NCBI RefSeq assembly: GCF_002261335.1
Contig: NZ_NEVL01000006.1
Span: 186,001-250,000 of the forward strand
From: Bordetella genomosp. 1
GTDB lineage: Bacteria; Pseudomonadota; Gammaproteobacteria; Burkholderiales; Burkholderiaceae_B
Direction of reading: 5' to 3'
Length of the DNA stretch: 64,000 bases
Shown piece by piece: positions 1 through 64,000 of this stretch. A program made the position numbers and the translations under genes. The notes beneath the pieces are model-generated. The model was given only the letters and a program-made list of their open reading frames with translations. It made no database searches and was not told the origin of the DNA. Position 1 is the stretch's first letter; each line of letters starts with the position of its first letter.

Positions 1-42
1 CGGTGACGACTGAAGGTATGCATGGCGTGCGCCGGTCGAGGA

Positions 43-657
<615 letters not shown>

Positions 658-692
658 GGTGTCTCCGAAAGCGGTTGCGCGTGCAAACAATG

Positions 693-716
693 AAAAACAG
701 CCGCTCAATGCGGCTG
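693..716 (-). terminator. Intrinsic terminator or attenuator before sodA
   Basis: Read on the minus strand, CAGCCGC and GCGGCTG form a perfect 7-bp stem with a 5-nt loop, followed by five T. It overlaps the stop codon of the small upstream gene and lies 36 bp before the sodA start. Full termination would mean sodA has its own promoter; partial termination would set a ratio between the two genes. Confidence 0.7.
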
Positions 717-1193
717 CGCGGGAATCGGCAGGGGCGACCAGGCGGCGCTGCGGGTCGCGCGCGGGTGGCCGGGGTGGCGCTGCAGAAAGCGCTGCAGCTG
801 TTCGAGCGCGATGCGGGCATGGCGCCACGCGGCATCGCGCCAGGCGTGCGCCAGGCCGTCGTCCTCGATGGCGTGGATCAGCGCCTCATAGGCCAGACAG
901 AGATGCGCGGCGGCCGTGTCCGGCGCGCCCTGCGCCTCGAACATGTCGGCCAGGTTGTGGTGCGAGATGACCAGCGCGGCCAGGGCCGGGTCGGGATCGA
1001 CGCTGTCCAGCCCGTACAGGCCATCGGCCAGGCTCAGGGCGGCGCGGTAGTGCGAGAGCGCGCCATGGCGATCGCCGCGGGTGTGCGCGCGGTTGCCGCG
1101 CACGGTCACGCGCTGCCAGCGCTCGATCGCGCGCTCGGTGGTGGCGTGCTCGCTGGCGCTGGCGTGCGGATACGGCGTTGCGGTCTCGATCAT
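705..1193 (-). CDS. Hypothetical helical (TPR-like) protein upstream of sodA
   Basis: A 162-residue soluble protein with no signal peptide. The centre reads as amphipathic helices with a TPR flavour ([21 protein letters not shown], then an [14 protein letters not shown] segment), and it is rich in His, Ala and Trp. I do not recognise a precise family. By position it resembles the orfX gene found ahead of sodA in the pseudomonad fumC-sodA operon, which is a context inference only. A Fur-box-like palindrome lies about 50 bp upstream of the start, so induction under iron limitation is likely. The C-terminal tail (about 15 residues, Pro/Arg-rich) runs into the terminator hairpin and is probably unstructured. 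Confidence 0.7.
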
Positions 1194-1244
1194 GTCGCCT
1201 CCGGTCTAGGGCGGTGCCTCCCGGGGTCGGACGGCACTAATACG

Positions 1245-1267
1245 AATGATAGTAATTACTATTCATT
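1245..1267 (-). promoter_or_regulatory. Fur-box-like palindrome
   Basis: The 14-bp core ATAGTAATTACTAT is a perfect palindrome, and the flanks AATG and CATT extend the symmetry. The first 19 bases match about 12 of 19 positions of the classical Fur consensus. It is an AT island in very GC-rich DNA, placed about 50 bp upstream of the small gene that precedes sodA. Iron-dependent repression is inferred. Confidence 0.65.
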
Positions 1268-1450
1268 TGAACAGCAAGCCGGGCCGATCCGCGGGTGACG
1301 GCGGACGGCGGCAAGACCGGAGAGTCGCCAGCGTCCGGGCGCGGCGCGCGCCCGACGGACGGCGCACGCAGGCAGCGCCCGCAAGGCGCGTGCCGCGCCG
1401 GGATCGAAAGGAAGGAAGGCCCGCGCGCGGACGGCGCGGGCGGGTGGCGC

Positions 1451-2641
1451 CTAGAGGGCGCGGCCGCAGGCCACGCCGGAGGCCCAGGCCCACTGGAAGT
1501 TGTAGCCGCCGAGCCAGCCCGTCACGTCGACCGTCTCGCCGATGAAATACAGGCCGGGCACCTCGCGCGCCTGCATCGACTTCTGGTCGAGGCCGCGCGT
1601 GTCCACGCCGCCGCGCATGACCTCGGCCTTCTTGTAGCCGGCGGTGCCGGTGGGCACCAGGCGCCACTGATGGATGCGGTCGGCCAGCGCGCGCAGGCTG
1701 CGGTCGGGCACGTCGGCCAGCCGTGCCTGCGCCAGCTCGCCCTGCCCCTGCGTCAGCCAGGTGTCGGCCAGGCGCTTGGGCCAGAGGCCGGCCAGCACGG
1801 TGTGCATCTGCTGGCGCGAGCCCGACTTGGCGGCCAGCAGCTCGTCGGCCAGGTCGCGGCCCGGGGCCAGGTCCAGCACGATGGCTTCGCCCGGCTGCCA
1901 GTAGCTGGAGATCTGCAGGATGGCGGGGCCGGAGAGCCCGCGATGGGTGAACAGCAGGTCTTCGAGGAACTCGCCGCGCGTCTTGCCTGCGCCCGTGCCG
2001 AGCCGCACTTCCAGCGCCACGCCGGAAAGCTCGGAGAACGGCCGCCAGGCCTCGGGCTCGAACGTGAGCGGCACCAGCGCGGGCCGCGGCTCGATCACCT
2101 TCAGGCCGAACTGGCGCGCCAGCTTGAGGCCGAAATCGGTGGCGCCCAACTGCGGGATCGCCATGCCGCCGGTGGCGATCACCAGCTTGCGGGCGCGCAG
2201 CGTGCCGGTGGAGGTGGCGAGCACGTAGCCGCCCTCCTCGCCCGCGACCTCGTCGACGCGGCACGGCATGCGCCACTTGACGCCGCCGCGCTCGCATTCG
2301 GCGCGCAGCACCTCGATGATGGATTCGCTGGAGTCGTCGCAGAACAGCTGCCCGCGGTGCTTCTCGTGCCAGCGCACGCCGTGCTCACGCAGCAGCGCGA
2401 GGAAATCCTGCGGCGTGTAGCCCGCCAGTGCGGAGCGGCAGAAGTGCGGGTTGGCCGACAGGAAGTTGGCCGGCGTGGTGCCGATGTTGGTGAAATTGCA
2501 GCGCCCGCCGCCGGAGATGCGGATCTTCTCGGCCAGGCGCTCGGCGTGGTCGACCAGCACCACGGACAGCCCGCGCTGGCCAGCCACCGCCGCGCACATC
2601 ATGCCCGCGGCGCCCGCGCCGATCACGGCAACGTCGAACAT
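1451..2641 (-). CDS. HI0933/BaiN-family FAD-dependent oxidoreductase
   Basis: A 396-residue cytosolic flavoprotein. The N-terminus MFDVAVIGAGAAGMMCA is a dinucleotide-binding GxGxxG fold. RISGGGRCNFTN and the C-terminal GWLGGYNFQWAWASG segment are typical of the HI0933/YhiN/BaiN family, and the length matches. The substrate is unknown for most members; one gut homologue (BaiN) acts on bile-acid intermediates, which should not be transferred here. I chose the ATG at 2641. An in-frame ATG at 2683 lies inside a terminator hairpin belonging to the upstream gene, so it is unlikely to start translation. It stands alone, downstream of the decarboxylase gene on the same strand. Confidence 0.88.
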   Translation of the reverse strand: MFDVAVIGAGAAGMMCAAVAGQRGLSVVLVDHAERLAEKIRISGGGRCNFTNIGTTPANFLSANPHFCRSALAGYTPQDFLALLREHGVRWHEKHRGQLFCDDSSESIIEVLRAECERGGVKWRMPCRVDEVAGEEGGYVLATSTGTLRARKLVIATGGMAIPQLGATDFGLKLARQFGLKVIEPRPALVPLTFEPEAWRPFSELSGVALEVRLGTGAGKTRGEFLEDLLFTHRGLSGPAILQISSYWQPGEAIVLDLAPGRDLADELLAAKSGSRQQMHTVLAGLWPKRLADTWLTQGQGELAQARLADVPDRSLRALADRIHQWRLVPTGTAGYKKAEVMRGGVDTRGLDQKSMQAREVPGLYFIGETVDVTGWLGGYNFQWAWASGVACGRAL

Positions 2642-2656
2642 CGATTCGTATCCCGG

Positions 2657-2684
2657 AAAAAGCGGATGGGCCTTGCGGCCCATC
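2657..2684 (-). terminator. Rho-independent terminator of the decarboxylase gene
   Basis: On the minus strand GATGGGCC and GGCCCATC form an 8-bp perfect stem with a GCAA tetraloop, followed by CGC and a T5 tract. It starts about 30 bp after the stop of the decarboxylase gene and also rules out an upstream start for the following flavoprotein gene. Confidence 0.8.
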
Positions 2685-2713
2685 CTGGTTCATCGCAATG
2701 ACGCTTGCGCGTC

Positions 2714-4981
2714 TCAGGCGTCGGATTCCTTCAGGCAGTCGACGTAGTAACGCTTGGTGCCGTCTTCCGCCGTGTCGTCCGCCAGGCCGTGGATGTAGGT
2801 CTCGAAGCCCGGGAAGCGCTCGTTGAACTCGCGCGCGAACTGCAGGTACTGCACGATGGTGCGGTTGAAGCGTTCGCCCGGGATCAGCAGCGGAATGCCC
2901 GGGGGATACGGCGTCAGCAGCACGCCGGTCACGCGGCCTTCGAGCTCGTCGATCGAGACACGTTCGACCTCGCGGTGCGCCATGCGGGCGAAGGCATCCG
3001 ACGGCTTGAGGGCCGGCACCATGTCGCTCAGGTACATCTCGGTGGTCAGGCGAGCCACGTCGCGCGCGCGATAGGCCTCGTGGATTTCCTGGCACAGGTC
3101 GCGCAGGCCCATGCGTTCGTAGCGGCGGTGATCGCGGCAGAACTCGGGCAGGATGCGCCACAGCGGCTGGTTGCGGTCGTAGTCGTCCTTGAACTGCTGC
3201 AACGCGGTCAGCAGCGTGTTCCAGCGGCCCTTGGTGATGCCGATGGTGAACAGGATGAAGAACGAATACAGGCCGGTCTTCTCGACCACCACGCCGTGCT
3301 CGGTCAGGTACTTGGACACCAACGCGGCCGGGATGCCGGTCTCGCCGAAGCTGCCCGACATGTCCAGGCCCGGGGTGATGATGGTGGCCTTGATCGGATC
3401 GAGCATGTTGAAGCCCGGCGCGAGGTCGCCGAAGCCGTGCCAGTGGTCGTTCGATTCGAGGATCCACTCGTCGCGGTTGCCGATGCCTTCGGCCACCAGG
3501 CGGTTCGGGCCCCAGACCTTGAACCACCAGTCGTTCTTGCCATACTCGGATTCGACCTTGCGCATGGCGCGGCGGAAGTCGAGGGCTTCGCGGATGCTCT
3601 CCTCGACCAGCGCGGTGCCGCCCGGGGGTTCCATCATGGCCGCGGCCACGTCGCACGACGCGATGATCGCGTACTGCGGCGAGGTCGAGGTGTGCATCAA
3701 GTACGCCTCGTTGAAGACGTTGCGGTCGAGCTTGCGGGTCTCCGACTCCTGCACGATGATCTGCGAGGCCTGCGAGATGCCGGCCAGCAGCTTGTGCGTG
3801 GAGTGGGTCGCGAACACCATCGCATCCTTGCCGCGCGGCCGGTCCTGGCCGATGGCGTGCATGTCCTGGTAGTACTCGTGGAACGAGGCGTGCGGCAGCC
3901 AGGCTTCGTCGAAGTGCAGCGTGTCGACGTAGCTGCCCAGGCGCTCCTTGATCATCTCGACGTTGTAGATCACACCGTCGTAGGTGCTCTGCGTCAGCGT
4001 CAGGATGCGCGGGTTCTTGTTGACGGCCTCGCGCGCAAACGGATTGGCCTCGATCTTCTTGCGGATGTTTTCCGGATCGAACTCTTCCAGCGGGATCGGG
4101 CCGATGATGCCGAGGTGGTTGCGCGTCGGGCGCAGGAACACCGGGATCGCGCCGGTCATGGTGATCGCGTGCAGGATCGACTTGTGGCAGTTGCGGTCGA
4201 CCACGACCACGTCGCCGGCCGCCACGTTGGCATGCCACACGACCTTGTTCGAGGTCGAGGTGCCGTTGGTGACGAAGTAGCAGTGGTCGGCGTGGAAGAT
4301 GCGGGCGGCGTTGAGCTCCGACTCGGCCACCGGGCCGGTGTGGTCGAGCAGCTGGCCGAGTTCGTCCACGGCGTTGCAGACGTCGGCGCGCAGCATGTTT
4401 TCACCGAAGAACTGGTGGAACATCTGGCCCACCGGGCTCTTCAGGAACGCCACGCCGCCGGAGTGACCGGGGCAGTGCCACGAATACGAACCGTCCTGGG
4501 CGTACTTCACCAGCTCGCGGAAGAACGGCGGCGGCAGGCTGTCGACGTAGCTGCGCGCCTCGCGGATGATGTGACGCGCCACGAACTCGGGCGTGTCCTC
4601 GAACATGTGGATGAAGCCGTGCAGCTCGCGCAGGATGTCGTTCGGAATGTGTTCCGACGTGCGCGTCTCGCCGTACAGATAGATCGGGATGTCGGCGTTG
4701 CGAAAGCGCAGTTCGCCGATGAACGAGCGCAGGTTCTTGATGGCCAGCGCCACGTCTTCGGGCGAGTCGACGTCGAACTCTTCGTCATCGATCGACAGGA
4801 TGAACGCGCTGGCGCGGCTCTGTTGCTGGGCGAACGAGCTGAGGTCGCCGTAGCTGGTCACGCCGATGACCTCCACGCCCTCGGCCTCGATTGCCTGGGC
4901 CAGCGCGCGGATACCCAACCCCGAGGCGTTCTCGGAGCGGTAGTCTTCGTCGATGATGAAAATGGGGAAGCGGAATTTCAT
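2714..4981 (-). CDS. PLP-dependent arginine/lysine/ornithine decarboxylase (AdiA-like)
   Basis: A 755-residue fold-type I decarboxylase. The domains are an N-terminal receiver-like wing (about 1-125), a PLP-binding core with SxxHK lysine K397 (in ATHSTHKLLAG) and Asp358 (in HFDEAW), and a C-terminal domain ending in PYPPGIPLLIPGE. Length and several motifs fit E. coli arginine decarboxylase AdiA (755 residues) better than CadA, LdcC or SpeC (about 710-715). Close beta-proteobacterial relatives are often simply called Orn/Lys/Arg decarboxylase, so the substrate stays open. The ATG at 4981 has AGGAG 8 nt upstream; the TTG 21 bases earlier is not needed. No antiporter gene (adiC or cadB type) is beside it, so a biosynthetic polyamine role is as likely as acid resistance. 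Confidence 0.92.
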   Translation of the reverse strand: MKFRFPIFIIDEDYRSENASGLGIRALAQAIEAEGVEVIGVTSYGDLSSFAQQQSRASAFILSIDDEEFDVDSPEDVALAIKNLRSFIGELRFRNADIPIYLYGETRTSEHIPNDILRELHGFIHMFEDTPEFVARHIIREARSYVDSLPPPFFRELVKYAQDGSYSWHCPGHSGGVAFLKSPVGQMFHQFFGENMLRADVCNAVDELGQLLDHTGPVAESELNAARIFHADHCYFVTNGTSTSNKVVWHANVAAGDVVVVDRNCHKSILHAITMTGAIPVFLRPTRNHLGIIGPIPLEEFDPENIRKKIEANPFAREAVNKNPRILTLTQSTYDGVIYNVEMIKERLGSYVDTLHFDEAWLPHASFHEYYQDMHAIGQDRPRGKDAMVFATHSTHKLLAGISQASQIIVQESETRKLDRNVFNEAYLMHTSTSPQYAIIASCDVAAAMMEPPGGTALVEESIREALDFRRAMRKVESEYGKNDWWFKVWGPNRLVAEGIGNRDEWILESNDHWHGFGDLAPGFNMLDPIKATIITPGLDMSGSFGETGIPAALVSKYLTEHGVVVEKTGLYSFFILFTIGITKGRWNTLLTALQQFKDDYDRNQPLWRILPEFCRDHRRYERMGLRDLCQEIHEAYRARDVARLTTEMYLSDMVPALKPSDAFARMAHREVERVSIDELEGRVTGVLLTPYPPGIPLLIPGERFNRTIVQYLQFAREFNERFPGFETYIHGLADDTAEDGTKRYYVDCLKESDA

Positions 4982-5177
4982 GCGGGCGCTCCTGGCGGGC
5001 AAGGCAAAACGGACGCGAGTGTACAGCGAGTCGCAGACGGTCTGGTGACAGCTTGGCCCGCGGGACGGACCGCGACTCGCGCGAGAATTGTAGGACGGAT
5101 TGGCGAACGCCTCCCGGACCGGCCGGCAGGGCGGTCAGGCGAGGCGGACAAGGGAATGGCGGTCGGCCCGGTCAGGG

Positions 5178-5627
5178 TCAACGGATCGTCTCGGCCCGGC
5201 CGGCGGCCAGGGCGGCTTCGAAGCGCTGCAGCGCGGCGCTGACGGGTTCGGCGTGGGCGCCAGTGAGATAGCGTTCGACCCGCGAAATGCCGCACAGACA
5301 GACCTCGGCCTCCTCGGGCCCGGCGACGAACACGACCGGGTCGTCGTTGTCGCAGACTTCGTAGAGGCCGCCATGGGCGCGGCGCAGGGTTTCGTAGAGG
5401 TAGGCCGCAGCGCCGACGCGCTGCATGGGGGTGAGTGCCAGGTCGCCGGCGCGCACGCGCGCCAACGCCTCGTCCAGGGCCGCCATGCTGGCGGGGGTGT
5501 AATCGAGGCGGCCATGGCTGGCCGCGACCGCGCGGAAGTCTTCGGCGGCCGCGCTGACGCGCTCCACGAATTCTTCCTGCACTTCCTGGTCTACCTGCGG
5601 GGTCGAGGTCTTGAGAAAACCGAACAT
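5178..5627 (-). CDS. Hypothetical acidic cytosolic protein
   Basis: A 149-residue protein beginning MFGFLKTSTPQVDQEVQEEF. The ATG at 5627 has AGGAG 6 nt upstream, which decides the start over an in-frame codon 21 bases earlier. It is predicted to be mostly helical and acidic, with no signal peptide or membrane segment. Two Cys residues occur close together in EVCLCGISRVERY, and one more in YEVCDNDD. I do not recognise the family. It is a single-gene unit divergent from the GNAT gene, with about 95 bp between starts, and upstream of the decarboxylase gene on the same strand. Confidence 0.75.
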   Translation of the reverse strand: MFGFLKTSTPQVDQEVQEEFVERVSAAAEDFRAVAASHGRLDYTPASMAALDEALARVRAGDLALTPMQRVGAAAYLYETLRRAHGGLYEVCDNDDPVVFVAGPEEAEVCLCGISRVERYLTGAHAEPVSAALQRFEAALAAGRAETIR

Positions 5628-5721
5628 CGCTGGCTCCTGCGCTGGCATCCGCGCGTGACGACAAGTCCATTATATTGGGGCCAGGGGGCTGCGCGAGCCC
5701 GAACTTCCTACCGGAGCACCT

Positions 5722-6240
5722 GTGAATCCATCGAGCGTACGTCAATTATCGGAGGCAGATGCTGCAGAGTATGCCGAGCTGCGGCTCGCGGCCCTGCGGG
5801 ACGCGCCCACCGCGTTCGGATCCAGTTACGAAGAGGAGCGGCTCGTCACGCCGGCCACCTGGCGCAGCCGGATCGCCGGCGGGCTGCACCAGGCCACGTT
5901 TGGCGGGTATGTCGACGGGGGTCTGGCCGGCCTGTGCACTGTGGTGCGCGAACAGAAACTGAAACAACGCCACAAAGCGTATCTGTACAGCGTTTACGTT
6001 GCGCCCGAGCAACGGGGACGGGGCCTGGCGCGGCAGCTGATCGAGGCCGCCATCGCCTACGCGCGCTCGCTCGAGGGCGTGCGCCAGCTGCTCCTGACCG
6101 TCACCGACGGCAATCTGCAGGCGCAGAAGCTCTACGCCGGCCTGGGCTTCATGACCTACGGCCGCGAGCCCGACTCGCTGATCGTGGACGGCCGCCCCTA
6201 CGCCGAGATCCTGATGTGCAAATCGCTGGTCAGCTACTGA
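5722..6240 (+). CDS. GNAT-family N-acetyltransferase
   Basis: A 172-residue single-domain acetyltransferase. Motif A is visible as SVYVAPEQRGRGLARQLIEA (acetyl-CoA pyrophosphate loop Q/RxxGxG), followed by motif B around LTVTDGNLQAQKLYAGLGFM. The start is a GTG with GGAG 5 nt upstream; no ATG fits. The acceptor could be a small molecule, a protein or an antibiotic, and the sequence does not say which. The gene is followed after 10 bp by a VOC-family gene, so the two are probably co-transcribed and may act on related small molecules. Confidence 0.88.
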   Translation: MNPSSVRQLSEADAAEYAELRLAALRDAPTAFGSSYEEERLVTPATWRSRIAGGLHQATFGGYVDGGLAGLCTVVREQKLKQRHKAYLYSVYVAPEQRGRGLARQLIEAAIAYARSLEGVRQLLLTVTDGNLQAQKLYAGLGFMTYGREPDSLIVDGRPYAEILMCKSLVSY

Positions 6241-6250
6241 AGGAGGCGCC

Positions 6251-6661
6251 ATGCGCCTGCTGGTCAATATCGACGTGCCCGCGCTCGCGCCGGGCATCGC
6301 CTTCTATACCGAGGGCCTGGGCCTGAGGCTGGTGCGCACGCTGGGCGGCCGGGTGGCCGAGCTGGACGGCGCGGGCGCCCCCGTGTACCTGCTCGAGAAG
6401 CCGGCCGGCTCGCGCCCCGCGCCGGCGCCGGCGGCGGCGCGCGACTACGGCCGCCACTGGACCCCGGTGCATCTGGACTTCGTGGTCGATGACGTGGACG
6501 CCGCGGTGGCCCGCGCGGTGGCCGCGGGCGCCACGCTCGAGGGCGCGCCCGCCGACCATGCCTGGGGCCGCATCGCCCACCTCGCCGATCCGTTCGGCAA
6601 CGGGCTCTGCCTGATGCGCTTCACGCAGGCCGGCTACGACGCCGTGGCCGATCCGGCCTGA
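6251..6661 (+). CDS. VOC (glyoxalase/bleomycin-resistance/dioxygenase) superfamily protein
   Basis: A 136-residue protein with two beta-alpha-beta-beta-beta halves, typical of small VOC proteins that dimerise. It starts MRLLVNIDVPALAPGIAFYT. The second half contains HLDFVVDDVDAAVARAVAAG and the common end motif LADPFGNGLCLMRF. The ribosome site is a perfect AAGGAGG 5 nt before the ATG. It follows the GNAT gene by 10 bp. A Pro/Ala-rich loop (about residues 52-62) separates the halves. Substrate and metal use cannot be assigned. Confidence 0.85.
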   Translation: MRLLVNIDVPALAPGIAFYTEGLGLRLVRTLGGRVAELDGAGAPVYLLEKPAGSRPAPAPAAARDYGRHWTPVHLDFVVDDVDAAVARAVAAGATLEGAPADHAWGRIAHLADPFGNGLCLMRFTQAGYDAVADPA

Positions 6662-6681
6662 AACGCGCGCGCGCAAACACG

Positions 6682-6709
6682 ACGGCCCGCCCCTTGCGGG
6701 ACGGGCCGT
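6682..6709. terminator. Strong hairpin between convergent VOC and dcd genes
   Basis: ACGGCCCGCCCC and GGGACGGGCCGT form a 12-bp stem with one C-A mismatch and a 4-nt loop. It sits between two converging genes. There is no clear T tract on either strand, so it may act as a weak bidirectional terminator or simply protect 3' ends. Confidence 0.5.
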
Positions 6710-6737
6710 GGCCGAGCACCGGTTGCAGACGGGCGGA

Positions 6738-7301
6738 TCAGGTGCGCGGCAGCGTGACGCCGCGCTGGCCTTGGTACTTGCCGCCGCGATCGGCGTACGA
6801 GGTTTCGCAGATCTCGTCGCTTTCGAGGAACAGCATCTGCGCGCAGCCTTCGCCGGCGTAGATCTTGGCCGGCAGCGGCGTGGTGTTGGAGAACTCCAGC
6901 GTGACGTGGCCTTCCCATTCGGGCTCGAGCGGCGTCACGTTGACGATGATGCCGCAGCGCGCGTAGGTGCTCTTGCCCAGGCAGATCGTGAGCACGCTGC
7001 GCGGGATGCGGAAGAACTCGACGGTGCGGGCCAGCGCGAACGAGTTCGGCGGGATGATGCAGACGTCGCCCTTGAAGTCGACGAACGAACCCTCGTCGAA
7101 GTTCTTCGGATCGACGATGGTCGAGTTGATGTTGGTGAAGATCTTGAATTCGTCGGCGCAGCGCACGTCGTAGCCGTAGCTGCTGGTGCCGTAGCTGACG
7201 ATGCGCTCGCCACCGGCGGTACGGACCTGGCCGGCCTCGTAGGGTTCGATCATGCCGGCTTCGGCAGCGCGGCGGATCCAGCGATCGCTTTTGATACTCA
7301 T
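6738..7301 (-). CDS. dcd: dCTP deaminase
   Basis: A 187-residue enzyme, the usual length. It deaminates dCTP to dUTP, feeding the dUTPase route to dTMP in the cytosol. The catalytic Glu lies in [12 protein letters not shown], and the nucleotide-binding C-terminal segment [13 protein letters not shown] is intact. [14 protein letters not shown] and [10 protein letters not shown] are family signatures. The start at 7301 follows GGCACCCC, with only a weak ribosome site. It is a single-gene unit convergent with the VOC gene and separated from tamB by about 107 bp. Confidence 0.97.
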
Positions 7302-7383
7302 AGGGGTGCCTTTGGAACAATGCCGCCTATTTTATCGCGAGCCGGGGCGCGCGGCGGTGCGACTCATTTCGGGGTCGGATAGC

Positions 7384-7404
7384 GGGGCCGCCCGCGGCGG
7401 CCCC
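7384..7404 (-). terminator. GC-only hairpin after tamB
   Basis: GGGGCCGCC and GGCGGCCCC form a perfect 9-bp stem with a CGC loop, starting 4 bp beyond the tamB stop codon. It has no T tract, so it is a candidate for 3'-end stabilisation or imperfect termination of the apbC-tamA-tamB transcript. Confidence 0.4.
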
Positions 7405-7408
7405 GGCC

Positions 7409-10400
7409 TCAGTCGTCGATCAGCCAGCGATACACCAGCGCGATGCCGTTGACCGTGCCGCCCTTCAGGTCGAGCGACAGGCCGCGCGCGATGCGGTAGC
7501 TGGCGCGGCCCACGGTTTCGCTGCCCGACAGCGCCTGCTCGATGCTCAGCGTGATGTCGTTCGAGAAGCGCTTGCTCGCCACCAGGAACTGGGTCGCGAG
7601 GTCGCTGTCGGAGTCGCGGTTGACCTGGCCGGCCACGGTGCGGTCGGGCAGGATGCTGCCCGAGCTGCCGATGGCGCCGGTGCGCACGCTCACGTCGTCC
7701 AGGCCGAACTGCTTGTAGAGCGGCTCGCCGCCGCCCAGCAGCGCCGTGCCGATCGACAGCAGCAGCGCGGTGTCGCCACCGCCCGAGTCGGGGCCGCGGC
7801 CCAGCACCAGCCACGACAGCTTCTCCACGTCGCTCACGTCCGGATAGGAGACCAGGTCGATGCGCGGACGCTGGGCGGTGCCCGAGACGCGCACGCCGGC
7901 CTCGACCTGCTCGCCGGTGCGCAGGGCCTCGATGTCGAGCAGCGGATTGTCGAGCCGTCCCTGGAAGGTCAGCGTGCCGCGGCGCAGGCGCAGCTTCTGG
8001 CCGTAGGCCTCGATGCCGCCGCCGCGGGTGCGCAGCGCGCCCATGCCGGTCAGGCGCCCTTCCTGCAGCAGGATCTGGATGCTGCCCAGCAGGCCCGCGT
8101 CCAGCCCCATGCCGGTGATGTAGAAGCGCGGGCCCATGTCGAACTTGAGGTTCATGCCCACCTGCATCGGCGTGCCGCCGGCCGCCTTCTTGTCGCCGGC
8201 GCGCACCACCTTCACGTCATCGTCGAGCGAAGGCACGCCCTGCAGGATCTCCAGGCTGACCCAGCCGGCGTCGGCCGTCAGGTCGCCGGTGATGTCCAGG
8301 CGCGGCAGCGCGGCGTTGATGTCGATGTTGCCCGACACCATGGCGTAGCGGTCGGACCGCTGCAACGCCGGGAAGCGGTGCAGCTGCACCCGCACGTTGC
8401 CGCGCGAGGCGCTCAGCGCCCACTCGCCGCGCGCCTCCACGAAGCCGCCCTTGGCATCCTTGTTGGTCGTGATCCATTCCTTGGTGCGCCATTCGGCCGG
8501 CATCACGCGCAGCACGGCCGGGAAACGCAGCGAATCCAGGATCACGCGATCGTCCTGCAGCCGCGCCCGCAGCGTGCCGTCGAGCAGGCGCACGCCGTCG
8601 TCGATGCGCACCACGCGCAGCTTGTCGCCCGCGATGGTGCCGGTGGCGCTCCACTTGCCGGCCAGGGTGCCCTGGGCCTGCACATTGGCCTTGAGCGCGC
8701 CGCCCAGCTCCAGCGCGTCGCCCACGAACAGGCCCAGCCAAGCCAGGTCGGAGATGTCGGCGTTGACGTTGGCGCGGATCGGCTGGCGCGGGTCCAGCGC
8801 GAGCCCGCGCAACGTGGCATTGGCGGTGGCGTTCACGCCGCCCATTTTTTCGGTCTGCAGGGCCAGGTTGGCGGCCAGACGGCTCGCCCCGCCCTCGCCC
8901 GGCGTGGCCGTGGCGTCGAGCACCAGCGTGCGCAGGCCGAGCGGGATGGGCGGATCGCCCGGCACCATCAGGTCGCCGTCGCGGCGCGCGATGCGCACCT
9001 TGCCGCCCAGGCTGCCGGCGAACTTCAGGTCCCAGCTGGCGTCGAGCGCGATGCGACGCTGCGCCGCCGGCGAATCGGGATTGACGCGGCCGGCCTCGCG
9101 CTCGGCGCGCGCCACCGCTTCGGGGTCGAGCGCCATCAGCACCTGCCGCAGCATGCTGGTGCGCAGCACGAGATTGTCGGCGCCGCCCGCGGTCTGCCAC
9201 TGGCCGGTCCGGCCCTGCGACGCCGCATGGCGGATCGACAGCGTCTGCGCATCGGGGAAGCGGGCGGTGAGCGTGGCCGCGCCGACGCGCCATTGCGGCG
9301 CGGGCGCCACCGCGTCCGGCACGTAGGCCAGCGCCACGGGCCCGGCGATCTCGGCGGAGAAGCCCGCGCTGGCGGCCTGCACGCGCGACACATTGCCGCG
9401 CCAGCCGGCCGTGCCGGGCTTGCCGGCCTCTTCGCCCCAGCCGCCCTCGAAACGCAGGCTGGCCTGCGCGGGCGCGCTGCCCAGCACGCGGGGGCGCGGC
9501 GACGGCGGGGTGTAGGTGGCCTCGAGCGAGCCCTTGTGCGAGGCCATCGCGCCGTCGATCGCGAACTTCGCCGTGGCGCCGCCGGGCAGGCCGGGCCAGA
9601 ACGCGTCCAGCCGCGGCGCCTGCACGTCGAGCTGCAGCTTGCCCGTCGCTTCGGTCAGCGCACCGTTGCCGCGGATTCGGTTGGGCCCCAGCTTCAGGTC
9701 GGTCTCGAAACGCGGGATGCTGGCACCGGCCGGCAGACCCGGCAGGCCCTGTCGCGCGGCCGCCTCGCCTTCGGCCGGGACGCGCGTGGCCCATTCGGCA
9801 GCGATCCGGCCCGACAGCGGCTGGCGGTTCCAGCGGCTGTCGTCGCCCAGCTTCAGCGAGAGCGTGGCCTGGCGCAGCACGGACAGATCCTGCAGTTCGG
9901 CGTCGAGCTCGGCCTCGGCGCTGAGCACCGCGGGCGGGATCAGGTCGCCGAGCAGGCTGCCCAGGTCCAGCTTGCTGGCGTCCAGGCGCGCCTCCAGCCG
10001 ATGGCGCGCGGGTGCGTCGGGCACCGGCGCCAGGCCCAGGCGGGCGGCGAGGCTGGAGCCGTCGTCGCGCTCGATGTCGAGGGTGGCGCGCTGCACCGGG
10101 AAGGCGGCCTGCGGCAGCAGATCGGCCAGCGCATGCACGCTGAGGCCGCTGCCCGTGCCGTCGAGCACCACGTTCAGGGCCTCGAGCGAGCCGCGCGCCT
10201 CCAGCTTGAGGCCGACCGGGCACAGGCCGGTGGCGGCCATGCCGTCCAGGCGCGCCAGCGCCGCTTCCATCAGCGCGGCGTCGCCGTCGAGCGCCGGCTG
10301 CATGAGGCGCTGCGCGCCGGCACCCGCCACCTCGTTGGCCGCCTGGCCGCCGGCGATGCGGCCGGCCTCGGTGCGCAGCGCGCGCGCCGAGGCCGCCCCG

Positions 10401-11122
10401 GGCAGCTTGGCGCCGAAGCACAGCGCCGAGTCGCGCGCGGGCGCGGAGCCGGTGAGATCGAGGCGGGCCACCGTCGGCCACGGCGCCGCCAGGCGGGCCA
10501 CCTCGGCCTCGCCCTGCAAGGCCAGCTGCGCCTGCGGGTGCCGGGCGCGCAGGCTGTCGATGCGCAGGCGCGCACCCGGCGCCTCGGCCGTACCGGCCTG
10601 CAGCGAGGCCACCAGATCGCCGAGCTCCAGCGGCAGCAGGTCGGTCACGCTGCCGTCGGCGGCGCGGCGCGTGAGCGCGAACGCGCCGAGCGCGACCCGA
10701 TCGAGCGCCAGCGCCACCGGCAGGTCGAGATGATCGAAGGGCTCGCCGGGCGGCGTGTCGGGCTCGGCTTCGGCGGCGGGCGGCAGGCCCACCGCGATCC
10801 GGTCGGCGGAGAGCTCGCGCACGTGCAGGCGGCCGCGCGACAGATCGCTCCAGTCCACGTCGAGCCAGAGATTGGCGGCCTCGATGTCGGTGTCGGCCAC
10901 GCTGACCTGCAGCCTGCCGACCCGCAGGCCCAGCAGCACGCTGCCCTCGACGCGCTCGACCTGGCCGCCCAGGTACTGCACGGCCGAGGTCACGAGCAGG
11001 CGCGAGCCGGTCTGCGAACCGAGCAGCCAGAACACGCCCAGGGCCAGCAGCACGGCGCACATGGCCAGGCCCGGCAACCACCAGACCAGGATCTGTCGGA
11101 GTAGCGCGCGCAGGAACCTCAA
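7409..11122 (-). CDS. tamB: Translocation and assembly module subunit TamB
   Basis: A 1237-residue AsmA-like, DUF490-containing protein. One N-terminal membrane anchor (about residues 12-35) tethers it to the inner membrane. The long periplasmic body is repetitive beta structure, predicted to form a lipid-carrying groove, and the conserved C-terminal domain ends ARGLSLDLKGGTVNGIALVY. With TamA it links inner and outer membranes and is implicated in outer-membrane protein or autotransporter assembly and in anterograde phospholipid transport. Its start overlaps the tamA stop by 4 bp (ATGA), so translation is coupled. The length is comparable to E. coli TamB (1259). Confidence 0.93.
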   Translation of the reverse strand: MRFLRALLRQILVWWLPGLAMCAVLLALGVFWLLGSQTGSRLLVTSAVQYLGGQVERVEGSVLLGLRVGRLQVSVADTDIEAANLWLDVDWSDLSRGRLHVRELSADRIAVGLPPAAEAEPDTPPGEPFDHLDLPVALALDRVALGAFALTRRAADGSVTDLLPLELGDLVASLQAGTAEAPGARLRIDSLRARHPQAQLALQGEAEVARLAAPWPTVARLDLTGSAPARDSALCFGAKLPGAASARALRTEAGRIAGGQAANEVAGAGAQRLMQPALDGDAALMEAALARLDGMAATGLCPVGLKLEARGSLEALNVVLDGTGSGLSVHALADLLPQAAFPVQRATLDIERDDGSSLAARLGLAPVPDAPARHRLEARLDASKLDLGSLLGDLIPPAVLSAEAELDAELQDLSVLRQATLSLKLGDDSRWNRQPLSGRIAAEWATRVPAEGEAAARQGLPGLPAGASIPRFETDLKLGPNRIRGNGALTEATGKLQLDVQAPRLDAFWPGLPGGATAKFAIDGAMASHKGSLEATYTPPSPRPRVLGSAPAQASLRFEGGWGEEAGKPGTAGWRGNVSRVQAASAGFSAEIAGPVALAYVPDAVAPAPQWRVGAATLTARFPDAQTLSIRHAASQGRTGQWQTAGGADNLVLRTSMLRQVLMALDPEAVARAEREAGRVNPDSPAAQRRIALDASWDLKFAGSLGGKVRIARRDGDLMVPGDPPIPLGLRTLVLDATATPGEGGASRLAANLALQTEKMGGVNATANATLRGLALDPRQPIRANVNADISDLAWLGLFVGDALELGGALKANVQAQGTLAGKWSATGTIAGDKLRVVRIDDGVRLLDGTLRARLQDDRVILDSLRFPAVLRVMPAEWRTKEWITTNKDAKGGFVEARGEWALSASRGNVRVQLHRFPALQRSDRYAMVSGNIDINAALPRLDITGDLTADAGWVSLEILQGVPSLDDDVKVVRAGDKKAAGGTPMQVGMNLKFDMGPRFYITGMGLDAGLLGSIQILLQEGRLTGMGALRTRGGGIEAYGQKLRLRRGTLTFQGRLDNPLLDIEALRTGEQVEAGVRVSGTAQRPRIDLVSYPDVSDVEKLSWLVLGRGPDSGGGDTALLLSIGTALLGGGEPLYKQFGLDDVSVRTGAIGSSGSILPDRTVAGQVNRDSDSDLATQFLVASKRFSNDITLSIEQALSGSETVGRASYRIARGLSLDLKGGTVNGIALVYRWLIDD

Positions 11123-13026
11123 AACGCGATCCCCAGCGAGAAGTGCAGGCGCAGGTCGCGCTCGCGCTGGCCATAGGCCACGTCGAGGAACAGCGGGCCG
11201 GCGGGCGTGCGCACCCGCGCGCCCACGCCGTAACCCAGCGCGATGTCCATCGACCCGAACGACTCGGCCGCGTCACCGGCATCGACGAAGAAGCCGATGC
11301 CCCAGCGGTCGTTCAGGTAGTGGTCGTACTCGAGGCTGGCCACCGCCAGGGTCGGCGCCCCGACGGTCGCGTCGTTCTGCTTCAGGCCGATGCTCTGGAA
11401 TTTGTAGCCGCGGATCGAGCGCGCGCCGCCGGTGCGAAAGCCGAAGTCGTCGGGCACGCGCGTGCGGGTGTTGGACCAGACCCGGCCGACCTCGCCGCGC
11501 AGCGTCAGCACGTCGCGCTCGCCCACCGGCCACCACTTCTGGCCGCGCAGGCGCAGCCGGGTGTAGGGGCTGCCGTCGTCGAGCGTCACGCCCACGCCGC
11601 CGCCCAGCGCGATCAGGTTGCCCTCGCGCGGATCGTATTTGTTGTCCACGTCGCGCCGCAGCCATTCGCCGGTCACGGTGGCCGTGGGCAGGTCGTAGGT
11701 GTCGCCGCCATCGATCTTGACGTGGTCGTGCGCCAGCAGCAGACCCCAGCGGGTCTCGTACTCGACGCGGCTGTCGCCCGCGCCCTTGCGCTCCTGGCTG
11801 CGCGTGAGACCGAGCGCGTAGCGGGTCACGTTCAGGCCCTGGATGTCGGAATGATCGAACAGCAGGCCGATGGAATCGCGCCGGCCGCGCGCATCCGGCG
11901 GCAGCGTGAAGTCGGCATAGGCGCGCTGGCGCAGGCGGTCCACGCCGAAGCCGGTTTCCATCGTGAGCGGATGGCCGAACACCACGTTCTGGCGATAGAG
12001 CGCCTCGAGACGCGCACCGGCCTCGTCGTCCACGCCGATCGATACCGACGCCCGCTTGGGCGGCGCCTCGACCACGCGCACGTCGACCGGCAAGGTGACC
12101 TCGCCATCCGAATCGACCGGCTGGGCGCGCCGCACGCCGGGCGCGCCGGACACGTCGGGATCGCCGGCCGGCTGGGCCGCCGCCAGGCCGCTCGAGCCGG
12201 GCGCGCGCGCCTCCTTGCTCGGCGCGGTGGCCTGTGCCGGCGCCTCCGAGCGCTCGCCGTCGGGCTGGCGCAGCGTCACGAAGGCGCCGCGGAAGAACGC
12301 GGTCGACTGCAGCTCCTGCTGCCATTGATCGAGCTGGTCCTGGCTGTAGTCGGCGCCCTCGCTGTAGCGCACGTAGCGGCGGATCAGACGTTCCGGCACG
12401 CGCTCGAGGCCCTCGGTCTGGAGCGCGCCGAGGCGCACGCGCGGGCCGCTGTCGATGGTGACGGTGAGATGGACCAGGCCGCTTTCCGCATCGACCTCGG
12501 CGCTGGAGCCGGTCATGCGCGCCAGCAGGAACTCGCGCGAGCCCACGGCGTCGAGCAGCGACGACTTGGCACGGTTCCAGTCGGCGTTGATGAAGGGCTG
12601 GCCCTGCTTCAGCGACCAGCTGTCGCGCAGCTGCTGCACGCGCGCGGCGTATTCCGCGCGGGTGATGCGGCCGGTGAAGGCCAGGTCGACGTCGGCCACG
12701 CGGGCCTGCGGCCCGGCCTTGATGACGATGTCCCAGGTTTCGCCGCCCACGTCGGTGCCCGGCGTGAGCGTGACCTCGGGCGTGAAATAGCCCTGCGTGG
12801 CGAGCGCGGCCAGCGTGGCGTCGCGCGCGCGGCGCCGCAGCCGGTTGATTTCGCCGCCGTCCTGGTCTTCGGCCAGGCGCGCGATGGCGCCGACCGCCTG
12901 CGTGATGGCCTGCAGCGCGGCAGGCGGCACCCCGCCCGGATCGATGACGATTTCAGGCAACTCGGCATACGCCGTTTCCGCCACCAGAAGGCTTGCGAGC
13001 AATACCCCGCCCAGGAGCCTCCGCAT
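11119..13026 (-). CDS. tamA: Omp85-family outer-membrane protein TamA
   Basis: A 635-residue protein. It has a Sec signal peptide (MRRLLGGVLLASLLVAETAYA), POTRA-like repeats to about residue 250, and a 16-strand Omp85 barrel. The barrel carries the family lid motif GGARSIRGY, and the C-terminal strand ends FSLGIAF with a terminal Phe. It is the outer-membrane partner of TamB. Residues of about 255-308 form an Ala/Pro/Ser-rich low-complexity insert between the last POTRA and the barrel. Only 3 bp separate it from apbC upstream, and it overlaps tamB downstream by 4 bp, so the three genes form one operon. Confidence 0.92.
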   Translation of the reverse strand: MRRLLGGVLLASLLVAETAYAELPEIVIDPGGVPPAALQAITQAVGAIARLAEDQDGGEINRLRRRARDATLAALATQGYFTPEVTLTPGTDVGGETWDIVIKAGPQARVADVDLAFTGRITRAEYAARVQQLRDSWSLKQGQPFINADWNRAKSSLLDAVGSREFLLARMTGSSAEVDAESGLVHLTVTIDSGPRVRLGALQTEGLERVPERLIRRYVRYSEGADYSQDQLDQWQQELQSTAFFRGAFVTLRQPDGERSEAPAQATAPSKEARAPGSSGLAAAQPAGDPDVSGAPGVRRAQPVDSDGEVTLPVDVRVVEAPPKRASVSIGVDDEAGARLEALYRQNVVFGHPLTMETGFGVDRLRQRAYADFTLPPDARGRRDSIGLLFDHSDIQGLNVTRYALGLTRSQERKGAGDSRVEYETRWGLLLAHDHVKIDGGDTYDLPTATVTGEWLRRDVDNKYDPREGNLIALGGGVGVTLDDGSPYTRLRLRGQKWWPVGERDVLTLRGEVGRVWSNTRTRVPDDFGFRTGGARSIRGYKFQSIGLKQNDATVGAPTLAVASLEYDHYLNDRWGIGFFVDAGDAAESFGSMDIALGYGVGARVRTPAGPLFLDVAYGQRERDLRLHFSLGIAF

Positions 13027-13029
13027 GCC

Positions 13030-14118
13030 TCAGCTGGGCCGCTGCTGGACCACGACGGAGGGCATGCGGCCCGCCATGTCGCGCGGCAGCGCGGCGACTC
13101 CCGCTGCCAGTTTGATCGCGATGTCGCGATAGCGTTTTGCGGCTTCGCTGTCGGGCGCGGACACCACGGTGGGCGCGCCGGCGTCGGTGCTCTCGCGGAT
13201 CGCGAGCTCGAGCGGCAGGCTGCCCAGCCAGGGCACCGTGTATTGCTCGGCCATGCGCTGGCCGCCGCCCTCGCCGAAGATGTGTTCGGCGTGGCCGCAG
13301 TTCGAGCACACGTGGATGGCCATGTTTTCGACGATGCCCAGGATCGGCACCTCGACCTTCTGGAACATGCGCAGGCCCTTGCGCGCGTCGAGCAGCGCGA
13401 TGTCCTGCGGCGTGGTCACGATCACCGCGCCCACCACCGGCACCTTCTGCGCCAGCGTGAGCGCCACGTCGCCGGTGCCCGGCGGCATGTCGACGATCAG
13501 ATAGTCGAGGTCGCGCCAGTTGGTCTGGCGCAGCAACTGCTCGAGCGCCTGCGTGACCATCGGGCCGCGCCAGATGGCGGGCGAATCGGCGTCGATCAGG
13601 AAGCCGATCGAGTTGGCCTGGATGCCATGGCCGACCAGCGGCTCCATGGATTTGTTGTCGAGGCTCTCCGGCTTGCCGCTGATGCCCAGCATGGTGGGCA
13701 CGCTGGGGCCGTAGATGTCGGCATCGAGCACACCCACCTGCGCGCCCTGCGCGGAGAGGGCCAGCGCCAGGTTGACGGCGGTGGTGCTCTTGCCCACGCC
13801 GCCCTTGCCCGAGGCGACGGCGATGATGTTGCGCACGTTGGGCAGCGGCTTCAGGCCGCGCTGCACCGCGTGCACGCCGGCGCGGCCGTCGATGGCGATG
13901 TCGGCGCGCACGCCGGCCGCCGCCAGGGCGGCCTGGGCCCGGGTGGCGAGGTCGCGGGCGGCATCCTGCGACGGATAGCCGAGCGCAAGGCGAACGCGGG
14001 CCGCATCGCCCTCGATCTGGATGTCACGATCTTTTACAGTTGCGCCGACGTCCACGCCGCTCGCGGCATCGGTCAGACCGCGCAGCGCGGCGCGGATTTG
14101 CTCTATCGTTATACTCAT
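13030..14118 (-). CDS. apbC: Iron-sulfur cluster carrier ATPase ApbC/Mrp
   Basis: A 362-residue P-loop ATPase of the Mrp/NBP35 family. An N-terminal DUF59-like domain (about 1-85) is followed by the deviant Walker A in ASGKGGVGKSTTAVNLALAL. The cluster-binding CxxC is CSNCGHAEHIF. It is thought to bind and deliver Fe-S clusters to apo-proteins in the cytosol. The gene is first in an operon with tamA, 3 bp downstream. It diverges from a small membrane-protein gene, with about 100 bp between starts, which probably holds both promoters. In many beta-proteobacteria this gene is instead close to metG, which is also true here. Confidence 0.95.
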   Translation of the reverse strand: MSITIEQIRAALRGLTDAASGVDVGATVKDRDIQIEGDAARVRLALGYPSQDAARDLATRAQAALAAAGVRADIAIDGRAGVHAVQRGLKPLPNVRNIIAVASGKGGVGKSTTAVNLALALSAQGAQVGVLDADIYGPSVPTMLGISGKPESLDNKSMEPLVGHGIQANSIGFLIDADSPAIWRGPMVTQALEQLLRQTNWRDLDYLIVDMPPGTGDVALTLAQKVPVVGAVIVTTPQDIALLDARKGLRMFQKVEVPILGIVENMAIHVCSNCGHAEHIFGEGGGQRMAEQYTVPWLGSLPLELAIRESTDAGAPTVVSAPDSEAAKRYRDIAIKLAAGVAALPRDMAGRMPSVVVQQRPS

Positions 14119-14219
14119 GACACTATGATTCCATAGGCAGTCAAGGCTGCCCTTAAGTCTGTTACCGCAAGGATAGCGGATCGGCGGGAACCTTTAGCTG
14201 TGATTTACATCCTATATAC

Positions 14220-14495
14220 ATGATCGACGCTCTCATCCGTTTCCTTCGCGCCATCCCCGTCATCCTGCTGGGTATCGTAGGCATGCTGATGGCATTGGTC
14301 TTCATGGCCTCGACCGCGGTCGCCCTGGGCATCCTCTACGTGGTGGCCAAGGTGCGCGGCAAGCCGTTCGGCGTGCGCTCCTACTGGAGCCAGCGCCAGG
14401 CAGGCCGTGCAGGCAGCCCCTTTGCCGGCGCCGCGCCGTTCCGCAATCCGCCGGCTGGCGACGTCATCGACGTCGAGGCCCGCGAAATCCGCTGA
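14220..14495 (+). CDS. Small inner-membrane protein, hypothetical
   Basis: A 91-residue protein with one or two adjoining membrane segments (about residues 12-46, very hydrophobic, rich in Leu, Ile, Val and Met), then a basic stretch (KVRGKPFGVRSYWSQRQAGR) and a hydrophilic tail ending DVIDVEAREIR. I do not recognise a family. It lies between the divergent apbC operon and metG. No clear ribosome site precedes the ATG; instead an AT-rich CCTATATAC touches it, so the transcript may have little or no leader. Hydropathy, frame and context support a real gene. Confidence 0.65.
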   Translation: MIDALIRFLRAIPVILLGIVGMLMALVFMASTAVALGILYVVAKVRGKPFGVRSYWSQRQAGRAGSPFAGAAPFRNPPAGDVIDVEAREIR

Positions 14496-14496
14496 T

Positions 14497-14533
14497 CCCC
14501 GCCCTCTCCTGCCCCGCCCTCTCCTGCCCCGCC
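14497..14533. repeat. Short direct repeat, 15-bp unit, 2.5 copies
   Basis: The unit CCCCGCCCTCTCCTG occurs twice in tandem and then continues for seven bases. It starts immediately after the stop of the small membrane-protein gene. It is pyrimidine-rich on the coding strand and could reflect slippage or serve as a Rho loading stretch. Confidence 0.75.
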
Positions 14534-14730
14534 GGCGCGCTGCCCATGGCGCCGCGCTGATGCCAGGCCTCCCGACCAGGGACAGTCGCCATGCGCGCCT
14601 GTCCCTGATTGCGTCTGCGCCCCGGGCCGCGACGCCGCCTTGACGCCTCCGGGCGCCCCTGCGCGCGGGGCCGCGGCCGAATGGCCCTAAAATAGCCCGC
14701 TCATCCCGCCCTTCAACCGTCAGATACGTC

Positions 14731-16806
14731 ATGTCACGCACGCTATTCGTCACCACTGCTTTGCCTTACGCCAACGGTTCGTTCCACATCGGCCACATCA
14801 TGGAGTACATCCAGGCCGACATCTGGGTCCGTTCGATGCGAATGGCGGGGCACACGGTGCACTTCGTGGGCGCGGACGACGCGCACGGCGCCCCCATCAT
14901 GTTGAAGGCCGAGAAGGAAGGCATCACGCCGCAGGAGCTGGTCGCGCGCTACGCCGGCGAGCGCCCGCGCTATCTCGATGGCTTCCACATCCGCTTCGAT
15001 CACTGGCACAGCACCGACTCCGCCGAGAACGTCGCGCTGTCGCACGAAATCTATGGCGCGCTCAAGGCGCAGGGCCTGATCGAAACGCGCTCCATCGAGC
15101 AGTTCTACGATCCGGTCAAGGGCATGTTCCTGGCCGACCGCTACATCAAGGGCGAGTGCCCGCGCTGCCACGCCAAGGACCAATACGGCGACTCCTGCGA
15201 GGTCTGCGGCGCGGTCTACGCGCCCACCGAGCTGATCAATCCGTATTCGGCCCTGACCGGCGCCACCCCGGTGCTCAAGAGCTCCGACCACTTCTTCTTC
15301 AAGCTGTCGGATCCGCGCTGCGTGGAATTCCTGCAGCAATGGACCAACGGCAGCAACCGCCAGGGCCAGCGCCATCTGCAGGCCGAGGTGCAGGCCAAGA
15401 CGCGCGAGTGGCTCGGCGGCGACGATGGCGAGGCCAAGCTGGGCGACTGGGACATCTCCCGTGACGCGCCCTACTTCGGCATCGAGATCCCCGATGCGCC
15501 GGGCAAGTACTTCTACGTCTGGCTCGACGCGCCGGTGGGCTACCTCGCCTCGCTGAAGTCGTACTGCGCCGTCAAGGGCCTGGACTTCGACGCGCTGCTC
15601 GACCCGGCCGGCAGCACCGAGCAGGTCCACTTCATCGGCAAGGACATCATCTATTTCCACGCCCTGTTCTGGCCCGCCATGCTCAAGTTCGCCGGCCGCA
15701 AGACGCCCGACGCGCTGAACGTGCACGGCTTCATCACGGTGAGCGGCGAGAAGATGTCCAAGAGCCGCGGCACCGGCATCTCGCCGCTGCGCTACCTCGA
15801 GGTCGGCATGGACGCCGAGTGGCTGCGCTACTACATCGCCGCCAAGCTCAACGCCCGCGTCGAAGACATGGACTTCAATCCGGAAGACTTCATTGCGCGC
15901 GTCAACAGCGACCTGGTGGGCAAGTACGTCAACATCGCCAGCCGCGCCGCCACGTTCATCACGCGCCACTTCGATGGCAAGCTGGGCTACCAGGGCGACA
16001 CCGCCGCGCTGGCCGCCGAGTATGGCCGTGCCGCCGACGAGATCCGCGCCGCGCTCGAGGCGCGCGAATACAACCGCGCCATCCGCGAAATCATGGCGCA
16101 CGCCGACCGCATCAACCAGGCGTTCGACGCCGCGCAGCCGTGGGTGCTCGCCAAGGGCCTGGCCGACGCGCCGCAGTCGCAGCGCGACCAGCTCCAGGAC
16201 GTCTGCTCGCGCGCGCTGGCCGGCTTCAAGGCCCTGTCGGTGATGCTCGCGCCGGTGCTGCCCGCGCTGTCGAACCGCGTCGCCCGCGAGCTGTTCGGCG
16301 CCGCGCAAGACTTCGTCTGGGCCGATGCCGCCGAGCTGCCCGCCCAGGTCGCGCCGTTCAAGCACCTGATGCAGCGGGTCGAGCCCAAGATGCTCGACGA
16401 CCTGTTCGAGCCGCCCGCGGCCCCGGTGGAAGCCGCCCCGCTGCCCGGTGGCGAGGCCCTGGCCGACACCATCACCATCGACGACTTCGCCAAGGTCGAT
16501 CTGCGCATCGCCAAGATCGTCAATTGCGAGCACGTCGAAGGCTCGACCAAGCTGCTGCGCCTCACGCTCGACGTGGGCGAGGGCCGCCATCGCAACGTGT
16601 TCTCCGGCATCAAGTCGGCCTACAAGCCCGAAGACCTGATCGGCAAGCTCACGGTGATGGTCGCCAACCTGGCGCCGCGCAAGATGAAGTTCGGCGTCTC
16701 CGAGGGCATGGTGCTGGCCGCCAGCCACGCCGACGAGAAGACCGACGCGGGCATCTATGTGCTCGAGCCCTTCCCCGGCGCCCAGCCCGGCATGCGCGTG
16801 CGCTGA
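14731..16806 (+). CDS. metG: Methionyl-tRNA synthetase
   Basis: A 691-residue class I aminoacyl-tRNA synthetase that charges tRNA-Met. [11 protein letters not shown] holds the HIGH motif (about residue 20), and [11 protein letters not shown] the KMSKS loop (about residue 341). A zinc knuckle occupies residues 143-162 ([18 protein letters not shown]). The C-terminal EMAP-like tRNA-binding/dimerisation domain is present from about residue 583 ([19 protein letters not shown]), giving the long MetG1 form. A TAAAAT element 35-40 bp upstream is a plausible -10. It ends at a strong bidirectional terminator. Confidence 0.98.
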
Positions 16807-16822
16807 TCCGGCTGGCAAGCAC

Positions 16823-16856
16823 AAAAAACCCGCCTGGCACGCCAGGCGGGTTTTTT
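16823..16856. terminator. Bidirectional intrinsic terminator between metG and trhO
   Basis: ACCCGCCTGGC and GCCAGGCGGGT form a perfect stem with a 2-base centre, bordered by A6 on the left and T6 on the right. It can therefore stop transcription from metG on the plus strand and from trhO on the minus strand. Confidence 0.95.
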
Positions 16857-16870
16857 ATTGCCTGCGCGGA

Positions 16871-17608
16871 TCAGGGCTGCTCGGGCGCCAGGGCGGGATC
16901 GAGCGAGATGCGCTCGTCGAACACGAAGCAGTTGCCCTCGTAGCCGGGGCCGCCCGTCTCTTCGAAGTACTTCAGGATGCCGCCCTCGAGCTGGTAGACG
17001 TGCTCGATGCCGATCTCGTTCATGTAGATGGCAGCCTTCTCACAGCGGATGCCGCCGGTGCAGAAACTCACCACGGTCTTGCCTTCGAGCTCGGCGCGAT
17101 GCGCCTGCACCGCATCGGGGAACTGCGTGAAGCGGTCGATGCGCCAGTCGATCGCATTGGCGAAGGTGCCGACGTCGACCTCGAACGCATTGCGCGTGTC
17201 CAGCATCACGACCGGACGGCCGGTGTCGTCGGCGCCCTGCGCGAGCCAGCGCGCCAGGGTCTGCGCATCGACGGCGGGCGCACGGCCCGCCTCGGGGCGG
17301 ATCGTGGGATGGTTCATGCGGATGATCTCGCGCTTCACCTTCACCAGCATCTTGCCGAACGGCACGTCGGCCGATTCGCTGTACTTCACCTCGAGATCGG
17401 CAAAGCGCACGTCGCGCCGCAGCTCGGCCAGGAAGGCCTCGATGGCCTCGCCCGCGCCGGCCAGGAACAGGTTGATGCCTTCCTCGGCCAGCAGGATGGT
17501 GCCCTTGAGCGCGAGCGCGGACGTGAGCGCGCGCAGCTGCGTGCGCAGGACATCGGGTTCGTCGATGGTGACGAACTTGTAGGCGGCGATATTGACGACG
17601 AGAGTCAT
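16871..17608 (-). CDS. trhO: tRNA uridine(34) hydroxylase, rhodanese family (UPF0176)
   Basis: A 245-residue member of the YceA/TrhO family, which makes 5-hydroxyuridine at the wobble position of certain tRNAs. An N-terminal acylphosphatase-like domain (about 1-90, [19 protein letters not shown]) precedes a rhodanese domain. The active-site loop is [12 protein letters not shown], with the catalytic Cys. It is shorter than E. coli TrhO (350) because it lacks the C-terminal extension, as is common in beta-proteobacteria. It lies 52 bp downstream of the META/DUF4377 lipoprotein gene on the same strand, with a GC hairpin in the gap. Confidence 0.9.
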
Positions 17609-17660
17609 GATGATGAGGCCCGCGCGCGGCGCGGGCAGAAAGAAGAACGGCGGCTGGCGA

Positions 17661-18440
17661 TCAGGGCGTGACGACGCGCTGTTCGATCACCGCATCCAGC
17701 ACCCAGCGCACGGCGGATGCGTCGGCCGGCGGATTGGGATCGCGCTGCTCGACCACGCGCAGCCGGTATTCGATGCCGGGCTGGAAATTGAACCCCACGA
17801 TCTCCCCATACCACCGCTGCCAGGGCAAAGCGGGATTATCGCGCACCTGGTAGCACATGGCCTGGCCGGCGCCCGCGCTGCACGGCACGCGCTGGCCCGC
17901 CACGTACACCAGCTTGGTCGGACCCTGCTGGCCGCCCGCGATCGGATCGTTCTGTCGCGCGAAGTCGAGCACGTCGCCGCTGGCCAGCACCAGGGTCAGG
18001 CGGGCGGCGCGCGTGTCGTCGTTGAGCTTGCTGGCCGTGATGCGGGTGAGGCCCTCGAGGAAGTCGCGCTCGCGCTGCGCCGCGTCGCTGGACAGGCACG
18101 CCATCCGGGTCGAGATCGGCGGCTGGGTGACCACCAGCGTGCCGTTGGCCACCACGTACTCGCTGGCGTAGTTGTTGCAGCCGGCGAAGCCCGACAGGCG
18201 CGCGCGGCCCTGCTCGTGGGTGAACACCATGGTGATGGGCCGCTCGGCCTGGTGGCTGTGCGGCACCGGCCGCAGCGCGCCGCCGGGGCGGGTCCAGCGA
18301 GCCAGCTCCCAGCTGGTCTGGGCGAGCACATCCGACGACGGGGTGGCGGGGCCGCTGCCGCGCGGCGCGCTGGCGCAAGCCGTGAGGCCAAGAACGAGGG
18401 CCAGCGGCCAGAACAGGCGCAGGGAAAGAAAGGCGGGCAT
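17661..18440 (-). CDS. META and DUF4377 domain lipoprotein
   Basis: A 259-residue envelope protein with a lipoprotein signal peptide ([24 protein letters not shown], lipobox LTAC). The first half is a META/HslJ-like domain ([10 protein letters not shown] near the start, [13 protein letters not shown] in the middle). The second half fits DUF4377 ([18 protein letters not shown]). E. coli HslJ, a META protein, is linked to heat shock and novobiocin tolerance, but a role here is unproven. The downstream neighbour of a second META lipoprotein on the same strand, 92 bp away, it shares the QTSWEL.RWT and GF.GCN motifs with it, so they are likely tandem paralogues. Confidence 0.85.
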
Positions 18441-18532
18441 GTCGGCCTCCGACGAAACAGGGTGGGACGCGCGGCCGCCCCGCGGCCGGCGTCATGCCCC
18501 TATTTTAAATAGCCCGGACGACCCGCGCCGTA

Positions 18533-19060
18533 TCAGGGTGTAGGCGGATCCTGACGCCGGTCAAAGTCCAGCACCGCGCCGGACGACAGGGTGAAGGTCA
18601 GATGGCGCGGCGCCCCGCCCGCGTCCAGCGTGAAAGAGCGGATGTCGGTGAGCGCCTTCAGATAATCCGCTTCGAGTTTGCCGCGCGCCGGATCGGCGCA
18701 GGCCATGCGGGTCGAGGCGGGCGCGGTGATACTGAGTCGGCCGGATTCGAGGCGGTAGCTGCCCATATACCGGTTGCAGCCCGAAAATCCCTCGACCCGA
18801 TAATTCTTGCCTTGCGCCAGGAAGGTCAGTTTGATCGGCTCGCCATTATCGCCATGCGGTATCTCCCGCAGGCTGCGGTCGGCTTCGGTCCAGCGCGTCA
18901 GCTCCCAGGAAGTCTGCGCGAACGAATCCGCGCTGGTGCTGGCGTTGACCGCAGCGCTGCCTTCGGGGCGCGCCTGTCCGGTGTGCTGCGACGCGCAGCC
19001 GGCGAGCGCGGCCATCAGCAACGACAGCATGCAGACGCGCGCATAGCGGGAATTCGACAT
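18533..19060 (-). CDS. META domain lipoprotein
   Basis: A 175-residue lipoprotein: a signal peptide with lipobox LAGC (MLSLLMAALAGCASQHTGQ) followed by a single META domain (FAQTSWELTRWTEADRSL, VEGFSGCNRYMGSYRLES). It lacks the DUF4377 half of its neighbour. Both proteins keep a STRMAC segment and an LTLxLxSGxVLDFxRQxDP-type end of the META domain, which argues for duplication followed by loss or gain of the C-terminal domain. It would be anchored in the outer or inner membrane facing the periplasm. The ATG at 19060 is followed by a typical n-region (MSNSRYARVC). Confidence 0.85.
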   Translation of the reverse strand: MSNSRYARVCMLSLLMAALAGCASQHTGQARPEGSAAVNASTSADSFAQTSWELTRWTEADRSLREIPHGDNGEPIKLTFLAQGKNYRVEGFSGCNRYMGSYRLESGRLSITAPASTRMACADPARGKLEADYLKALTDIRSFTLDAGGAPRHLTFTLSSGAVLDFDRRQDPPTP

Positions 19061-19120
19061 GAACTAGCCTCCTGATTCGAAACAGCCCTTACTGTAACCG
19101 CAGCATCTGCCGTGCCGCGA

Positions 19121-19516
19121 CTAGCGCGCACGCGCGCCGATGTAAGCGGCCAATACCTGTTCGAGCTGGCATTTCTCCTGCGAGCTCAGTTGTTCGTAGT
19201 CGGAGAACGGCACGGACAGGAAGGGCCAGCCGCCCGGCCCGCCACAGCCGGCGGCCGGCGGGAACGTGTCATAGCGGCGCGCCAGCGCCTCCGCGTCGCG
19301 CGCCAGCATCGGGCCCTCGCCCGAACTGAGCCAGAGCGGCGCCACGCGCAGCGCACGCGTCAGCTTGATGAGGGCCTCTCCGCTGGGATGCAGCCGGAGC
19401 CCGCTTTCATAATTGCCGATGGCACTCTGCGACAGTTTGCTGGCGAGGGCGAGGTCCTTTTGTGTCCATCCGTGGAGCATGCGCGCGTTGCGCAGACGAT
19501 GGCCGAAAGTATCCAC
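19121..19516 (-). CDS. XRE-family helix-turn-helix regulator
   Basis: A DNA-binding protein of about 131 residues. An N-terminal HTH (GHRLRNARMLHGWTQKDLAL, then SKLSQSAIGNYESGLRLHP) is typical of Cro/C1-type repressors, and the following ALRVAPLWLSSGEGP is common in phage-derived regulators. The rest is an unassigned C-terminal helix. The start is uncertain: GTG at 19516 puts the HTH at the N-terminus as usual, while ATG at 19591 would add 25 residues from AT-rich sequence. Neither has a good ribosome site. It faces an unusually AT-rich, gene-free stretch that may contain its operator. Confidence 0.75.
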   Translation of the reverse strand: MDTFGHRLRNARMLHGWTQKDLALASKLSQSAIGNYESGLRLHPSGEALIKLTRALRVAPLWLSSGEGPMLARDAEALARRYDTFPPAAGCGGPGGWPFLSVPFSDYEQLSSQEKCQLEQVLAAYIGARAR

Positions 19517-20309
19517 TCGAAAGACTCGAAATCTGGTTTGAATTTTATGGATCGGATTAAAGCACCAGCGATGGCGCGCCAAACGAGGCATTAAACCCGA
19601 TTTACGAGCCAAATCAAAATTTTTTGTTACATGTATCAGGGGAGTGCGAATTGCGCGCAAAAGTTCGTATCGCCCAGCGAAGTGCATGCAAACTTTCGGG
19701 TTCATCCGGAACCCCTGCCCGCCCCGGACGTGCGCGCGGAACCATGTGACCGGCGGGTCGGTAAACGCGACGCGCGAGACCGTCGTCACATATCGAAAAT
19801 ACTGTATAGAAATGACCACAATGCCGATCGGGCCAAACGGTTTATTTTCTCCCTGCTAAAACAAGATAGCGGCGCGCGCGAAAAAGTAACAACGCAGTTA
19901 AACAAGAAACGTATATTCACAAAGAATCACAAGCGTGTTTAAATGAAACACGACCGTGACTTTCGCGCGGACGGGCAACGCACCGAACCGTGTGCGGCCC
20001 GCCGCACGAGACGCGCCGCCCACCCGCCCGGATTGCCTGCGCGGCGGACCTGGCGCCAGTCCGACGTCGATCTGGACAGCCAAGGGGAGAACGACGCGCC
20101 ATCCTGCCGTACTACGCGGCCGGCGCGGGCACGGGGCATGGGGAGATGCCACCGATCGCGCCGCCGGTACACCGGCGTGGTGCGATGACCGTGCCCGGGC
20201 ATCGCGCGCCGGGACACGACCGCGCCGCCGCGCGCGCCCTGGCAGCTGCCCAGCGTTCGGCGCCCGGCTGTCCGACGAGTCGCGACCCTAAGCAGATTCG
20301 GACGAATTA
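19517..20309. other. Gene-free stretch with an AT-rich half
   Basis: About 790 bp between the XRE gene and a divergent response-regulator gene hold no convincing gene. Positions of about 19520-19945 are markedly AT-rich compared with everything around them. They contain TTGCGCGCAA (a perfect 10-bp palindrome near 19650), a plausible minus-strand promoter (TTGCGC, then about 18 bp, then a TACATG-like -10), and CGTGTTT/AAACACG as an inverted repeat with a 5-nt loop at 19934-19952. Positions 19950-20309 return to high G+C, with only Arg/Pro-rich frames. The likely contents are promoters and operators for the two flanking regulators, possibly with a silencer-bound AT tract. Confidence 0.6.
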
Positions 20310-21125
20310 ATGAACAGTACGCTGGATGTCATCTTTCTCGTCAAAGACGATGCCACGCATAAGCAGCAGCTGGACAACCTCACACACCTGGGCTTCAAGG
20401 TGCGCGCCTGCGCCGAGATGGTCGAGCTGTACGATCACTTTGCCCGCCAGCCCTGTCCCCTCGTGGTCTTGAGCGCTCCGCTCGCCGACATTCACATTGC
20501 GGCCGTGCGCCTGCGCGCCATGGACCGCACCGTGGGCATCATCGCGATGGCGGCCTTTGCCGACAGCGAGAGCCGCGTCCGCACGCTGCTGTGCGGCGCC
20601 GACGCCTGCCTCGACGCGGCCGTGAGTGGCCTGGAGCTCGCCGCGGTGCTGCAGTCGCTGCTGCGCCGCATCGCCAGCACGGCGGGCATGCAATGGGGCA
20701 ACGACGCGCTGGACCCGCGCGCGGCCGAGTTCGATGCCGCGCCTGCGGAACGCGACGACATCTTCGGCGAGACGCCGGGTGGCGCAAGCAAATGGCGGCT
20801 GGCGAACCAGGGCTGGACGCTGGTGAGCCCGAGCGGCCGTTCGCTCGGCCTGACCACCGGCGAGCGCGAGTTCCTCTCGCGTCTCATGACGGCGCCCGAG
20901 CGCAAGATCAGCCGCGACGCCCTGCTGACCGACGACATGCCCGCCACCGCCGATGGCGGCGCGCAGCGCAGCCGCTTCGTCGACGTGATGATCAGCCGCC
21001 TGCGGCGCAAGGCCGCGCACAACCAGATGGCCTTGCCGATCCGGGCCGTGCACGGTTGGGGCTATATGTTTGCGGCCGACGTGGCCGAAGCGTTTCACTG
21101 GCACGGCGACGGGCACGGGCGTTGA
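20310..21125 (+). CDS. Atypical OmpR-type response regulator with degenerate receiver
   Basis: A 271-residue protein: a receiver-like fold (1-125), a linker, and a winged-helix effector domain (about 160-258) with LTTGEREFLSRLMTAPERKISR and the recognition/wing part RSRFVDVMISRLRRKA...AVHGWGYMF, as in OmpR/PhoB. Asp13 and Asp14 of the acidic pocket remain. The phospho-acceptor position reads LVVLSAPLAD, with Ser55 instead of Asp. The switch Thr/Ser is Ala, and the invariant Lys of the K-P motif is missing (ACLDAAVSG). It therefore probably works without phosphorylation. No histidine kinase gene is adjacent. It starts at the ATG preceded by ACGAATTA, convergent with rocF. Confidence 0.85.
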   Translation: MNSTLDVIFLVKDDATHKQQLDNLTHLGFKVRACAEMVELYDHFARQPCPLVVLSAPLADIHIAAVRLRAMDRTVGIIAMAAFADSESRVRTLLCGADACLDAAVSGLELAAVLQSLLRRIASTAGMQWGNDALDPRAAEFDAAPAERDDIFGETPGGASKWRLANQGWTLVSPSGRSLGLTTGEREFLSRLMTAPERKISRDALLTDDMPATADGGAQRSRFVDVMISRLRRKAAHNQMALPIRAVHGWGYMFAADVAEAFHWHGDGHGR

Positions 21126-21143
21126 GCCCGCCGCCGGCCGGCA

Positions 21144-22079
21144 TCAGCTGTTGGGCGGGCGCCGGATCAGGGTGGACTTGCCGAACAGGCTCTCGACCAG
21201 GTCGACCGCGATCGTGGCGGTCTTGTTGCGCACGTCGAGGGCGGGATTGAGCTCGACGATGTCGAGCGAAGCCATCAGCCCGGTATCCGCGATCATCTCC
21301 ATGCAGAGCTGCGCCTCGCGGTAGGTGGGGCCGCCGGGCACCGTCGTGCCCACGCCCGGAGCAACGTCGGGGTCGAGGAAGTCGACGTCGAAGCTGACGT
21401 GCAGGTGCGTGTCCGGATCCAGGCCGTAGAGCGCCTGTTCCATGGTGACGCGCATGCCGGCCTCGTCGATGTAGCGCATGTCGAACACCTCCAGCCCCGC
21501 TTCGTGGATCAGGTGGCGCTCGCCCTCGTCGACGCTGCGGATGCCGATCTGCCGCACCCAGGAGGGATCGAGCGTCGGCACGTGGCCGCTCATCTCGACC
21601 AGCGGCGCCGGCCCGCGGCCGCACAGGCAGGCCACCGGCATGCCGTGCACGTTGCCCGAGGGCGTGAGCTGGTTGGTATTGAAATCGGCGTGCGCGTCGA
21701 GCCACAGCACGCGCAGCGGCCGGCCGCGTTCGCGGCAGTGGCGCGCCACCGCGCTGATCGAGCCCACGCCGAGCGAATGATCGCCACCGAGCATGATGGG
21801 CAGCCGGCCCGCGCGCAGCTGCGCGTAGACGGCGTCGTGCACGAGCTGGTTCCAGGCCGTGACCTCGTCGAGGTGGCGATAGCCGTCGGCGGGCTTCTGC
21901 CAGGGATTCGCCGGACCGGAGAGATTGCCGCAGTCGTGCACGCGCAGACCACGGCCGGCCAGCAGCTCGGCCAAGCCGGCGACGCGCAGCGCCTCCGGGC
22001 CCATGGACGCGCCGCGCGCGCCCGCGCCGATGTCGGTGGGCGCGCCGATCAGGCTGACGTCGGTGACGGGAATATTCAT
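21144..22079 (-). CDS. rocF: Arginase
   Basis: A 311-residue ureohydrolase that splits arginine to ornithine and urea with a binuclear Mn centre in the cytosol. Metal-binding motifs are GGDHSLGVGSISA, DAHADFN and SFDVDFLDPDVAPGVG; all His/Asp ligands are present. The start at 22079 has GGAGG 11 nt upstream. It is the second gene of an operon with ornithine aminotransferase (28-bp gap), giving arginine, then ornithine, then glutamate semialdehyde. Expression is probably governed by the divergent Lrp-type regulator, an inference from position. Confidence 0.95.
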   Translation of the reverse strand: MNIPVTDVSLIGAPTDIGAGARGASMGPEALRVAGLAELLAGRGLRVHDCGNLSGPANPWQKPADGYRHLDEVTAWNQLVHDAVYAQLRAGRLPIMLGGDHSLGVGSISAVARHCRERGRPLRVLWLDAHADFNTNQLTPSGNVHGMPVACLCGRGPAPLVEMSGHVPTLDPSWVRQIGIRSVDEGERHLIHEAGLEVFDMRYIDEAGMRVTMEQALYGLDPDTHLHVSFDVDFLDPDVAPGVGTTVPGGPTYREAQLCMEMIADTGLMASLDIVELNPALDVRNKTATIAVDLVESLFGKSTLIRRPPNS

Positions 22080-22107
22080 GGCGGGGCGGTCCTCCGGAAA
22101 CAGGCCA

Positions 22108-23382
22108 TCAGTGTGCATCGAGCACGGCCTGCAGTTGATCGCAGGCCCAGTCTATCTGCTCGCGCGTGACAATCAAGGGCGGCGACAGGCGCAACGTCTG
22201 GCCGTGCGTGTCCTTGACCAGCATGCCGCGTGCCGCCAGCCGCTCGCACATCAGCCGCGCCGGCCCGGCATCCGCCTCCAGCTCCAGCGCGAGCATCAGC
22301 CCCCTGCCCCGGGCCTCGCGCACGGGGCCGCGCAACGCGGCCAGGCGCTCGAGGAAATAGGCGCCCTGGACCCGCGCGTTGTCGATCATGCCCTCGTCGT
22401 GCAGCACCGCCAGCGCGGCGCGCGCGACGGCGCACGCCAGCGGATTGCCGCCGAAGGTGCTGCCGTGCTGCCCGGGCTGGAACACGCCCAGCACGCTTTC
22501 GTTCGACAGCACGGCCGACACGGGATAGAAGCCGCCCGAGAGCGCCTTGCCGATCAACGTGACGTCGGCCTCGATGCCCTCGTGTTCCTCGGCCAGCATG
22601 GCGCCGGTGCGGCCCAGGCCGGTCTGGATCTCGTCGAGGATCAGCACCACGTTGCGCGCGCTGCACAGCTCGCGCACCCGCTTGAAGTAGCCCGGCTGGG
22701 CCATGATGACGCCGGCCTCGCCCTGGATCGGCTCGACCAGGAACGCCACGGTGTTGGGCGTGATGGCCTGGGCCAGCGCGTCGGCGTCGCCGAACGGAAC
22801 GACGCGGAAGCCGGGCGCGAACGGCGCGTAGCCGCCGCGCGCGTCGGGGTCGGTGGAAAAACCGACGATGCCGAGGGTGCGGCCATGAAAGTTGTTCGCG
22901 CAGACAATGATTTCGGCCTGCCCTTCGGGCACGCCCTTGACCTCATACCCCCATTTGCGCACGGCCTTGAGCGCGGTCTCGACCGCCTCCGCGCCGCTGT
23001 TCATGGGCAGGACCTTGTGGGCGCCAGTCAGGCGGGCGAGGTCTTCGTAGAGCGGCGCGAGCTGGTCGTGGCGGAACGCACGCGAGGTAAGCGTGAGGCG
23101 CTCGGCCTGCGCGGTGAGCGCGGCCAGGATGCGCGGATGGCAATGGCCCTGGTTGACGGCCGAATAGGCCGACAGGCAATCGAGGTAGCGGCGGCCCGCG
23201 GTGTCGTACAGCCACACGCCACTGCCGCGCGTGAGCACGACGTCGAGCGGATGGTAGTTGTGGGCGCCCAGCGTGCGCTCGACACGGTCGCGGTGCGGCG
23301 CGGCGGGATCCGGGTGGCCCTGCCACTTGGTTTCCCCTGCCTGGTCCTGGCCCGCATGCGCTCGGGTTTGCGTGTCCATCAT
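22108..23382 (-). CDS. rocD: Ornithine--oxo-acid aminotransferase
   Basis: A 424-residue class III PLP aminotransferase that converts ornithine and 2-oxoglutarate to glutamate 5-semialdehyde and glutamate. The PLP lysine lies in [13 protein letters not shown], and the preceding [12 protein letters not shown] is the cofactor-binding Asp motif. [20 protein letters not shown] is typical of ornithine rather than acetylornithine enzymes. Two adjacent ATG codons (23382, 23379) follow GGAG; the second has the better spacing. It is first in the operon with rocF, and divergent from an Lrp-family gene with about 130 bp between starts. Confidence 0.93.
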
Positions 23383-23503
23383 TCTCTCCGGAAGTTGGCC
23401 GGCCCTCGGGACCGGCATGGCTCCATGGTAGGCAAAGCCCGCGCTAGCGGATAGACAGGAATCTGGCAATAATGCTCAGGCCGCAAGGCACTTTGCCAGG
23501 TAC

Positions 23504-23515
23504 TTTTGATCAAAA
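23504..23515. promoter_or_regulatory. Perfect 12-bp palindrome at the lrp-type start
   Basis: TTTTGATCAAAA is fully symmetric and its last base is the A of the regulator's ATG. Its position suggests autoregulation by the Lrp-type protein, possibly also affecting the divergent rocDF promoter. Confidence 0.5.
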
Positions 23516-23946
23516 TGTCAGAAACGCTCGATTCCCTCGACCGCCGCCTGCTGGCGCTGCTGCGCAGCGACGCCCGCCTGCCCACTGCGCAGCTGGCCGA
23601 ACGCCTGCACGTCTCGCGCGGCACGGTCCAGAACCGCATGACCCGTCTCGAGCGCAGCGGCGTGATCTCGGGCTACACGGTGCGGCTGCGCAACGACGGC
23701 GACGACGACGGCGTGCATGCGATCACGATGATCGAGGTCCACGGCGCCGCCACCGACAGCGTCATCGCCGGGCTGCGCCGCATTCCCGAATCGGTGCACG
23801 TGCATTCCACCAATGGCCGCTGGGATCTCGTGGCGCAGTTCCATGCCACCGATCTCAACGCCTTCGACCGCGTCCTGCGCGAGCTGCGCGCCATCGAGGG
23901 CGTGACCAATTCGGAAAGCCACCTGCTGCTGGCCGCGTACAAATAA
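23515..23946 (+). CDS. Lrp/AsnC-family transcriptional regulator
   Basis: A 143-residue protein: an N-terminal winged HTH (LDRRLLALLRSDARLPTAQL, LHVSRGTVQNRMTRLERSGVI) followed by a RAM/ASNC ligand-binding domain (HAITMIEVHGAATDSVIAGLR...HSTNGRWDLVAQFHA). Such proteins form octamers that sense amino acids. Divergent placement from rocD-rocF suggests control of arginine/ornithine catabolism. The ATG at 23515 has no recognisable ribosome site. A perfect palindrome overlaps the start. Confidence 0.9.
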   Translation: MSETLDSLDRRLLALLRSDARLPTAQLAERLHVSRGTVQNRMTRLERSGVISGYTVRLRNDGDDDGVHAITMIEVHGAATDSVIAGLRRIPESVHVHSTNGRWDLVAQFHATDLNAFDRVLRELRAIEGVTNSESHLLLAAYK

Positions 23947-23967
23947 CGGTCATTCCTTGCCGCTACA

Positions 23968-24987
23968 ATGGCCTGGAACCCACTGTCCGGCGGCCTGCCC
24001 GCGGCCGCCGCCCGCTCGATGGCAGATCCTGCCCCCTCCTCCCGTCCCGCCGCGCAGGCAGGCAGCCCGCGCGAACAGGCTGCGCGCTGGCTCGTCATGG
24101 TCCAGAACGGGCCGCTCACGGACACCGAACGCGCCGCCTTCCGCGCCTGGTACCGCGCCGATCGCACGCACCGCAGCGCTTGGCAACAGGCCGAGCGGCT
24201 GGGCCTCACGCTGAACCTCATCGACCCGAGCGCCACGCGCTACCTGACGCATGCATGGCGGGCGCCCTCGCGCCGCCAGGTCTTGCAGGGCATGGGCGCG
24301 CTGCTGGTCGGCACGCCGCTGCTGGCCGCGACGCTGCACGCCGAACCCTGGGAAGAATGGACCGCCGACGTCGCGACCGACGTCGGCGAACAGCGCCGCA
24401 TCACGCTGCCCGACGGCGGCAGGCTCCTGCTGAACACCGATACCGCGATCGACGTGGAATACGGCTCGCGCTGGCGCGCGATCCGCCTGCTCGAAGGCGA
24501 GCTGCGCGTGCGCGCCGCCGTCACGCGCGATGCGCGGCCCTTCATCCTGAGCACCGACCACGGCGTGCTGATGGGCACCGACTACGTGGTGCGCCAGCAC
24601 GACGACGCGACGCAGGTCACCGCGCTGGGCGCCGGCCTGCGCGTATCGCCGCAGCGCAACGACACCGCGACCCAGGATCTGGCGCCGGGCATGTCGGTGC
24701 GATTCGGGCCGACCGTGGTGGACGCGCCGATGGCGGCCGATGCGGGCGCAACCGCCTGGGTCGACGGCCGGCTGCTGGCGCGCGACACGCGCCTGGATGT
24801 CTTCCTGGCCGAACTGGCGCGCTATCGCAGCGGCGTGGTGCGCTGCGCGCGCGAGGCGGCGGGGCTGCGCCTGACGGGGGATTTCGCGCTGGCCGACACG
24901 GACGCGGTGCTGCGTGCGCTGCCGCAGCTCCTGCCGGTACGGGTGAACGCCAACAGCGCCTTCTGGGTCAGCGTGCGACTGGCCTGA
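23968..24987 (+). CDS. FecR-domain protein without partner genes (orphan)
   Basis: A 339-residue anti-sigma regulator-like protein. The N-terminal cytosolic DUF4880 domain (REQAARWLVMVQNGPLTDTE...FRAWYRADRTHRSAWQQ) is followed by one hydrophobic segment (about 110-125) and a periplasmic FecR domain (VGEQRRITLPDGGRLLLNTDTAIDVEY). In classical systems FecR passes the signal from a TonB receptor STN domain to sigma factor FecI. Here neither is adjacent: an Lrp-type gene lies 21 bp upstream and a convergent ggt downstream. The start may instead be the ATG at 24019, because TACAAT, resembling a -10 box, overlaps the first ATG. It is a homologue of the complete-set FecR at 53202. Confidence 0.85.
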   Translation: MAWNPLSGGLPAAAARSMADPAPSSRPAAQAGSPREQAARWLVMVQNGPLTDTERAAFRAWYRADRTHRSAWQQAERLGLTLNLIDPSATRYLTHAWRAPSRRQVLQGMGALLVGTPLLAATLHAEPWEEWTADVATDVGEQRRITLPDGGRLLLNTDTAIDVEYGSRWRAIRLLEGELRVRAAVTRDARPFILSTDHGVLMGTDYVVRQHDDATQVTALGAGLRVSPQRNDTATQDLAPGMSVRFGPTVVDAPMAADAGATAWVDGRLLARDTRLDVFLAELARYRSGVVRCAREAAGLRLTGDFALADTDAVLRALPQLLPVRVNANSAFWVSVRLA

Positions 24988-24989
24988 TA

Positions 24990-25072
24990 CGGCCGGCGAG
25001 GTGCGGCCGGCGAGATGCGGCCGCAAGATGCGGGCGACAAGAAGCGGGCTACAAGAAGCGGCCGGCCTGTTG
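24990..25072. repeat. Degenerate tandem repeat, 14-bp unit, six copies
   Basis: Units of the type CGGCCGGCGAGATG follow one another: two near-identical, one 13-base variant, two of the form CGGGCNACAAGAAG, and a last partial match. The array fills the space between the convergent stops of the orphan fecR and ggt. It has no T tract, so it is not an ordinary terminator. Confidence 0.7.
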
Positions 25073-25084
25073 CGCCGCCCCCCT

Positions 25085-26680
25085 TCAGAACGCCGCCACC
25101 GCGCCGTCGGAGCGCGGATCGAAGCCCCCTTCCATGGCGCCCCCCGCGGCGCGGAACAGACATCCCGCGTGGCCGAAGGTCTCGTCGAAGTCGCCATAGA
25201 CCTCGACGTCGTGGCCGCGTGCGCGCAGGGCCTGCACGGTGGCCTCGGGAAACCGCCCTTCGAGCTTGAGCGTGTCGGAGGTCTGGCCCCAGGTGCGGCC
25301 GAGCAGCCAGCGCGGCGCCTCCACCGCGGCCTGCGGATCCATGCCGAACACCACGCTGCGCGTGAACACCGCCGACTGGCTCTGCGGCTGGCCATCGCCG
25401 CCCATGTTGCCGTAGACCATGGTGCGGCCGTCGTGCAGCAGCGCGAGGCCCGGATTGAGCGTGTGGAACGGCTTCTTGCCGGGCACGAGCGCATTGATGT
25501 GGCTCGGATCGAGCGAGAACGACGCGCCACGGTTCTGCCAGGCGATGCCGCTCGAGGGCAGCACCACGCCGGAGCCGAACTCGTGATAGATGCTCTGGAT
25601 CAGCGACACCGCGCGGCCCGACGCATCGATCACGCCCAGCCAGACCGTGTCGGCCGGGCCCAGGCCCTTGCCCCAGGGCGCGGCCTGCGACATGGAGATG
25701 CGCGCGGCCATCGCATCGAGCGCGGCCGGCTCCAGGAACGACTCGGCCAGCACGCGCATGTGGGCGGGGTCGGTGATGTGCAGGTCGCGCACCGCGAAGG
25801 CCTGCTTCACCGCCTCGGCGGCGGCGTGCACGTAATCGGCCGACAGCGGATCGAAGCCATCGATGTCGAGCCGGTCGAGCAGGCCCAGGATGATGAGCGA
25901 CACCAGGCCCTGCGTGGGCGGCGGCATGTTGTAGACCCGGCCATAGCGGTGCTGCAGCATCAGCGGCGTGCGGCGCTGCGCGCGATGCGCCTGCAGGTCG
26001 GCGCGGCGCAGCGGCGAACCGCTGGCGGCGAGTTCCTCGGCCATGCGCTGGCCCAGGTCGCCGCGATAGAAGTCGTCGAGGCCCGCGCGCGCCAGCTGCT
26101 CGAGCGTGGCGGCCATGCGCGGCTGGAAAAACAGGCTGCCGGGCTCGGGCGCGCCGCCGCGCGGCAGGAACACCTGCGCGAAACCGGGCAGGTGTTCGAG
26201 CTCGGCGCGCTTGTTGGCGGTGTTGCGCGCCTGGCTGCGCGTCACGGGCACGCCGTTGCGGGCGTAGTCGATGGCGTCGGCCAGCAGGCGCGACACGGGC
26301 AGCCTGCCGCCGAAGCGCTCGCGGCTCACGGCCAGCGCCTCGTCCCAGCCGGAAACGGCGCCGGCCACGGTGAGCGCGGCGCTGCCGCCGCGAAACGGGA
26401 TGGGCGCGCCGCCATAGTGTTCGGCGCGCACGCCGGCCGCGGCCGCGCCACAGGCGTCGATGCCGATCACCTCGGGTTCGCCGCCGGGCTCGTGGATCAG
26501 CCAGAAGTTGTCGCCGCCCAGCCCGTTCATGTGCGGGTACACGACCGCGATGGTGGCCGCGGCGGCGACCATCGCTTCGACGGCGTTGCCGCCTTCGCGC
26601 AGCACGGCAAGGGCGGATTGGGAAGCGAGAGCATGGGGCGCGACGGCGATGCCGCGGCGGCCGCGTACGGGTTGGGTCAT
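25085..26680 (-). CDS. Gamma-glutamyltransferase-family protein (YwrD-like)
   Basis: A 531-residue Ntn hydrolase that would autocleave into two subunits and act on gamma-glutamyl compounds such as glutathione. The large-subunit part has GNAVEAMVAAAATIAVVYPHMNGLGGDNFW. The small subunit would begin at the Thr in GPADTVWLGVID, followed by VSLIQSIYHEFGSGVVLPSSG and GNMGGDGQPQSQ. Classical enzymes read TTH at the cleavage site; here it is TVW, as in YwrD-type paralogues, so activity on ordinary donors is uncertain. No signal peptide is seen from the ATG at 26680, suggesting a cytosolic enzyme. It is a stand-alone gene. Confidence 0.88.
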   Translation of the reverse strand: MTQPVRGRRGIAVAPHALASQSALAVLREGGNAVEAMVAAAATIAVVYPHMNGLGGDNFWLIHEPGGEPEVIGIDACGAAAAGVRAEHYGGAPIPFRGGSAALTVAGAVSGWDEALAVSRERFGGRLPVSRLLADAIDYARNGVPVTRSQARNTANKRAELEHLPGFAQVFLPRGGAPEPGSLFFQPRMAATLEQLARAGLDDFYRGDLGQRMAEELAASGSPLRRADLQAHRAQRRTPLMLQHRYGRVYNMPPPTQGLVSLIILGLLDRLDIDGFDPLSADYVHAAAEAVKQAFAVRDLHITDPAHMRVLAESFLEPAALDAMAARISMSQAAPWGKGLGPADTVWLGVIDASGRAVSLIQSIYHEFGSGVVLPSSGIAWQNRGASFSLDPSHINALVPGKKPFHTLNPGLALLHDGRTMVYGNMGGDGQPQSQSAVFTRSVVFGMDPQAAVEAPRWLLGRTWGQTSDTLKLEGRFPEATVQALRARGHDVEVYGDFDETFGHAGCLFRAAGGAMEGGFDPRSDGAVAAF

Positions 26681-26899
26681 GGTGCAGGCAGGCGAGTGAG
26701 GGCAGCGGAAGGGTAGCGTGCCCGCCGGCCATGACGCAGCCATGACCAGCGCCGCCAACCGGAAGACCCGGCGCGGCGCGCGACGGACGCAGGCCCCAGC
26801 ATAGTCAGCGCGGCCGCGCCGGACAAGCCCGGGCACACCCGGTTCCGGCAGGCGGAAACCGGCGCGCTGGGGTCCGTCTGATCCGCCTGCGGCCCGGCC

Positions 26900-29230
26900 T
26901 CAGAGCTCCAGCACCAGCCGGCCGCCCTTGGCGCGCGAACAGCAGCTCATCATCTTGCCGCCCGCAGCGCGCTCGGCCGGGGTCAGCACCACGTCGCGAT
27001 GATCGATCTCGCCGTCGAGCACCCGCACCTCGCAGGAGCCGCACAGGCCCTCCTCGCAATCGCTCTGCACGTCGATGTTGGCGCGGCGCAGCGCGGCCAG
27101 CAGCGTCTGGTCGGCGGGCACGGACAGCGTCATGCCGGAGTCCTTGAGCTCGACCTCGAAGGCGTGTTCCCGGGACGGGTCCAGCGCCCCGAGCGTGGAC
27201 TGGAAGTGCTCGACCGTGAGCGCGCCTTCCGGCCAGTGCGCCGTGGCGGCGGCCAGGCCGTCGAGCATGCGCTGCGGCCCGCAGGCATAGATGCGCGTGC
27301 CCGGCGCCGGCTGCGCGAAGCGCGCGGCGAAGTCCTGCCGCCGTCCTTCGTCGCGGGCATAGACGTGCAGGCGCTCGCCGTGCAGCGCCTGCATGCCATC
27401 GAGCAGCGCCATGCGTGCGCGCGCCGAGCCGCTGTAGTGCACCTCGTACGACATGCCGAGCTCGCGGGCGCGGCGCGCCATGGCCGCGATCGGCGTGATG
27501 CCGATGCCGCCGGCCACCAGCACCACGTGGGCGGCGCTCTCGTCGAAACGGAAATGGTTGCGCGGGCCGCGCACCCGCACCCGGTCGCCGGCCGCGAGGC
27601 GCTCGTGCACCCAGGCGGAGCCGCCGCGGCTGTCGGGGTCGCGCAGCACCGCGATCTCGTAGGTGTCGCGCTCGGCCGGATCGCCGCACAGCGAGTATTG
27701 GCGCGACAGGCCGGTGTCGCCGCATTCCACGTCGAGGTGCGCCCCCGGGGTCCAGCGCGGCAGCGCCGCGCCGTCGGGGCTGGCCAGGCGCAGATGCAGG
27801 ATGTCGGGGCCCACGCGCGTGGCCTCGCGCACCACCAGCGTGCGGCTGATGTGGCGGGTGGACGGCTCACCGATGCGCACCGGCACGACGCGCGCGAGCA
27901 GCTCGGGCCGCGTGCGCTCCGGGTTCTGCGCGGGATCCCATTCGACCCACAGATGCTCGGGGCCGCGGAACGAGGTATTGGGCACGTAGCTGAAGGTCTG
28001 CTCGGCCAGCTTCAGGTGCGGCAGGCGGCGCGTGATCTCCTCGAGGAAGATCTGCATTTCCATGCGCGCGAGGTTCTTGCCCATGCACTGATGCGAGCCG
28101 TAGCCGAAGGTGAGCTGGTCGCTGGCGTTCTCGCGCCGGATATCGAACAGGTCGGCGTCGGCGAAATGGCGCTCGTCGTGGTTGGCCGACGAGGTGACGA
28201 TCAGCAGCTTGGCGCCGGCCTCGATCGGCACGCCGCCCACCACCGTGTCGCAGGTGGCCTGGCGGCGCCAGGCCGCCACCGAGCCGTTGTGGCGCAGGCA
28301 CTCTTCCACCGCGTTGGGGATCAGGCTGGGATCCTCGCAGATCTCGCGCCAGGCGTCGGGATGCTGCAGCAGCAGCTTGAAGGCGTTGGCGCTCGCGTTG
28401 GCCGTGGTCTCGTGGGCCGCCACGATGCCCGCCATCATCATCGAATGCAGGTAGGAGTCGGTCACGACGTCGGGCTGCTCGCGCTGCTTGCGGATGCCGT
28501 ATTGCATCCAGCCCGGCTGATCGGGATCGGCGCGCATCTTGTCGAGGATGCGGCCGGCCAGCTGCCAGAAGTTGCCGACCGCGTGCGCCACCTCGACCTG
28601 CTGCTCGGGCCGCGGACGCCCCCAGGTGTTGACCGTGTGCGCGATCGAGTACTGGCGCAGCAGGTCCATGTCTTCTTCGGGCACGCCGAGAAAGTGCAGC
28701 GCCACGGTGAGCGGCACTTCCCACAGCATCTGATCGACCAGGTCGGCGCGGCCGTCGTCGATGAAACGGTCGACGTATTCCCGCGTGAGCCGCCGCACCA
28801 TGGGCTCGTGATGCACCAGCTCCTCGGGCGTGAACGGCGCCATCAGCGCCCGCCGGCGCGGCATGTGGGCCGGCTCGTCTTCGTTGACCAGCGTGCGGTT
28901 CATCGCATAGCCGTACGAGGCCAGCACCGCGTTGGCCTCGGGCCCGGTCGGCGTGATCTTCTCAAGCGCGATGGCGGGGCTGAACGTGATGTTGTCGCGG
29001 AAGATCGCCTTGATGTCGTCGTAGCGCGTGACCACCCAGTAGCCCAGCTTGGGGCTGAAGAACACCGGCTCCTGCTCGCGCGACCAGCGTACGTATTCGG
29101 GCGGGTCTTGCTGGTAGCCGTCTTCGAACGGGTCGAATTCGGCCGCGCGCGCGCTCACCGGACAGCCGGCCGCGGCCAGCGCCCGGTGATCGACCGGACA
29201 CCCTGAGGCGATGGGGCGGGCTTGCGACAT
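26900..29230 (-). CDS. Self-sufficient cytochrome P450 (CYP116B type: P450-reductase-2Fe2S fusion)
   Basis: A 776-residue single-chain monooxygenase. The heme domain spans about 1-440, with I-helix AGIVAAHETT (267-276), ExxR at 310-313 and heme ligand Cys382 in FGYGSHQCMG. A phthalate-dioxygenase-reductase-like part follows: flavin motif RQYSL, NADPH-site AGGIGITPIAAMARRA, and YACGPQRML. The C-terminal plant-type 2Fe-2S ferredoxin has DCEEGLCGSC plus a distal Cys pair. As remembered, it strongly resembles Rhodococcus P450RhF (CYP116B2) throughout. The start at 29230 follows AGGAGATCGTC; the frame stays open upstream through the Bug gene, but that part is noise. It is co-directional with a Bug gene 59 bp upstream and probably under the divergent IclR regulator. 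Known relatives oxidise aromatic and aliphatic compounds; the native substrate is unknown. Confidence 0.95.
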   Translation of the reverse strand: MSQARPIASGCPVDHRALAAAGCPVSARAAEFDPFEDGYQQDPPEYVRWSREQEPVFFSPKLGYWVVTRYDDIKAIFRDNITFSPAIALEKITPTGPEANAVLASYGYAMNRTLVNEDEPAHMPRRRALMAPFTPEELVHHEPMVRRLTREYVDRFIDDGRADLVDQMLWEVPLTVALHFLGVPEEDMDLLRQYSIAHTVNTWGRPRPEQQVEVAHAVGNFWQLAGRILDKMRADPDQPGWMQYGIRKQREQPDVVTDSYLHSMMMAGIVAAHETTANASANAFKLLLQHPDAWREICEDPSLIPNAVEECLRHNGSVAAWRRQATCDTVVGGVPIEAGAKLLIVTSSANHDERHFADADLFDIRRENASDQLTFGYGSHQCMGKNLARMEMQIFLEEITRRLPHLKLAEQTFSYVPNTSFRGPEHLWVEWDPAQNPERTRPELLARVVPVRIGEPSTRHISRTLVVREATRVGPDILHLRLASPDGAALPRWTPGAHLDVECGDTGLSRQYSLCGDPAERDTYEIAVLRDPDSRGGSAWVHERLAAGDRVRVRGPRNHFRFDESAAHVVLVAGGIGITPIAAMARRARELGMSYEVHYSGSARARMALLDGMQALHGERLHVYARDEGRRQDFAARFAQPAPGTRIYACGPQRMLDGLAAATAHWPEGALTVEHFQSTLGALDPSREHAFEVELKDSGMTLSVPADQTLLAALRRANIDVQSDCEEGLCGSCEVRVLDGEIDHRDVVLTPAERAAGGKMMSCCSRAKGGRLVLEL

Positions 29231-29289
29231 GACGATCTCCTTTGCTGCGGCGGACGGCCGCGGGCGCGGCGCGTCCGCTTGATACGGGT

Positions 29290-30297
29290 TCAATCCAGCT
29301 TGATGCCCAGGTCGGCGATCAGCTTGTTCCAGCGGGTGCGTTCGGTGGTGAGCAGCGCCGCGTATTCCTTCGGCGTGTTGGCCACCGGCTCGATGCCGAA
29401 ATCGACCAGCTTGCCGCGGATGGCCGGGTCGTTGAGCGTGGCGACCAGCTGCTTGTTGAGCTTGTCGATCACCGCGGGCGGCGTGGCCGCCGGCACCGAG
29501 ACGCCGACCAGCGCCGCGGCCTGCACGTTGGGCAGGCCGGCCTCGGCGAAGGTGGGCACGTCGGGCAGCTGCGGCAGGCGCTGCGAATGCGCCACGGCCA
29601 GCGCGCGCACCTTGCCGCCCTTGATGAAGCCGGCGCCCGCGGCCAGGTCGACCATCATGGCGGGGATCTGGCCGCCGGCCACGTCGGCCAGCGCCGGGGC
29701 GGCGCCGCGATACGGCACGTGCACCAGGTTGAGCTTGGTCTCGACCTTGAACAGCTCCATCGCCAGGTGATGCGGGCTGCCCGCGCCGGCCGAGCCGTAG
29801 TCCAGGCCGGTGGGGCGCGACTTCGCCAGCGCGATGAATTCCTCGACCGTCTTGGCCTGCACCGAGGGGCCCACCACCAGAATCATCGGGAAGCGGCCCA
29901 TCAGCGTGACGGGCGCCAGATCCTTGACCGGATCGTAGGACAGCGTTTTGTACAGCGCCGGGTTGAACACCAGCGTGCCGTTGTCGGCGGAGACCATGGT
30001 GTAGCCGTCGGGCGCCGAGCGCGCGGTTTCGGACGCGCCGATCGCCGTGTTGCCGCCGGGCTTGTTGTCGACCACGATGGTCTGGCCGACCCGGGCCGAC
30101 AGACCCTGGCCCACGGTGCGGGCGAGGAAGTCGGAGCCGCCGCCTGCGGCATAGGGCACGACCCAGCGGATGGGCTTGCTGGGATAGCCGTCGGCGGGAT
30201 CGGCGGCGTGGGCCGCGGGCGCGATGGCGAGGGCCGCCAGGGCCGTACAGGCCAGGGCGAGGACGGAACGATAGGACTGCGGGCGATAGGAACGCAC
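29290..30297 (-). CDS. Bug/TctC-family periplasmic solute-binding protein
   Basis: A 335-residue tripartite tricarboxylate transporter receptor. A Sec signal peptide (about 1-28, ending APAAHA) is followed by the Bug fold with YPSKPIRWVVPYAAGGGSDF, VVDNKPGGNTAIGA and APDGYTM. Such proteins bind carboxylates, amides or aromatics in the periplasm. No TctA/TctB membrane genes are in the window, which is usual for the large Bug families of Bordetella-type genomes. The start is a GTG with AGGAG 8 nt upstream. It precedes the CYP116B gene, suggesting that it captures the P450 substrate or a product. An IclR gene diverges from it. Confidence 0.93.
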   Translation of the reverse strand: MRSYRPQSYRSVLALACTALAALAIAPAAHAADPADGYPSKPIRWVVPYAAGGGSDFLARTVGQGLSARVGQTIVVDNKPGGNTAIGASETARSAPDGYTMVSADNGTLVFNPALYKTLSYDPVKDLAPVTLMGRFPMILVVGPSVQAKTVEEFIALAKSRPTGLDYGSAGAGSPHHLAMELFKVETKLNLVHVPYRGAAPALADVAGGQIPAMMVDLAAGAGFIKGGKVRALAVAHSQRLPQLPDVPTFAEAGLPNVQAAALVGVSVPAATPPAVIDKLNKQLVATLNDPAIRGKLVDFGIEPVANTPKEYAALLTTERTRWNKLIADLGIKLD

Positions 30298-30338
30298 GGG
30301 TTGTCTCCTGATGCGTGATGAGGAACACGACTTTTGTT

Positions 30339-30365
30339 TTGCGTAAAGTCTATACGCAATGCGTA
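30339..30365. promoter_or_regulatory. Probable IclR operator: three TGCGTA half-sites
   Basis: TTGCGTA, a 7-bp spacer, TACGCAA and then directly TGCGTA give two overlapping inverted repeats (TTGCGTA-N7-TACGCAA and TACGCA-A-TGCGTA). They lie between the divergent Bug-P450 and iclR genes, in an AT-richer patch. A site where the IclR protein represses or activates both units is inferred. Confidence 0.65.
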
Positions 30366-30414
30366 ATTCGTCAAGACCCGGCAAACCCGCCCCTGGCCGC
30401 CCGGCGCCAGCACG

Positions 30415-30420
30415 TAGAAT
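30415..30420 (+). promoter_or_regulatory. -10-like TAGAAT for a leaderless iclR transcript
   Basis: TAGAAT ends 7 bases before the iclR ATG, with no ribosome site between. This is the spacing expected if transcription starts at the start codon itself. No convincing -35 is visible. Confidence 0.35.
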
Positions 30421-30427
30421 CCCCGCC

Positions 30428-31246
30428 ATGACGACCACCACCCCCGCTTCCGCCGCCCGGCCGCGCGAACGCCGCCAGCGCGTGCAGGCCGCCGAGACCG
30501 GCATGGCCGTGCTCAAGGCGCTCGCCCGCCTGGGCGGCCGCGCCAGCCTGACCGCCCTGGCCGCCGAGGTCGACGAACAGCCGGCCAAGGTGCACCGCTA
30601 CCTGGCCAGCATGATCGAGGCCGGCATCGTGGCGCAGGACAGCGGCTCCTCGCACTACCGCCTCGGCCCCGAAGCGCTCTACATCGGCCTGGCCGCCATG
30701 CGGCAGGCCGACCCGATCCGCGTGGCCGAGCCCGCGCTGATCCGGTTGCGCGAGCAACTGGGTGTGACCTGCTTCATCGCGGTGATGGGCAACAAGGGCC
30801 CCACCATCGTGCGCTTCGAGGAGCCCGGGCTGCCCGTGACGGTGAACGTGCGCGTCGGGTCGGTCATGTCGCTGCTGTGGTCGGCCACCGGCCGGGTGTT
30901 CCTGGGCCTGCACGACGACGCCCAGGTGCGCCGGCTGGCGCTCGAAGAGCTGGACGGCGCCGACGCCGCCTCGCGCGGCGCGCTCGATCCGGCCGATCCG
31001 CTCGGCCCCCTGCAGCGCGAGGTGCGCGCGGCGGGCTGCTCGATCGTGATCGACACCAACCTCAAGGGCATCAGCGCCGTCAGCGCGCCGATCTACAACC
31101 ATGCCGGCCAGGTCTGCGGTGCCCTCACCGCGCTGGGCACCACCGGCGGCTTCGACGCGCGGCCCGACGGCCCGATCGCGGCGGCGGTGCTGGCCGAGGC
31201 CCGCGCGGCCAGCCACGAGCTCGGTTACGCCAGCGCGACGCCGTGA
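30428..31246 (+). CDS. IclR-family transcriptional regulator (P450/Bug locus)
   Basis: A 272-residue protein: an N-terminal winged HTH (ETGMAVLKALARLGGRASLTALAAEVDEQPAKVHRYLASMIEAG) and a C-terminal effector-binding domain (ALIRLREQLGVTCFIAVMGNKGPTIVRF, GCSIVIDTNLKGISAVSAPIYN). These usually sense aromatic or short carboxylic acids. Divergent from the Bug-CYP116B unit, with symmetrical TGCGTA sites between, it is the obvious local regulator. The ATG at 30428 has no Shine-Dalgarno but a TAGAAT box 7 nt upstream. Its 3' end lies 40 bp before the DUF2946 gene on the same strand. Confidence 0.93.
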   Translation: MTTTTPASAARPRERRQRVQAAETGMAVLKALARLGGRASLTALAAEVDEQPAKVHRYLASMIEAGIVAQDSGSSHYRLGPEALYIGLAAMRQADPIRVAEPALIRLREQLGVTCFIAVMGNKGPTIVRFEEPGLPVTVNVRVGSVMSLLWSATGRVFLGLHDDAQVRRLALEELDGADAASRGALDPADPLGPLQREVRAAGCSIVIDTNLKGISAVSAPIYNHAGQVCGALTALGTTGGFDARPDGPIAAAVLAEARAASHELGYASATP

Positions 31247-31272
31247 CGCAGGCCAGGCCGCCCGGCTTGCCC

Positions 31273-31278
31273 TACAAT
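31273..31278 (+). promoter_or_regulatory. -10-like TACAAT ahead of the DUF2946 gene
   Basis: TACAAT ends 8 bases before the ATG, and no ribosome site lies between. This is the same near-leaderless layout as the preceding iclR gene. It suggests the DUF2946-TonB-PepSY unit has its own promoter rather than reading through from iclR. Confidence 0.35.
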
Positions 31279-31286
31279 CCGCCATC

Positions 31287-31688
31287 ATGAGACCCGTGCG
31301 CGCGCAACGATCGCTACGCCACGCCGCCACCCTGTGGCTGGCGCTGGTGCTGTTCGCGCTCAAGGCCCTGGTGCCGCCGGGATACATGCCAGGCACGCAT
31401 GCCGACGCCAACCTGATCGAGCTGTGCTCGGCCGCCGGCCGCATCTTCGTGCAGGGCCCGGCGCCGGCCCACGACCAGGCCGACGAGCGCCATGCCGCCC
31501 AGGCCGCGGCCTGCCCGGTGGGCGCGGCGGTGGCCGCGGTGCCGCTGCCGCCTTCGCTGCCCGTCCTGGTGCCGGTCGGCACGGCCTACAGCTTCCCGTT
31601 CCGTGCCCGCGCGCCGCCCGTCGTCGCGCTCACCGCCTTCGCCGGCGCCCCGCTCGGGGCCCGCGCCCCGCCCGTCCCGCTCGTCTAG
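31287..31688 (+). CDS. DUF2946-like small envelope protein
   Basis: A 133-residue protein with an N-terminal signal/anchor (HAATLWLALVLFALKALVPPGYMPG), one Cys region (LIELCSAAGRIFV), a short His-containing stretch (PAHDQADERHAAQAAACPVG), and a hydrophobic Pro/Ala-rich second segment, ending in APPVPLV. This layout fits DUF2946, a family of unknown function often next to TonB receptors or metal genes. It is followed after 56 bp by a TonB receptor and then a PepSY membrane protein, so it is probably a periplasmic or membrane accessory of that uptake unit. Exact function is unknown. Confidence 0.7.
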   Translation: MRPVRAQRSLRHAATLWLALVLFALKALVPPGYMPGTHADANLIELCSAAGRIFVQGPAPAHDQADERHAAQAAACPVGAAVAAVPLPPSLPVLVPVGTAYSFPFRARAPPVVALTAFAGAPLGARAPPVPLV

Positions 31689-31744
31689 TTCGCCCCGGCC
31701 CGCCCGCTTGCGGCGGTATCGCCTCCCTAGACCGAGACTTCTCC

Positions 31745-33910
31745 ATGAATCCCCCCTCCGCCAGGACCGCCGTCCTGCCGCGGCGCATGCGCGCATGGCG
31801 CGTGCGCCTGCCGCACACCCTCGCCTCGCTCGCGCTCGCGCCCGCCGCCAGCCTTGCCCAATCCTCGCCCCCGGTCGCCACGCTGCCCGGCGTCACGGTG
31901 GCCGCCGACGCGCCCGCCCCCGCCCTGCTCGAAACCACCGCCACCGGCTCCCTGCTCGGCCTCACGCCATTCGAGACGCCCGCCAGCATCGACGTCATCA
32001 CCGAAACGCAGCTGCGCGAACGCGCGCCGCGCAGCATCGGCGAGGCCATCAGCCAGGCCCCCGGCATCAGCACGATGCGCCATCCCGGCAACGGCGGCGC
32101 GGCGCTGTCCTCGCGCGGCTTCACCGACACCAACTCGGTGGCGCAGCTCTACGACGGCCTGCGCCAGTACGGCGGCCTGGGCCAGACCCTGGTCGCCTCG
32201 CCCTGGGCCGTCGAGCGCATCGAGGTGCTGCGCGGCCCGGCCTCCGTCATCTACGGCGAGGGCGCGATCGGTGGCGTGGTCAACGTGGTGCCGAAGAAGC
32301 CGACGCGCGGCCCGATCGAGAACGAGATCGAGACCACGGTCGGCACGCATGACACGCAGCGGCTGGGCTTCGGCTCGGGCGGTGCGCTGGACGAGCGCTG
32401 GTCGTATCGCATCGACGCCAGCGCCGAGCACACTCATGCCGACATGAGCCTGGGCGGCGCCCGCAATGCCTCGCTGTCGGCCGCGCTGCGCTTCGACCTG
32501 AACCCCGAGCTCAACGTCACCTTCACGCAGGTGCTGGGCTGGCAGGAGCCGACGCGCTACTTCGGCACGCCGCTCATCGACGGCACGATGGACTACGGCC
32601 TGCGCCACCAGAACTACAACGTGTCGGATGCGCGCATCATCTATCGCGACAACCGCAGCGAGCTGCGCACCGAATGGCAGCCGAGCGACGCGGTGCTGGT
32701 ACGCAACCGGACCTACTACATGGGCAGCCGGCGCGACTGGCGCAACGCCGAGGAGTACGCCTGGCAGCCCGCCACCGGCCTGATCGAACGCAGTTCGTAC
32801 ACCAACATCCTGCACGATCAGGAACAGGTGGGCAGCGTGACCGACGCCGTGTTCAAGGGCACGCTCGCGGGCCTGCGCAACCAGTTCGCCGTCGGGCTGG
32901 AACTCAATCGCGCGAGCTTGAAGCACACCAACAACTCGCCCTACGGCGGCACCTCGGTGGTGGATCCGTATGACGTGGACCACGGCGAATTCGTCAACCT
33001 GGCCGGCACCACGCCGCGCTACCGCAACACGGCGCACCAGTTTGCGCTCTACGCGGAAGACCGCCTGTCGCTGACCGAGCGCTGGACGGTGCTGGGCGGA
33101 CTGCGCTACGACCGCATCGCGCTCGACCAGCGCAACCTCGTGGCCGACGAGACCGCCTATCGCCGCACCTTCAACAACATCGGCTGGCGCGTGGGCACGG
33201 TGTTCGACCTGACGCCGCAGACCGCGCTCTACGCGCAGTACGCCGAGGCGGCCGACCCGGTGGGCAGCCTGCTGATGCTGTCGCCGGCCAACCAAGGCTT
33301 CGACCTCGCCACGGGCCGGCAGGTCGAGGTGGGCGTGAAGCAGACCTTCTGGGACAACCGCGGCGAATGGACGCTGGCCGCGTATCACATCCGCAAGAAC
33401 AACCTGCTCGCGCGCGACCCCGCCGATCCGTCGCTGCGCATCCAGGTCGGCGAACAATCGAGCCGCGGCATCGAGGCCAGCGTCGGCGTGGCCCTCACCC
33501 CCACGCTGCGCGTGGACGCCAACGCGACGCTGCTGCAGGCGCGCTACGACGACTACACGGAAGCCTCGGGCGGACGCACGGTCTCGCGCAACGGCAACGT
33601 GCCCACCGACGTGCCGGAGCGGCTGGCCAATCTGTGGGTGAGCTGGAAGTTCCTGCCGCAATGGACCGCCAGCGCGGGCGTGCGCTACGTGGGCCGCCGC
33701 TATGCCGATGCGGCCAACGAGATCGAGATGGCCGGCTACACCACCACCAACCTCGCCCTGCAATGGGACGCGCGGCGCGACCTCACGCTGGCGCTGCGGG
33801 CATACAACGTGCTCGATCGCCAATATGCCGAGACGGCGTACTACAACCAGACGCAGTGGTTGCTGGGCACCGGCAGGCGCGTGGAACTGAGCGCCAACTA
33901 CCGATTCTGA
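31745..33910 (+). CDS. TonB-dependent outer-membrane receptor
   Basis: A 721-residue receptor: a signal peptide (to about residue 38), a TonB-box region, a plug domain (FETPASIDVITETQLRERAP, SSRGFTDTNSVAQLYDGLRQ, VEVLRGPASVIYGEGAIGGV-type segment), and a 22-strand barrel ending VELSANYRF with terminal Phe. It lacks the N-terminal STN signalling domain, so it does not belong to a FecIR-type circuit. It sits between a DUF2946 gene and a PepSY membrane protein with His repeats. A siderophore- or metal-complex substrate is the natural guess; no Fur-like box was seen upstream. Confidence 0.93.
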   Translation: MNPPSARTAVLPRRMRAWRVRLPHTLASLALAPAASLAQSSPPVATLPGVTVAADAPAPALLETTATGSLLGLTPFETPASIDVITETQLRERAPRSIGEAISQAPGISTMRHPGNGGAALSSRGFTDTNSVAQLYDGLRQYGGLGQTLVASPWAVERIEVLRGPASVIYGEGAIGGVVNVVPKKPTRGPIENEIETTVGTHDTQRLGFGSGGALDERWSYRIDASAEHTHADMSLGGARNASLSAALRFDLNPELNVTFTQVLGWQEPTRYFGTPLIDGTMDYGLRHQNYNVSDARIIYRDNRSELRTEWQPSDAVLVRNRTYYMGSRRDWRNAEEYAWQPATGLIERSSYTNILHDQEQVGSVTDAVFKGTLAGLRNQFAVGLELNRASLKHTNNSPYGGTSVVDPYDVDHGEFVNLAGTTPRYRNTAHQFALYAEDRLSLTERWTVLGGLRYDRIALDQRNLVADETAYRRTFNNIGWRVGTVFDLTPQTALYAQYAEAADPVGSLLMLSPANQGFDLATGRQVEVGVKQTFWDNRGEWTLAAYHIRKNNLLARDPADPSLRIQVGEQSSRGIEASVGVALTPTLRVDANATLLQARYDDYTEASGGRTVSRNGNVPTDVPERLANLWVSWKFLPQWTASAGVRYVGRRYADAANEIEMAGYTTTNLALQWDARRDLTLALRAYNVLDRQYAETAYYNQTQWLLGTGRRVELSANYRF

Positions 33911-33937
33911 ACGGGGCGCCGAGCCCGCAATCAACCG

Positions 33938-33957
33938 CCGCCGGCGCAGGCCGGCGG
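33938..33957 (+). other. Intercistronic hairpin
   Basis: CCGCCGGC, a GCAG loop and GCCGGCGG form a perfect 8-bp stem between the TonB receptor and PepSY genes. No T tract follows, so it more likely stabilises the upstream mRNA or lowers downstream expression than terminates. Confidence 0.4.
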
Positions 33958-33974
33958 CACGCAAAGGTGAATTC

Positions 33975-35468
33975 ATGACGACCGACACCGCCGGCACCCT
34001 GGAAAAAGAACCGGTACGCGCCTCGCAACTCTATCGCGCCGTGTGGCGCTGGCACTTCTACGCGGGCATGCTGGTCGTGCCCTTCCTGCTGATCCTCGCC
34101 GTGACCGGCGCGCTGTACCTGTTCCACAACGAGATCGAGGACGCCTGGTACCGCGACCTGCGCAGCGTGAGCGTGCAGCAGACGCCGGCACTCGCCCCCG
34201 AAGCGCTGGTGGCGCGGGCGCAGGCCGCGCATCCGGGCCGGGTGCTCAAGTATCTGCCGCCCGCCGCCCCCGACCGCAGCGCGGCCGTGGTGCTGCGCCC
34301 CGAGGGCGCGGCCAACCTGTCCGTCTATCTCGATCCCTACACGGGCGCGGTGCTGGGTGCGCTCGACGAACGCGGCACGCTGATGTGGACCATCCGCCAG
34401 CTGCACAGCCTCTCCTTCTTCGGCCCGATCGCCAATGGCGCGATCGAGATCGCCGCCGGCTGGACCATCCTGCTGGTGCTGACCGGCCTCTATCTCTGGT
34501 GGCCACGCGGCCGGCGCCAGGGCGTGGTGAGCGTGCGCGGCACGCCGCGCCAGCGCGTCTTCTGGCGTGACCTGCATGCGGTGGCCGGCGCCTTCGCCGC
34601 CGTGTTCATCCTGTTCCTCGCCATCACCGGCATGCCCTGGTCGATCGTGTGGGGCGCCAAGGTGAACCAGTGGGCCAATGGCAGCAACTTCGGCTATCCC
34701 GACGGCGTGCGCGTGAACGTGCCGATGTCGGCACTGCGGCTCGCCGACACGGGCAAGACCCCCTGGTCGCTCGAGCAGGCGCGCATGCCGATGTCGGCAC
34801 CCGCCGCCGCTGCCGCCGCCACGTCGGGCCACGATCACGGCCAGCACGAGGGCGCGCACGATCATGGCCAGAACGACGTGGCGCACGATCACGGCCAGGC
34901 GCCGCCGCCCGAGGTGGCCCGGCCCGACGGCGCCCCGCCGCCCGTCGGCCTGAACGCGGCCGTCGCCACCTTCGACCGCCTCGGCCTGGCGCCCGGCTAC
35001 GCCATCAACCTGCCGTCCGGCCCCACGGGCGTGTACACCGGCTCCGTCTATCCCGACGACCTGGCGCGCCAGCGCGTGGTGCACCTGGACCAGTACAGCG
35101 GCCGCCCGCTGCTCGACATGAGCTATGGCGATTACGGACCACTCGGCAAGGGTCTGGAATGGGGCGTGAACGTGCACATGGGGCAGGAATATGGCCGCAC
35201 CAACCAGATCGTGCTGGCGCTCGCCTGCCTCGCCATGGTGCTGATGTGCGTGGGCGGCGTGGCGATGTGGTGGAAGCGGCGGCCCGCGGGCGGACTGGGC
35301 ATTCCGCCGGCACCGACGCAGCGCGGCGCGTTGCGCGGCGTGCTGCTGCTGATGATCGTCGGCGGCTGTCTGTTTCCGCTGGTCGGCGCGTCGCTCATCG
35401 TGATGCTGCTGCTCGACGCGCTGGTGCAACGCGTGGGCCGCGGCAGCGCCCCGCCGCGCCACGCCTGA
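33975..35468 (+). CDS. PepSY-associated TM (PiuB-like) protein with His repeats
   Basis: A 497-residue inner-membrane protein with four to five membrane segments: about 30-50 (HFYAGMLVVPFLLILAVTGALYLF), 155-175, 205-222, 400-420 and 445-470. PepSY domains face the periplasm. Such proteins accompany TonB receptors and are thought to reduce or process imported metal complexes. Residues 286-308 contain three HDHGQ units, nine-residue spaced, giving a metal-binding loop between the second PepSY region and an Ala-rich linker. The ribosome site AAAGGTG lies just before the ATG. It is the last gene of the DUF2946-TonB-PepSY unit. Confidence 0.9.
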   Translation: MTTDTAGTLEKEPVRASQLYRAVWRWHFYAGMLVVPFLLILAVTGALYLFHNEIEDAWYRDLRSVSVQQTPALAPEALVARAQAAHPGRVLKYLPPAAPDRSAAVVLRPEGAANLSVYLDPYTGAVLGALDERGTLMWTIRQLHSLSFFGPIANGAIEIAAGWTILLVLTGLYLWWPRGRRQGVVSVRGTPRQRVFWRDLHAVAGAFAAVFILFLAITGMPWSIVWGAKVNQWANGSNFGYPDGVRVNVPMSALRLADTGKTPWSLEQARMPMSAPAAAAAATSGHDHGQHEGAHDHGQNDVAHDHGQAPPPEVARPDGAPPPVGLNAAVATFDRLGLAPGYAINLPSGPTGVYTGSVYPDDLARQRVVHLDQYSGRPLLDMSYGDYGPLGKGLEWGVNVHMGQEYGRTNQIVLALACLAMVLMCVGGVAMWWKRRPAGGLGIPPAPTQRGALRGVLLLMIVGGCLFPLVGASLIVMLLLDALVQRVGRGSAPPRHA

Positions 35469-35866
35469 GCCGCCGCTGGCTGGCGCGCCCGCGAACCCGA
35501 TGTCGCGCGCGCGCCACGTCCCCGAGCCCTCGCCGTGCGCCCCGTCCCGGCGTGGAATCGGGGGTTTTCAGGGCGCCGCGGGCGGGCCGCGCGCACGGCG
35601 ATCGGGCGGCGGGCCTTGTGCCGTCTGCATCGCGGCGGCATGCCGATCCGGCCCCGCCATCGGGGCGCCCGCACTTTCAAATTCCTTAATCGTCTGTCAA
35701 TTACCGGCAACGCAAAACAAGTGGGCCGCGCGGGTTTGCATTCGCCCGGCGTTGGCAGTAAGGTGGCCCCAAATTTCACAAAAATTTCACATTCCACAAT
35801 CTGCGTAGCCCCGTCCGCGCCGCCGAGCGCACGGGCGTTTTCGCCTTCATTAGCTGGATCACCCGC
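35469..35866 (+). other. Intergenic region before the glycosyltransferase gene
   Basis: The first 200 bp are GC-rich and featureless, with no convincing gene. From about 35680 it turns AT-richer, with TTCCTTAATCG and CTGTCAATTACC, and then a tandem AAATTTCACA repeat. This half looks like the promoter region of the glycosyltransferase-kinase pair. Confidence 0.55.
35771..35791 (+). promoter_or_regulatory. Tandem direct repeat, 11-bp period
   Basis: AAATTTCACA occurs twice with one base between, so TTTCACA recurs every 11 bp, one helical turn. Such spacing is typical of OmpR/PhoB-class response-regulator sites. It lies about 80 bp upstream of the GTG start. Which regulator would bind is unknown. 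Confidence 0.45.
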
Positions 35867-36985
35867 GTGACGAACCCACTGCGCATCGTGCATGCCGAAG
35901 CCGCCATCGGTTTCGGTGGCCAGGAACAGCGCATCCTCAAAGAAATGACGGCCATGCGCGAGCGCGGCCACCACGTCGAACTGATCTGCCAGCCGCATGC
36001 GAAGCTGGTGGAGCGCGCCGGCGCGGCCGGCTTCAAGGTGCACACCGTACAGATGGGCGGCCTGCTCAATCTGTTGCGCGGCCTGCCCAAGGTGCGGCGC
36101 ATCCTGCGCGAAGGCCGCTTCGACGTGCTCAACACGCACAGCCGCATCGACACGCTGCTGGCCGGCATCGCCGCGCGCACCATGGGCTTTCCGCTGGTGG
36201 TGCGCACGCGCCACCTGAGCAACCGCGTGAATTCGATGTTTGCCTACACCTGGGTGCCGCACCGCGTGAGCACGGTGAGCAACCACGTGCGCGACTACCT
36301 GATCGAGCGCGGCGTGCCGCCCGCCCGCGTCGAGACCATCTATTCGCCGATCAAGCTGCCGCCCGCCGGCCTGCAATCGACGATCCGCGCCGAGCTCGGC
36401 ATCGGCGCCGACGATATCGTGATCTGCTGTGTCGCCATCCTGCGCGCCACCAAGGGCCATCGCGAGCTGATCGAGGCGCTGCGCCCCATCATGCTGGTGC
36501 GCCCCGACATCCACCTGGTGCTGGTGGGCAGCGGCTCGCCCCTGTTCGAACAGCTCCAGGCGCTGATCAAGGAGATCGGCCTGGAGAAGCAGATCCACAT
36601 GCTGGGGTTCCGCGACGACGTGCCGCAGATCCTGTCCGGCAGCGATATCTTCGCGCTGCCCACGCTCAAGGAAGCCTCGGGCACCGTGTTCGTGGAAGCC
36701 GCCGCCTGCGGCCTGCCGGTCGTCGGCGTGGACACGGGCGGCGTGAGCGAGATGCTCAAGCCGGGCGAAACCGGCCTGCTGGTGCCGCCCAACGACATTC
36801 CCGCCCTGCGCGACGTGCTGCAGCGCCTGATCGAATCGCCCGAGCTGCGCCGGCAGATGGGCCAGGCCGGCGAGCACCTGGTGCGCGACGAGGGCAAGTT
36901 CTCCTTGCCGCGCCTGGCCGAGCGCACCGAAGAGGTCTATCGCAAATGGCTGGCCGAACGCCGGCCCGGCCACGCCGCACGCTGA
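35867..36985 (+). CDS. Glycosyltransferase family 4
   Basis: A 372-residue GT-B enzyme, probably acting on LPS core or another surface glycan on the cytosolic face of the inner membrane. The N-terminal acceptor half starts LRIVHAEAAIGFGGQEQRIL. The C-terminal nucleotide-sugar half has GSGSPLFEQLQALIKEIGL and the EX7E motif in EASGTVFVEAAACGLPVVG. The start is a GTG; there is no ATG upstream in frame. It is followed after 23 bp by a YrbL-like kinase, and such pairs occur in LPS core loci. The donor and acceptor cannot be told. Confidence 0.88.
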   Translation: MTNPLRIVHAEAAIGFGGQEQRILKEMTAMRERGHHVELICQPHAKLVERAGAAGFKVHTVQMGGLLNLLRGLPKVRRILREGRFDVLNTHSRIDTLLAGIAARTMGFPLVVRTRHLSNRVNSMFAYTWVPHRVSTVSNHVRDYLIERGVPPARVETIYSPIKLPPAGLQSTIRAELGIGADDIVICCVAILRATKGHRELIEALRPIMLVRPDIHLVLVGSGSPLFEQLQALIKEIGLEKQIHMLGFRDDVPQILSGSDIFALPTLKEASGTVFVEAAACGLPVVGVDTGGVSEMLKPGETGLLVPPNDIPALRDVLQRLIESPELRRQMGQAGEHLVRDEGKFSLPRLAERTEEVYRKWLAERRPGHAAR

Positions 36986-37008
36986 ACGCCCGCCGCAACA
37001 CCATCGCC

Positions 37009-37782
37009 ATGACGCCACCGCTCGCCACACCCGCCACCCCGAACGTGCTCTCGCCCCAGCCGGCCGAACTGGTCGCGCAGGCGTTCGCCATCGCCACCGT
37101 GCCGCACGCGTTCCAGGTCATCGACCTGACGCAGGCGCGCATCGTGGCCTCGGGCAGCGAGCGCGACGTCTACGAGCACCCGACCGATCCGAACCTGCTG
37201 ATCAAGATCGTGAACCGCGCGCGCGCCAACGAGCCGGGCCGCCGCGCCCATTGGCACAAGAAGTTCCATCGCGAGCAGGCGCACCGGGTCTTCCTGACCG
37301 AACTGATCGAGTATGTCTCGACCACGGTCCAGCGCAACGCGCCGGACGGCAACGTGCTGCTGTCGCGCATCGCCGGCCTGGTGAACACCAGCGCGGGCCT
37401 GGGCCTGGCGGTGGAGAAGATCGTGGACGAAAGCGGCCACGTCGCGCCCACGCTGCAGCAGGTGGTGAAGGACAGCGGCTTTCCGGCCGCGTTGCGCCGC
37501 CAGGTGCGCGACTTCTTCGTGGCCCTGACCGAGTCGCACGTGATCTTCAACGACGTGAGCGCGCGCAACATCGTGGTGGGCCGCAACGCCGACGGCGTGG
37601 CGGGCCTGTACCTGGTCGACGGGTACGGCCCCAAGCAGCTGCTGCCGTTCTACGCCTGGAGCAAATCCATGAACCGGCGCCGCATCATGCGCAAGTACGT
37701 GGAGCTCGAGGGCAAGCTCGAGCGCATGGGCGCGCAGGCCCTGAGCCTCAAATCCGCGCCCGCATCGCTTGCGGGGCAATGA
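37009..37782 (+). CDS. YrbL-family (PhoP regulatory network) protein-kinase-like protein
   Basis: A 257-residue member of the YrbL family, structurally a small kinase fold. IVASGSERDVYEHPTDPNLLIKIV resembles the nucleotide-binding lobe with its Lys, and SHVIFNDVSARNIVV the catalytic loop with Asp and Asn. E. coli yrbL is activated by PhoP and BasR. Its biochemical target is not established; an LPS sugar kinase is plausible because of the adjoining glycosyltransferase. I use the ATG at 37009; an in-frame start 63 bases upstream would overlap the previous gene and adds only basic sequence. It ends at an intrinsic terminator. Confidence 0.85.
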   Translation: MTPPLATPATPNVLSPQPAELVAQAFAIATVPHAFQVIDLTQARIVASGSERDVYEHPTDPNLLIKIVNRARANEPGRRAHWHKKFHREQAHRVFLTELIEYVSTTVQRNAPDGNVLLSRIAGLVNTSAGLGLAVEKIVDESGHVAPTLQQVVKDSGFPAALRRQVRDFFVALTESHVIFNDVSARNIVVGRNADGVAGLYLVDGYGPKQLLPFYAWSKSMNRRRIMRKYVELEGKLERMGAQALSLKSAPASLAGQ

Positions 37783-37784
37783 AG

Positions 37785-37812
37785 AAGCCGGCCTCGAGGC
37801 CGGCTTTTTTTT
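37785..37812 (+). terminator. Intrinsic terminator after the GT4-YrbL pair
   Basis: AAGCCGGCCTCGAGGCCGGC reads as a perfect inverted repeat followed by T8. It begins 3 bp after the stop codon and separates this unit from the convergent MFS gene. Confidence 0.95.
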
Positions 37813-37828
37813 GGGTCGATACCGGCGG

Positions 37829-39139
37829 CTATTTGTTGACGAGCTTCGCCGGCTGCGCCAGCGCGATCAGCGCACCGATCGTGAGGCAGCCCGCCAGCAT
37901 GTAGAGGCCGGTGTTGGTGGTGCCGGTGAGATCCTTGAGCCAGCCGACGAGATAGGGGCTGACGAAGCCGGCGAGGTTGCCCACCGAGTTGATCAGCGCG
38001 ATGCCCGCGGCGGCCGCGGTGCCGCCCAGGATGGCCGTGGGCTGGCTCCAGAACAGCGGCAGCACCGTGCAGATGCCGATGTTGGCGATGGTGAGCGCGA
38101 CCATCGCGAGCGAGGTGTTGCCGCCCCACAGCGCCGACAGCACCAGGCCGATGGCGCCGAACAGCGCCGGGATGGCCAGATGCCAGCGGCGCTCGCGCCT
38201 GCGGTCGGAGCTGCGCGAGATCAGGATCATGCCGATCACCGCGAACAGATTCGGGATGGCGGTGAGCAGGCCGATCATGAGCGGGCTCTGCACGCCGCTG
38301 CCCTTGATCAGCGTCGGCATCCAGAAACCCACGCCGTACAGCCCCATCACGAACGAGAAATAGATCAGCGCCATGGCCCAGACGCGCGGATGCGACAGCG
38401 CGGCGCGCAGCGGCGGGTCGGTCTTTTCGGTTTCCTCGGCGGCGACGTGGCGCATGAGCACCTCCTTCTCGCGCGCCGACAGCCACTTGGCGCGATCGAT
38501 GCGATCGTCGAGGTACATCAGCACCGCGATCCCGATCAGGATCGACGGGATGCCCTCGATCAGGAACAGCCACTGCCAGCCGCTCCAGCCATGCGCGCCG
38601 TGGAAGGTCGACATGATCCAGCCCGACAGCGGGCCGCCGATCAGGCCCGACAGCGGCACCGCGGTCATGAAGAAGGTCGTGATGCCGCCGCGGCGCGCGT
38701 TGGGATACCAATAGGTGAGGTAGAGGATGATGCCCGGGAAGAAGCCCGCCTCGGCCGCGCCCAGCAGGAAACGCAGCACATAGAACATCGTGGGCGTGCT
38801 CACGAACATCATGGCCGTGGAGATCAGGCCCCACGTGATCATGATGCGCGCGATCCAGATGCGCGCGCCCACCTTGTGCAGGATCACGTTGCTGGGCACC
38901 TCGAAGATGAAGTAGCCGATGAAGAAGATCCCCGCGCCCAGGCCATAGACGGTATCGCTGAACTGCAGCTCCTGCAGCATCTGCAGCTTCGCGAAGCCCA
39001 CGTTGACGCGATCCAGGTAGGCCACCACGTAGCACAGCACCAGGAACGGAACCAGCCGCCAGCTGACCTTGCGGTAGATGGCATCTTCTTCGCCGGCGGG
39101 CACGGACGGGGCCGCGCCGGAAGCGATCGTGCTCTGCAT
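37829..39139 (-). CDS. MFS transporter, anion:cation symporter family
   Basis: A 436-residue carrier with 12 predicted membrane helices. The first helix region is VPFLVLCYVVAYLDRVNVGFAKLQM, whose DRVNVGFA is the signature of the ACS family (phthalate, tartrate, glucarate, 4-hydroxyphenylacetate carriers). A central loop holds RIDRAKWLSAREKEVLM. The ATG has GGAGACAATC before it. It imports an organic anion by proton symport; the substrate is not evident. It lies 177 bp downstream of a two-component pair on the same strand, which probably controls it. Confidence 0.92.
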   Translation of the reverse strand: MQSTIASGAAPSVPAGEEDAIYRKVSWRLVPFLVLCYVVAYLDRVNVGFAKLQMLQELQFSDTVYGLGAGIFFIGYFIFEVPSNVILHKVGARIWIARIMITWGLISTAMMFVSTPTMFYVLRFLLGAAEAGFFPGIILYLTYWYPNARRGGITTFFMTAVPLSGLIGGPLSGWIMSTFHGAHGWSGWQWLFLIEGIPSILIGIAVLMYLDDRIDRAKWLSAREKEVLMRHVAAEETEKTDPPLRAALSHPRVWAMALIYFSFVMGLYGVGFWMPTLIKGSGVQSPLMIGLLTAIPNLFAVIGMILISRSSDRRRERRWHLAIPALFGAIGLVLSALWGGNTSLAMVALTIANIGICTVLPLFWSQPTAILGGTAAAAGIALINSVGNLAGFVSPYLVGWLKDLTGTTNTGLYMLAGCLTIGALIALAQPAKLVNK

Positions 39140-39316
39140 GATTGTCTCCTTCGATGAACGCGCGCCGGCTCTTTGCGGCCGGATGCGCGCGGGGCCGGGA
39201 CGGCTCGCATATAGTGAAGGAGGCTAGAGGCGAGCGATGACAGCAACCTGAATTTTCGGGTAATCGAGCAGCCCCGATGCGGCGAGCGATGCTCGCGAAA
39301 CTCTCGCCGTTGCCGC

Positions 39317-39952
39317 TCAGCCTGCGTCGTCGTGCAGCGCCTGCGCCATGCGCACCAGGTCGGCGAGCGAGGCCGCATCCATCTTGCGCATCACATTGCC
39401 TCGCCGGACCTTGACGGTGATCTCGCTCACGTCGAGCCGGTCGGCCACCTGCTTGTTGAGCAGACCCTCCACCACCAGCGCCATCACCTGGCGCTCGCCC
39501 TCGTTGAGCGTCTGCCAGCGCGCACGCAGCCCCTCGCGCGCGGCCTGGCGCATGCGGCGCTGGCGATCGCGCCCGATGGCCTGCTGGATGGCGTCGAGCA
39601 GGTCCTGTTCGCGAAAGGGCTTGGCGAGGAAATCCACGGCGCCCTGCTTCATGGCGCCCACCGACATGGCGATGTCGCCGTGGCCGGTGATGAAGATGAC
39701 GGGCAGGTGGATCCCCAGGCCCGCCATCTGGCGCTGGAACTCCAGCCCGCTCAGGCCCGGCATGCGCACGTCGAGCACCAGGCAACCCGGCGCGTCCTCG
39801 CGCGGCGCGTCCATGAAGGCCTGCGCGGACGCGTGCGTGCGCACCTGCAGGCCCACCGAGGTGAGCAGGTCGTCGAGCGCCTCCCGCACGCCGGCATCGT
39901 CGTCCACCACGTGCACCACGGGTGCGCGTTCATCGTTCGGGAGAGAGGTCAT
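39317..39952 (-). CDS. FixJ/TodT-type response regulator
   Basis: A 211-residue protein: an intact receiver with Asp17-19 pocket (VVDDDAGVREAL), phospho-acceptor Asp61 (LVLDVRMPGLSGLEFQ), Thr in ITGHGDIAMSV and Lys in FLAKPF. A LuxR/NarL-type HTH follows (LNEGERQVMALVVEGLLNKQVADRLDVSEITVKVRRGNVMRK). It starts at 39952 and overlaps the upstream histidine-kinase stop by 4 bp (ATGA), so it is translationally coupled. The nearby MFS anion carrier is its likely target. Confidence 0.93.
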   Translation of the reverse strand: MTSLPNDERAPVVHVVDDDAGVREALDDLLTSVGLQVRTHASAQAFMDAPREDAPGCLVLDVRMPGLSGLEFQRQMAGLGIHLPVIFITGHGDIAMSVGAMKQGAVDFLAKPFREQDLLDAIQQAIGRDRQRRMRQAAREGLRARWQTLNEGERQVMALVVEGLLNKQVADRLDVSEITVKVRRGNVMRKMDAASLADLVRMAQALHDDAG

Positions 39953-41055
39953 GCATGGGCTCCTGCGGTAATGGCGGTGGCGGTGGCGGGCAGGCTCACG
40001 CGAAACACCGCGCCGCCGGCGGGCGGCGACTGCGCCTCCAGGGTGCCGCCCTGGGCTTCGACGATGGCGCGGCACAGCGTGAGACCGAGGCCGATGCCGC
40101 CTTCCTTGGTGGTCCAGAACGCGTCGAACAGATGCGTCTGGGCCTGCGCGCTCAGGCCCGGGCCGGTATCGGATACCGTCAGCATCACGCGCGTGCCGTC
40201 GCGCGAGGTCGCCAGCGAGAGCCGGCGCGTGGCGCTCTGCTGCATGGCCTCGACCGCATTGAGCACCAGATTGCCGAGCACCTGCTGCAGCTGCACGGGG
40301 TCGGCCAGCACGCTGGGCAGGCCCTCTTCGAGGTCGATGGCGAGCGCGATGTCGTGGCGGTCGATCTCGCCGCGCGCGATCGCCACGGCCTCGATCACCG
40401 CCGCGTTCACGTCCAGCGCCAGGCGCTGCGGCGCCTCGTTGCGCGCCAGGCTGCGCACCCGCGTGATGACGTCGCTGGCCCGCTGCGCGTCGGCCACCAC
40501 GCGTTCCACGGCGCGCTCGGCGCGCTCGAGATTGGGCGGCGCCATGCGCAGCCAGCGCAGCCCCGCGTGCGCGCTGGCCGAGATCGCCGCCAGCGGCTGG
40601 TTCACCTCATGCGCGATGGAGGTGGTGAGCTCGCCCAGGCTGCGGATGCGCGCGATGCGCGCGAGCTGGGCCCGCGCCTCGTGCGCGGCCGCCTGCGCGG
40701 CGGCCAGCCGCAGCGCGAGATAGGTGGTGATGCCGATGGCGGCAATGCTGATCGCCCCGTTGATCAGGCCGGACTCATGCATGCGCAGGCCCGACGCGGT
40801 GATGAGCATGCTGACGAGCGTCAGCACGACGCACGCCACCGCCACCAGGATCACGCCGCGGCGCGGCAGCAACAGCATCGCGAGCAGGATCACGAGCACG
40901 TGGAACACGGCCACCGCGATCTCCAGCCGCGTGACCGTATCGGCCACGAACACCCCGGCCATCAGCGCGGCGATCAGCCCCGCGCGCGCGGCCAGGCGCA
41001 CCGGTGCGCGGGCATCGGGCTTGGGCGTGACGCTGGACACATCGGACACGGACAT
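39949..41055 (-). CDS. Membrane sensor histidine kinase (FixL-like kinase core)
   Basis: A 368-residue kinase. Three to four membrane helices in the first 120 residues have almost no periplasmic loop, suggesting membrane or intracellular sensing. HisKA contains His149 in SIAHEVNQPLAAISASAHAG, the HK4/FixL type. HATPase_c has N-box NLVLNAVEAMQQS and G-boxes DTGPGLS and GGIGLGLTLCRAIVEAQGG. It is co-translated with the FixJ-type regulator downstream. The signal is unknown; by position, possibly the substrate of the MFS carrier. Confidence 0.92.
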   Translation of the reverse strand: MSVSDVSSVTPKPDARAPVRLAARAGLIAALMAGVFVADTVTRLEIAVAVFHVLVILLAMLLLPRRGVILVAVACVVLTLVSMLITASGLRMHESGLINGAISIAAIGITTYLALRLAAAQAAAHEARAQLARIARIRSLGELTTSIAHEVNQPLAAISASAHAGLRWLRMAPPNLERAERAVERVVADAQRASDVITRVRSLARNEAPQRLALDVNAAVIEAVAIARGEIDRHDIALAIDLEEGLPSVLADPVQLQQVLGNLVLNAVEAMQQSATRRLSLATSRDGTRVMLTVSDTGPGLSAQAQTHLFDAFWTTKEGGIGLGLTLCRAIVEAQGGTLEAQSPPAGGAVFRVSLPATATAITAGAHA

Positions 41056-41100
41056 CGGAAACCCCGGCGGTGGACGAGCTCGATTTTAGCGGGGCGCGCC

Positions 41101-42387
41101 TCAGGCCGGATCATCCAGGCTGAAGCGCTCCGCCTCCTCGTCGTAGGCATACAACTCGGCATAGCGGCCCCACTGGACGACCGCCTGCAGCGTCTGTTCG
41201 GCATAGCCGGGCGACATGTGGTCCTCGAGCTCGTCGCGAAAGCGCCGCGCCGGCGCCTGGTGCGCGGCGCGGTCGTCCAGCACGCGGCGGATGTGGGCGG
41301 CCAGCGGCACGTAGCTCTGCAGATGTTGCGCGAACAACTGCTTGCGCTGGTCCACCCCGGCCTGCACGTAGCGCCGGCCGGCGGCCAGCAGCCGCAGGTC
41401 CCCGTCGCCGAGCTCCGCGAAGCGCAGGTGCTGGAGCGTTTCCGCCACCGGGAACAGCTCGTCGGCCTCGTAATGCAGGGCCGCCGCCAACTGCGGCAGG
41501 TCGGCCTTGCCCTCGTAGGGCGCCGCCGCCAGCGTCTCCAGCAGGCCGGCCATTGCGTTGGTCGAGACCGGCGCGAGCACGCCGGCCAGGCCCGCGGCGG
41601 CGCTCGCGGGCGCGGCGGGCCGCGCGGGCGCCGGCTGCGTCATGCGCACGTAGATGTCCTCGACCAGCGCGCGGAAGGCCGGATCGTGGCGATCGCGCGG
41701 ACGCGGCAGGTCGATGCGCAGCTCGGCCATGACACGCCCCGGGTTGGACGAGAACACCAGCAGCCGGTCGCACATCAGCACGGCCTCCTCGATGTTGTGG
41801 GTCACCATCAGCATGGCCTGGATCGGCATGCGCCCGTCCGCCCACAGGTCGAGCAGGTCGGATCGCAGGGTTTCCGCCGTCAACACGTCGAGCGCGGAAA
41901 ACGGCTCGTCGAGCAGCAGCACGTCGGGGTCGACCACCAGCGCGCGCGCCAGGCCCACGCGCTGCCGCATCCCGCCCGAGAGCTCCTTGGGATAGGCGTT
42001 CTCGAACCCGTCGAGACCGATCAGGTCGATGGCCTGCAGCGCGCGGCGGCGCCGCTCGCGCACCGGCACGTGACGCGCCTGCAGGCCGGTCTCCACATTC
42101 TCGAGCACGGTCAGCCAGGGAAACAGCGCGAAGCTCTGGAACACCATGGCCACGCGCGTGTCGTCGGCCCGCGCGATGGTGCCGCCCGAAGGCGCGATGA
42201 GGCCGGCGATCGAACGCAGCAGCGTGGACTTGCCCGAGCCCGAGCGGCCCAGCAGGCCCACGATCTCGCCGGCCGGCAGGCGCAGGTCCACGCCGTCGAG
42301 CACCAGGCGGTGGCTGCCCTCGCCCTTGCCGTAGACGTGGCGCAGGCCGCGCACGTCGATGAGCGCGGGGGAAGTGATTGCAGTCAT
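41101..42387 (-). CDS. ABC transporter ATP-binding protein with C-terminal AAA-associated domain
   Basis: A 428-residue ATPase of the nitrate/sulfonate/taurine class. Walker A is LLGRSGSGKSTLL, the Q-loop VFQSFALFPWLTV, the signature LSGGMRQRVGLARAL, Walker B DVLLLDEPFSALD and H-loop MVTHNIEEAV. After about residue 260 an AAA-associated domain follows (LPQLAAALHYEADELFPVAETLQHL...), seen in a subclass fused to NitT/TauT-type ATPases. Its start has AAGGAGAGAACC. The permease gene is 28 bp upstream; no binding protein is adjacent. Confidence 0.92.
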   Translation of the reverse strand: MTAITSPALIDVRGLRHVYGKGEGSHRLVLDGVDLRLPAGEIVGLLGRSGSGKSTLLRSIAGLIAPSGGTIARADDTRVAMVFQSFALFPWLTVLENVETGLQARHVPVRERRRRALQAIDLIGLDGFENAYPKELSGGMRQRVGLARALVVDPDVLLLDEPFSALDVLTAETLRSDLLDLWADGRMPIQAMLMVTHNIEEAVLMCDRLLVFSSNPGRVMAELRIDLPRPRDRHDPAFRALVEDIYVRMTQPAPARPAAPASAAAGLAGVLAPVSTNAMAGLLETLAAAPYEGKADLPQLAAALHYEADELFPVAETLQHLRFAELGDGDLRLLAAGRRYVQAGVDQRKQLFAQHLQSYVPLAAHIRRVLDDRAAHQAPARRFRDELEDHMSPGYAEQTLQAVVQWGRYAELYAYDEEAERFSLDDPA

Positions 42388-42415
42388 GGTTCTCTCCTTG
42401 CAGAGGCGCGGCGCG

Positions 42416-44164
42416 TCAGGCCACGCGGAAACGGCGCTCGGCGACGCGGTACAACGGCCGCCACAACAGATGGGTGAACCCGAGCACGAACACGCTCATC
42501 ACGATCACGCCCAGCGCCACGGCCACCGTGTCGCCCTGCTCCGTCGCCTGTGCGATGTACGCGCCCAGGCCGGTGGCCTGCAGGTGGCGCTGCCCCCACG
42601 AGATGGATTCGGCCACGATGCTGGCGTTCCACGAGCCGCCGGCCGCCGTGAGCGCGCCGGTCACATAGAACGGCAGGATCGCGGGCAGGATCAGGCGGCG
42701 CCAGCGCTGCCAGCCACGCAGGCCGAACACCTGCGCCGCCTCCTTCAGATCGGCGGGGATGGCGCTGGCGCCGGCGATGACGTTGAACAGGATGTACCAC
42801 TGCGTGCCCAGCACCATCAGCGGCGACAGCCACACCTCCGGATCCAGGTGCCAGCCCACGATCGCCATCACGGCAAACGGAAACAGCACGTTCGCCGGAA
42901 ACGCCGCCAGGAACTGCGCCACCGGCTGCACGCGCTGGGCCCACGCGGGCCGCATGCCCACCCACACGCCGACCGGCACCCACAGCAGGCTGGCCAGCAC
43001 CAGCAGCACGGTCACGCGCAGCAGCGTCAGGCAGCCCAGCCACAGCACCTGCCCCACCTGCGCCACGCTCAGATGCGTGACGGCGAAATCCGCCAGCAGC
43101 CAGGCCGCCCAGCCGCAGACGGCGGCCACGGCGCCGCGCCAGAGCCAGCGCGACAGCACCCCGGGCGGGCGCTCGACGGCCGGCGCGCGCGGCGCACGCC
43201 GCGGCCCGACCTCGGCCAGCCATTGCAGCAACCGCCCGATCAGCGCGAACGGCAGGCGCAGCCACTGCGTGCGGCGGATCAGCGCATAGACCCAGGAGCG
43301 CGGCCGCGACGACGCCGCGGTGAGCTCGACGCGAAACTTGTCGGCCCAGGTCACCACGGGCCGGAACACGAGCTGGTCGTACAGCAGGATCACGACCGCC
43401 ATGGCCAGCACCGCCCAGCCGATCGCGCGCAGGTCCTCCTGCGCGATCGCCTGCGCCAGCCACGAGCCGATGCCGGGCAGCGCCACGGTGGTGTCGCCCA
43501 CGGTGATGGCCTCCGAGGCGACCACGAAGAACCAGCCGCCCGACATCGACATCATCGTGTTCCAGATCAGGCCGGGCATGGCGAAGGGCAGGTCCAGGCG
43601 CAGGAAGCGCTGGCGCCGCGAGAAGCCGAATTGCCGCGCCACCTCGTCCAGGTCGGCCGGCACCGTGCGCAGCGACTGGTAGAAGCTGAAGGTCATGTTC
43701 CAGGCCTGGCTCGTGAAGATCGCGAACACGGCCGCGCACTCCACGCCGAGCTGGCTGCCCGGAAACCAGCCCATGAAAAAGCTCACGGTGAACGAGAGAA
43801 AGCCCAGCACCGGCACCGACTGCAGAATGTCGAGCGCGGGCACGATCAGCGCCGCCGCGCGGCGGCTGCGCGCCGCCAGCGTGCCCACCACGAAGGTGAA
43901 CACCAACGACACCGCCAGCGCGGCAAACATGCGCAGCGTCGTGAGCAGGGCATAGAAGGGCAGCCGCGCCAGGTCCAGCGGCATGGGCCGGGCCTCGAGC
44001 ACCGCCAGCGGCACCCGCATGCGCATCACGCCGTGCACCGCCAGCACCGCCAGCGCGGCCAGCAGCAGTAGCGCCACCGCATCGGCCCAGCTCGGCCGCA
44101 ACGACCGGCCGAGGCCGGGAGAAAGCAGGCGCGCGCCGCGCGTGACATCGAAGAAGAAAGCCAT
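42416..44164 (-). CDS. ABC transporter permease with two fused membrane domains
   Basis: A 582-residue protein made of two binding-protein-dependent transport domains in tandem (about 1-290 and 330-582), each with five to six membrane helices and an EAA loop (DLDEVARQFGFSRRQRFLRLDLP and DLKEAAQVFGLRGWQRWRRLILP). A single chain can thus replace a permease dimer. This organisation is common for the NitT/TauT-like class paired with an AAA-associated ATPase. No substrate-binding protein gene is in the neighbourhood, so the substrate is unknown. Confidence 0.92.
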   Translation of the reverse strand: MAFFFDVTRGARLLSPGLGRSLRPSWADAVALLLLAALAVLAVHGVMRMRVPLAVLEARPMPLDLARLPFYALLTTLRMFAALAVSLVFTFVVGTLAARSRRAAALIVPALDILQSVPVLGFLSFTVSFFMGWFPGSQLGVECAAVFAIFTSQAWNMTFSFYQSLRTVPADLDEVARQFGFSRRQRFLRLDLPFAMPGLIWNTMMSMSGGWFFVVASEAITVGDTTVALPGIGSWLAQAIAQEDLRAIGWAVLAMAVVILLYDQLVFRPVVTWADKFRVELTAASSRPRSWVYALIRRTQWLRLPFALIGRLLQWLAEVGPRRAPRAPAVERPPGVLSRWLWRGAVAAVCGWAAWLLADFAVTHLSVAQVGQVLWLGCLTLLRVTVLLVLASLLWVPVGVWVGMRPAWAQRVQPVAQFLAAFPANVLFPFAVMAIVGWHLDPEVWLSPLMVLGTQWYILFNVIAGASAIPADLKEAAQVFGLRGWQRWRRLILPAILPFYVTGALTAAGGSWNASIVAESISWGQRHLQATGLGAYIAQATEQGDTVAVALGVIVMSVFVLGFTHLLWRPLYRVAERRFRVA

Positions 44165-44323
44165 GATCCACCTGCCGCATCAAGCTGGGATTGCGTCGGG
44201 ATCAGGCTTCGGACAGGAGGAGAAACCGGGCCCCGACAGGACGCGGCAAACAGTAGCACCGGGCCCCCGGAGCGGGCCACGGGCATTTGGCATCGTGCGG
44301 ATATGCGACGGGCAGGCGGCGAT

Positions 44324-44335
44324 ATACCTTGGTAT
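44324..44335. promoter_or_regulatory. ATACC-TT-GGTAT inverted repeat upstream of the ABC operon
   Basis: A 12-bp inverted repeat, with GCGAT to its left and CGC to its right extending partial symmetry, sits about 160 bp upstream of the permease start in a gene-free gap of 236 bp. It is a candidate operator for the ABC genes. Confidence 0.35.
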
Positions 44336-44400
44336 CGCGCGCCCCGTGCAGGTGGCGGTGCAAGCCCGCCGCGAGGGTCAGGCCGGCCCGCCCGATGGCA

Positions 44401-44889
44401 TCAACCCTTGGCCCAATCGCCCCGGTTCCAGACGCCGGCATCGAGCTCGGCGCGGCCATTGGGCGCCTCGTCGGCGTCGGCATAGCGCGCCTGCGCCCGG
44501 CCATCTTCGGTGAAGCGCACCAGCAGCAGCGTGGCGCCGTCGGGCCGCACCGCGTTCAGCGTCGCGGTGCGCCAGTCGGTGGCGCCAGCCGCGCGCCATT
44601 GCAGCGCGATGGGCGCCGCGGCATCGCGCGCGCCGTAGCGGCACGCCGAGTCGCCGGTCGCCACGCCGGCCTGGCCGGCGGCAGCGGTCAGCGGCGTGTC
44701 CTTTTCCTCGAAGCGATACTCGACCGCCTTGCCGCTCTGGTTAACCGCGGCGCACGCGATCACCGGTGGCGCGACGTCGGCGCGCATCCGGTTGTAGGCC
44801 ACGGATGAGAACGTGACCGCGACCGCCAGTACCGCGATTGCGCCGAACATCCAGCGTTTGCCGACCCGGCGTTGCGTGCGAGTTTCCAT
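44401..44889 (-). CDS. Membrane-anchored periplasmic protein, hypothetical
   Basis: A 162-residue protein with one N-terminal membrane segment (about 14-30, MFGAIAVLAVAVTFSSVAY) and a periplasmic domain with two Cys (VIACAAVN, GDSACRYG) that could form a disulfide. No family was recognised. It lies 67 bp downstream of a Bug gene and about 236 bp upstream of the ABC permease on the same strand. It has no obvious functional link to either. Confidence 0.75.
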   Translation of the reverse strand: METRTQRRVGKRWMFGAIAVLAVAVTFSSVAYNRMRADVAPPVIACAAVNQSGKAVEYRFEEKDTPLTAAAGQAGVATGDSACRYGARDAAAPIALQWRAAGATDWRTATLNAVRPDGATLLLVRFTEDGRAQARYADADEAPNGRAELDAGVWNRGDWAKG

Positions 44890-44956
44890 CCTTGGGCTCC
44901 TGATTCTGCGAGGAACCGGCTCTACAGCACGTCGCGTGCCCGCGGTCGCGGCGCGA

Positions 44957-45943
44957 TCAGGGCGCGGCCTTCAAGTTGGCCTCGCGCACGATCGCGCTCC
45001 AGCGCTGCTCTTCGCTCGCGACGTAGGCGCCGAGCTCGGCCGGCCCGCCGATCTCGGGCACCAGGCCCTCGACCTCGAGCGCCCGGCGGAATTCCGGCTG
45101 GTCCGCCGCGGTCCGGATGCCCTGGTTCAGCCGCGCCACCACGTCCGCCGGCGTGCCGGCCGGCGCGAATACCGCGTACCAGCTGTCGACGAAATAGTCG
45201 GGCAGGCCCGATTCCGCCACCGTCGGCACGTCCGGATAGAGCGGCGAGCGCTTGCGCGTGGTCACCGCCAGCGCGCGCAGCTGCCCCGCCTTGACCTGCG
45301 CGCTGACGCTGGCCGAGGTCGAGAAGATCATGTCGATCTGGCCGCCGATCAGGTCGTTGATCGCCGGGCCCGAGCCCTTGTACGGCACGTGCAGGATGTC
45401 GAGCTTGCCCTGGCTCTTGAACAGTTCGCCGGCCAGGTGCGCCGAGGTGCCGTTGCCATACGAGCCGAAGGTGAGCTTGCCCGGATGGGCGCGCGCATGG
45501 GCCAGCAGATCGGCCACGCTCTTGAACGGCGACTTGGCCGACACCACCAGCACGTTGGGCGACTTGCCGATCATGGCGACCGGTGTGAAGGCGCGGTCGG
45601 TGTCGTAGGGCAGCTTCTCCTGGATCGCCGGATTGACCGCGTGGGCGAAGGTCGCCATCAGCAGCGAGTAGCCGTCGGGCGCGCTCTTGGCCACGTTCTC
45701 CGTGCCGATGATGGTGCTGCCGCCCGCGCGGTTCTCCACCACCACCGTCTGCCCGAGGTCGTCGCCCAGGCTCTTGGCCAGCTGGCGCGCCACGATGTCG
45801 GTGCCACCGCCCGGCGTGAACGGCACCACGATGCGCAGCGGCCGCTCGGGATACTCGGCCTGCGCCGCCTGGCCAAAGGCCAGGACGGTTGCGGCCAGGG
45901 TCGCGGCGGCCAGCAGCCGGCGCGCGAAAGTGCTCTGTGTCAT
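44957..45943 (-). CDS. Bug/TctC-family periplasmic solute-binding protein
   Basis: A 328-residue binding protein with a Sec signal peptide (to about residue 28, ending FGQAAQA), then YPERPLRIVVPFTPGGGTDI, VVENRAGGSTIIGTENVAKSA and LHVPYKGSGPAINDLIGGQI. The ATG at 45943 is preceded by GGAG 7 nt upstream; another ATG five bases earlier is out of frame and stops at once. It is the last gene of an enoyl-CoA hydratase/acyl-CoA synthetase/Bug cluster, so its ligand is probably a carboxylate that is then activated by the synthetase. Confidence 0.93.
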   Translation of the reverse strand: MTQSTFARRLLAAATLAATVLAFGQAAQAEYPERPLRIVVPFTPGGGTDIVARQLAKSLGDDLGQTVVVENRAGGSTIIGTENVAKSAPDGYSLLMATFAHAVNPAIQEKLPYDTDRAFTPVAMIGKSPNVLVVSAKSPFKSVADLLAHARAHPGKLTFGSYGNGTSAHLAGELFKSQGKLDILHVPYKGSGPAINDLIGGQIDMIFSTSASVSAQVKAGQLRALAVTTRKRSPLYPDVPTVAESGLPDYFVDSWYAVFAPAGTPADVVARLNQGIRTAADQPEFRRALEVEGLVPEIGGPAELGAYVASEEQRWSAIVREANLKAAP

Positions 45944-46016
45944 GTCATGTCTCCAGTTGCATCCGTGCCGGTCTGTGCGGCACTGGAAAAGTGGGCGCGG
46001 CAGCCGCGCCGGAAGG

Positions 46017-48122
46017 TCAGCGCAACACCGCCACGCCATCGGCGGCGACCACGCCCTGCCCCGGTTCGCGCACGAACAGGGGATTGATCTCGGCCTCCAC
46101 CAGGCGCGGCCCCAGCGCCAGGGCCATCGCCGCGAACGCGATCACCGCGTCGACGAGCGCCGCCACATCCGCCTTGGGCCGGCCGCGATAGCCATCCAGC
46201 AGGGGCCAGGTCTGCAGCCGCTGCAATGCCGCGCGCACCGTCTCGCGCGACGGCGGCGCGCCGTCATCGGGCAGGAACAGCAGCACGGTGTCGCGCACCA
46301 GCTCGGCCACCACCCCGCCCATGCCGATCAGCAGCGCCGTGCCGAGCGGATCCTTGCGCACGCCGAGAATCACCTCGGCCACGCCGCCCGACATCTGCTG
46401 CACCAGGAACGCCTGCGGCGCCCGGCCTGTGTGCGCGGCGACGTCGGCGCGCATGCGCGCCAGCGCGGCCTCGACGGTGTCGGGGTCCAGCCCGAGTGCC
46501 ACGCCGCCCACCTCCGACTTGTGCGTGATCTCGGCCGACAGCAGCTTGAGCGCCACCCGCGGGCCCAGCGCCGCGGCCGCCCGGCGCGCGCCGGCGCCGT
46601 CGTGCACCACCTGCTCGCGCGCGCCCGGCACGCCGAAGTGCGCGAACAGCGCCTTGGCCTCGGCCTCGTTCAATGACCCCGCGGGAAGCGGAGTGGGAAG
46701 GGGCGTGCGCAGCGGCGTGCGCAGCGGCGTGGCCTGCGCCGGCGCCGTCGCCTCGTGCGTGACGGCGGCCTGGCGCAGCGCGCTCATCGCGGCGCCCACG
46801 CTCTCGGGCGCGTGGAACGCGGGGATGCCATAGCGACTCAGCACCTCGGCCGCGGCCGGCGCGTGCGGGCTCACGTAGGCCATCACCGGCTTGCCGCCCT
46901 CGCCCATCGAATCGCGCAAGGCGCCCGCCATCAGCTCGGGCTGGCCCACGCCGGAAGACCCCACGATCACGACCAGCGCGTCATAGCTGGCGCTGTCGAG
47001 CAGCACGCGGATGATCTTGCGCAGCAGCGTCGGCTGCAGCCCGGCCAGCGTCACGTCGATGGGATTGCGGTCGAGCACCGCCTGGGCGCCCTCCTGCAGC
47101 GCGCGCAGCGCCGCGGCGGTGGCCGCGTCCGGTGCAGGCAGGTCGAAGCCGGCCAGGCCGAGGCTGTCGGCCACCAGCGTGCCGGCGCCGCCGGTCGAGG
47201 TCAGCACCGCCACGCGCTTGCCGTCGAGGCGCCGGCCCGCGGCGAGCGCGGCCGGCATGTCGAGCAGGTCGGCGAATGTCTGCGCGCGCAACACACCGGC
47301 GTGTTCGAACAGGGCGTCGTACATGCGGTCGGCGCCCGCCAGCGCGCCGGTGTGCGAGGCCGCGGCCTGCGCGCCCGACTCGGAACGGCCGATCTTGAAC
47401 GCGACCACCGGCTTGCCGGCGGCCGCCGCCTTGCGCGCGGCCCGCAGGAACGCCGCCGGGTTGCGGATGCTCTCGACGTACAGCGCGATCACGCGCGTGG
47501 CGGGATCGTCGGCCAGCATGTCGATGAAGTCGGCGAGCTCGAGGTCGGCCTCGTTGCTGGTCGACACCAGCTTGGAGAAGCCGATGCCGCGCGCCGTGGC
47601 GCGCGACAGCAGCGCGCCCAGGATGCCGCCGCTCTGCGACACCAGGCCGATCTCGCCGCGATGCAGCTGGCCGAGCTCGAGCGCGCCGCTGGCCGACAGC
47701 GTGATGCCGTCGGTGAGGTTGACCAGGCCGATGGTGTTCGGCCCCAGGATGCGCATGGATCCGGCCGCCGCGCGCAGCGCCTGCTGGCGCGCCGCCCCGG
47801 CCTCGCCGGCCTCGGCGTAGCCGCTCGCCAGCACGATGGCCGCGCCGGTGCCCCGCGCGGCGAGCTCCCGCACCGCATCCTGCGTGCGCTCCGCGCCCAG
47901 CAGGATCAGCGCCACGTCGGGGGCCTGCGGCAGCGACGCGATGTCGGGATAACAGCGCAGGCCCTCGATCTCGCTGGCGCGCGGATTGACCGGATAGATC
48001 TCGCCGCGAAAGCCGTGCTTGAGCAGATAGCCCACTGGCCGGCCCGAGGTCTTGGACGGATCGGCGGAGGCGCCCACGATGGCCACGCTGCGCGGCGTCA
48101 TCAGGCGTTGCCAGAGCGTCAT
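46017..48122 (-). CDS. NDP-forming acyl-CoA synthetase (acetate--CoA ligase family, fused)
   Basis: A 701-residue fusion of both subunits. A CoA-binding domain (RSVAIVGASADPSKTSGRPVG, about 1-125) and ligase domains (LVSQSGGILGALLSRATARG, phospho-His loop near SHTGALAG) are followed by an ATP-grasp half (about 480-701, FGVPGAREQVVHDG..., ALLIGMGGVVAELV, LVEAEINPLFV). It makes acyl-CoA from acid, CoA and ATP or GTP with release of NDP. A TPLR/TPLP-repeat linker joins the halves. Its start overlaps the enoyl-CoA hydratase stop by 4 bp. The substrate is probably the acid bound by the adjacent Bug protein. Confidence 0.92.
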   Translation of the reverse strand: MTLWQRLMTPRSVAIVGASADPSKTSGRPVGYLLKHGFRGEIYPVNPRASEIEGLRCYPDIASLPQAPDVALILLGAERTQDAVRELAARGTGAAIVLASGYAEAGEAGAARQQALRAAAGSMRILGPNTIGLVNLTDGITLSASGALELGQLHRGEIGLVSQSGGILGALLSRATARGIGFSKLVSTSNEADLELADFIDMLADDPATRVIALYVESIRNPAAFLRAARKAAAAGKPVVAFKIGRSESGAQAAASHTGALAGADRMYDALFEHAGVLRAQTFADLLDMPAALAAGRRLDGKRVAVLTSTGGAGTLVADSLGLAGFDLPAPDAATAAALRALQEGAQAVLDRNPIDVTLAGLQPTLLRKIIRVLLDSASYDALVVIVGSSGVGQPELMAGALRDSMGEGGKPVMAYVSPHAPAAAEVLSRYGIPAFHAPESVGAAMSALRQAAVTHEATAPAQATPLRTPLRTPLPTPLPAGSLNEAEAKALFAHFGVPGAREQVVHDGAGARRAAAALGPRVALKLLSAEITHKSEVGGVALGLDPDTVEAALARMRADVAAHTGRAPQAFLVQQMSGGVAEVILGVRKDPLGTALLIGMGGVVAELVRDTVLLFLPDDGAPPSRETVRAALQRLQTWPLLDGYRGRPKADVAALVDAVIAFAAMALALGPRLVEAEINPLFVREPGQGVVAADGVAVLR
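46702..46730. repeat. 12-bp tandem repeat inside the synthetase gene
   Basis: GGCGTGCGCAGC is repeated twice and then partly again, in frame, encoding the TPLR repeats of the linker between the CoA-ligase and ATP-grasp halves. Copy-number change would lengthen or shorten the linker by four residues without a frameshift. Confidence 0.8.
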
Positions 48123-48925
48123 TGCCGTGCCTCCCGGGCCTGCGCCATCTGCGCCAGGAACGCCTGCACCGAGGCGCGGTGTTCCGCACTCGTGTAGCAC
48201 ACGCCCTGCGCCTGGCTGCCCATCGCGAACACCTGGTCCGCGGTCAGCTCGAAGCTCTGGTTGAGGATGGATTTGCCCAGCGCCAGCGCGGTGGGCGACG
48301 CCTGCGCCAGCGCGCCGGCCCAGGCCTGCGCCTCGGCCAGCAGCGCCTCGGGCTCGGCCAGCCGGTCGGCGATGCCGAGCGCGAGCGCCTCTGCGGCATC
48401 GACCTTGCGACCGCTGAAGATCAGGTCCTTGGCGCGTGCCAGGCCCACGCGGCGCGGCAGAAAATACATACCGCCGCCGTCGGGGATCAGGCCGCGCGCA
48501 ATGTAGCTCCAGGCGAACGAGGCGCTGTTCGACGCGATGACGAAGTCGCAGGCCAGCGCGGTGTCCGCGCCGAGTCCGGCGGCTGCGCCGTTGACCGCGG
48601 CGATCGTGGGCTTGGGCATGCGATACAGCAGCCCGACCGCATGGTGCACCACCTGCTGGCGCGACCAGCCATTGAAGGCCACCTCGCCCGCCGGCGCGTC
48701 CATGCGCTGCTGCATGCCGGCCACGTCGCCGCCCGCGCAGAAGCCCTTGCCGGCACCGGTCAGCACCAGGGCGCGGATCGCGCGGTCGTGCATGACGCGC
48801 TCGAGCGCGGCGATGAATTCCGCGCGCATGGCGTCGGTGAAGGCATTGCGCTTGTCGGGCCGGTCGAGCGTGAGCGTCGCGACCCCGTCCTGCACCCGCA
48901 GGTCGATGAATTCGTACTGGTCCAT
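48119..48925 (-). CDS. Enoyl-CoA hydratase/isomerase family protein
   Basis: A 268-residue crotonase-fold enzyme. The oxyanion-hole motif GAGKGFCAGGDVAGM and PKPTIAAVNGAAAGLGADTALACDF are present, and SFAWSYIARGLIPDGGGMYFLPR holds the second part. Active-site carboxylates are not both clear, so hydratase, isomerase or hydrolase activity is open. The ATG has GGAGACAGGA before it. It is the first gene of the hydratase-synthetase-Bug cluster, divergent from an IclR gene with about 110 bp between starts. Confidence 0.9.
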   Translation of the reverse strand: MDQYEFIDLRVQDGVATLTLDRPDKRNAFTDAMRAEFIAALERVMHDRAIRALVLTGAGKGFCAGGDVAGMQQRMDAPAGEVAFNGWSRQQVVHHAVGLLYRMPKPTIAAVNGAAAGLGADTALACDFVIASNSASFAWSYIARGLIPDGGGMYFLPRRVGLARAKDLIFSGRKVDAAEALALGIADRLAEPEALLAEAQAWAGALAQASPTALALGKSILNQSFELTADQVFAMGSQAQGVCYTSAEHRASVQAFLAQMAQAREARQ

Positions 48926-49013
48926 TCCTGTCTCCGTGATGGCGCGCCGCGTTCTGGCGCGGCGCTGGCATGGGGGCCACAGTACGCGCTAAAGTGCGGC
49001 GACACACCCGCCC

Positions 49014-49032
49014 ATTTCCACTGGATGGAATT
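49014..49032. promoter_or_regulatory. IclR-type inverted repeat
   Basis: ATTTCCA, a 5-bp spacer and TGGAATT form an inverted repeat just upstream of the iclR-type ATG. The half-sites TTTCCA/TGGAAA are those of the known E. coli IclR consensus, though with their order reversed. Autorepression and control of the divergent operon are inferred. Confidence 0.5.
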
Positions 49033-49035
49033 GCC

Positions 49036-49851
49036 ATGACCGCTGCCCCGCGCCGCGCCGCCCGCTTCGACGGCCCCGGACAGAACCGCTCGCTCGAACG
49101 CGGCCTGGAGATCCTGCGCGCCTTCCGTCCCGGCACCGACCTGCTCGGCAACGGCGAACTGGCCGAGCGCACCGGGCTGTCGCCGGCCACCATCAGCCGC
49201 CTCACGCAGACGCTGGTGGCGGCAGGCTTCCTGGAACACGATGCGGGCGCGCGCGCCTACCGGCTGGCCGCGCCGGTACTGAGCCTGGGGCACGCCATGC
49301 GCGCAGCATCGCCGGTGCTTCAGGCCGCGATGCCGTTGATGCACGAAGCCTCGGCGCGGCTCAAGGTCAATGTGGGGCTGGCCAGCCCGGATCGCGGCGA
49401 CATGATCTATCTCGAGTCGATCCGGCACCACCGCAAGACGACGCTGCGCACCGTGGTGGCGGGCCAGCGCGTGCCCATCGAGCTCACGTCGCTGGGCCGC
49501 GCCTACCTGGGCACGCTGGACGGCGCCGCGCGCCGCCACCTGCTGGCGGCATTGCGCGCCACGCACCGGCCGGCCGCGTGGCGCGCCATCGCGGCCGGCG
49601 TGCGCACGGCGCTGGTCGACCTGGAGCGGGAGGGATTCTGCCGGGCCTCGTGGCAGCCGAACGTGCTGGCGCTGGCAGCGCCGCTCGCGCCGATGCCCGG
49701 CATCGCGCACGCAATGGCGCTGAACTTCAGCCTGCCCTTCGATCCGGCAGCGGGGGAGGCGCAGCCGCTGGCGGCCGCACTGGCGCCGGCCCTGCTGGCC
49801 CTGCGCGATCGCATCCAGCAGGCCCTGCAAGGGCGCGCCGACGCGCGGTGA
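49036..49851 (+). CDS. IclR-family transcriptional regulator (acyl-CoA cluster)
   Basis: A 271-residue regulator: a winged HTH (NRSLERGLEILRAFRPGTDLLGNGELAERTGLSPATISRLTQTLV) and an effector domain (LKVNVGLASPDRGDMIYLESI, VPIELTSLGRAYLG, IAHAMALNFSLPF). The ATG at 49036 lies just behind the inverted repeat. The N-terminal MTAAPRRAARFDG is a short basic tail. Divergence from the hydratase-synthetase-Bug genes makes it their likely regulator, responding to the acid or its CoA ester. Confidence 0.92.
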   Translation: MTAAPRRAARFDGPGQNRSLERGLEILRAFRPGTDLLGNGELAERTGLSPATISRLTQTLVAAGFLEHDAGARAYRLAAPVLSLGHAMRAASPVLQAAMPLMHEASARLKVNVGLASPDRGDMIYLESIRHHRKTTLRTVVAGQRVPIELTSLGRAYLGTLDGAARRHLLAALRATHRPAAWRAIAAGVRTALVDLEREGFCRASWQPNVLALAAPLAPMPGIAHAMALNFSLPFDPAAGEAQPLAAALAPALLALRDRIQQALQGRADAR

Positions 49852-49893
49852 GCGCGGCGGCTAGCGCGGCCACGCGGTGCAGGCTAGACGCCG

Positions 49894-50475
49894 TCAGGCG
49901 TCGGTCTTGTCGATGCGGTGCGCGCGGGCGCGCGTGTCGGGGTCGGTGCTGAGGGCGTCGTCGGTGGTGTTGCGCAGCGCCGCCACGTTCGCCACCGGGC
50001 TCACCATGGCGGGCGCGAGGCCGGCCGCGGCGGCCAGCTGCTGCGGCTGCACCGGCGGATTGCCCATCGCGACGCGATACGGTTGCAGGGGCAACAATCC
50101 TTCGATGGTGCCGAGATCATTCGCCGCGGTCGCACGCGCCTGCAACCCGGCCTGCTCGTCGTGAAAGGCCTGGACCGCGGAGCGCAGCCGGTCGGAGGAA
50201 AACTGCTCGCGCAGGCGGTCGACGCCGTTGGCGGGATCGCCCGCGACGATGGCGAGCGGCTTGCCCGCCGGCGCGGCCGTGGCGGCGCGGGCGCGAACGG
50301 CGTCGGCGCGGGCGGCCTCGGCGCGCGCCGCCTGGACCCGCTCGAAACGGGCGGACTCGGCGCGGGCCGCCTGCGTGCTGGCACGCATTTCCGCACGGAC
50401 GCGCTCGGCGCGGTAGGGATCGCGCACCGCGTCGATGCTGGCCGGTGCGATCCGGTCGATGGCACTGATGCTCAT
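49894..50475 (-). CDS. Hypothetical Ala/Arg-rich helical protein
   Basis: A 193-residue protein with GGGAGG 4 nt before its ATG, so expression looks deliberate. Residues of about 20-75 are a long Ala/Arg/Glu helix (RAERVRAEMRASTQAARAES...), likely coiled coil. Then comes PLAIVAGDPANGVDRLREQF and a Pro/Gln-rich middle (NPPVQPQQLAAAAG). There is no signal peptide, membrane segment or Cys. I do not recognise it. It follows the SUKH-like gene by 110 bp on the same strand, but a link is unproven. Confidence 0.65.
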   Translation of the reverse strand: MSISAIDRIAPASIDAVRDPYRAERVRAEMRASTQAARAESARFERVQAARAEAARADAVRARAATAAPAGKPLAIVAGDPANGVDRLREQFSSDRLRSAVQAFHDEQAGLQARATAANDLGTIEGLLPLQPYRVAMGNPPVQPQQLAAAAGLAPAMVSPVANVAALRNTTDDALSTDPDTRARAHRIDKTDA

Positions 50476-50585
50476 GGCACCTCCCTGGCCGCGCGCGACG
50501 GATGAGCGCGGCGTGCTGTCGAATCCAGCATACCGCCACCCATTCGATGCCGCAAATGCGGCCTCATGAATCCGCCCTCGCCGCG

Positions 50586-51182
50586 CTACAGCAGGCCGTC
50601 GCGCAGCTGCTCGTCGATGCGGCTCCACCAACTGCCGCGCTCCAGGGCGGCCGCATCGCGGCCGCGCCAGGCCCGCTCGAGCTGGCGCAGCGCCTCGGCG
50701 CGATCGAAGGCGACGTCTTCCGCCCCCTGCCTCGGCCGGATGTCGCCGCGCTGCAAGGCCTCGAGGCGCGCCTGCATCTCGGCCTGCGTGTAGACGCGCG
50801 GCGCGCCGTCGGCACGGCTCGCCAGCGTTTGAAAATGCTGGAACGCCGCCAGGAAATGCAGGAAGTTTTCGATGCGGGTGTTCACGAAGACGTGCGCCTC
50901 GCCCTGGCCCGCGGTCATCACGCGGCCGTCGGGCAGCACCACCAGCCAGAGCTCGTCGGCCCAGGGTTCGCGCGCGATGACCAGGCCTGCGCCATCGCCG
51001 AACTTGCGCATCGCGGGTTTGACGAACTCGATGAGCGGGATGGCGGGCTGCGGGCGCACCGGCATGCCCGGGTCGCTGAGCCAGGTACAGGCCTGGGGAT
51101 CGAGCCCCGCATCGGCAAGCGCGCTCGGGTCGAGCCGGGCGGCGCCGCCGGCGTATAGACCTGCCAGATTGTCGTGGGTCAT
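50586..51182 (-). CDS. Hypothetical protein, SUKH-4-like
   Basis: A 198-residue cytosolic protein. The segment LWLVVLPDGRVMTAGQGEAHVF and the following VNTRIENFLHFLAAFQHF resemble the core of SUKH-4 proteins, a superfamily containing many immunity proteins against polymorphic toxins. The C-terminal third (ARLEALQRGDIRPRQGAEDV...) is helical. No toxin gene is beside it, so an immunity role is only a possibility and other SUKH roles exist. The ATG at 51182 has no strong ribosome site. Confidence 0.6.
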   Translation of the reverse strand: MTHDNLAGLYAGGAARLDPSALADAGLDPQACTWLSDPGMPVRPQPAIPLIEFVKPAMRKFGDGAGLVIAREPWADELWLVVLPDGRVMTAGQGEAHVFVNTRIENFLHFLAAFQHFQTLASRADGAPRVYTQAEMQARLEALQRGDIRPRQGAEDVAFDRAEALRQLERAWRGRDAAALERGSWWSRIDEQLRDGLL

Positions 51183-51364
51183 CGTGTGTGCGCGTGCGCG
51201 CCCTCGCTAGGGAAGGGCCGTCGCCCGAGGCAGGCCGCGGCCGGGTGCCCCACGCATGCCATGCCTCGGCAGGCCGGGACGCTGGTTCGAGTATGGCACC
51301 GCCCGCCCCGGCCCGGGAACCCCCGCCACGTTCACATGTGTCGCAAAGCGAAACGGCGCGCGGC

Positions 51365-52177
51365 CTACATCCGCGCCGCCTGCCAGCTCGCGCCGCTGGC
51401 CGTCTTGCCGCTCATGGTCTTGCCGTCGACCTGGCCGGTGTAGCGCTCGCTGCCCACGTCGAAGCTGATGCGCGCGCCGTCGAGACGCGTGTTGCTGAGC
51501 GCGAGTGCGTTGTCGCCCTGCCCCAGCCGGCCGCCGAACTTCTGGAATTTCTGCTCCAGCACCAGGGACTTGCCGCCGAGCGACCAGTTGCCCTCGACCT
51601 TGGCCGGCACGATCCACAGAAAGGCGTTGCAGAAGCTGCTGCAGCCTTCCGAGACGCGCACCGAGTCGTCGGGCTCCCAGTCGTCCATGGTGAAGGAGTT
51701 GGACACCACGCGCGTGCCCGGCTTCATCTCCAGCAGCGTCGGACGCAGCCGCAGGTTGAGGTCGGACAGCAGGAATAGCGTCACCACCGTAGCCTTGGAG
51801 AAATCGGTCTTGAAGATATCGGCCTGCTCGAAGGTGGCGCGGTCGGCCACGCCCTCGCGCTTGGCGGCCTGCTGCGACAGCGCGACCAGATCGCCGTTGA
51901 ACTCGATGCCGTGCGCACGCGTGCCGCGCTGCGCGGCGGTGATCACCGTGCGGCCGTCGCCCGAACCCAGGTCCACGAGATAGTCCTCCGGCGTGACCTT
52001 GCCCAGGGCCAGCATGCTGTTCACCAGGCCCTGGTTGGTCGGTACCCAGATCACGTCCTTGCCCGATTGCCCCACCGTGGGCTCGTAGGCGCCGCCGCCG
52101 GCCGTCTGGGCCGACGCCGCCGCGCCGAAGGCCAGCGCGCAGGCTGCCGCGGCGACCGATTTACGAATGCTCATCAT
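51365..52177 (-). CDS. Exported SAM-dependent methyltransferase-like protein
   Basis: A 270-residue protein with a clear Sec signal peptide (MMSIRKSVAAAACALAFGAAASAQ, AxA-type cleavage), then a class I methyltransferase Rossmann core: motif I YLVDLGSGDGRTVITAA, acidic-loop IEFNGDLVAL, EQADIFKTDFSKATVVTLF. A C-terminal beta-rich part follows (about 190-270). SAM is not known in the periplasm, so the protein either binds another ligand or acts outside by an unknown route. AGGAG precedes the first of two adjacent ATGs by 8 nt. It is a single-gene unit. Confidence 0.82.
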   Translation of the reverse strand: MMSIRKSVAAAACALAFGAAASAQTAGGGAYEPTVGQSGKDVIWVPTNQGLVNSMLALGKVTPEDYLVDLGSGDGRTVITAAQRGTRAHGIEFNGDLVALSQQAAKREGVADRATFEQADIFKTDFSKATVVTLFLLSDLNLRLRPTLLEMKPGTRVVSNSFTMDDWEPDDSVRVSEGCSSFCNAFLWIVPAKVEGNWSLGGKSLVLEQKFQKFGGRLGQGDNALALSNTRLDGARISFDVGSERYTGQVDGKTMSGKTASGASWQAARM

Positions 52178-52683
52178 GGGGACTTCTCCTTGGGTCGGGC
52201 TGTGGGAGGTGGCCCGCGCACTGCCGCGTGGCGGGCGCGAGGCGCGGTGGAATGCGGGGCGGCGGGCGCCGATGGGGCGCGCGGCCGGACCGGCAACGTT
52301 CAGCTTCGAGACAGCTTGAGCATACCGTCCCCATCCAGATCGGCCAAGGCGCCCCCGCCCTCGGCGCCGGCTTTCGAATTGCATCGATTGCCGGCGATTC
52401 GCGGTCAACGTCGGGGAACACGTCCGCTCGAACGGCGCCGGAGCTCGGATTAGGCTGAAAATATAAGGGGACGCATTAGGGGCGGGAAAGTGTCCGCCAC
52501 GGATGGCGGCGCGGCAGATTTCCAACACCTGGCAGGCGCAGCCGCGCCGATTTGGCAAGGTTAAAACGTCGCAGATTGACAGGCGCAGCTGCACTAAAAA
52601 TAATAACTATTCCCATTAGCAAGTTTCCGCGGTTGTCGGCGTCGCTCCCCCCGGTGGTAGTCGCTCGATCCCCAGGCTCGACC
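52178..52683. other. Intergenic region between the methyltransferase and fecI genes
   Basis: About 500 bp without a convincing gene. The first 180 bp are GC-rich and probably hold the methyltransferase promoter. From about 52440 AT content rises (GCTGAAAATATAAGG), and a Fur-box-like element lies at 52599-52617. The fecI promoter is expected here. Confidence 0.6.
52599..52617 (+). promoter_or_regulatory. Fur-box-like site upstream of fecI
   Basis: AATAATAACTATTCCCATT fits the hexamer pattern of a Fur box imperfectly and resembles sites common ahead of iron-starvation sigma genes. It is an AT-rich island about 67 bp before the fecI start. Iron repression is inferred. Confidence 0.6.
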
Positions 52684-53199
52684 TTGACCACGCCCCACGC
52701 CCCCACGACCGTCGAATCGCTCTACAGCCACCATCACTCGTGGCTGCGCGGCTGGCTGCAGCGGCGCCTGGGCAATCCCGACCACGCCGCCGACCTGGCG
52801 CAGGACACGTTCATCCGCCTGCTTTCGAGCGAGCGCGTGCCGCCCCGCATCGAAGAGCCGCGCGCCTTCCTGACCACCGTGGCGCAGCGCCTGCTGTCCA
52901 ACCACTGGCGCCGCGAGAAGCTCGAACGGGCCTATCTCGACGCGCTGGCGCAGGCACCGCAGGAATGGGCCAGGTCCCCCGAGGAGCGCGCCCTGATCCT
53001 CGAGACGCTGTTCGAACTCGACCGGTTGCTCGACGGCCTGCCCGAACTCAGCCGCCGCGCCTTCCTGCTGTCGCAGCTCGACGGCCAGACCCATGCCCAG
53101 ATCGCCGAGACGCTGGGCGTGTCGATTCCGACCGTGAAGCGCTACATCGCCCGCGCGCTGCAGCGCTGCTACTTCGCCGACCTGGCGTTCACGGCTTGA
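52684..53199 (+). CDS. fecI: Iron-starvation ECF sigma factor, FecI type
   Basis: A 171-residue ECF sigma factor: region 2 (VESLYSHHHSWLRGWLQRRLGNPDHAADLAQDTFIRLL) and region 4 (LPELSRRAFLLSQLDGQTHAQIAETLGVSIPTVKRYIARAL). Length and N-terminus match FecI if translation starts at TTG 52684 (Leu-Thr-Thr-Pro...). No ATG exists in frame, and an upstream start would run through the Fur-like site. It directs RNA polymerase to the downstream receptor gene when the receptor is occupied. fecR begins 2 bp after its stop. Confidence 0.9.
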   Translation: MTTPHAPTTVESLYSHHHSWLRGWLQRRLGNPDHAADLAQDTFIRLLSSERVPPRIEEPRAFLTTVAQRLLSNHWRREKLERAYLDALAQAPQEWARSPEERALILETLFELDRLLDGLPELSRRAFLLSQLDGQTHAQIAETLGVSIPTVKRYIARALQRCYFADLAFTA

Positions 53200-53201
53200 G
53201 C

Positions 53202-54215
53202 ATGATGGCCGCCTCGACCTGGTACCGCGCCACCTCGGACGCCGGCGCCCTGCCCGCCGACGTGGCGGAGCGCGCGCTCGAATGGCTGATCGACCTGCAG
53301 GAATCGCCCGGCTCGCCCGACCTGATCCAGGGCTGGCGCGCCTGGCGCGCCGCGCATCCGGATCACGAACGCGCCTGGCAGCGCATCGAATCGGTGCAAC
53401 AGCGCCTGCAGCCGCTGGCCGAGCCCGGCCAGTCCGGCCTGGCCCGCACCGCGCTGGCGGCCCCCCGTTCGGCGCAGCGCCGGCGCGCGCTCAAGGCCAT
53501 GGCCGTCGCCCTCCTCGCCGGCGGCACCGCCTGGACCGTCGAGACGCGCGTGCCGTGGCGCGCGTGGTCGGCCGACTACCGCACGATCTCCGGCGAACGG
53601 CGCCGGCTGGTGCTCGACGACGGCACTCACCTCGTGCTCAACACCGGCAGCGCGATCGACGTGCGCTTCGATGCGCACGAACGGCGGGTCCGGCTGCTGG
53701 CCGGCGAGATCCTGATCACCACGGCGCACGACGACCGCGCCGCGCCGCGCCCGTTTCTGGTCGAGACCGAACACGGCACCGCGCTGGCCCTGGGCACCGA
53801 GTACGCCGTGCGGCGCCACGCCGACGACACCGAGGTGAACGTGTTCGCAGGCGCGGTGCAGGTGCGCGCGCGCCTGAACGCCGACCAGACCCGCGTGCTG
53901 CAGGCCGGCTACCGCGCCTGCTACACCGCCAGCCGCATTTCCGAGAACGCCCCCACCGACGACACCCGCGTCGCCTGGAAGGACGGCTACATCGTGGCGC
54001 GCGGCATGCGCCTGGACGCCTTCATCGCGGAGCTGTCGCGCTACACCGACGAGTCGATCGCGTGCGACCCGGCCGTGGCCGGGCTGCGGGTGTCGGGCTC
54101 GTTCCCGGTGGCGGACGTGGGCAAGGTGCTGGAGACCGTCAGCACCACGCTGAAGATCCGCACCGAAACGCGCCAGCGCCTGTGGCGCGCGCAGCGCCGC
54201 CTGGTGCCGGCCTGA
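53202..54215 (+). CDS. fecR: FecR-family transmembrane sigma regulator
   Basis: A 337-residue protein: a cytosolic DUF4880 domain (VAERALEWLIDLQESPGSPDL...RAWRAAHPDHERAWQRI), one membrane segment (about 95-112, LKAMAVALLAGGTAWTV), and a periplasmic FecR domain (ISGERRRLVLDDGTHLVLNT...) with a C-terminal STN-contact region. It transmits receptor occupancy to FecI. Two adjacent ATGs (53202, 53205) begin 2 bp after the fecI stop, so it is translationally coupled. Confidence 0.93.
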   Translation: MMAASTWYRATSDAGALPADVAERALEWLIDLQESPGSPDLIQGWRAWRAAHPDHERAWQRIESVQQRLQPLAEPGQSGLARTALAAPRSAQRRRALKAMAVALLAGGTAWTVETRVPWRAWSADYRTISGERRRLVLDDGTHLVLNTGSAIDVRFDAHERRVRLLAGEILITTAHDDRAAPRPFLVETEHGTALALGTEYAVRRHADDTEVNVFAGAVQVRARLNADQTRVLQAGYRACYTASRISENAPTDDTRVAWKDGYIVARGMRLDAFIAELSRYTDESIACDPAVAGLRVSGSFPVADVGKVLETVSTTLKIRTETRQRLWRAQRRLVPA

Positions 54216-54328
54216 GCCGCGCCGGGCTCGCCGTTACAAAATAGTTGTCGCTGGGCTGATCCGTTTTTCGTTTTCGCGGGTCATGGCAGATGAGAACGCC
54301 AACTTCCGTCTTCCAGAAAGGCCCCGTC

Positions 54329-56767
54329 ATGACCCAGCTCCCGGCCGCCGCGCGCGCCGCCTCCCTTCTCCAGCCTCGCTCCGCGCTGGCCCGTGCCCTG
54401 CGCCAGGCCCTGGGCGGTGCCGCGCTCGGCGCCGTCGCGCTGGCCGCGCCCATGGCGGTCCACGCGCAGGCGGCCGACGCCCGCGCCTATGACATCCCCG
54501 GCGGCCCGCTGGAAGACGTGCTGGGCCGCTTCGGCCGCGAGTCGGGCATCATGCTGTCGTTCACGCCCGACGTGACGAACGGCCTGCGCAGCCCCGGCCT
54601 GAAGGGCAGCTACACCGTGCGCGGCGGCCTGGACACGCTGCTGGGCAGCACCGGCATCGCCGCCACCCGCCAGCCCAACGGCAGCTACGTGCTGAACCGC
54701 GCGCAGGTCAGCGGCGACACCACGACCCTGCCGGCGGTGACCGTGGCCACCGGCGTGGTCGACGGGCTGGCCCCGGCCTACGCGGGCGGCCAGCTCGCCC
54801 GCGGCGGTAGCCTCGGCGTGCTCGGCACCTCCGACATCATGGACGTGCCGTTCAACACCACCAACTTCACGGTCGACACCATCGAAAATCTGCAGGCCCG
54901 CTCGCTCGGCGACGTGGTCGTGAACGACTCGTCCGTGCGCACGCTGACCTCCAGCGGCGGCTTCGGCGAGGAATTCCAGATCCGCGGCTACAGCGTCTCG
55001 GCCGGCGACGTCGGCGTGAACGGGCTCTACGGCATGGCGTCGGCCAGCCGCATGCCCGCCGCCATCATGGAGCGCGTCGAGGTGCTCAAGGGCCCGGGCA
55101 CGCTGATGAACGGCATCGGTCCCAACGGCAGCATCGGCGGCAACATCAACATCGTCACCAAGCGCGCCGGCGACGATCCCCTGACCCGCGTGACCGCCAC
55201 CTACGCCAGCAGCGCGCAGTTCGGCGGCCTGCTCGACATGGGCCGCCGCTTCGGCGAGAACAACGAGTGGGGCATCCGCGTGAACGGCGCCTATCGCGAC
55301 GGCGAGACCAGCATCCGCGGCAGCGACCAGTCGCTCGGCCTGGGCGCGCTGGCGCTGGACTACCGCGGCAGCCGCCTGCGCTGGTCGCTCGATGCCTACG
55401 ACCAACGCGAACGCATCGATGAATTTCGCCCGCAGATCAGCTTTCAGAACGACCTGACCCACCTGCCCAAGGCGCCGTCCGCGCGCGAGAACTTCTATCC
55501 CGGCAGCCGCCTCGACCTGCGCGACTCGGCCGTGATGTCGCGCATCGAGTACGACGTCACCGACGCGCTCAGCGTGTTTGCCGCGGCCGGCTACCGCTAC
55601 GGCAAGTCGCAGCAGGATTTCCCTGGCGCGGCCTGGGGCCAGGCGGTCGACGCCGACGGCAACTTCGGCGTGCAGAACGCCTGGTATGACGCCTATTCGC
55701 GCAGCAAGACCGGCGACATCGGGCTGCGCGCCCGCTTCGACACCTTCGGCGTGAAGCACAACCTCACGCTGAGCGCGACCACGCTCAAGCAGGAGCAGGG
55801 CTACTTCTACGCCACTTCCGCAGGCTCGGTGCCGTCGAACCTCTACGACCCGGCCGAGCTGCCCGCCATGAGCACGGAGCGCGGCTCGCCCAGCAAGACC
55901 TCGGAATCGACGCTCTCGAGCCTGACCGCGACCGACACGCTGTCGTTTCTCGACGACCGCATCCTGCTCACCGGCGGCCTGCGCCAGCAGCGCGTGAAGA
56001 CCGACAACTTCGACATGTCGAGCGGCTCGCGCACCTCGCGCTACAACGAAAGCGCGATCTCGCCGCTGGCGGGTTTCGTGGTCAAGCCGCTGGAGAACGT
56101 GTCGGTGTACGGCAACTTCACCTCCGGCCTCACCACCGGCGGCACCGCCCCCGAAGGCACGCTCAATGCGGGCCAGGCCTTCGCGCCGTACAAGTCCAAG
56201 CAGTACGAGGCCGGCGTGAAGGTGGATTGGGGCAAGATCATCACCACCGCCTCGGTGTTCCAGATCGACCGACCCAGCGGCGTCACCGACAGCGAGGGCT
56301 ACTACAGCCTGGACGGCCGGCAGCGCAATCGCGGCCTGGAGCTGGCCGCGTTCGGCGAAGTCACGCCGGGCCTGCGCATGACGGCCGGCACCACGTTCTA
56401 CCACGCCCGGCTCGACCGCACCGAAGGCGGCGCCAACGACGGCAACCGCGTCAACAGCGTGCCCGACTACACCTTCAACGTGGGCGTGGACTGGGACACG
56501 CCGTGGGTGCGCGGCCTGAGCCTGAACGCGCGCGCCATCCACACCGCCTCCGTGTACTACAACGCCGACAACACCGCCAAGCTGCCGTCGTGGACGCGCT
56601 ACGACGTGGGCGCCCGCTATGCCACCGAAGTGGCCGGCCGCGCCGTGGTGTTCCGCGCCACCGTGGAAAACGTGTTCAACAAGAACTACTGGCTTTCCAG
56701 CGGCAGCTCCTATGCCACCGTTGCCGCGCCGCGCACCTTCCTGCTGTCGGCACAGATCGATTTCTGA
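54329..56767 (+). CDS. TonB-dependent siderophore receptor with STN signalling domain
   Basis: An 812-residue receptor. A long signal peptide (to about 47, MAVHAQ) is followed by a secretin/TonB short N-terminal (STN) domain (about 52-110, RAYDIPGGPLEDVLGRFGRE, SYTVRGGLDTLLGSTGI), which contacts FecR. Plug (about 175-300, RGYSVSAGDVGVNGLYGMAS, ERVEVLKGPGTLMNGIGPNG) and barrel follow, ending FLLSAQIDF with terminal Phe. The architecture is FpvA/FoxA-like; the ligand is a ferric siderophore of unknown type. The ATG at 54329 is preceded by GAAAGG. It is the third gene of the fecI-fecR-receptor set and ends at tandem hairpins. Confidence 0.95.
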   Translation: MTQLPAAARAASLLQPRSALARALRQALGGAALGAVALAAPMAVHAQAADARAYDIPGGPLEDVLGRFGRESGIMLSFTPDVTNGLRSPGLKGSYTVRGGLDTLLGSTGIAATRQPNGSYVLNRAQVSGDTTTLPAVTVATGVVDGLAPAYAGGQLARGGSLGVLGTSDIMDVPFNTTNFTVDTIENLQARSLGDVVVNDSSVRTLTSSGGFGEEFQIRGYSVSAGDVGVNGLYGMASASRMPAAIMERVEVLKGPGTLMNGIGPNGSIGGNINIVTKRAGDDPLTRVTATYASSAQFGGLLDMGRRFGENNEWGIRVNGAYRDGETSIRGSDQSLGLGALALDYRGSRLRWSLDAYDQRERIDEFRPQISFQNDLTHLPKAPSARENFYPGSRLDLRDSAVMSRIEYDVTDALSVFAAAGYRYGKSQQDFPGAAWGQAVDADGNFGVQNAWYDAYSRSKTGDIGLRARFDTFGVKHNLTLSATTLKQEQGYFYATSAGSVPSNLYDPAELPAMSTERGSPSKTSESTLSSLTATDTLSFLDDRILLTGGLRQQRVKTDNFDMSSGSRTSRYNESAISPLAGFVVKPLENVSVYGNFTSGLTTGGTAPEGTLNAGQAFAPYKSKQYEAGVKVDWGKIITTASVFQIDRPSGVTDSEGYYSLDGRQRNRGLELAAFGEVTPGLRMTAGTTFYHARLDRTEGGANDGNRVNSVPDYTFNVGVDWDTPWVRGLSLNARAIHTASVYYNADNTAKLPSWTRYDVGARYATEVAGRAVVFRATVENVFNKNYWLSSGSSYATVAAPRTFLLSAQIDF

Positions 56768-56782
56768 ACCGCGGGCACCGGC

Positions 56783-56836
56783 AGGCCGTTGCGCACGCAA
56801 CGGCCTCGACGACAAAGGGGCCGCGAGGCCCCTTTT
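56783..56836 (+). terminator. Two tandem hairpins after the receptor gene
   Basis: AGGCCGTTGCG and CGCAACGGCCT form an 11-bp perfect stem (56783-56806). AAAGGGGCC, GCGA loop and GGCCCCTTTT form a second (56814-56836) ending in T4. The second is a good intrinsic terminator; the first may protect the long receptor mRNA. Confidence 0.85.
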
Positions 56837-56986
56837 CGCTGGCGTCGCGATACCCGCGATCGGCCGATGCCGGCGAGCAGGTGATATAACCCTGATCGGG
56901 CCTCTCGCCGGCCCACGTACTGCCGCGGCCCCGCGCCCATCCGGCGCACGCCGCGGCCGCCCTCGTCCTCTACAGCGACCCGCCCG

Positions 56987-57937
56987 ATGCCCCTGCCCGC
57001 ACGCCTTGCACGACGCACCCGCCCGCCCCTGCTGTCCGCCTGCCTGGCGTTCGCGCTGATGGCGCAGGCCCACGCCGCGCCCGATGACGCGGCCATGGAC
57101 GCGGTCGGCGTGGTGGCCGACGACGGCAGCATGACCACGTATTCCGATCCGTTTTGCGCCGGCTACGCCGAGACCTTCAAGAAGCAGGGCGGCGACAAGG
57201 CGCTGGTGCCGGAATGCCCCGAGGAGCCGGTCGAACCGCTGTCCGACAGCGGCATCACCAAGGGCGAACGCGCGGGCGCCGCGTCGGCCAAGGCCTATCT
57301 GCAGTTCAAGAAGCAGCAGGCGGCGGCGCTGGCGCAGCGCCCCGGCGCCCCGGTGCTGGCCGGCTTCTACGACAAGTCGCGCGATGCCTGGGTCAGCAAC
57401 GAGCCCGGCATCTATCCCATCAACAGCTTCGACGGCGGCCGCTACGCCACCATCAGCCGCGAGGACGTGGGCATGGGCGTGATCGACCGCAACGGCCTGA
57501 TCGTGGTGCCGCTCGCCTATCCGCAGATCGGCTTCGAACAGGGCGAGACCTTCATTACGGTGCGCGACAAAGCGGACAAGGTTGGCGTCTTCGACGGCCA
57601 GGGCAAGACGCTCGTGCCCGCGCGCTTCGCCAACGTCCTCATCCTGGACAAGAACTACCTGATCGGGCAGAACCCCGGCAAGAACGAGGTCTTCGACAAC
57701 ACGGGCCAGGTGCTGTTCACGCTCGACCGCGACGTGGTGCCGGCCGGCGAAGGCCTGTTCTGGTTCATGCAGGAGCCGCAACGCTGGGGCCTGGTGGACG
57801 CGCGCGGCCGCACCGTGGTCAAGCCGGAGTTCACCTACACCTCGAGCTTCCAGAAGGGCCGCGTGTCGTCGCAGAAGGCCGACGGCGAAAACTACACCAT
57901 CTACGTGAACGGCAAGGTCGAGAAGCAGCGCCGCTGA
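56987..57937 (+). CDS. Exported WG-repeat protein
   Basis: A 316-residue protein with a Sec signal peptide (to about residue 30, MAQAHA). The C-terminal two-thirds contain WG-like repeats (MGVIDRNGLIVVPLAYPQIG, VGVFDGQGKTLVPARFANV, WGLVDARGRTVVKPEFTYTS) that form short beta units. The N-terminal part has a paired Cys (PFCAGYAETF, PECPEEP). The function of the family is unknown; it is likely periplasmic. It lies 219 bp downstream of the siderophore receptor, after its terminator, so it is independently expressed. Confidence 0.85.
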   Translation: MPLPARLARRTRPPLLSACLAFALMAQAHAAPDDAAMDAVGVVADDGSMTTYSDPFCAGYAETFKKQGGDKALVPECPEEPVEPLSDSGITKGERAGAASAKAYLQFKKQQAAALAQRPGAPVLAGFYDKSRDAWVSNEPGIYPINSFDGGRYATISREDVGMGVIDRNGLIVVPLAYPQIGFEQGETFITVRDKADKVGVFDGQGKTLVPARFANVLILDKNYLIGQNPGKNEVFDNTGQVLFTLDRDVVPAGEGLFWFMQEPQRWGLVDARGRTVVKPEFTYTSSFQKGRVSSQKADGENYTIYVNGKVEKQRR

Positions 57938-58001
57938 AGGCCTGCGCACAAGCGACGACGGCGCCGCAATCCGGCGCCGTCATCGCGGATTCACGGATCG
58001 T

Positions 58002-58700
58002 TCAGCCGGGAATGGTGAGGCCGCGGGCCACCGCCGGACGCGCCACGAAGGCCTCCAGCACGCGGCGCACGTTGTCGAACGCGTCGAAGTCCACGAGCTC
58101 GCCCGCGTCATAGAAACCGATCAGGTTGCGCACCCACGGAAAGATCGCAATGTCGGCGATGGTGTATTGCTTGCCCATCACCCAGTCGCGGCCGGCCAGG
58201 TGCCGGTCGAGTACGCCCAGCAGGCGCTTGCTCTCGGCCACGTAGCGGTCGCGCGGACGCTTGTCTTCGTACTCGGCGCCGGCAAACTTGTGGAAGAAGC
58301 CGAGCTGGCCGAACATCGGGCCGATGCCGCCCATCTGGAACATCACCCATTGCAGCGTCTCGAAGCGGCCGGCGTCGTCCTGCGGAATGAACTGGCCGGT
58401 CTTGCTGGCCAGGTAGACCAGGATCGCGCCCGACTCGAACAGCCCGAACGGCTTGCCGCCGGGGCCGTTGGGATCGAGGATCGCGGGAATCTTGTTATTC
58501 GGGCTGAGCGACAGGAATTCGGGCGTGAGCTGATCCTGCGTGTCGAACGCGACGCGATGCGGCTCGTAGGGCAGGCCGGTTTCCTCGAGCATGATCGAGG
58601 CCTTCACGCCATTGGGCGTGGGCAGCGAGTAGAGCTGAATGCGATCGGGATGGCTGGCCGGCCACTTGCGGGTGATGTCGAACGAATCCAAGGCGGTCAT
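58002..58700 (-). CDS. Glutathione S-transferase, YghU/nu-like
   Basis: A 232-residue cytosolic GST. The thioredoxin-like N-domain has LYSLPTPNGVKASIMLEETG, LSPNNKIPAILDP and the GSH-binding ESGAILVYLA. The all-helical C-domain includes WVMFQMGGIGPMFGQLGFFHKF and YTIADIAIFPWV. The TPNG and FQM motifs are those of YghU/YfcG-type enzymes that reduce disulfides and peroxides with glutathione. It stands alone between the WG protein and the aconitase-like gene. Confidence 0.9.
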   Translation of the reverse strand: MTALDSFDITRKWPASHPDRIQLYSLPTPNGVKASIMLEETGLPYEPHRVAFDTQDQLTPEFLSLSPNNKIPAILDPNGPGGKPFGLFESGAILVYLASKTGQFIPQDDAGRFETLQWVMFQMGGIGPMFGQLGFFHKFAGAEYEDKRPRDRYVAESKRLLGVLDRHLAGRDWVMGKQYTIADIAIFPWVRNLIGFYDAGELVDFDAFDNVRRVLEAFVARPAVARGLTIPG

Positions 58701-58848
58701 ACGAGGGGCTCCGGTTGCGGCGCCGTTGCGCCGGGTCTGGCGGCCATCATAAAGAGATCCTGTGCCGGCCGCAGCCTTTGTCGGGGCCCTTTTGTGACGC
58801 CGCGCGGAACACTGCGTCCGGCCGGAAATCCCTGTCGATGACAGGGTT

Positions 58849-61497
<2,649 letters not shown>

Positions 61498-61591
61498 AGG
61501 CGCATTATTGCATTTTGACGCCTTAAAATTCAATCAATCGGCACCCGGGGTTTTCCTGATCCCGTGGCGCCGGCATAACACCGGAGACATC

Positions 61592-62584
61592 ATGACCCCT
61601 GCCCTCAAACCGCTGGGCGCCGCGCTCGGCATCGCCGCCGCCCTCCTTGGCGCAGCCGCCACGCCCGCCGCCGCCGCCGACTTCCCCGCTCGTCCCATCA
61701 CCCTGATCGTGCCGTTCTCGGCCGGCGGCGGCGTGGACGTGATGGCCCGCCTGCTGGCCGAGAAGCTGCGCGCCGGCCTGGACCAGAACGTGATCGTGGA
61801 GAACAAGCCGGGCGCGAGCGGCATGGTAGGGGCCCAGTTCGTGACCAAGGCGCCGGCCGACGGCTACACGCTGCTGCTGGGCTCGGCCGGCGAAACCGCG
61901 ATCAACAGCTACCTCTACAAAGAGCGGATGAACTACAAGCCCGAGACCGACCTGGTGCCGATCAGCCTGGTGGCGCGCGTGCCCAGCGTGCTGGTGGCCG
62001 GCCCCGCGCTCAAGGCCGCCAACGCGGCGGAGCTGCTGGCGCAGGCCCGCGCCAATCCCGGCAAGCTGAGCTACGCCAGCAGCGGCATCGGCAACCCGCA
62101 GCACCTGAACGGCGCGCTGCTCGAAGCGCTGGGCAAGGTGTCGATGATGCACGTGCCCTACAAGGGCGCGTCGGGTCAGCTGAGCGACGTGGCGGGCGGC
62201 AATGTCGACATGACCTTCGTCAGCTACGCCGCGGCCCAGCCCTTCATCCAGTCGGGCAAGGTGCGCGCGCTGGCGGTCACGTCGGCCAAGCGGGCGGCGT
62301 TCGCGCGCGACGTGCCGGCGCTGGCGGAGACGCCGGGCCTGGAAGACTACGACCTGTCGAACTGGTTCGGCGTGTTCGCGCCGCGCAATACGCCGCCCGC
62401 CGTGGTGGACGCGCTCAACCAGGCCATCAACGCCGCGCTGCGCGACAAGGACCTGGCGCAGCGCCTGAGTGACCAGGGCGGCGAAGTCAGCCCGATGCGC
62501 CCGCCCGAGTTCACCGCCTTCATCGCCGCGCAGAACCAGCAGTTCCGCCGCATCATCGACCAGGCCAGGATCGTTGCCGAATGA
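61592..62584 (+). CDS. Bug/TctC-family periplasmic solute-binding protein
   Basis: A 330-residue Bug protein with a signal peptide (to about 27, ending TPAAAA), then FPARPITLIVPFSAGGGVDV, IVENKPGASGMVGAQFVTKA and MHVPYKGASGQLSDVAGGNV. Asp in VDVMARL is the usual ligand-binding Asp. CGGAGACATC precedes the ATG. It is coupled to the lactonase gene by an ATGA overlap and divergent from the aconitase-like gene, so its ligand may be a tricarboxylate, lactone precursor or similar acid. Confidence 0.93.
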   Translation: MTPALKPLGAALGIAAALLGAAATPAAAADFPARPITLIVPFSAGGGVDVMARLLAEKLRAGLDQNVIVENKPGASGMVGAQFVTKAPADGYTLLLGSAGETAINSYLYKERMNYKPETDLVPISLVARVPSVLVAGPALKAANAAELLAQARANPGKLSYASSGIGNPQHLNGALLEALGKVSMMHVPYKGASGQLSDVAGGNVDMTFVSYAAAQPFIQSGKVRALAVTSAKRAAFARDVPALAETPGLEDYDLSNWFGVFAPRNTPPAVVDALNQAINAALRDKDLAQRLSDQGGEVSPMRPPEFTAFIAAQNQQFRRIIDQARIVAE

Positions 62585-63648
62585 ACGCCCCCGCGACCGC
62601 TGCGTTTCGCCACGCCTACGTCGGCACCCGCACCACGCGCGAACGCAACGCGCGCGGCGAGGGCATCAGCGTCTACGCCTTCGATCCCGCCAGCGCCTCG
62701 TTGCGATGCATCCAGGTGGTGCGCGAGCTGGTCAATCCCTCGTTCCTGGCCGTCGACGCGGCGCGCACGCGGCTCTACAGCGTGCACGGCGACCAGCGCG
62801 AGATCAGCGCCTTCGCCATCGCGGCCGATGGCACCCTGGCGCCCCTCAACCGGCAATCGACCGGTGGCCTGAATCCGGTGCACCTGGCTCTCGCGCCGGC
62901 GGGCGGCCATGTGGTGGTGTCCAACCATATCAGCGGTGATCTCGCGGTGCTGCCGCTCTCGGCCGATGGCGCGCTCGAGCCGGTGTGCCAGCAGATCGCG
63001 CTGGAGGGCACGCCCGGCCCGCATCGGGTCGAACAGCCGCACGCGAAGCCGCACCACAACCCGTTCGATCCGGTTGGGCGCCATGTGGTCGTGCCCGACA
63101 AGGGGCTGGACCGCGTGTTCGTGTTCCGCTTCGACGCCGGCCGGCTGCACCCGGCCTCGTCGGTGCCGGCACGCGAGGGCGCGGGGCCGCGCCATCTGGT
63201 GTTCCATCCGCGCCTGGCCATGGCCTATGCCATCAACGAGCTCGACTCAACCGTGGTGGCCTATGCCTACGACGCGACCCGCGGATCGTTGTCTGCGCAA
63301 CAGCTTGTGCTGGCCCTGCCGCCCGGGCACACCGGCAACAGTCGCGCCGCGGCGCTGGTGATCGCGCCCGACGGCCGCCATCTGTACGCATCGCATCGCG
63401 GCGCCGACTGCCTCACCGTGTTCGCCATCGACGCGGACAGCGGCCATCTGCGCTACCTCGTCGATCAGCCGAGCCTGGGCCGCACGCCGCGCTTCGCCAC
63501 CTTCACGCCCGACGGCCGCCACCTGTTCGTGCTGAACGAGGACAGCGACACCATCGTGGCGTTCGCCCGCGACGCCGCCACCGGCACGCTGCGCCCGCAG
63601 GGCGCGGCGACGGCCTGCGCCAGCCCGGTGTGCATGGTGTTCGCCTGA
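62581..63648 (+). CDS. Lactonase-family seven-bladed beta-propeller protein
   Basis: A 355-residue protein of the Pgl/YbhE type (6-phosphogluconolactonase, fungal 3-carboxymuconate cyclase relatives). Repeated blades are recognisable (VYAFDPASASLRCIQV, NPSFLAVDAARTRLYSVHG, NPVHLALAPAGGHVVVSN, GPRHLVFHPRLAMAYAINEL, TPRFATFTPDGRHLFVLNED). It starts within the Bug stop (ATGA). No signal peptide is seen. It is probably a lactone hydrolase or cyclase acting on the compound taken up or made at this locus; central pentose-phosphate function is less likely in this context. Confidence 0.88.
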   Translation: MNAPATAAFRHAYVGTRTTRERNARGEGISVYAFDPASASLRCIQVVRELVNPSFLAVDAARTRLYSVHGDQREISAFAIAADGTLAPLNRQSTGGLNPVHLALAPAGGHVVVSNHISGDLAVLPLSADGALEPVCQQIALEGTPGPHRVEQPHAKPHHNPFDPVGRHVVVPDKGLDRVFVFRFDAGRLHPASSVPAREGAGPRHLVFHPRLAMAYAINELDSTVVAYAYDATRGSLSAQQLVLALPPGHTGNSRAAALVIAPDGRHLYASHRGADCLTVFAIDADSGHLRYLVDQPSLGRTPRFATFTPDGRHLFVLNEDSDTIVAFARDAATGTLRPQGAATACASPVCMVFA

Positions 63649-63734
63649 AGGAGCGCGCACTTGCGGACGCCAGACAGCCGATTCACTTCGCCGCGGCTGC
63701 GACGGCGCACGTCGAGCGCACCGCCACCGTCTGC

Positions 63735-64000
63735 TCAGAGGCGCGGATGATCCCGTTGCTGTACGTAATAAAGCCGGATCCAGACAATGCTCCCGGCGAT
63801 CAGGAAGAGGCTGACGTAGGGCACATAAGCATCGATGAATTGGCGCTGATCGGAAACATCGAGATAGCCGGCAAAAGCAATCGCCATCGTTCCTGCCATG
63901 ATGAGTTGCGGCCAGAGGCGGTCGCCATATGAGCGCAACACGGCCAACGCGTACATCGCACAGTTGCTGGCAACGTAGTGAACCAGGACATACGGTAACG
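63735..64000 (-). CDS. Membrane protein, 5' end cut by the window
   Basis: The frame stays open to the right edge with 88 residues visible. The sequence reads as membrane helices: LPYVLVHYVASNCAMYALAV, LIMAGTMAIAFAGYLDV and AYVPYVSLFLIAGSIVWIRLYYV, with a basic C-terminus (QQRDHPRL). An internal ATG at 63956 could start a 73-residue form, but coding character continues upstream, so the gene probably begins outside. G+C is lower than its neighbours. No family was recognised. Confidence 0.55.
   Translation of the reverse strand, partial: LPYVLVHYVASNCAMYALAVLRSYGDRLWPQLIMAGTMAIAFAGYLDVSDQRQFIDAYVPYVSLFLIAGSIVWIRLYYVQQRDHPRL

Follow-up and report, generated by a model that had tools for sequence, protein, structure and literature searches.

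The IclR-Bug-P450 locus found in the 64,000-nucleotide stretch of Bordetella genomosp. 1 DNA analysed here (the window) is a further copy, in a Bordetella host, of a published catabolic locus, and very probably constitutes the ohpR-ohpT-ohpA module for the catabolism of 2-hydroxyphenylacetate (2-HPA). This module, encoding an IclR-type regulator, a Bug protein and a CYP116B enzyme, was described in 2021 by Donoso for Cupriavidus pinatubonensis JMP134 (PMC8449657). In that work OhpA was shown to hydroxylate 2-HPA at C5 to give homogentisate, a JMP134 ohpA mutant did not grow on 2-HPA, ohpA alone conferred growth on this compound on P. putida KT2440, and among the strains tested, possession of ohpA coincided with the ability to grow on 2-HPA; furthermore, the ohpT-ohpA junction was co-transcribed, and a PohpT-gfp fusion responded to 2-HPA and not to the related compounds tested (PMC8449657). 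Formation of homogentisate from 2-HPA is likewise reported for CYP116B234 and CYP116B305 (PMC11889516 and PMC12126322, respectively). The initial annotation, which held the natural substrates of CYP116B enzymes to be mostly unclear, is thus outdated on this point: the literature answers the question with 2-HPA. The assignment of the Bordetella locus follows from a gene order, strands and gaps as in PMC8449657, from identities of 77, 72 and 68% for the three proteins, from the residues of the P450 pocket, and from the presence of hmgA-hmgB in the genome.

Table 1. Features of the ohp locus in the window
Feature	Position	Strand	Basis
ohpA orthologue: CYP116B self-sufficient P450, 776 aa	26900..29230	-	domain search, solved-homologue alignment
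ohpT orthologue: Bug/TctC periplasmic receptor, 335 aa, GTG start	29290..30297	-	TctC 245 bits
ohpR orthologue: IclR-family regulator, 272 aa	30428..31246	+	HTH_IclR, IclR_C domains
predicted OhpR operator, TTACGCA-n-TGCGTA-n6-TTACGCA, facing ohpT-ohpA	30340..30366	-	conservation in relatives
sigma-70-like promoter of ohpT-ohpA, TTGACG/16 bp/TAGACT, operator-overlapping	30347..30374	-	promoter scan

The features of the locus are compiled in Table 1. Translation and domain matches bear out the 776-residue chain proposed early on, with its heme ligand Cys382 (in FGYGSHQCMG), reductase and C-terminal 2Fe-2S centre, and the coordinates place the P450 ATG 59 bp behind the Bug gene. The IclR gene is indeed divergent from the Bug-CYP116B pair, the gap amounting to 130 bp if the IclR start at 30428 and the Bug GTG at 30297 (frame closed by the stop at 29290) are used. 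An alternative in-frame ATG of the IclR gene lies further upstream, at 30359. A downstream gamma-glutamyltranspeptidase gene (25085-26680), considered as an additional member of the operon, was rejected; it is ≈ 220 bp away and was seen in 2 of 109 loci, namely the window and its close relative G009.

In the P450 chain, FAD_binding_6 covers residues 466-561 and Fer2, the C-terminal 2Fe-2S domain, residues 694-768, such that P450, reductase and iron-sulfur centre reside in one polypeptide together with the heme cysteine, as in CYP116B enzymes of class VII; the column of Cys382 is occupied by cysteine in all 109 aligned P450 proteins. Identity to the 783-residue protein of C. pinatubonensis HN-2 (L068) amounts to 77.2% (599/776). 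Two solved relatives, 6kbh (1247 bits) and 6laa (1056 bits), align over residues 9-776, and the latter we take to be CYP116B46. The residue numbers in PMC11889516 fit the 6laa alignment, and the four positions out of 18 that are named there as differing between CYP116B234 and CYP116B46 could be compared: the window protein has the CYP116B234-type residue at each (A88, T202, W203 and S317). A single full copy of the OhpA-type P450 is present in the window genome (G000, 5.6 Mb), and throughout the survey of 150 genomes this kind of enzyme (E <= 1e-100) occurs once in each of the 29 genomes possessing it, the window genome included.

By orthology, OhpA would use NAD(P)H and O2 to hydroxylate 2-HPA at C5, and the resulting homogentisate would then be processed by homogentisate dioxygenase HmgA and fumarylacetoacetase. 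Genes for both enzymes are present in the window genome, where HmgA (HgmA_N, 408 bits) adjoins fumarylacetoacetase on the same contig, ≈ 83 kb from the ohp locus. Among the genomes surveyed, hmgA was found in 26 of 29 with ohpA vs 47 of 121 without it. In the remaining three ohpA-bearing genomes (G039, G051 and G053), neither a model of the HmgA C-terminus nor the whole HmgA of the window genome gave a match, so that HmgA is not a constant companion of ohpA; all three possess OhpR, the operator and fumarylacetoacetase. A gene resembling gentisate dioxygenase, below the family cut-off, is found in G053, and none in G039 or G051. These genomes (n = 3) weaken a strict pathway from ohpA to HmgA, at least in the organisms concerned. 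That homogentisate is opened there by an undescribed enzyme other than HmgA and, in addition, that OhpR is dedicated to about one target locus per genome through a three-box operator which accompanies ohpT and lies over the core promoter, is a joint proposition to be regarded as rather unlikely.

The same three genomes could be cited in favor of a different substrate, the Bordetella P450 then being a relative of OhpA recruited to another compound, be it a xenobiotic or an ortho-hydroxyphenyl acid with a longer chain, for instance 3-(2-hydroxyphenyl)propionate, with the Bug protein and IclR regulator tuned to the same compound. Along these lines, CYP116B305 shows the same affinity for 3-(2-hydroxyphenyl)propionate and 2-HPA (PMC12126322), and thiocarbamates are hydroxylated by CYP116B1, according to work cited in PMC8449657. 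Nevertheless, such a recruitment appears most improbable in view of an operon and an operator that are those of ohp, residues of the 2-HPA type at all four positions compared, a single P450 of this kind per genome, and the hmgA gene in the window genome as in most genomes with ohpA.

In all, 109 loci with a full P450 were collected, 29 from the survey and 80 from contigs of relatives; the latter are the best 80 of 457, so the sample leans towards close relatives. The loci are numbered L001-L116, with L002-L008, seven partial matches in the window genome, left out since they hold no full P450. The collection comprises 102 distinct P450 sequences, identical pairs representing one locus in two collections; G011, of the same genus as the window, and Bordetella ansorpii (L051) have one and the same P450 sequence. 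The exact arrangement of an IclR gene divergent from a Bug-P450 pair is found in 53 of the 109 loci. The synteny is therefore conserved, yet its Bug component is optional: the Bug gene directly precedes the P450 gene in 59 loci and forms a separate unit in nine, and the other 41 lack it next to the P450.

The regulatory region adds a feature to this picture. The hexamer TGCGTA occurs seven times on both strands of the window, fewer than the 13.7 expected, and three of these boxes fall within 26 bp inside the ohpR/ohpT gap. With up to three mismatches allowed, the pattern TTGCGTA-n5-TATACGCAA has a single location in the window, matched on both strands (0.05 expected), and with up to two mismatches a single location in the whole window genome. 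The symmetrical TGCGTA sites noted earlier are three boxes of alternating orientation at 30340-30366. The boxes are not a matter of chance, because they are conserved in relatives. The core pattern TACGCA-n-TGCGTA-n7-TACGCA (18 positions) was scored in 100 loci with an IclR gene and a placeable region; 53 regions showed no mismatch, 29 one, nine two, three three and one four, five more showing 7-8, so that alternating half-sites with at most two mismatches are present in 91 of 100 orthologous regions, as compared to 0 of 2000 shuffled regions with fewer than four. For L017, L020 and L079 the scan covered the other side of ohpR, and the operator is located between ohpR and ohpA. Elsewhere it precedes the Bug gene where this heads the operon, and directly precedes the P450 gene where Bug is absent.

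On the genome scale, the extended operator pattern (at most two mismatches) matched in 27 of the 150 genomes, i.e., 26 of 29 with ohpA and one of 121 without, and the 30 sites in these 26 genomes all lie within ≈ 1.3 kb of the P450 gene; a reversed control pattern matched in two of the 150. In the three ohpA-bearing genomes without the operator (G054, G067, G089) there is either no IclR match in the 13-14 kb around the P450, or one of just 40% identity. The solitary site in a genome lacking ohpA (G096, two mismatches) was judged a chance match; it lies ahead of a 118-residue open reading frame without a Pfam match, and no P450, Bug or IclR match was found within 12 kb.

Regulator and operator also go together at the level of single loci. 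With OhpR scored when the locus encodes an IclR protein at least 50% identical, and the operator when it has at most two mismatches, both are present in 97 and both absent in seven of 106 loci, an agreement in 104 that ignores kinship; the operator is missing in seven of eight loci in which OhpR was lost or has diverged. Among independent pairs on the P450 tree, five of six agree and none is opposed (p = 0.0625). The discordant loci are L111, which has the operator and lacks OhpR in the stretch examined, and L108, where OhpR is accompanied by an operator with three mismatches. The count leaves out L021, L067 and L105, where the sequence stops short of the relevant position; it scores OhpR as present in L028 (downstream of the P450) and in L109 (a cut match ≈ 5.4-6 kb upstream). 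The OhpR of the window itself is 68% identical to the IclR protein of HN-2 over residues 14-267.

The operator likewise bears on the role of the Bug protein. OhpT of the window shares 72% identity with the Bug protein of HN-2 over residues 9-335, and 51% with its nearest paralogue in its own genome, which holds 112 Bug-like places and seven TctA matches, one of them weak. With no membrane partners at the locus, OhpT presumably would aid 2-HPA uptake via a TctAB pair encoded elsewhere. The absence of a Bug gene beside the P450 in 41 of the 109 loci makes it an accessory rather than a defining part of the module, and on a quick tree without bootstrap (labels 59/8/42) the Bug label switches several times along the P450 phylogeny. 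One of these labels was later amended: L030, first taken as Bug-less, was found in a longer stretch to carry OhpT (62%) behind a second operator, giving the final counts of 59/9/41, whereas L039, L043, L046 and L058 remain scored as Bug-less, the Bug protein nearby being merely 39-40% identical. No common family of replacement transporter emerged from ten neighbouring ORFs of seven Bug-less loci; the families are mixed, with MFS in L061 and L047 only. The 37 Bug-less-locus genomes searched contain exactly one operator site in 36 cases and none in that of L078, hence no second operator elsewhere, while the other four Bug-less loci, in G056, G085, G054 and G067, are accompanied by 1, 1, 0 and 0 sites. 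The 41 loci without Bug, the repeated switches on the tree and the lack of a second operator, together with the abundance of Bug-like genes in the window genome, could be taken to mean that Bug stands beside the P450 by coincidence and plays no part in 2-HPA use. This is very unlikely, as ohpT travels with the operator: in eight of the nine loci with a separate unit (L030, L033, L034, L035, L036, L081, L101 and L110) a second operator with at most three mismatches faces the Bug gene, and in the ninth (L029) ohpT lies downstream of ohpR in the same direction. Co-transcription of ohpT and ohpA and their induction were, in addition, reported in JMP134 (PMC8449657). That Bug protein, IclR regulator and P450 belong to a single small-molecule pathway, as proposed, is therefore well supported by synteny, the common operator, and the published induction by 2-HPA. 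Since 36 of the 37 Bug-less-locus genomes have one site each, control by OhpR seems, from these site counts, to be limited to the ohp locus.

In the window, the operator would place OhpR over the ohpT promoter, with 2-HPA causing either its release or a switch to activation. A promoter scan of 30200-30500 returned one site, compared to a mean of 0.0 in shuffled sequences, and this single promoter-like site together with the short ohpT-ohpA gap is consistent with co-transcription of ohpT and ohpA in the window. Of 97 distinct operator regions, 77 carry between boxes 2 and 3 a hexamer that agrees with TATAAT at five of six positions, taking the better of two registers (mean 4.76 vs 3.52 in shuffled regions); the highest mean of a single register, 4.08, belongs to that two bases further upstream, which is also inside the operator. 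A -35-like peak (mean 2.60 matches to TTGACA) lies immediately upstream of box 1, and a second one (2.58), ten bases higher up, is due to a conserved AGGTTAACCC element. From the end of the operator to the P450 start, as estimated from the alignment, there are 26-46 bp in 23 of 40 P450-facing sites, so that a promoter located downstream would have little room. The other 17, mostly from Pandoraea, have longer leaders (55-375 bp), and a tight promoter geometry is thus confined to part of the family.

The position of the -10-like element inside the operator makes repression the likelier sign, and OhpR probably acts as a repressor that is relieved by 2-HPA. On the other hand, OhpR might be an activator of the PcaU/PobR kind, whose third box recruits RNA polymerase. 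PMC8222616 describes three-box sites not only for HmgR but also for PcaU and PobR, and lists a reference whose title names PcaU as an activator; ohpT is strongly induced by 2-HPA (PMC8449657), and the longer leaders would offer room for a downstream promoter. Against the frequent -10-like hexamer within the operator and the narrow spacing in most P450-facing sites, activation seems the less likely of the two. The finding that ohpR is induced by 2-HPA in JMP134 as well (PMC8449657) does not discriminate between repression and activation.

No earlier report of an OhpR operator was found in the openly accessible literature covered, by listings and by term searches in PMC8449657 and PMC8222616, and the predicted three-box operator would be a new addition to the system. 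It provides a quick DNA test for control by OhpR and could aid the design of 2-HPA biosensors.

In comparison with known systems, the window locus extends the published ohp module to a Bordetella. It has the same three families in the same order and on the same strands as in JMP134, with a CYP116B enzyme in both and the homogentisate genes elsewhere in either genome; the ohpT-ohpA gap is 46 bp in JMP134 and 59 bp in the window, and the ohpR-ohpT gap is 130 bp in both. The differences lie in the genus of the host, in the 77/72/68% identities of OhpA, OhpT and OhpR (with strain HN-2 in place of JMP134), and in the predicted operator, the main text of PMC8449657 making no mention of an operator, binding site, inverted repeat or motif. 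CYP116B234 from Rhodococcus globerulus converts 2-HPA to homogentisate and matches the four pocket residues of the window protein, but its host is actinobacterial, and IclR, tripartite, transporter or gene cluster do not appear in the main text of PMC11889516. Finally, the operators of PcaU, PobR and HmgR, according to PMC8222616, which counts 32 three-box IclR groups, share the three alternating half-sites with the predicted OhpR operator; the latter stands apart from them by its TTACGCA/TGCGTA boxes, its restriction to one locus per genome, and its overlap with the core promoter.

Flanking the ohp genes in the window are a FecR gene on one side and, on the other, a cluster including a DUF2946 protein, which together look like metal-uptake genes with no relation to the ohp genes. 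The TonB-dependent-receptor-like ORF and the membrane protein of this cluster were assigned by eye, in contrast to DUF2946 and FecR.

Features of the window and of the compared locus L163 (genome G053)
Feature	Position	Strand	Remark
Arginase-like and ornithine aminotransferase-like ORFs	window 21144-23469	(-)	adjoining; assigned by eye from translations
FecR gene	window 23968-24987		one side of ohp genes
Degenerate form of the AGGTTAACCC element	near window 30376-30388
DUF2946 protein, TonB-dependent-receptor-like ORF, membrane protein	window 31287-35468		other side of ohp genes
Stand-alone P450, 406 aa	L163:6797-8017	(-)	directly downstream of ohpA

The genes for OhpA, OhpR and fumarylacetoacetase, together with the operator, are all present in the genomes G039 (locus L161), G051 (L162) and G053 (L163), in none of which an HmgA-family homogentisate dioxygenase was matched. 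Among these three, a gentisate-dioxygenase-like gene occurs only in G053.

A second conserved element, AGGTTAACCC, precedes box 1 of the operator, occupying positions of roughly -22 to -12 relative to the operator, and is seen, for example, in Cupriavidus (such as the C. pinatubonensis HN-2 locus, L068), Pandoraea, Achromobacter and Paraburkholderia. Exact GGTTAACC is found at most 40 bp upstream of the operator in 35 of the 97 distinct operator regions.

In the loci L037 and L040, from Cupriavidus gilardii and a relative, the operator is missing or altered, and the regulator has probably been swapped. Both retain ohpT-ohpA, and their divergent IclR is just 44% identical.
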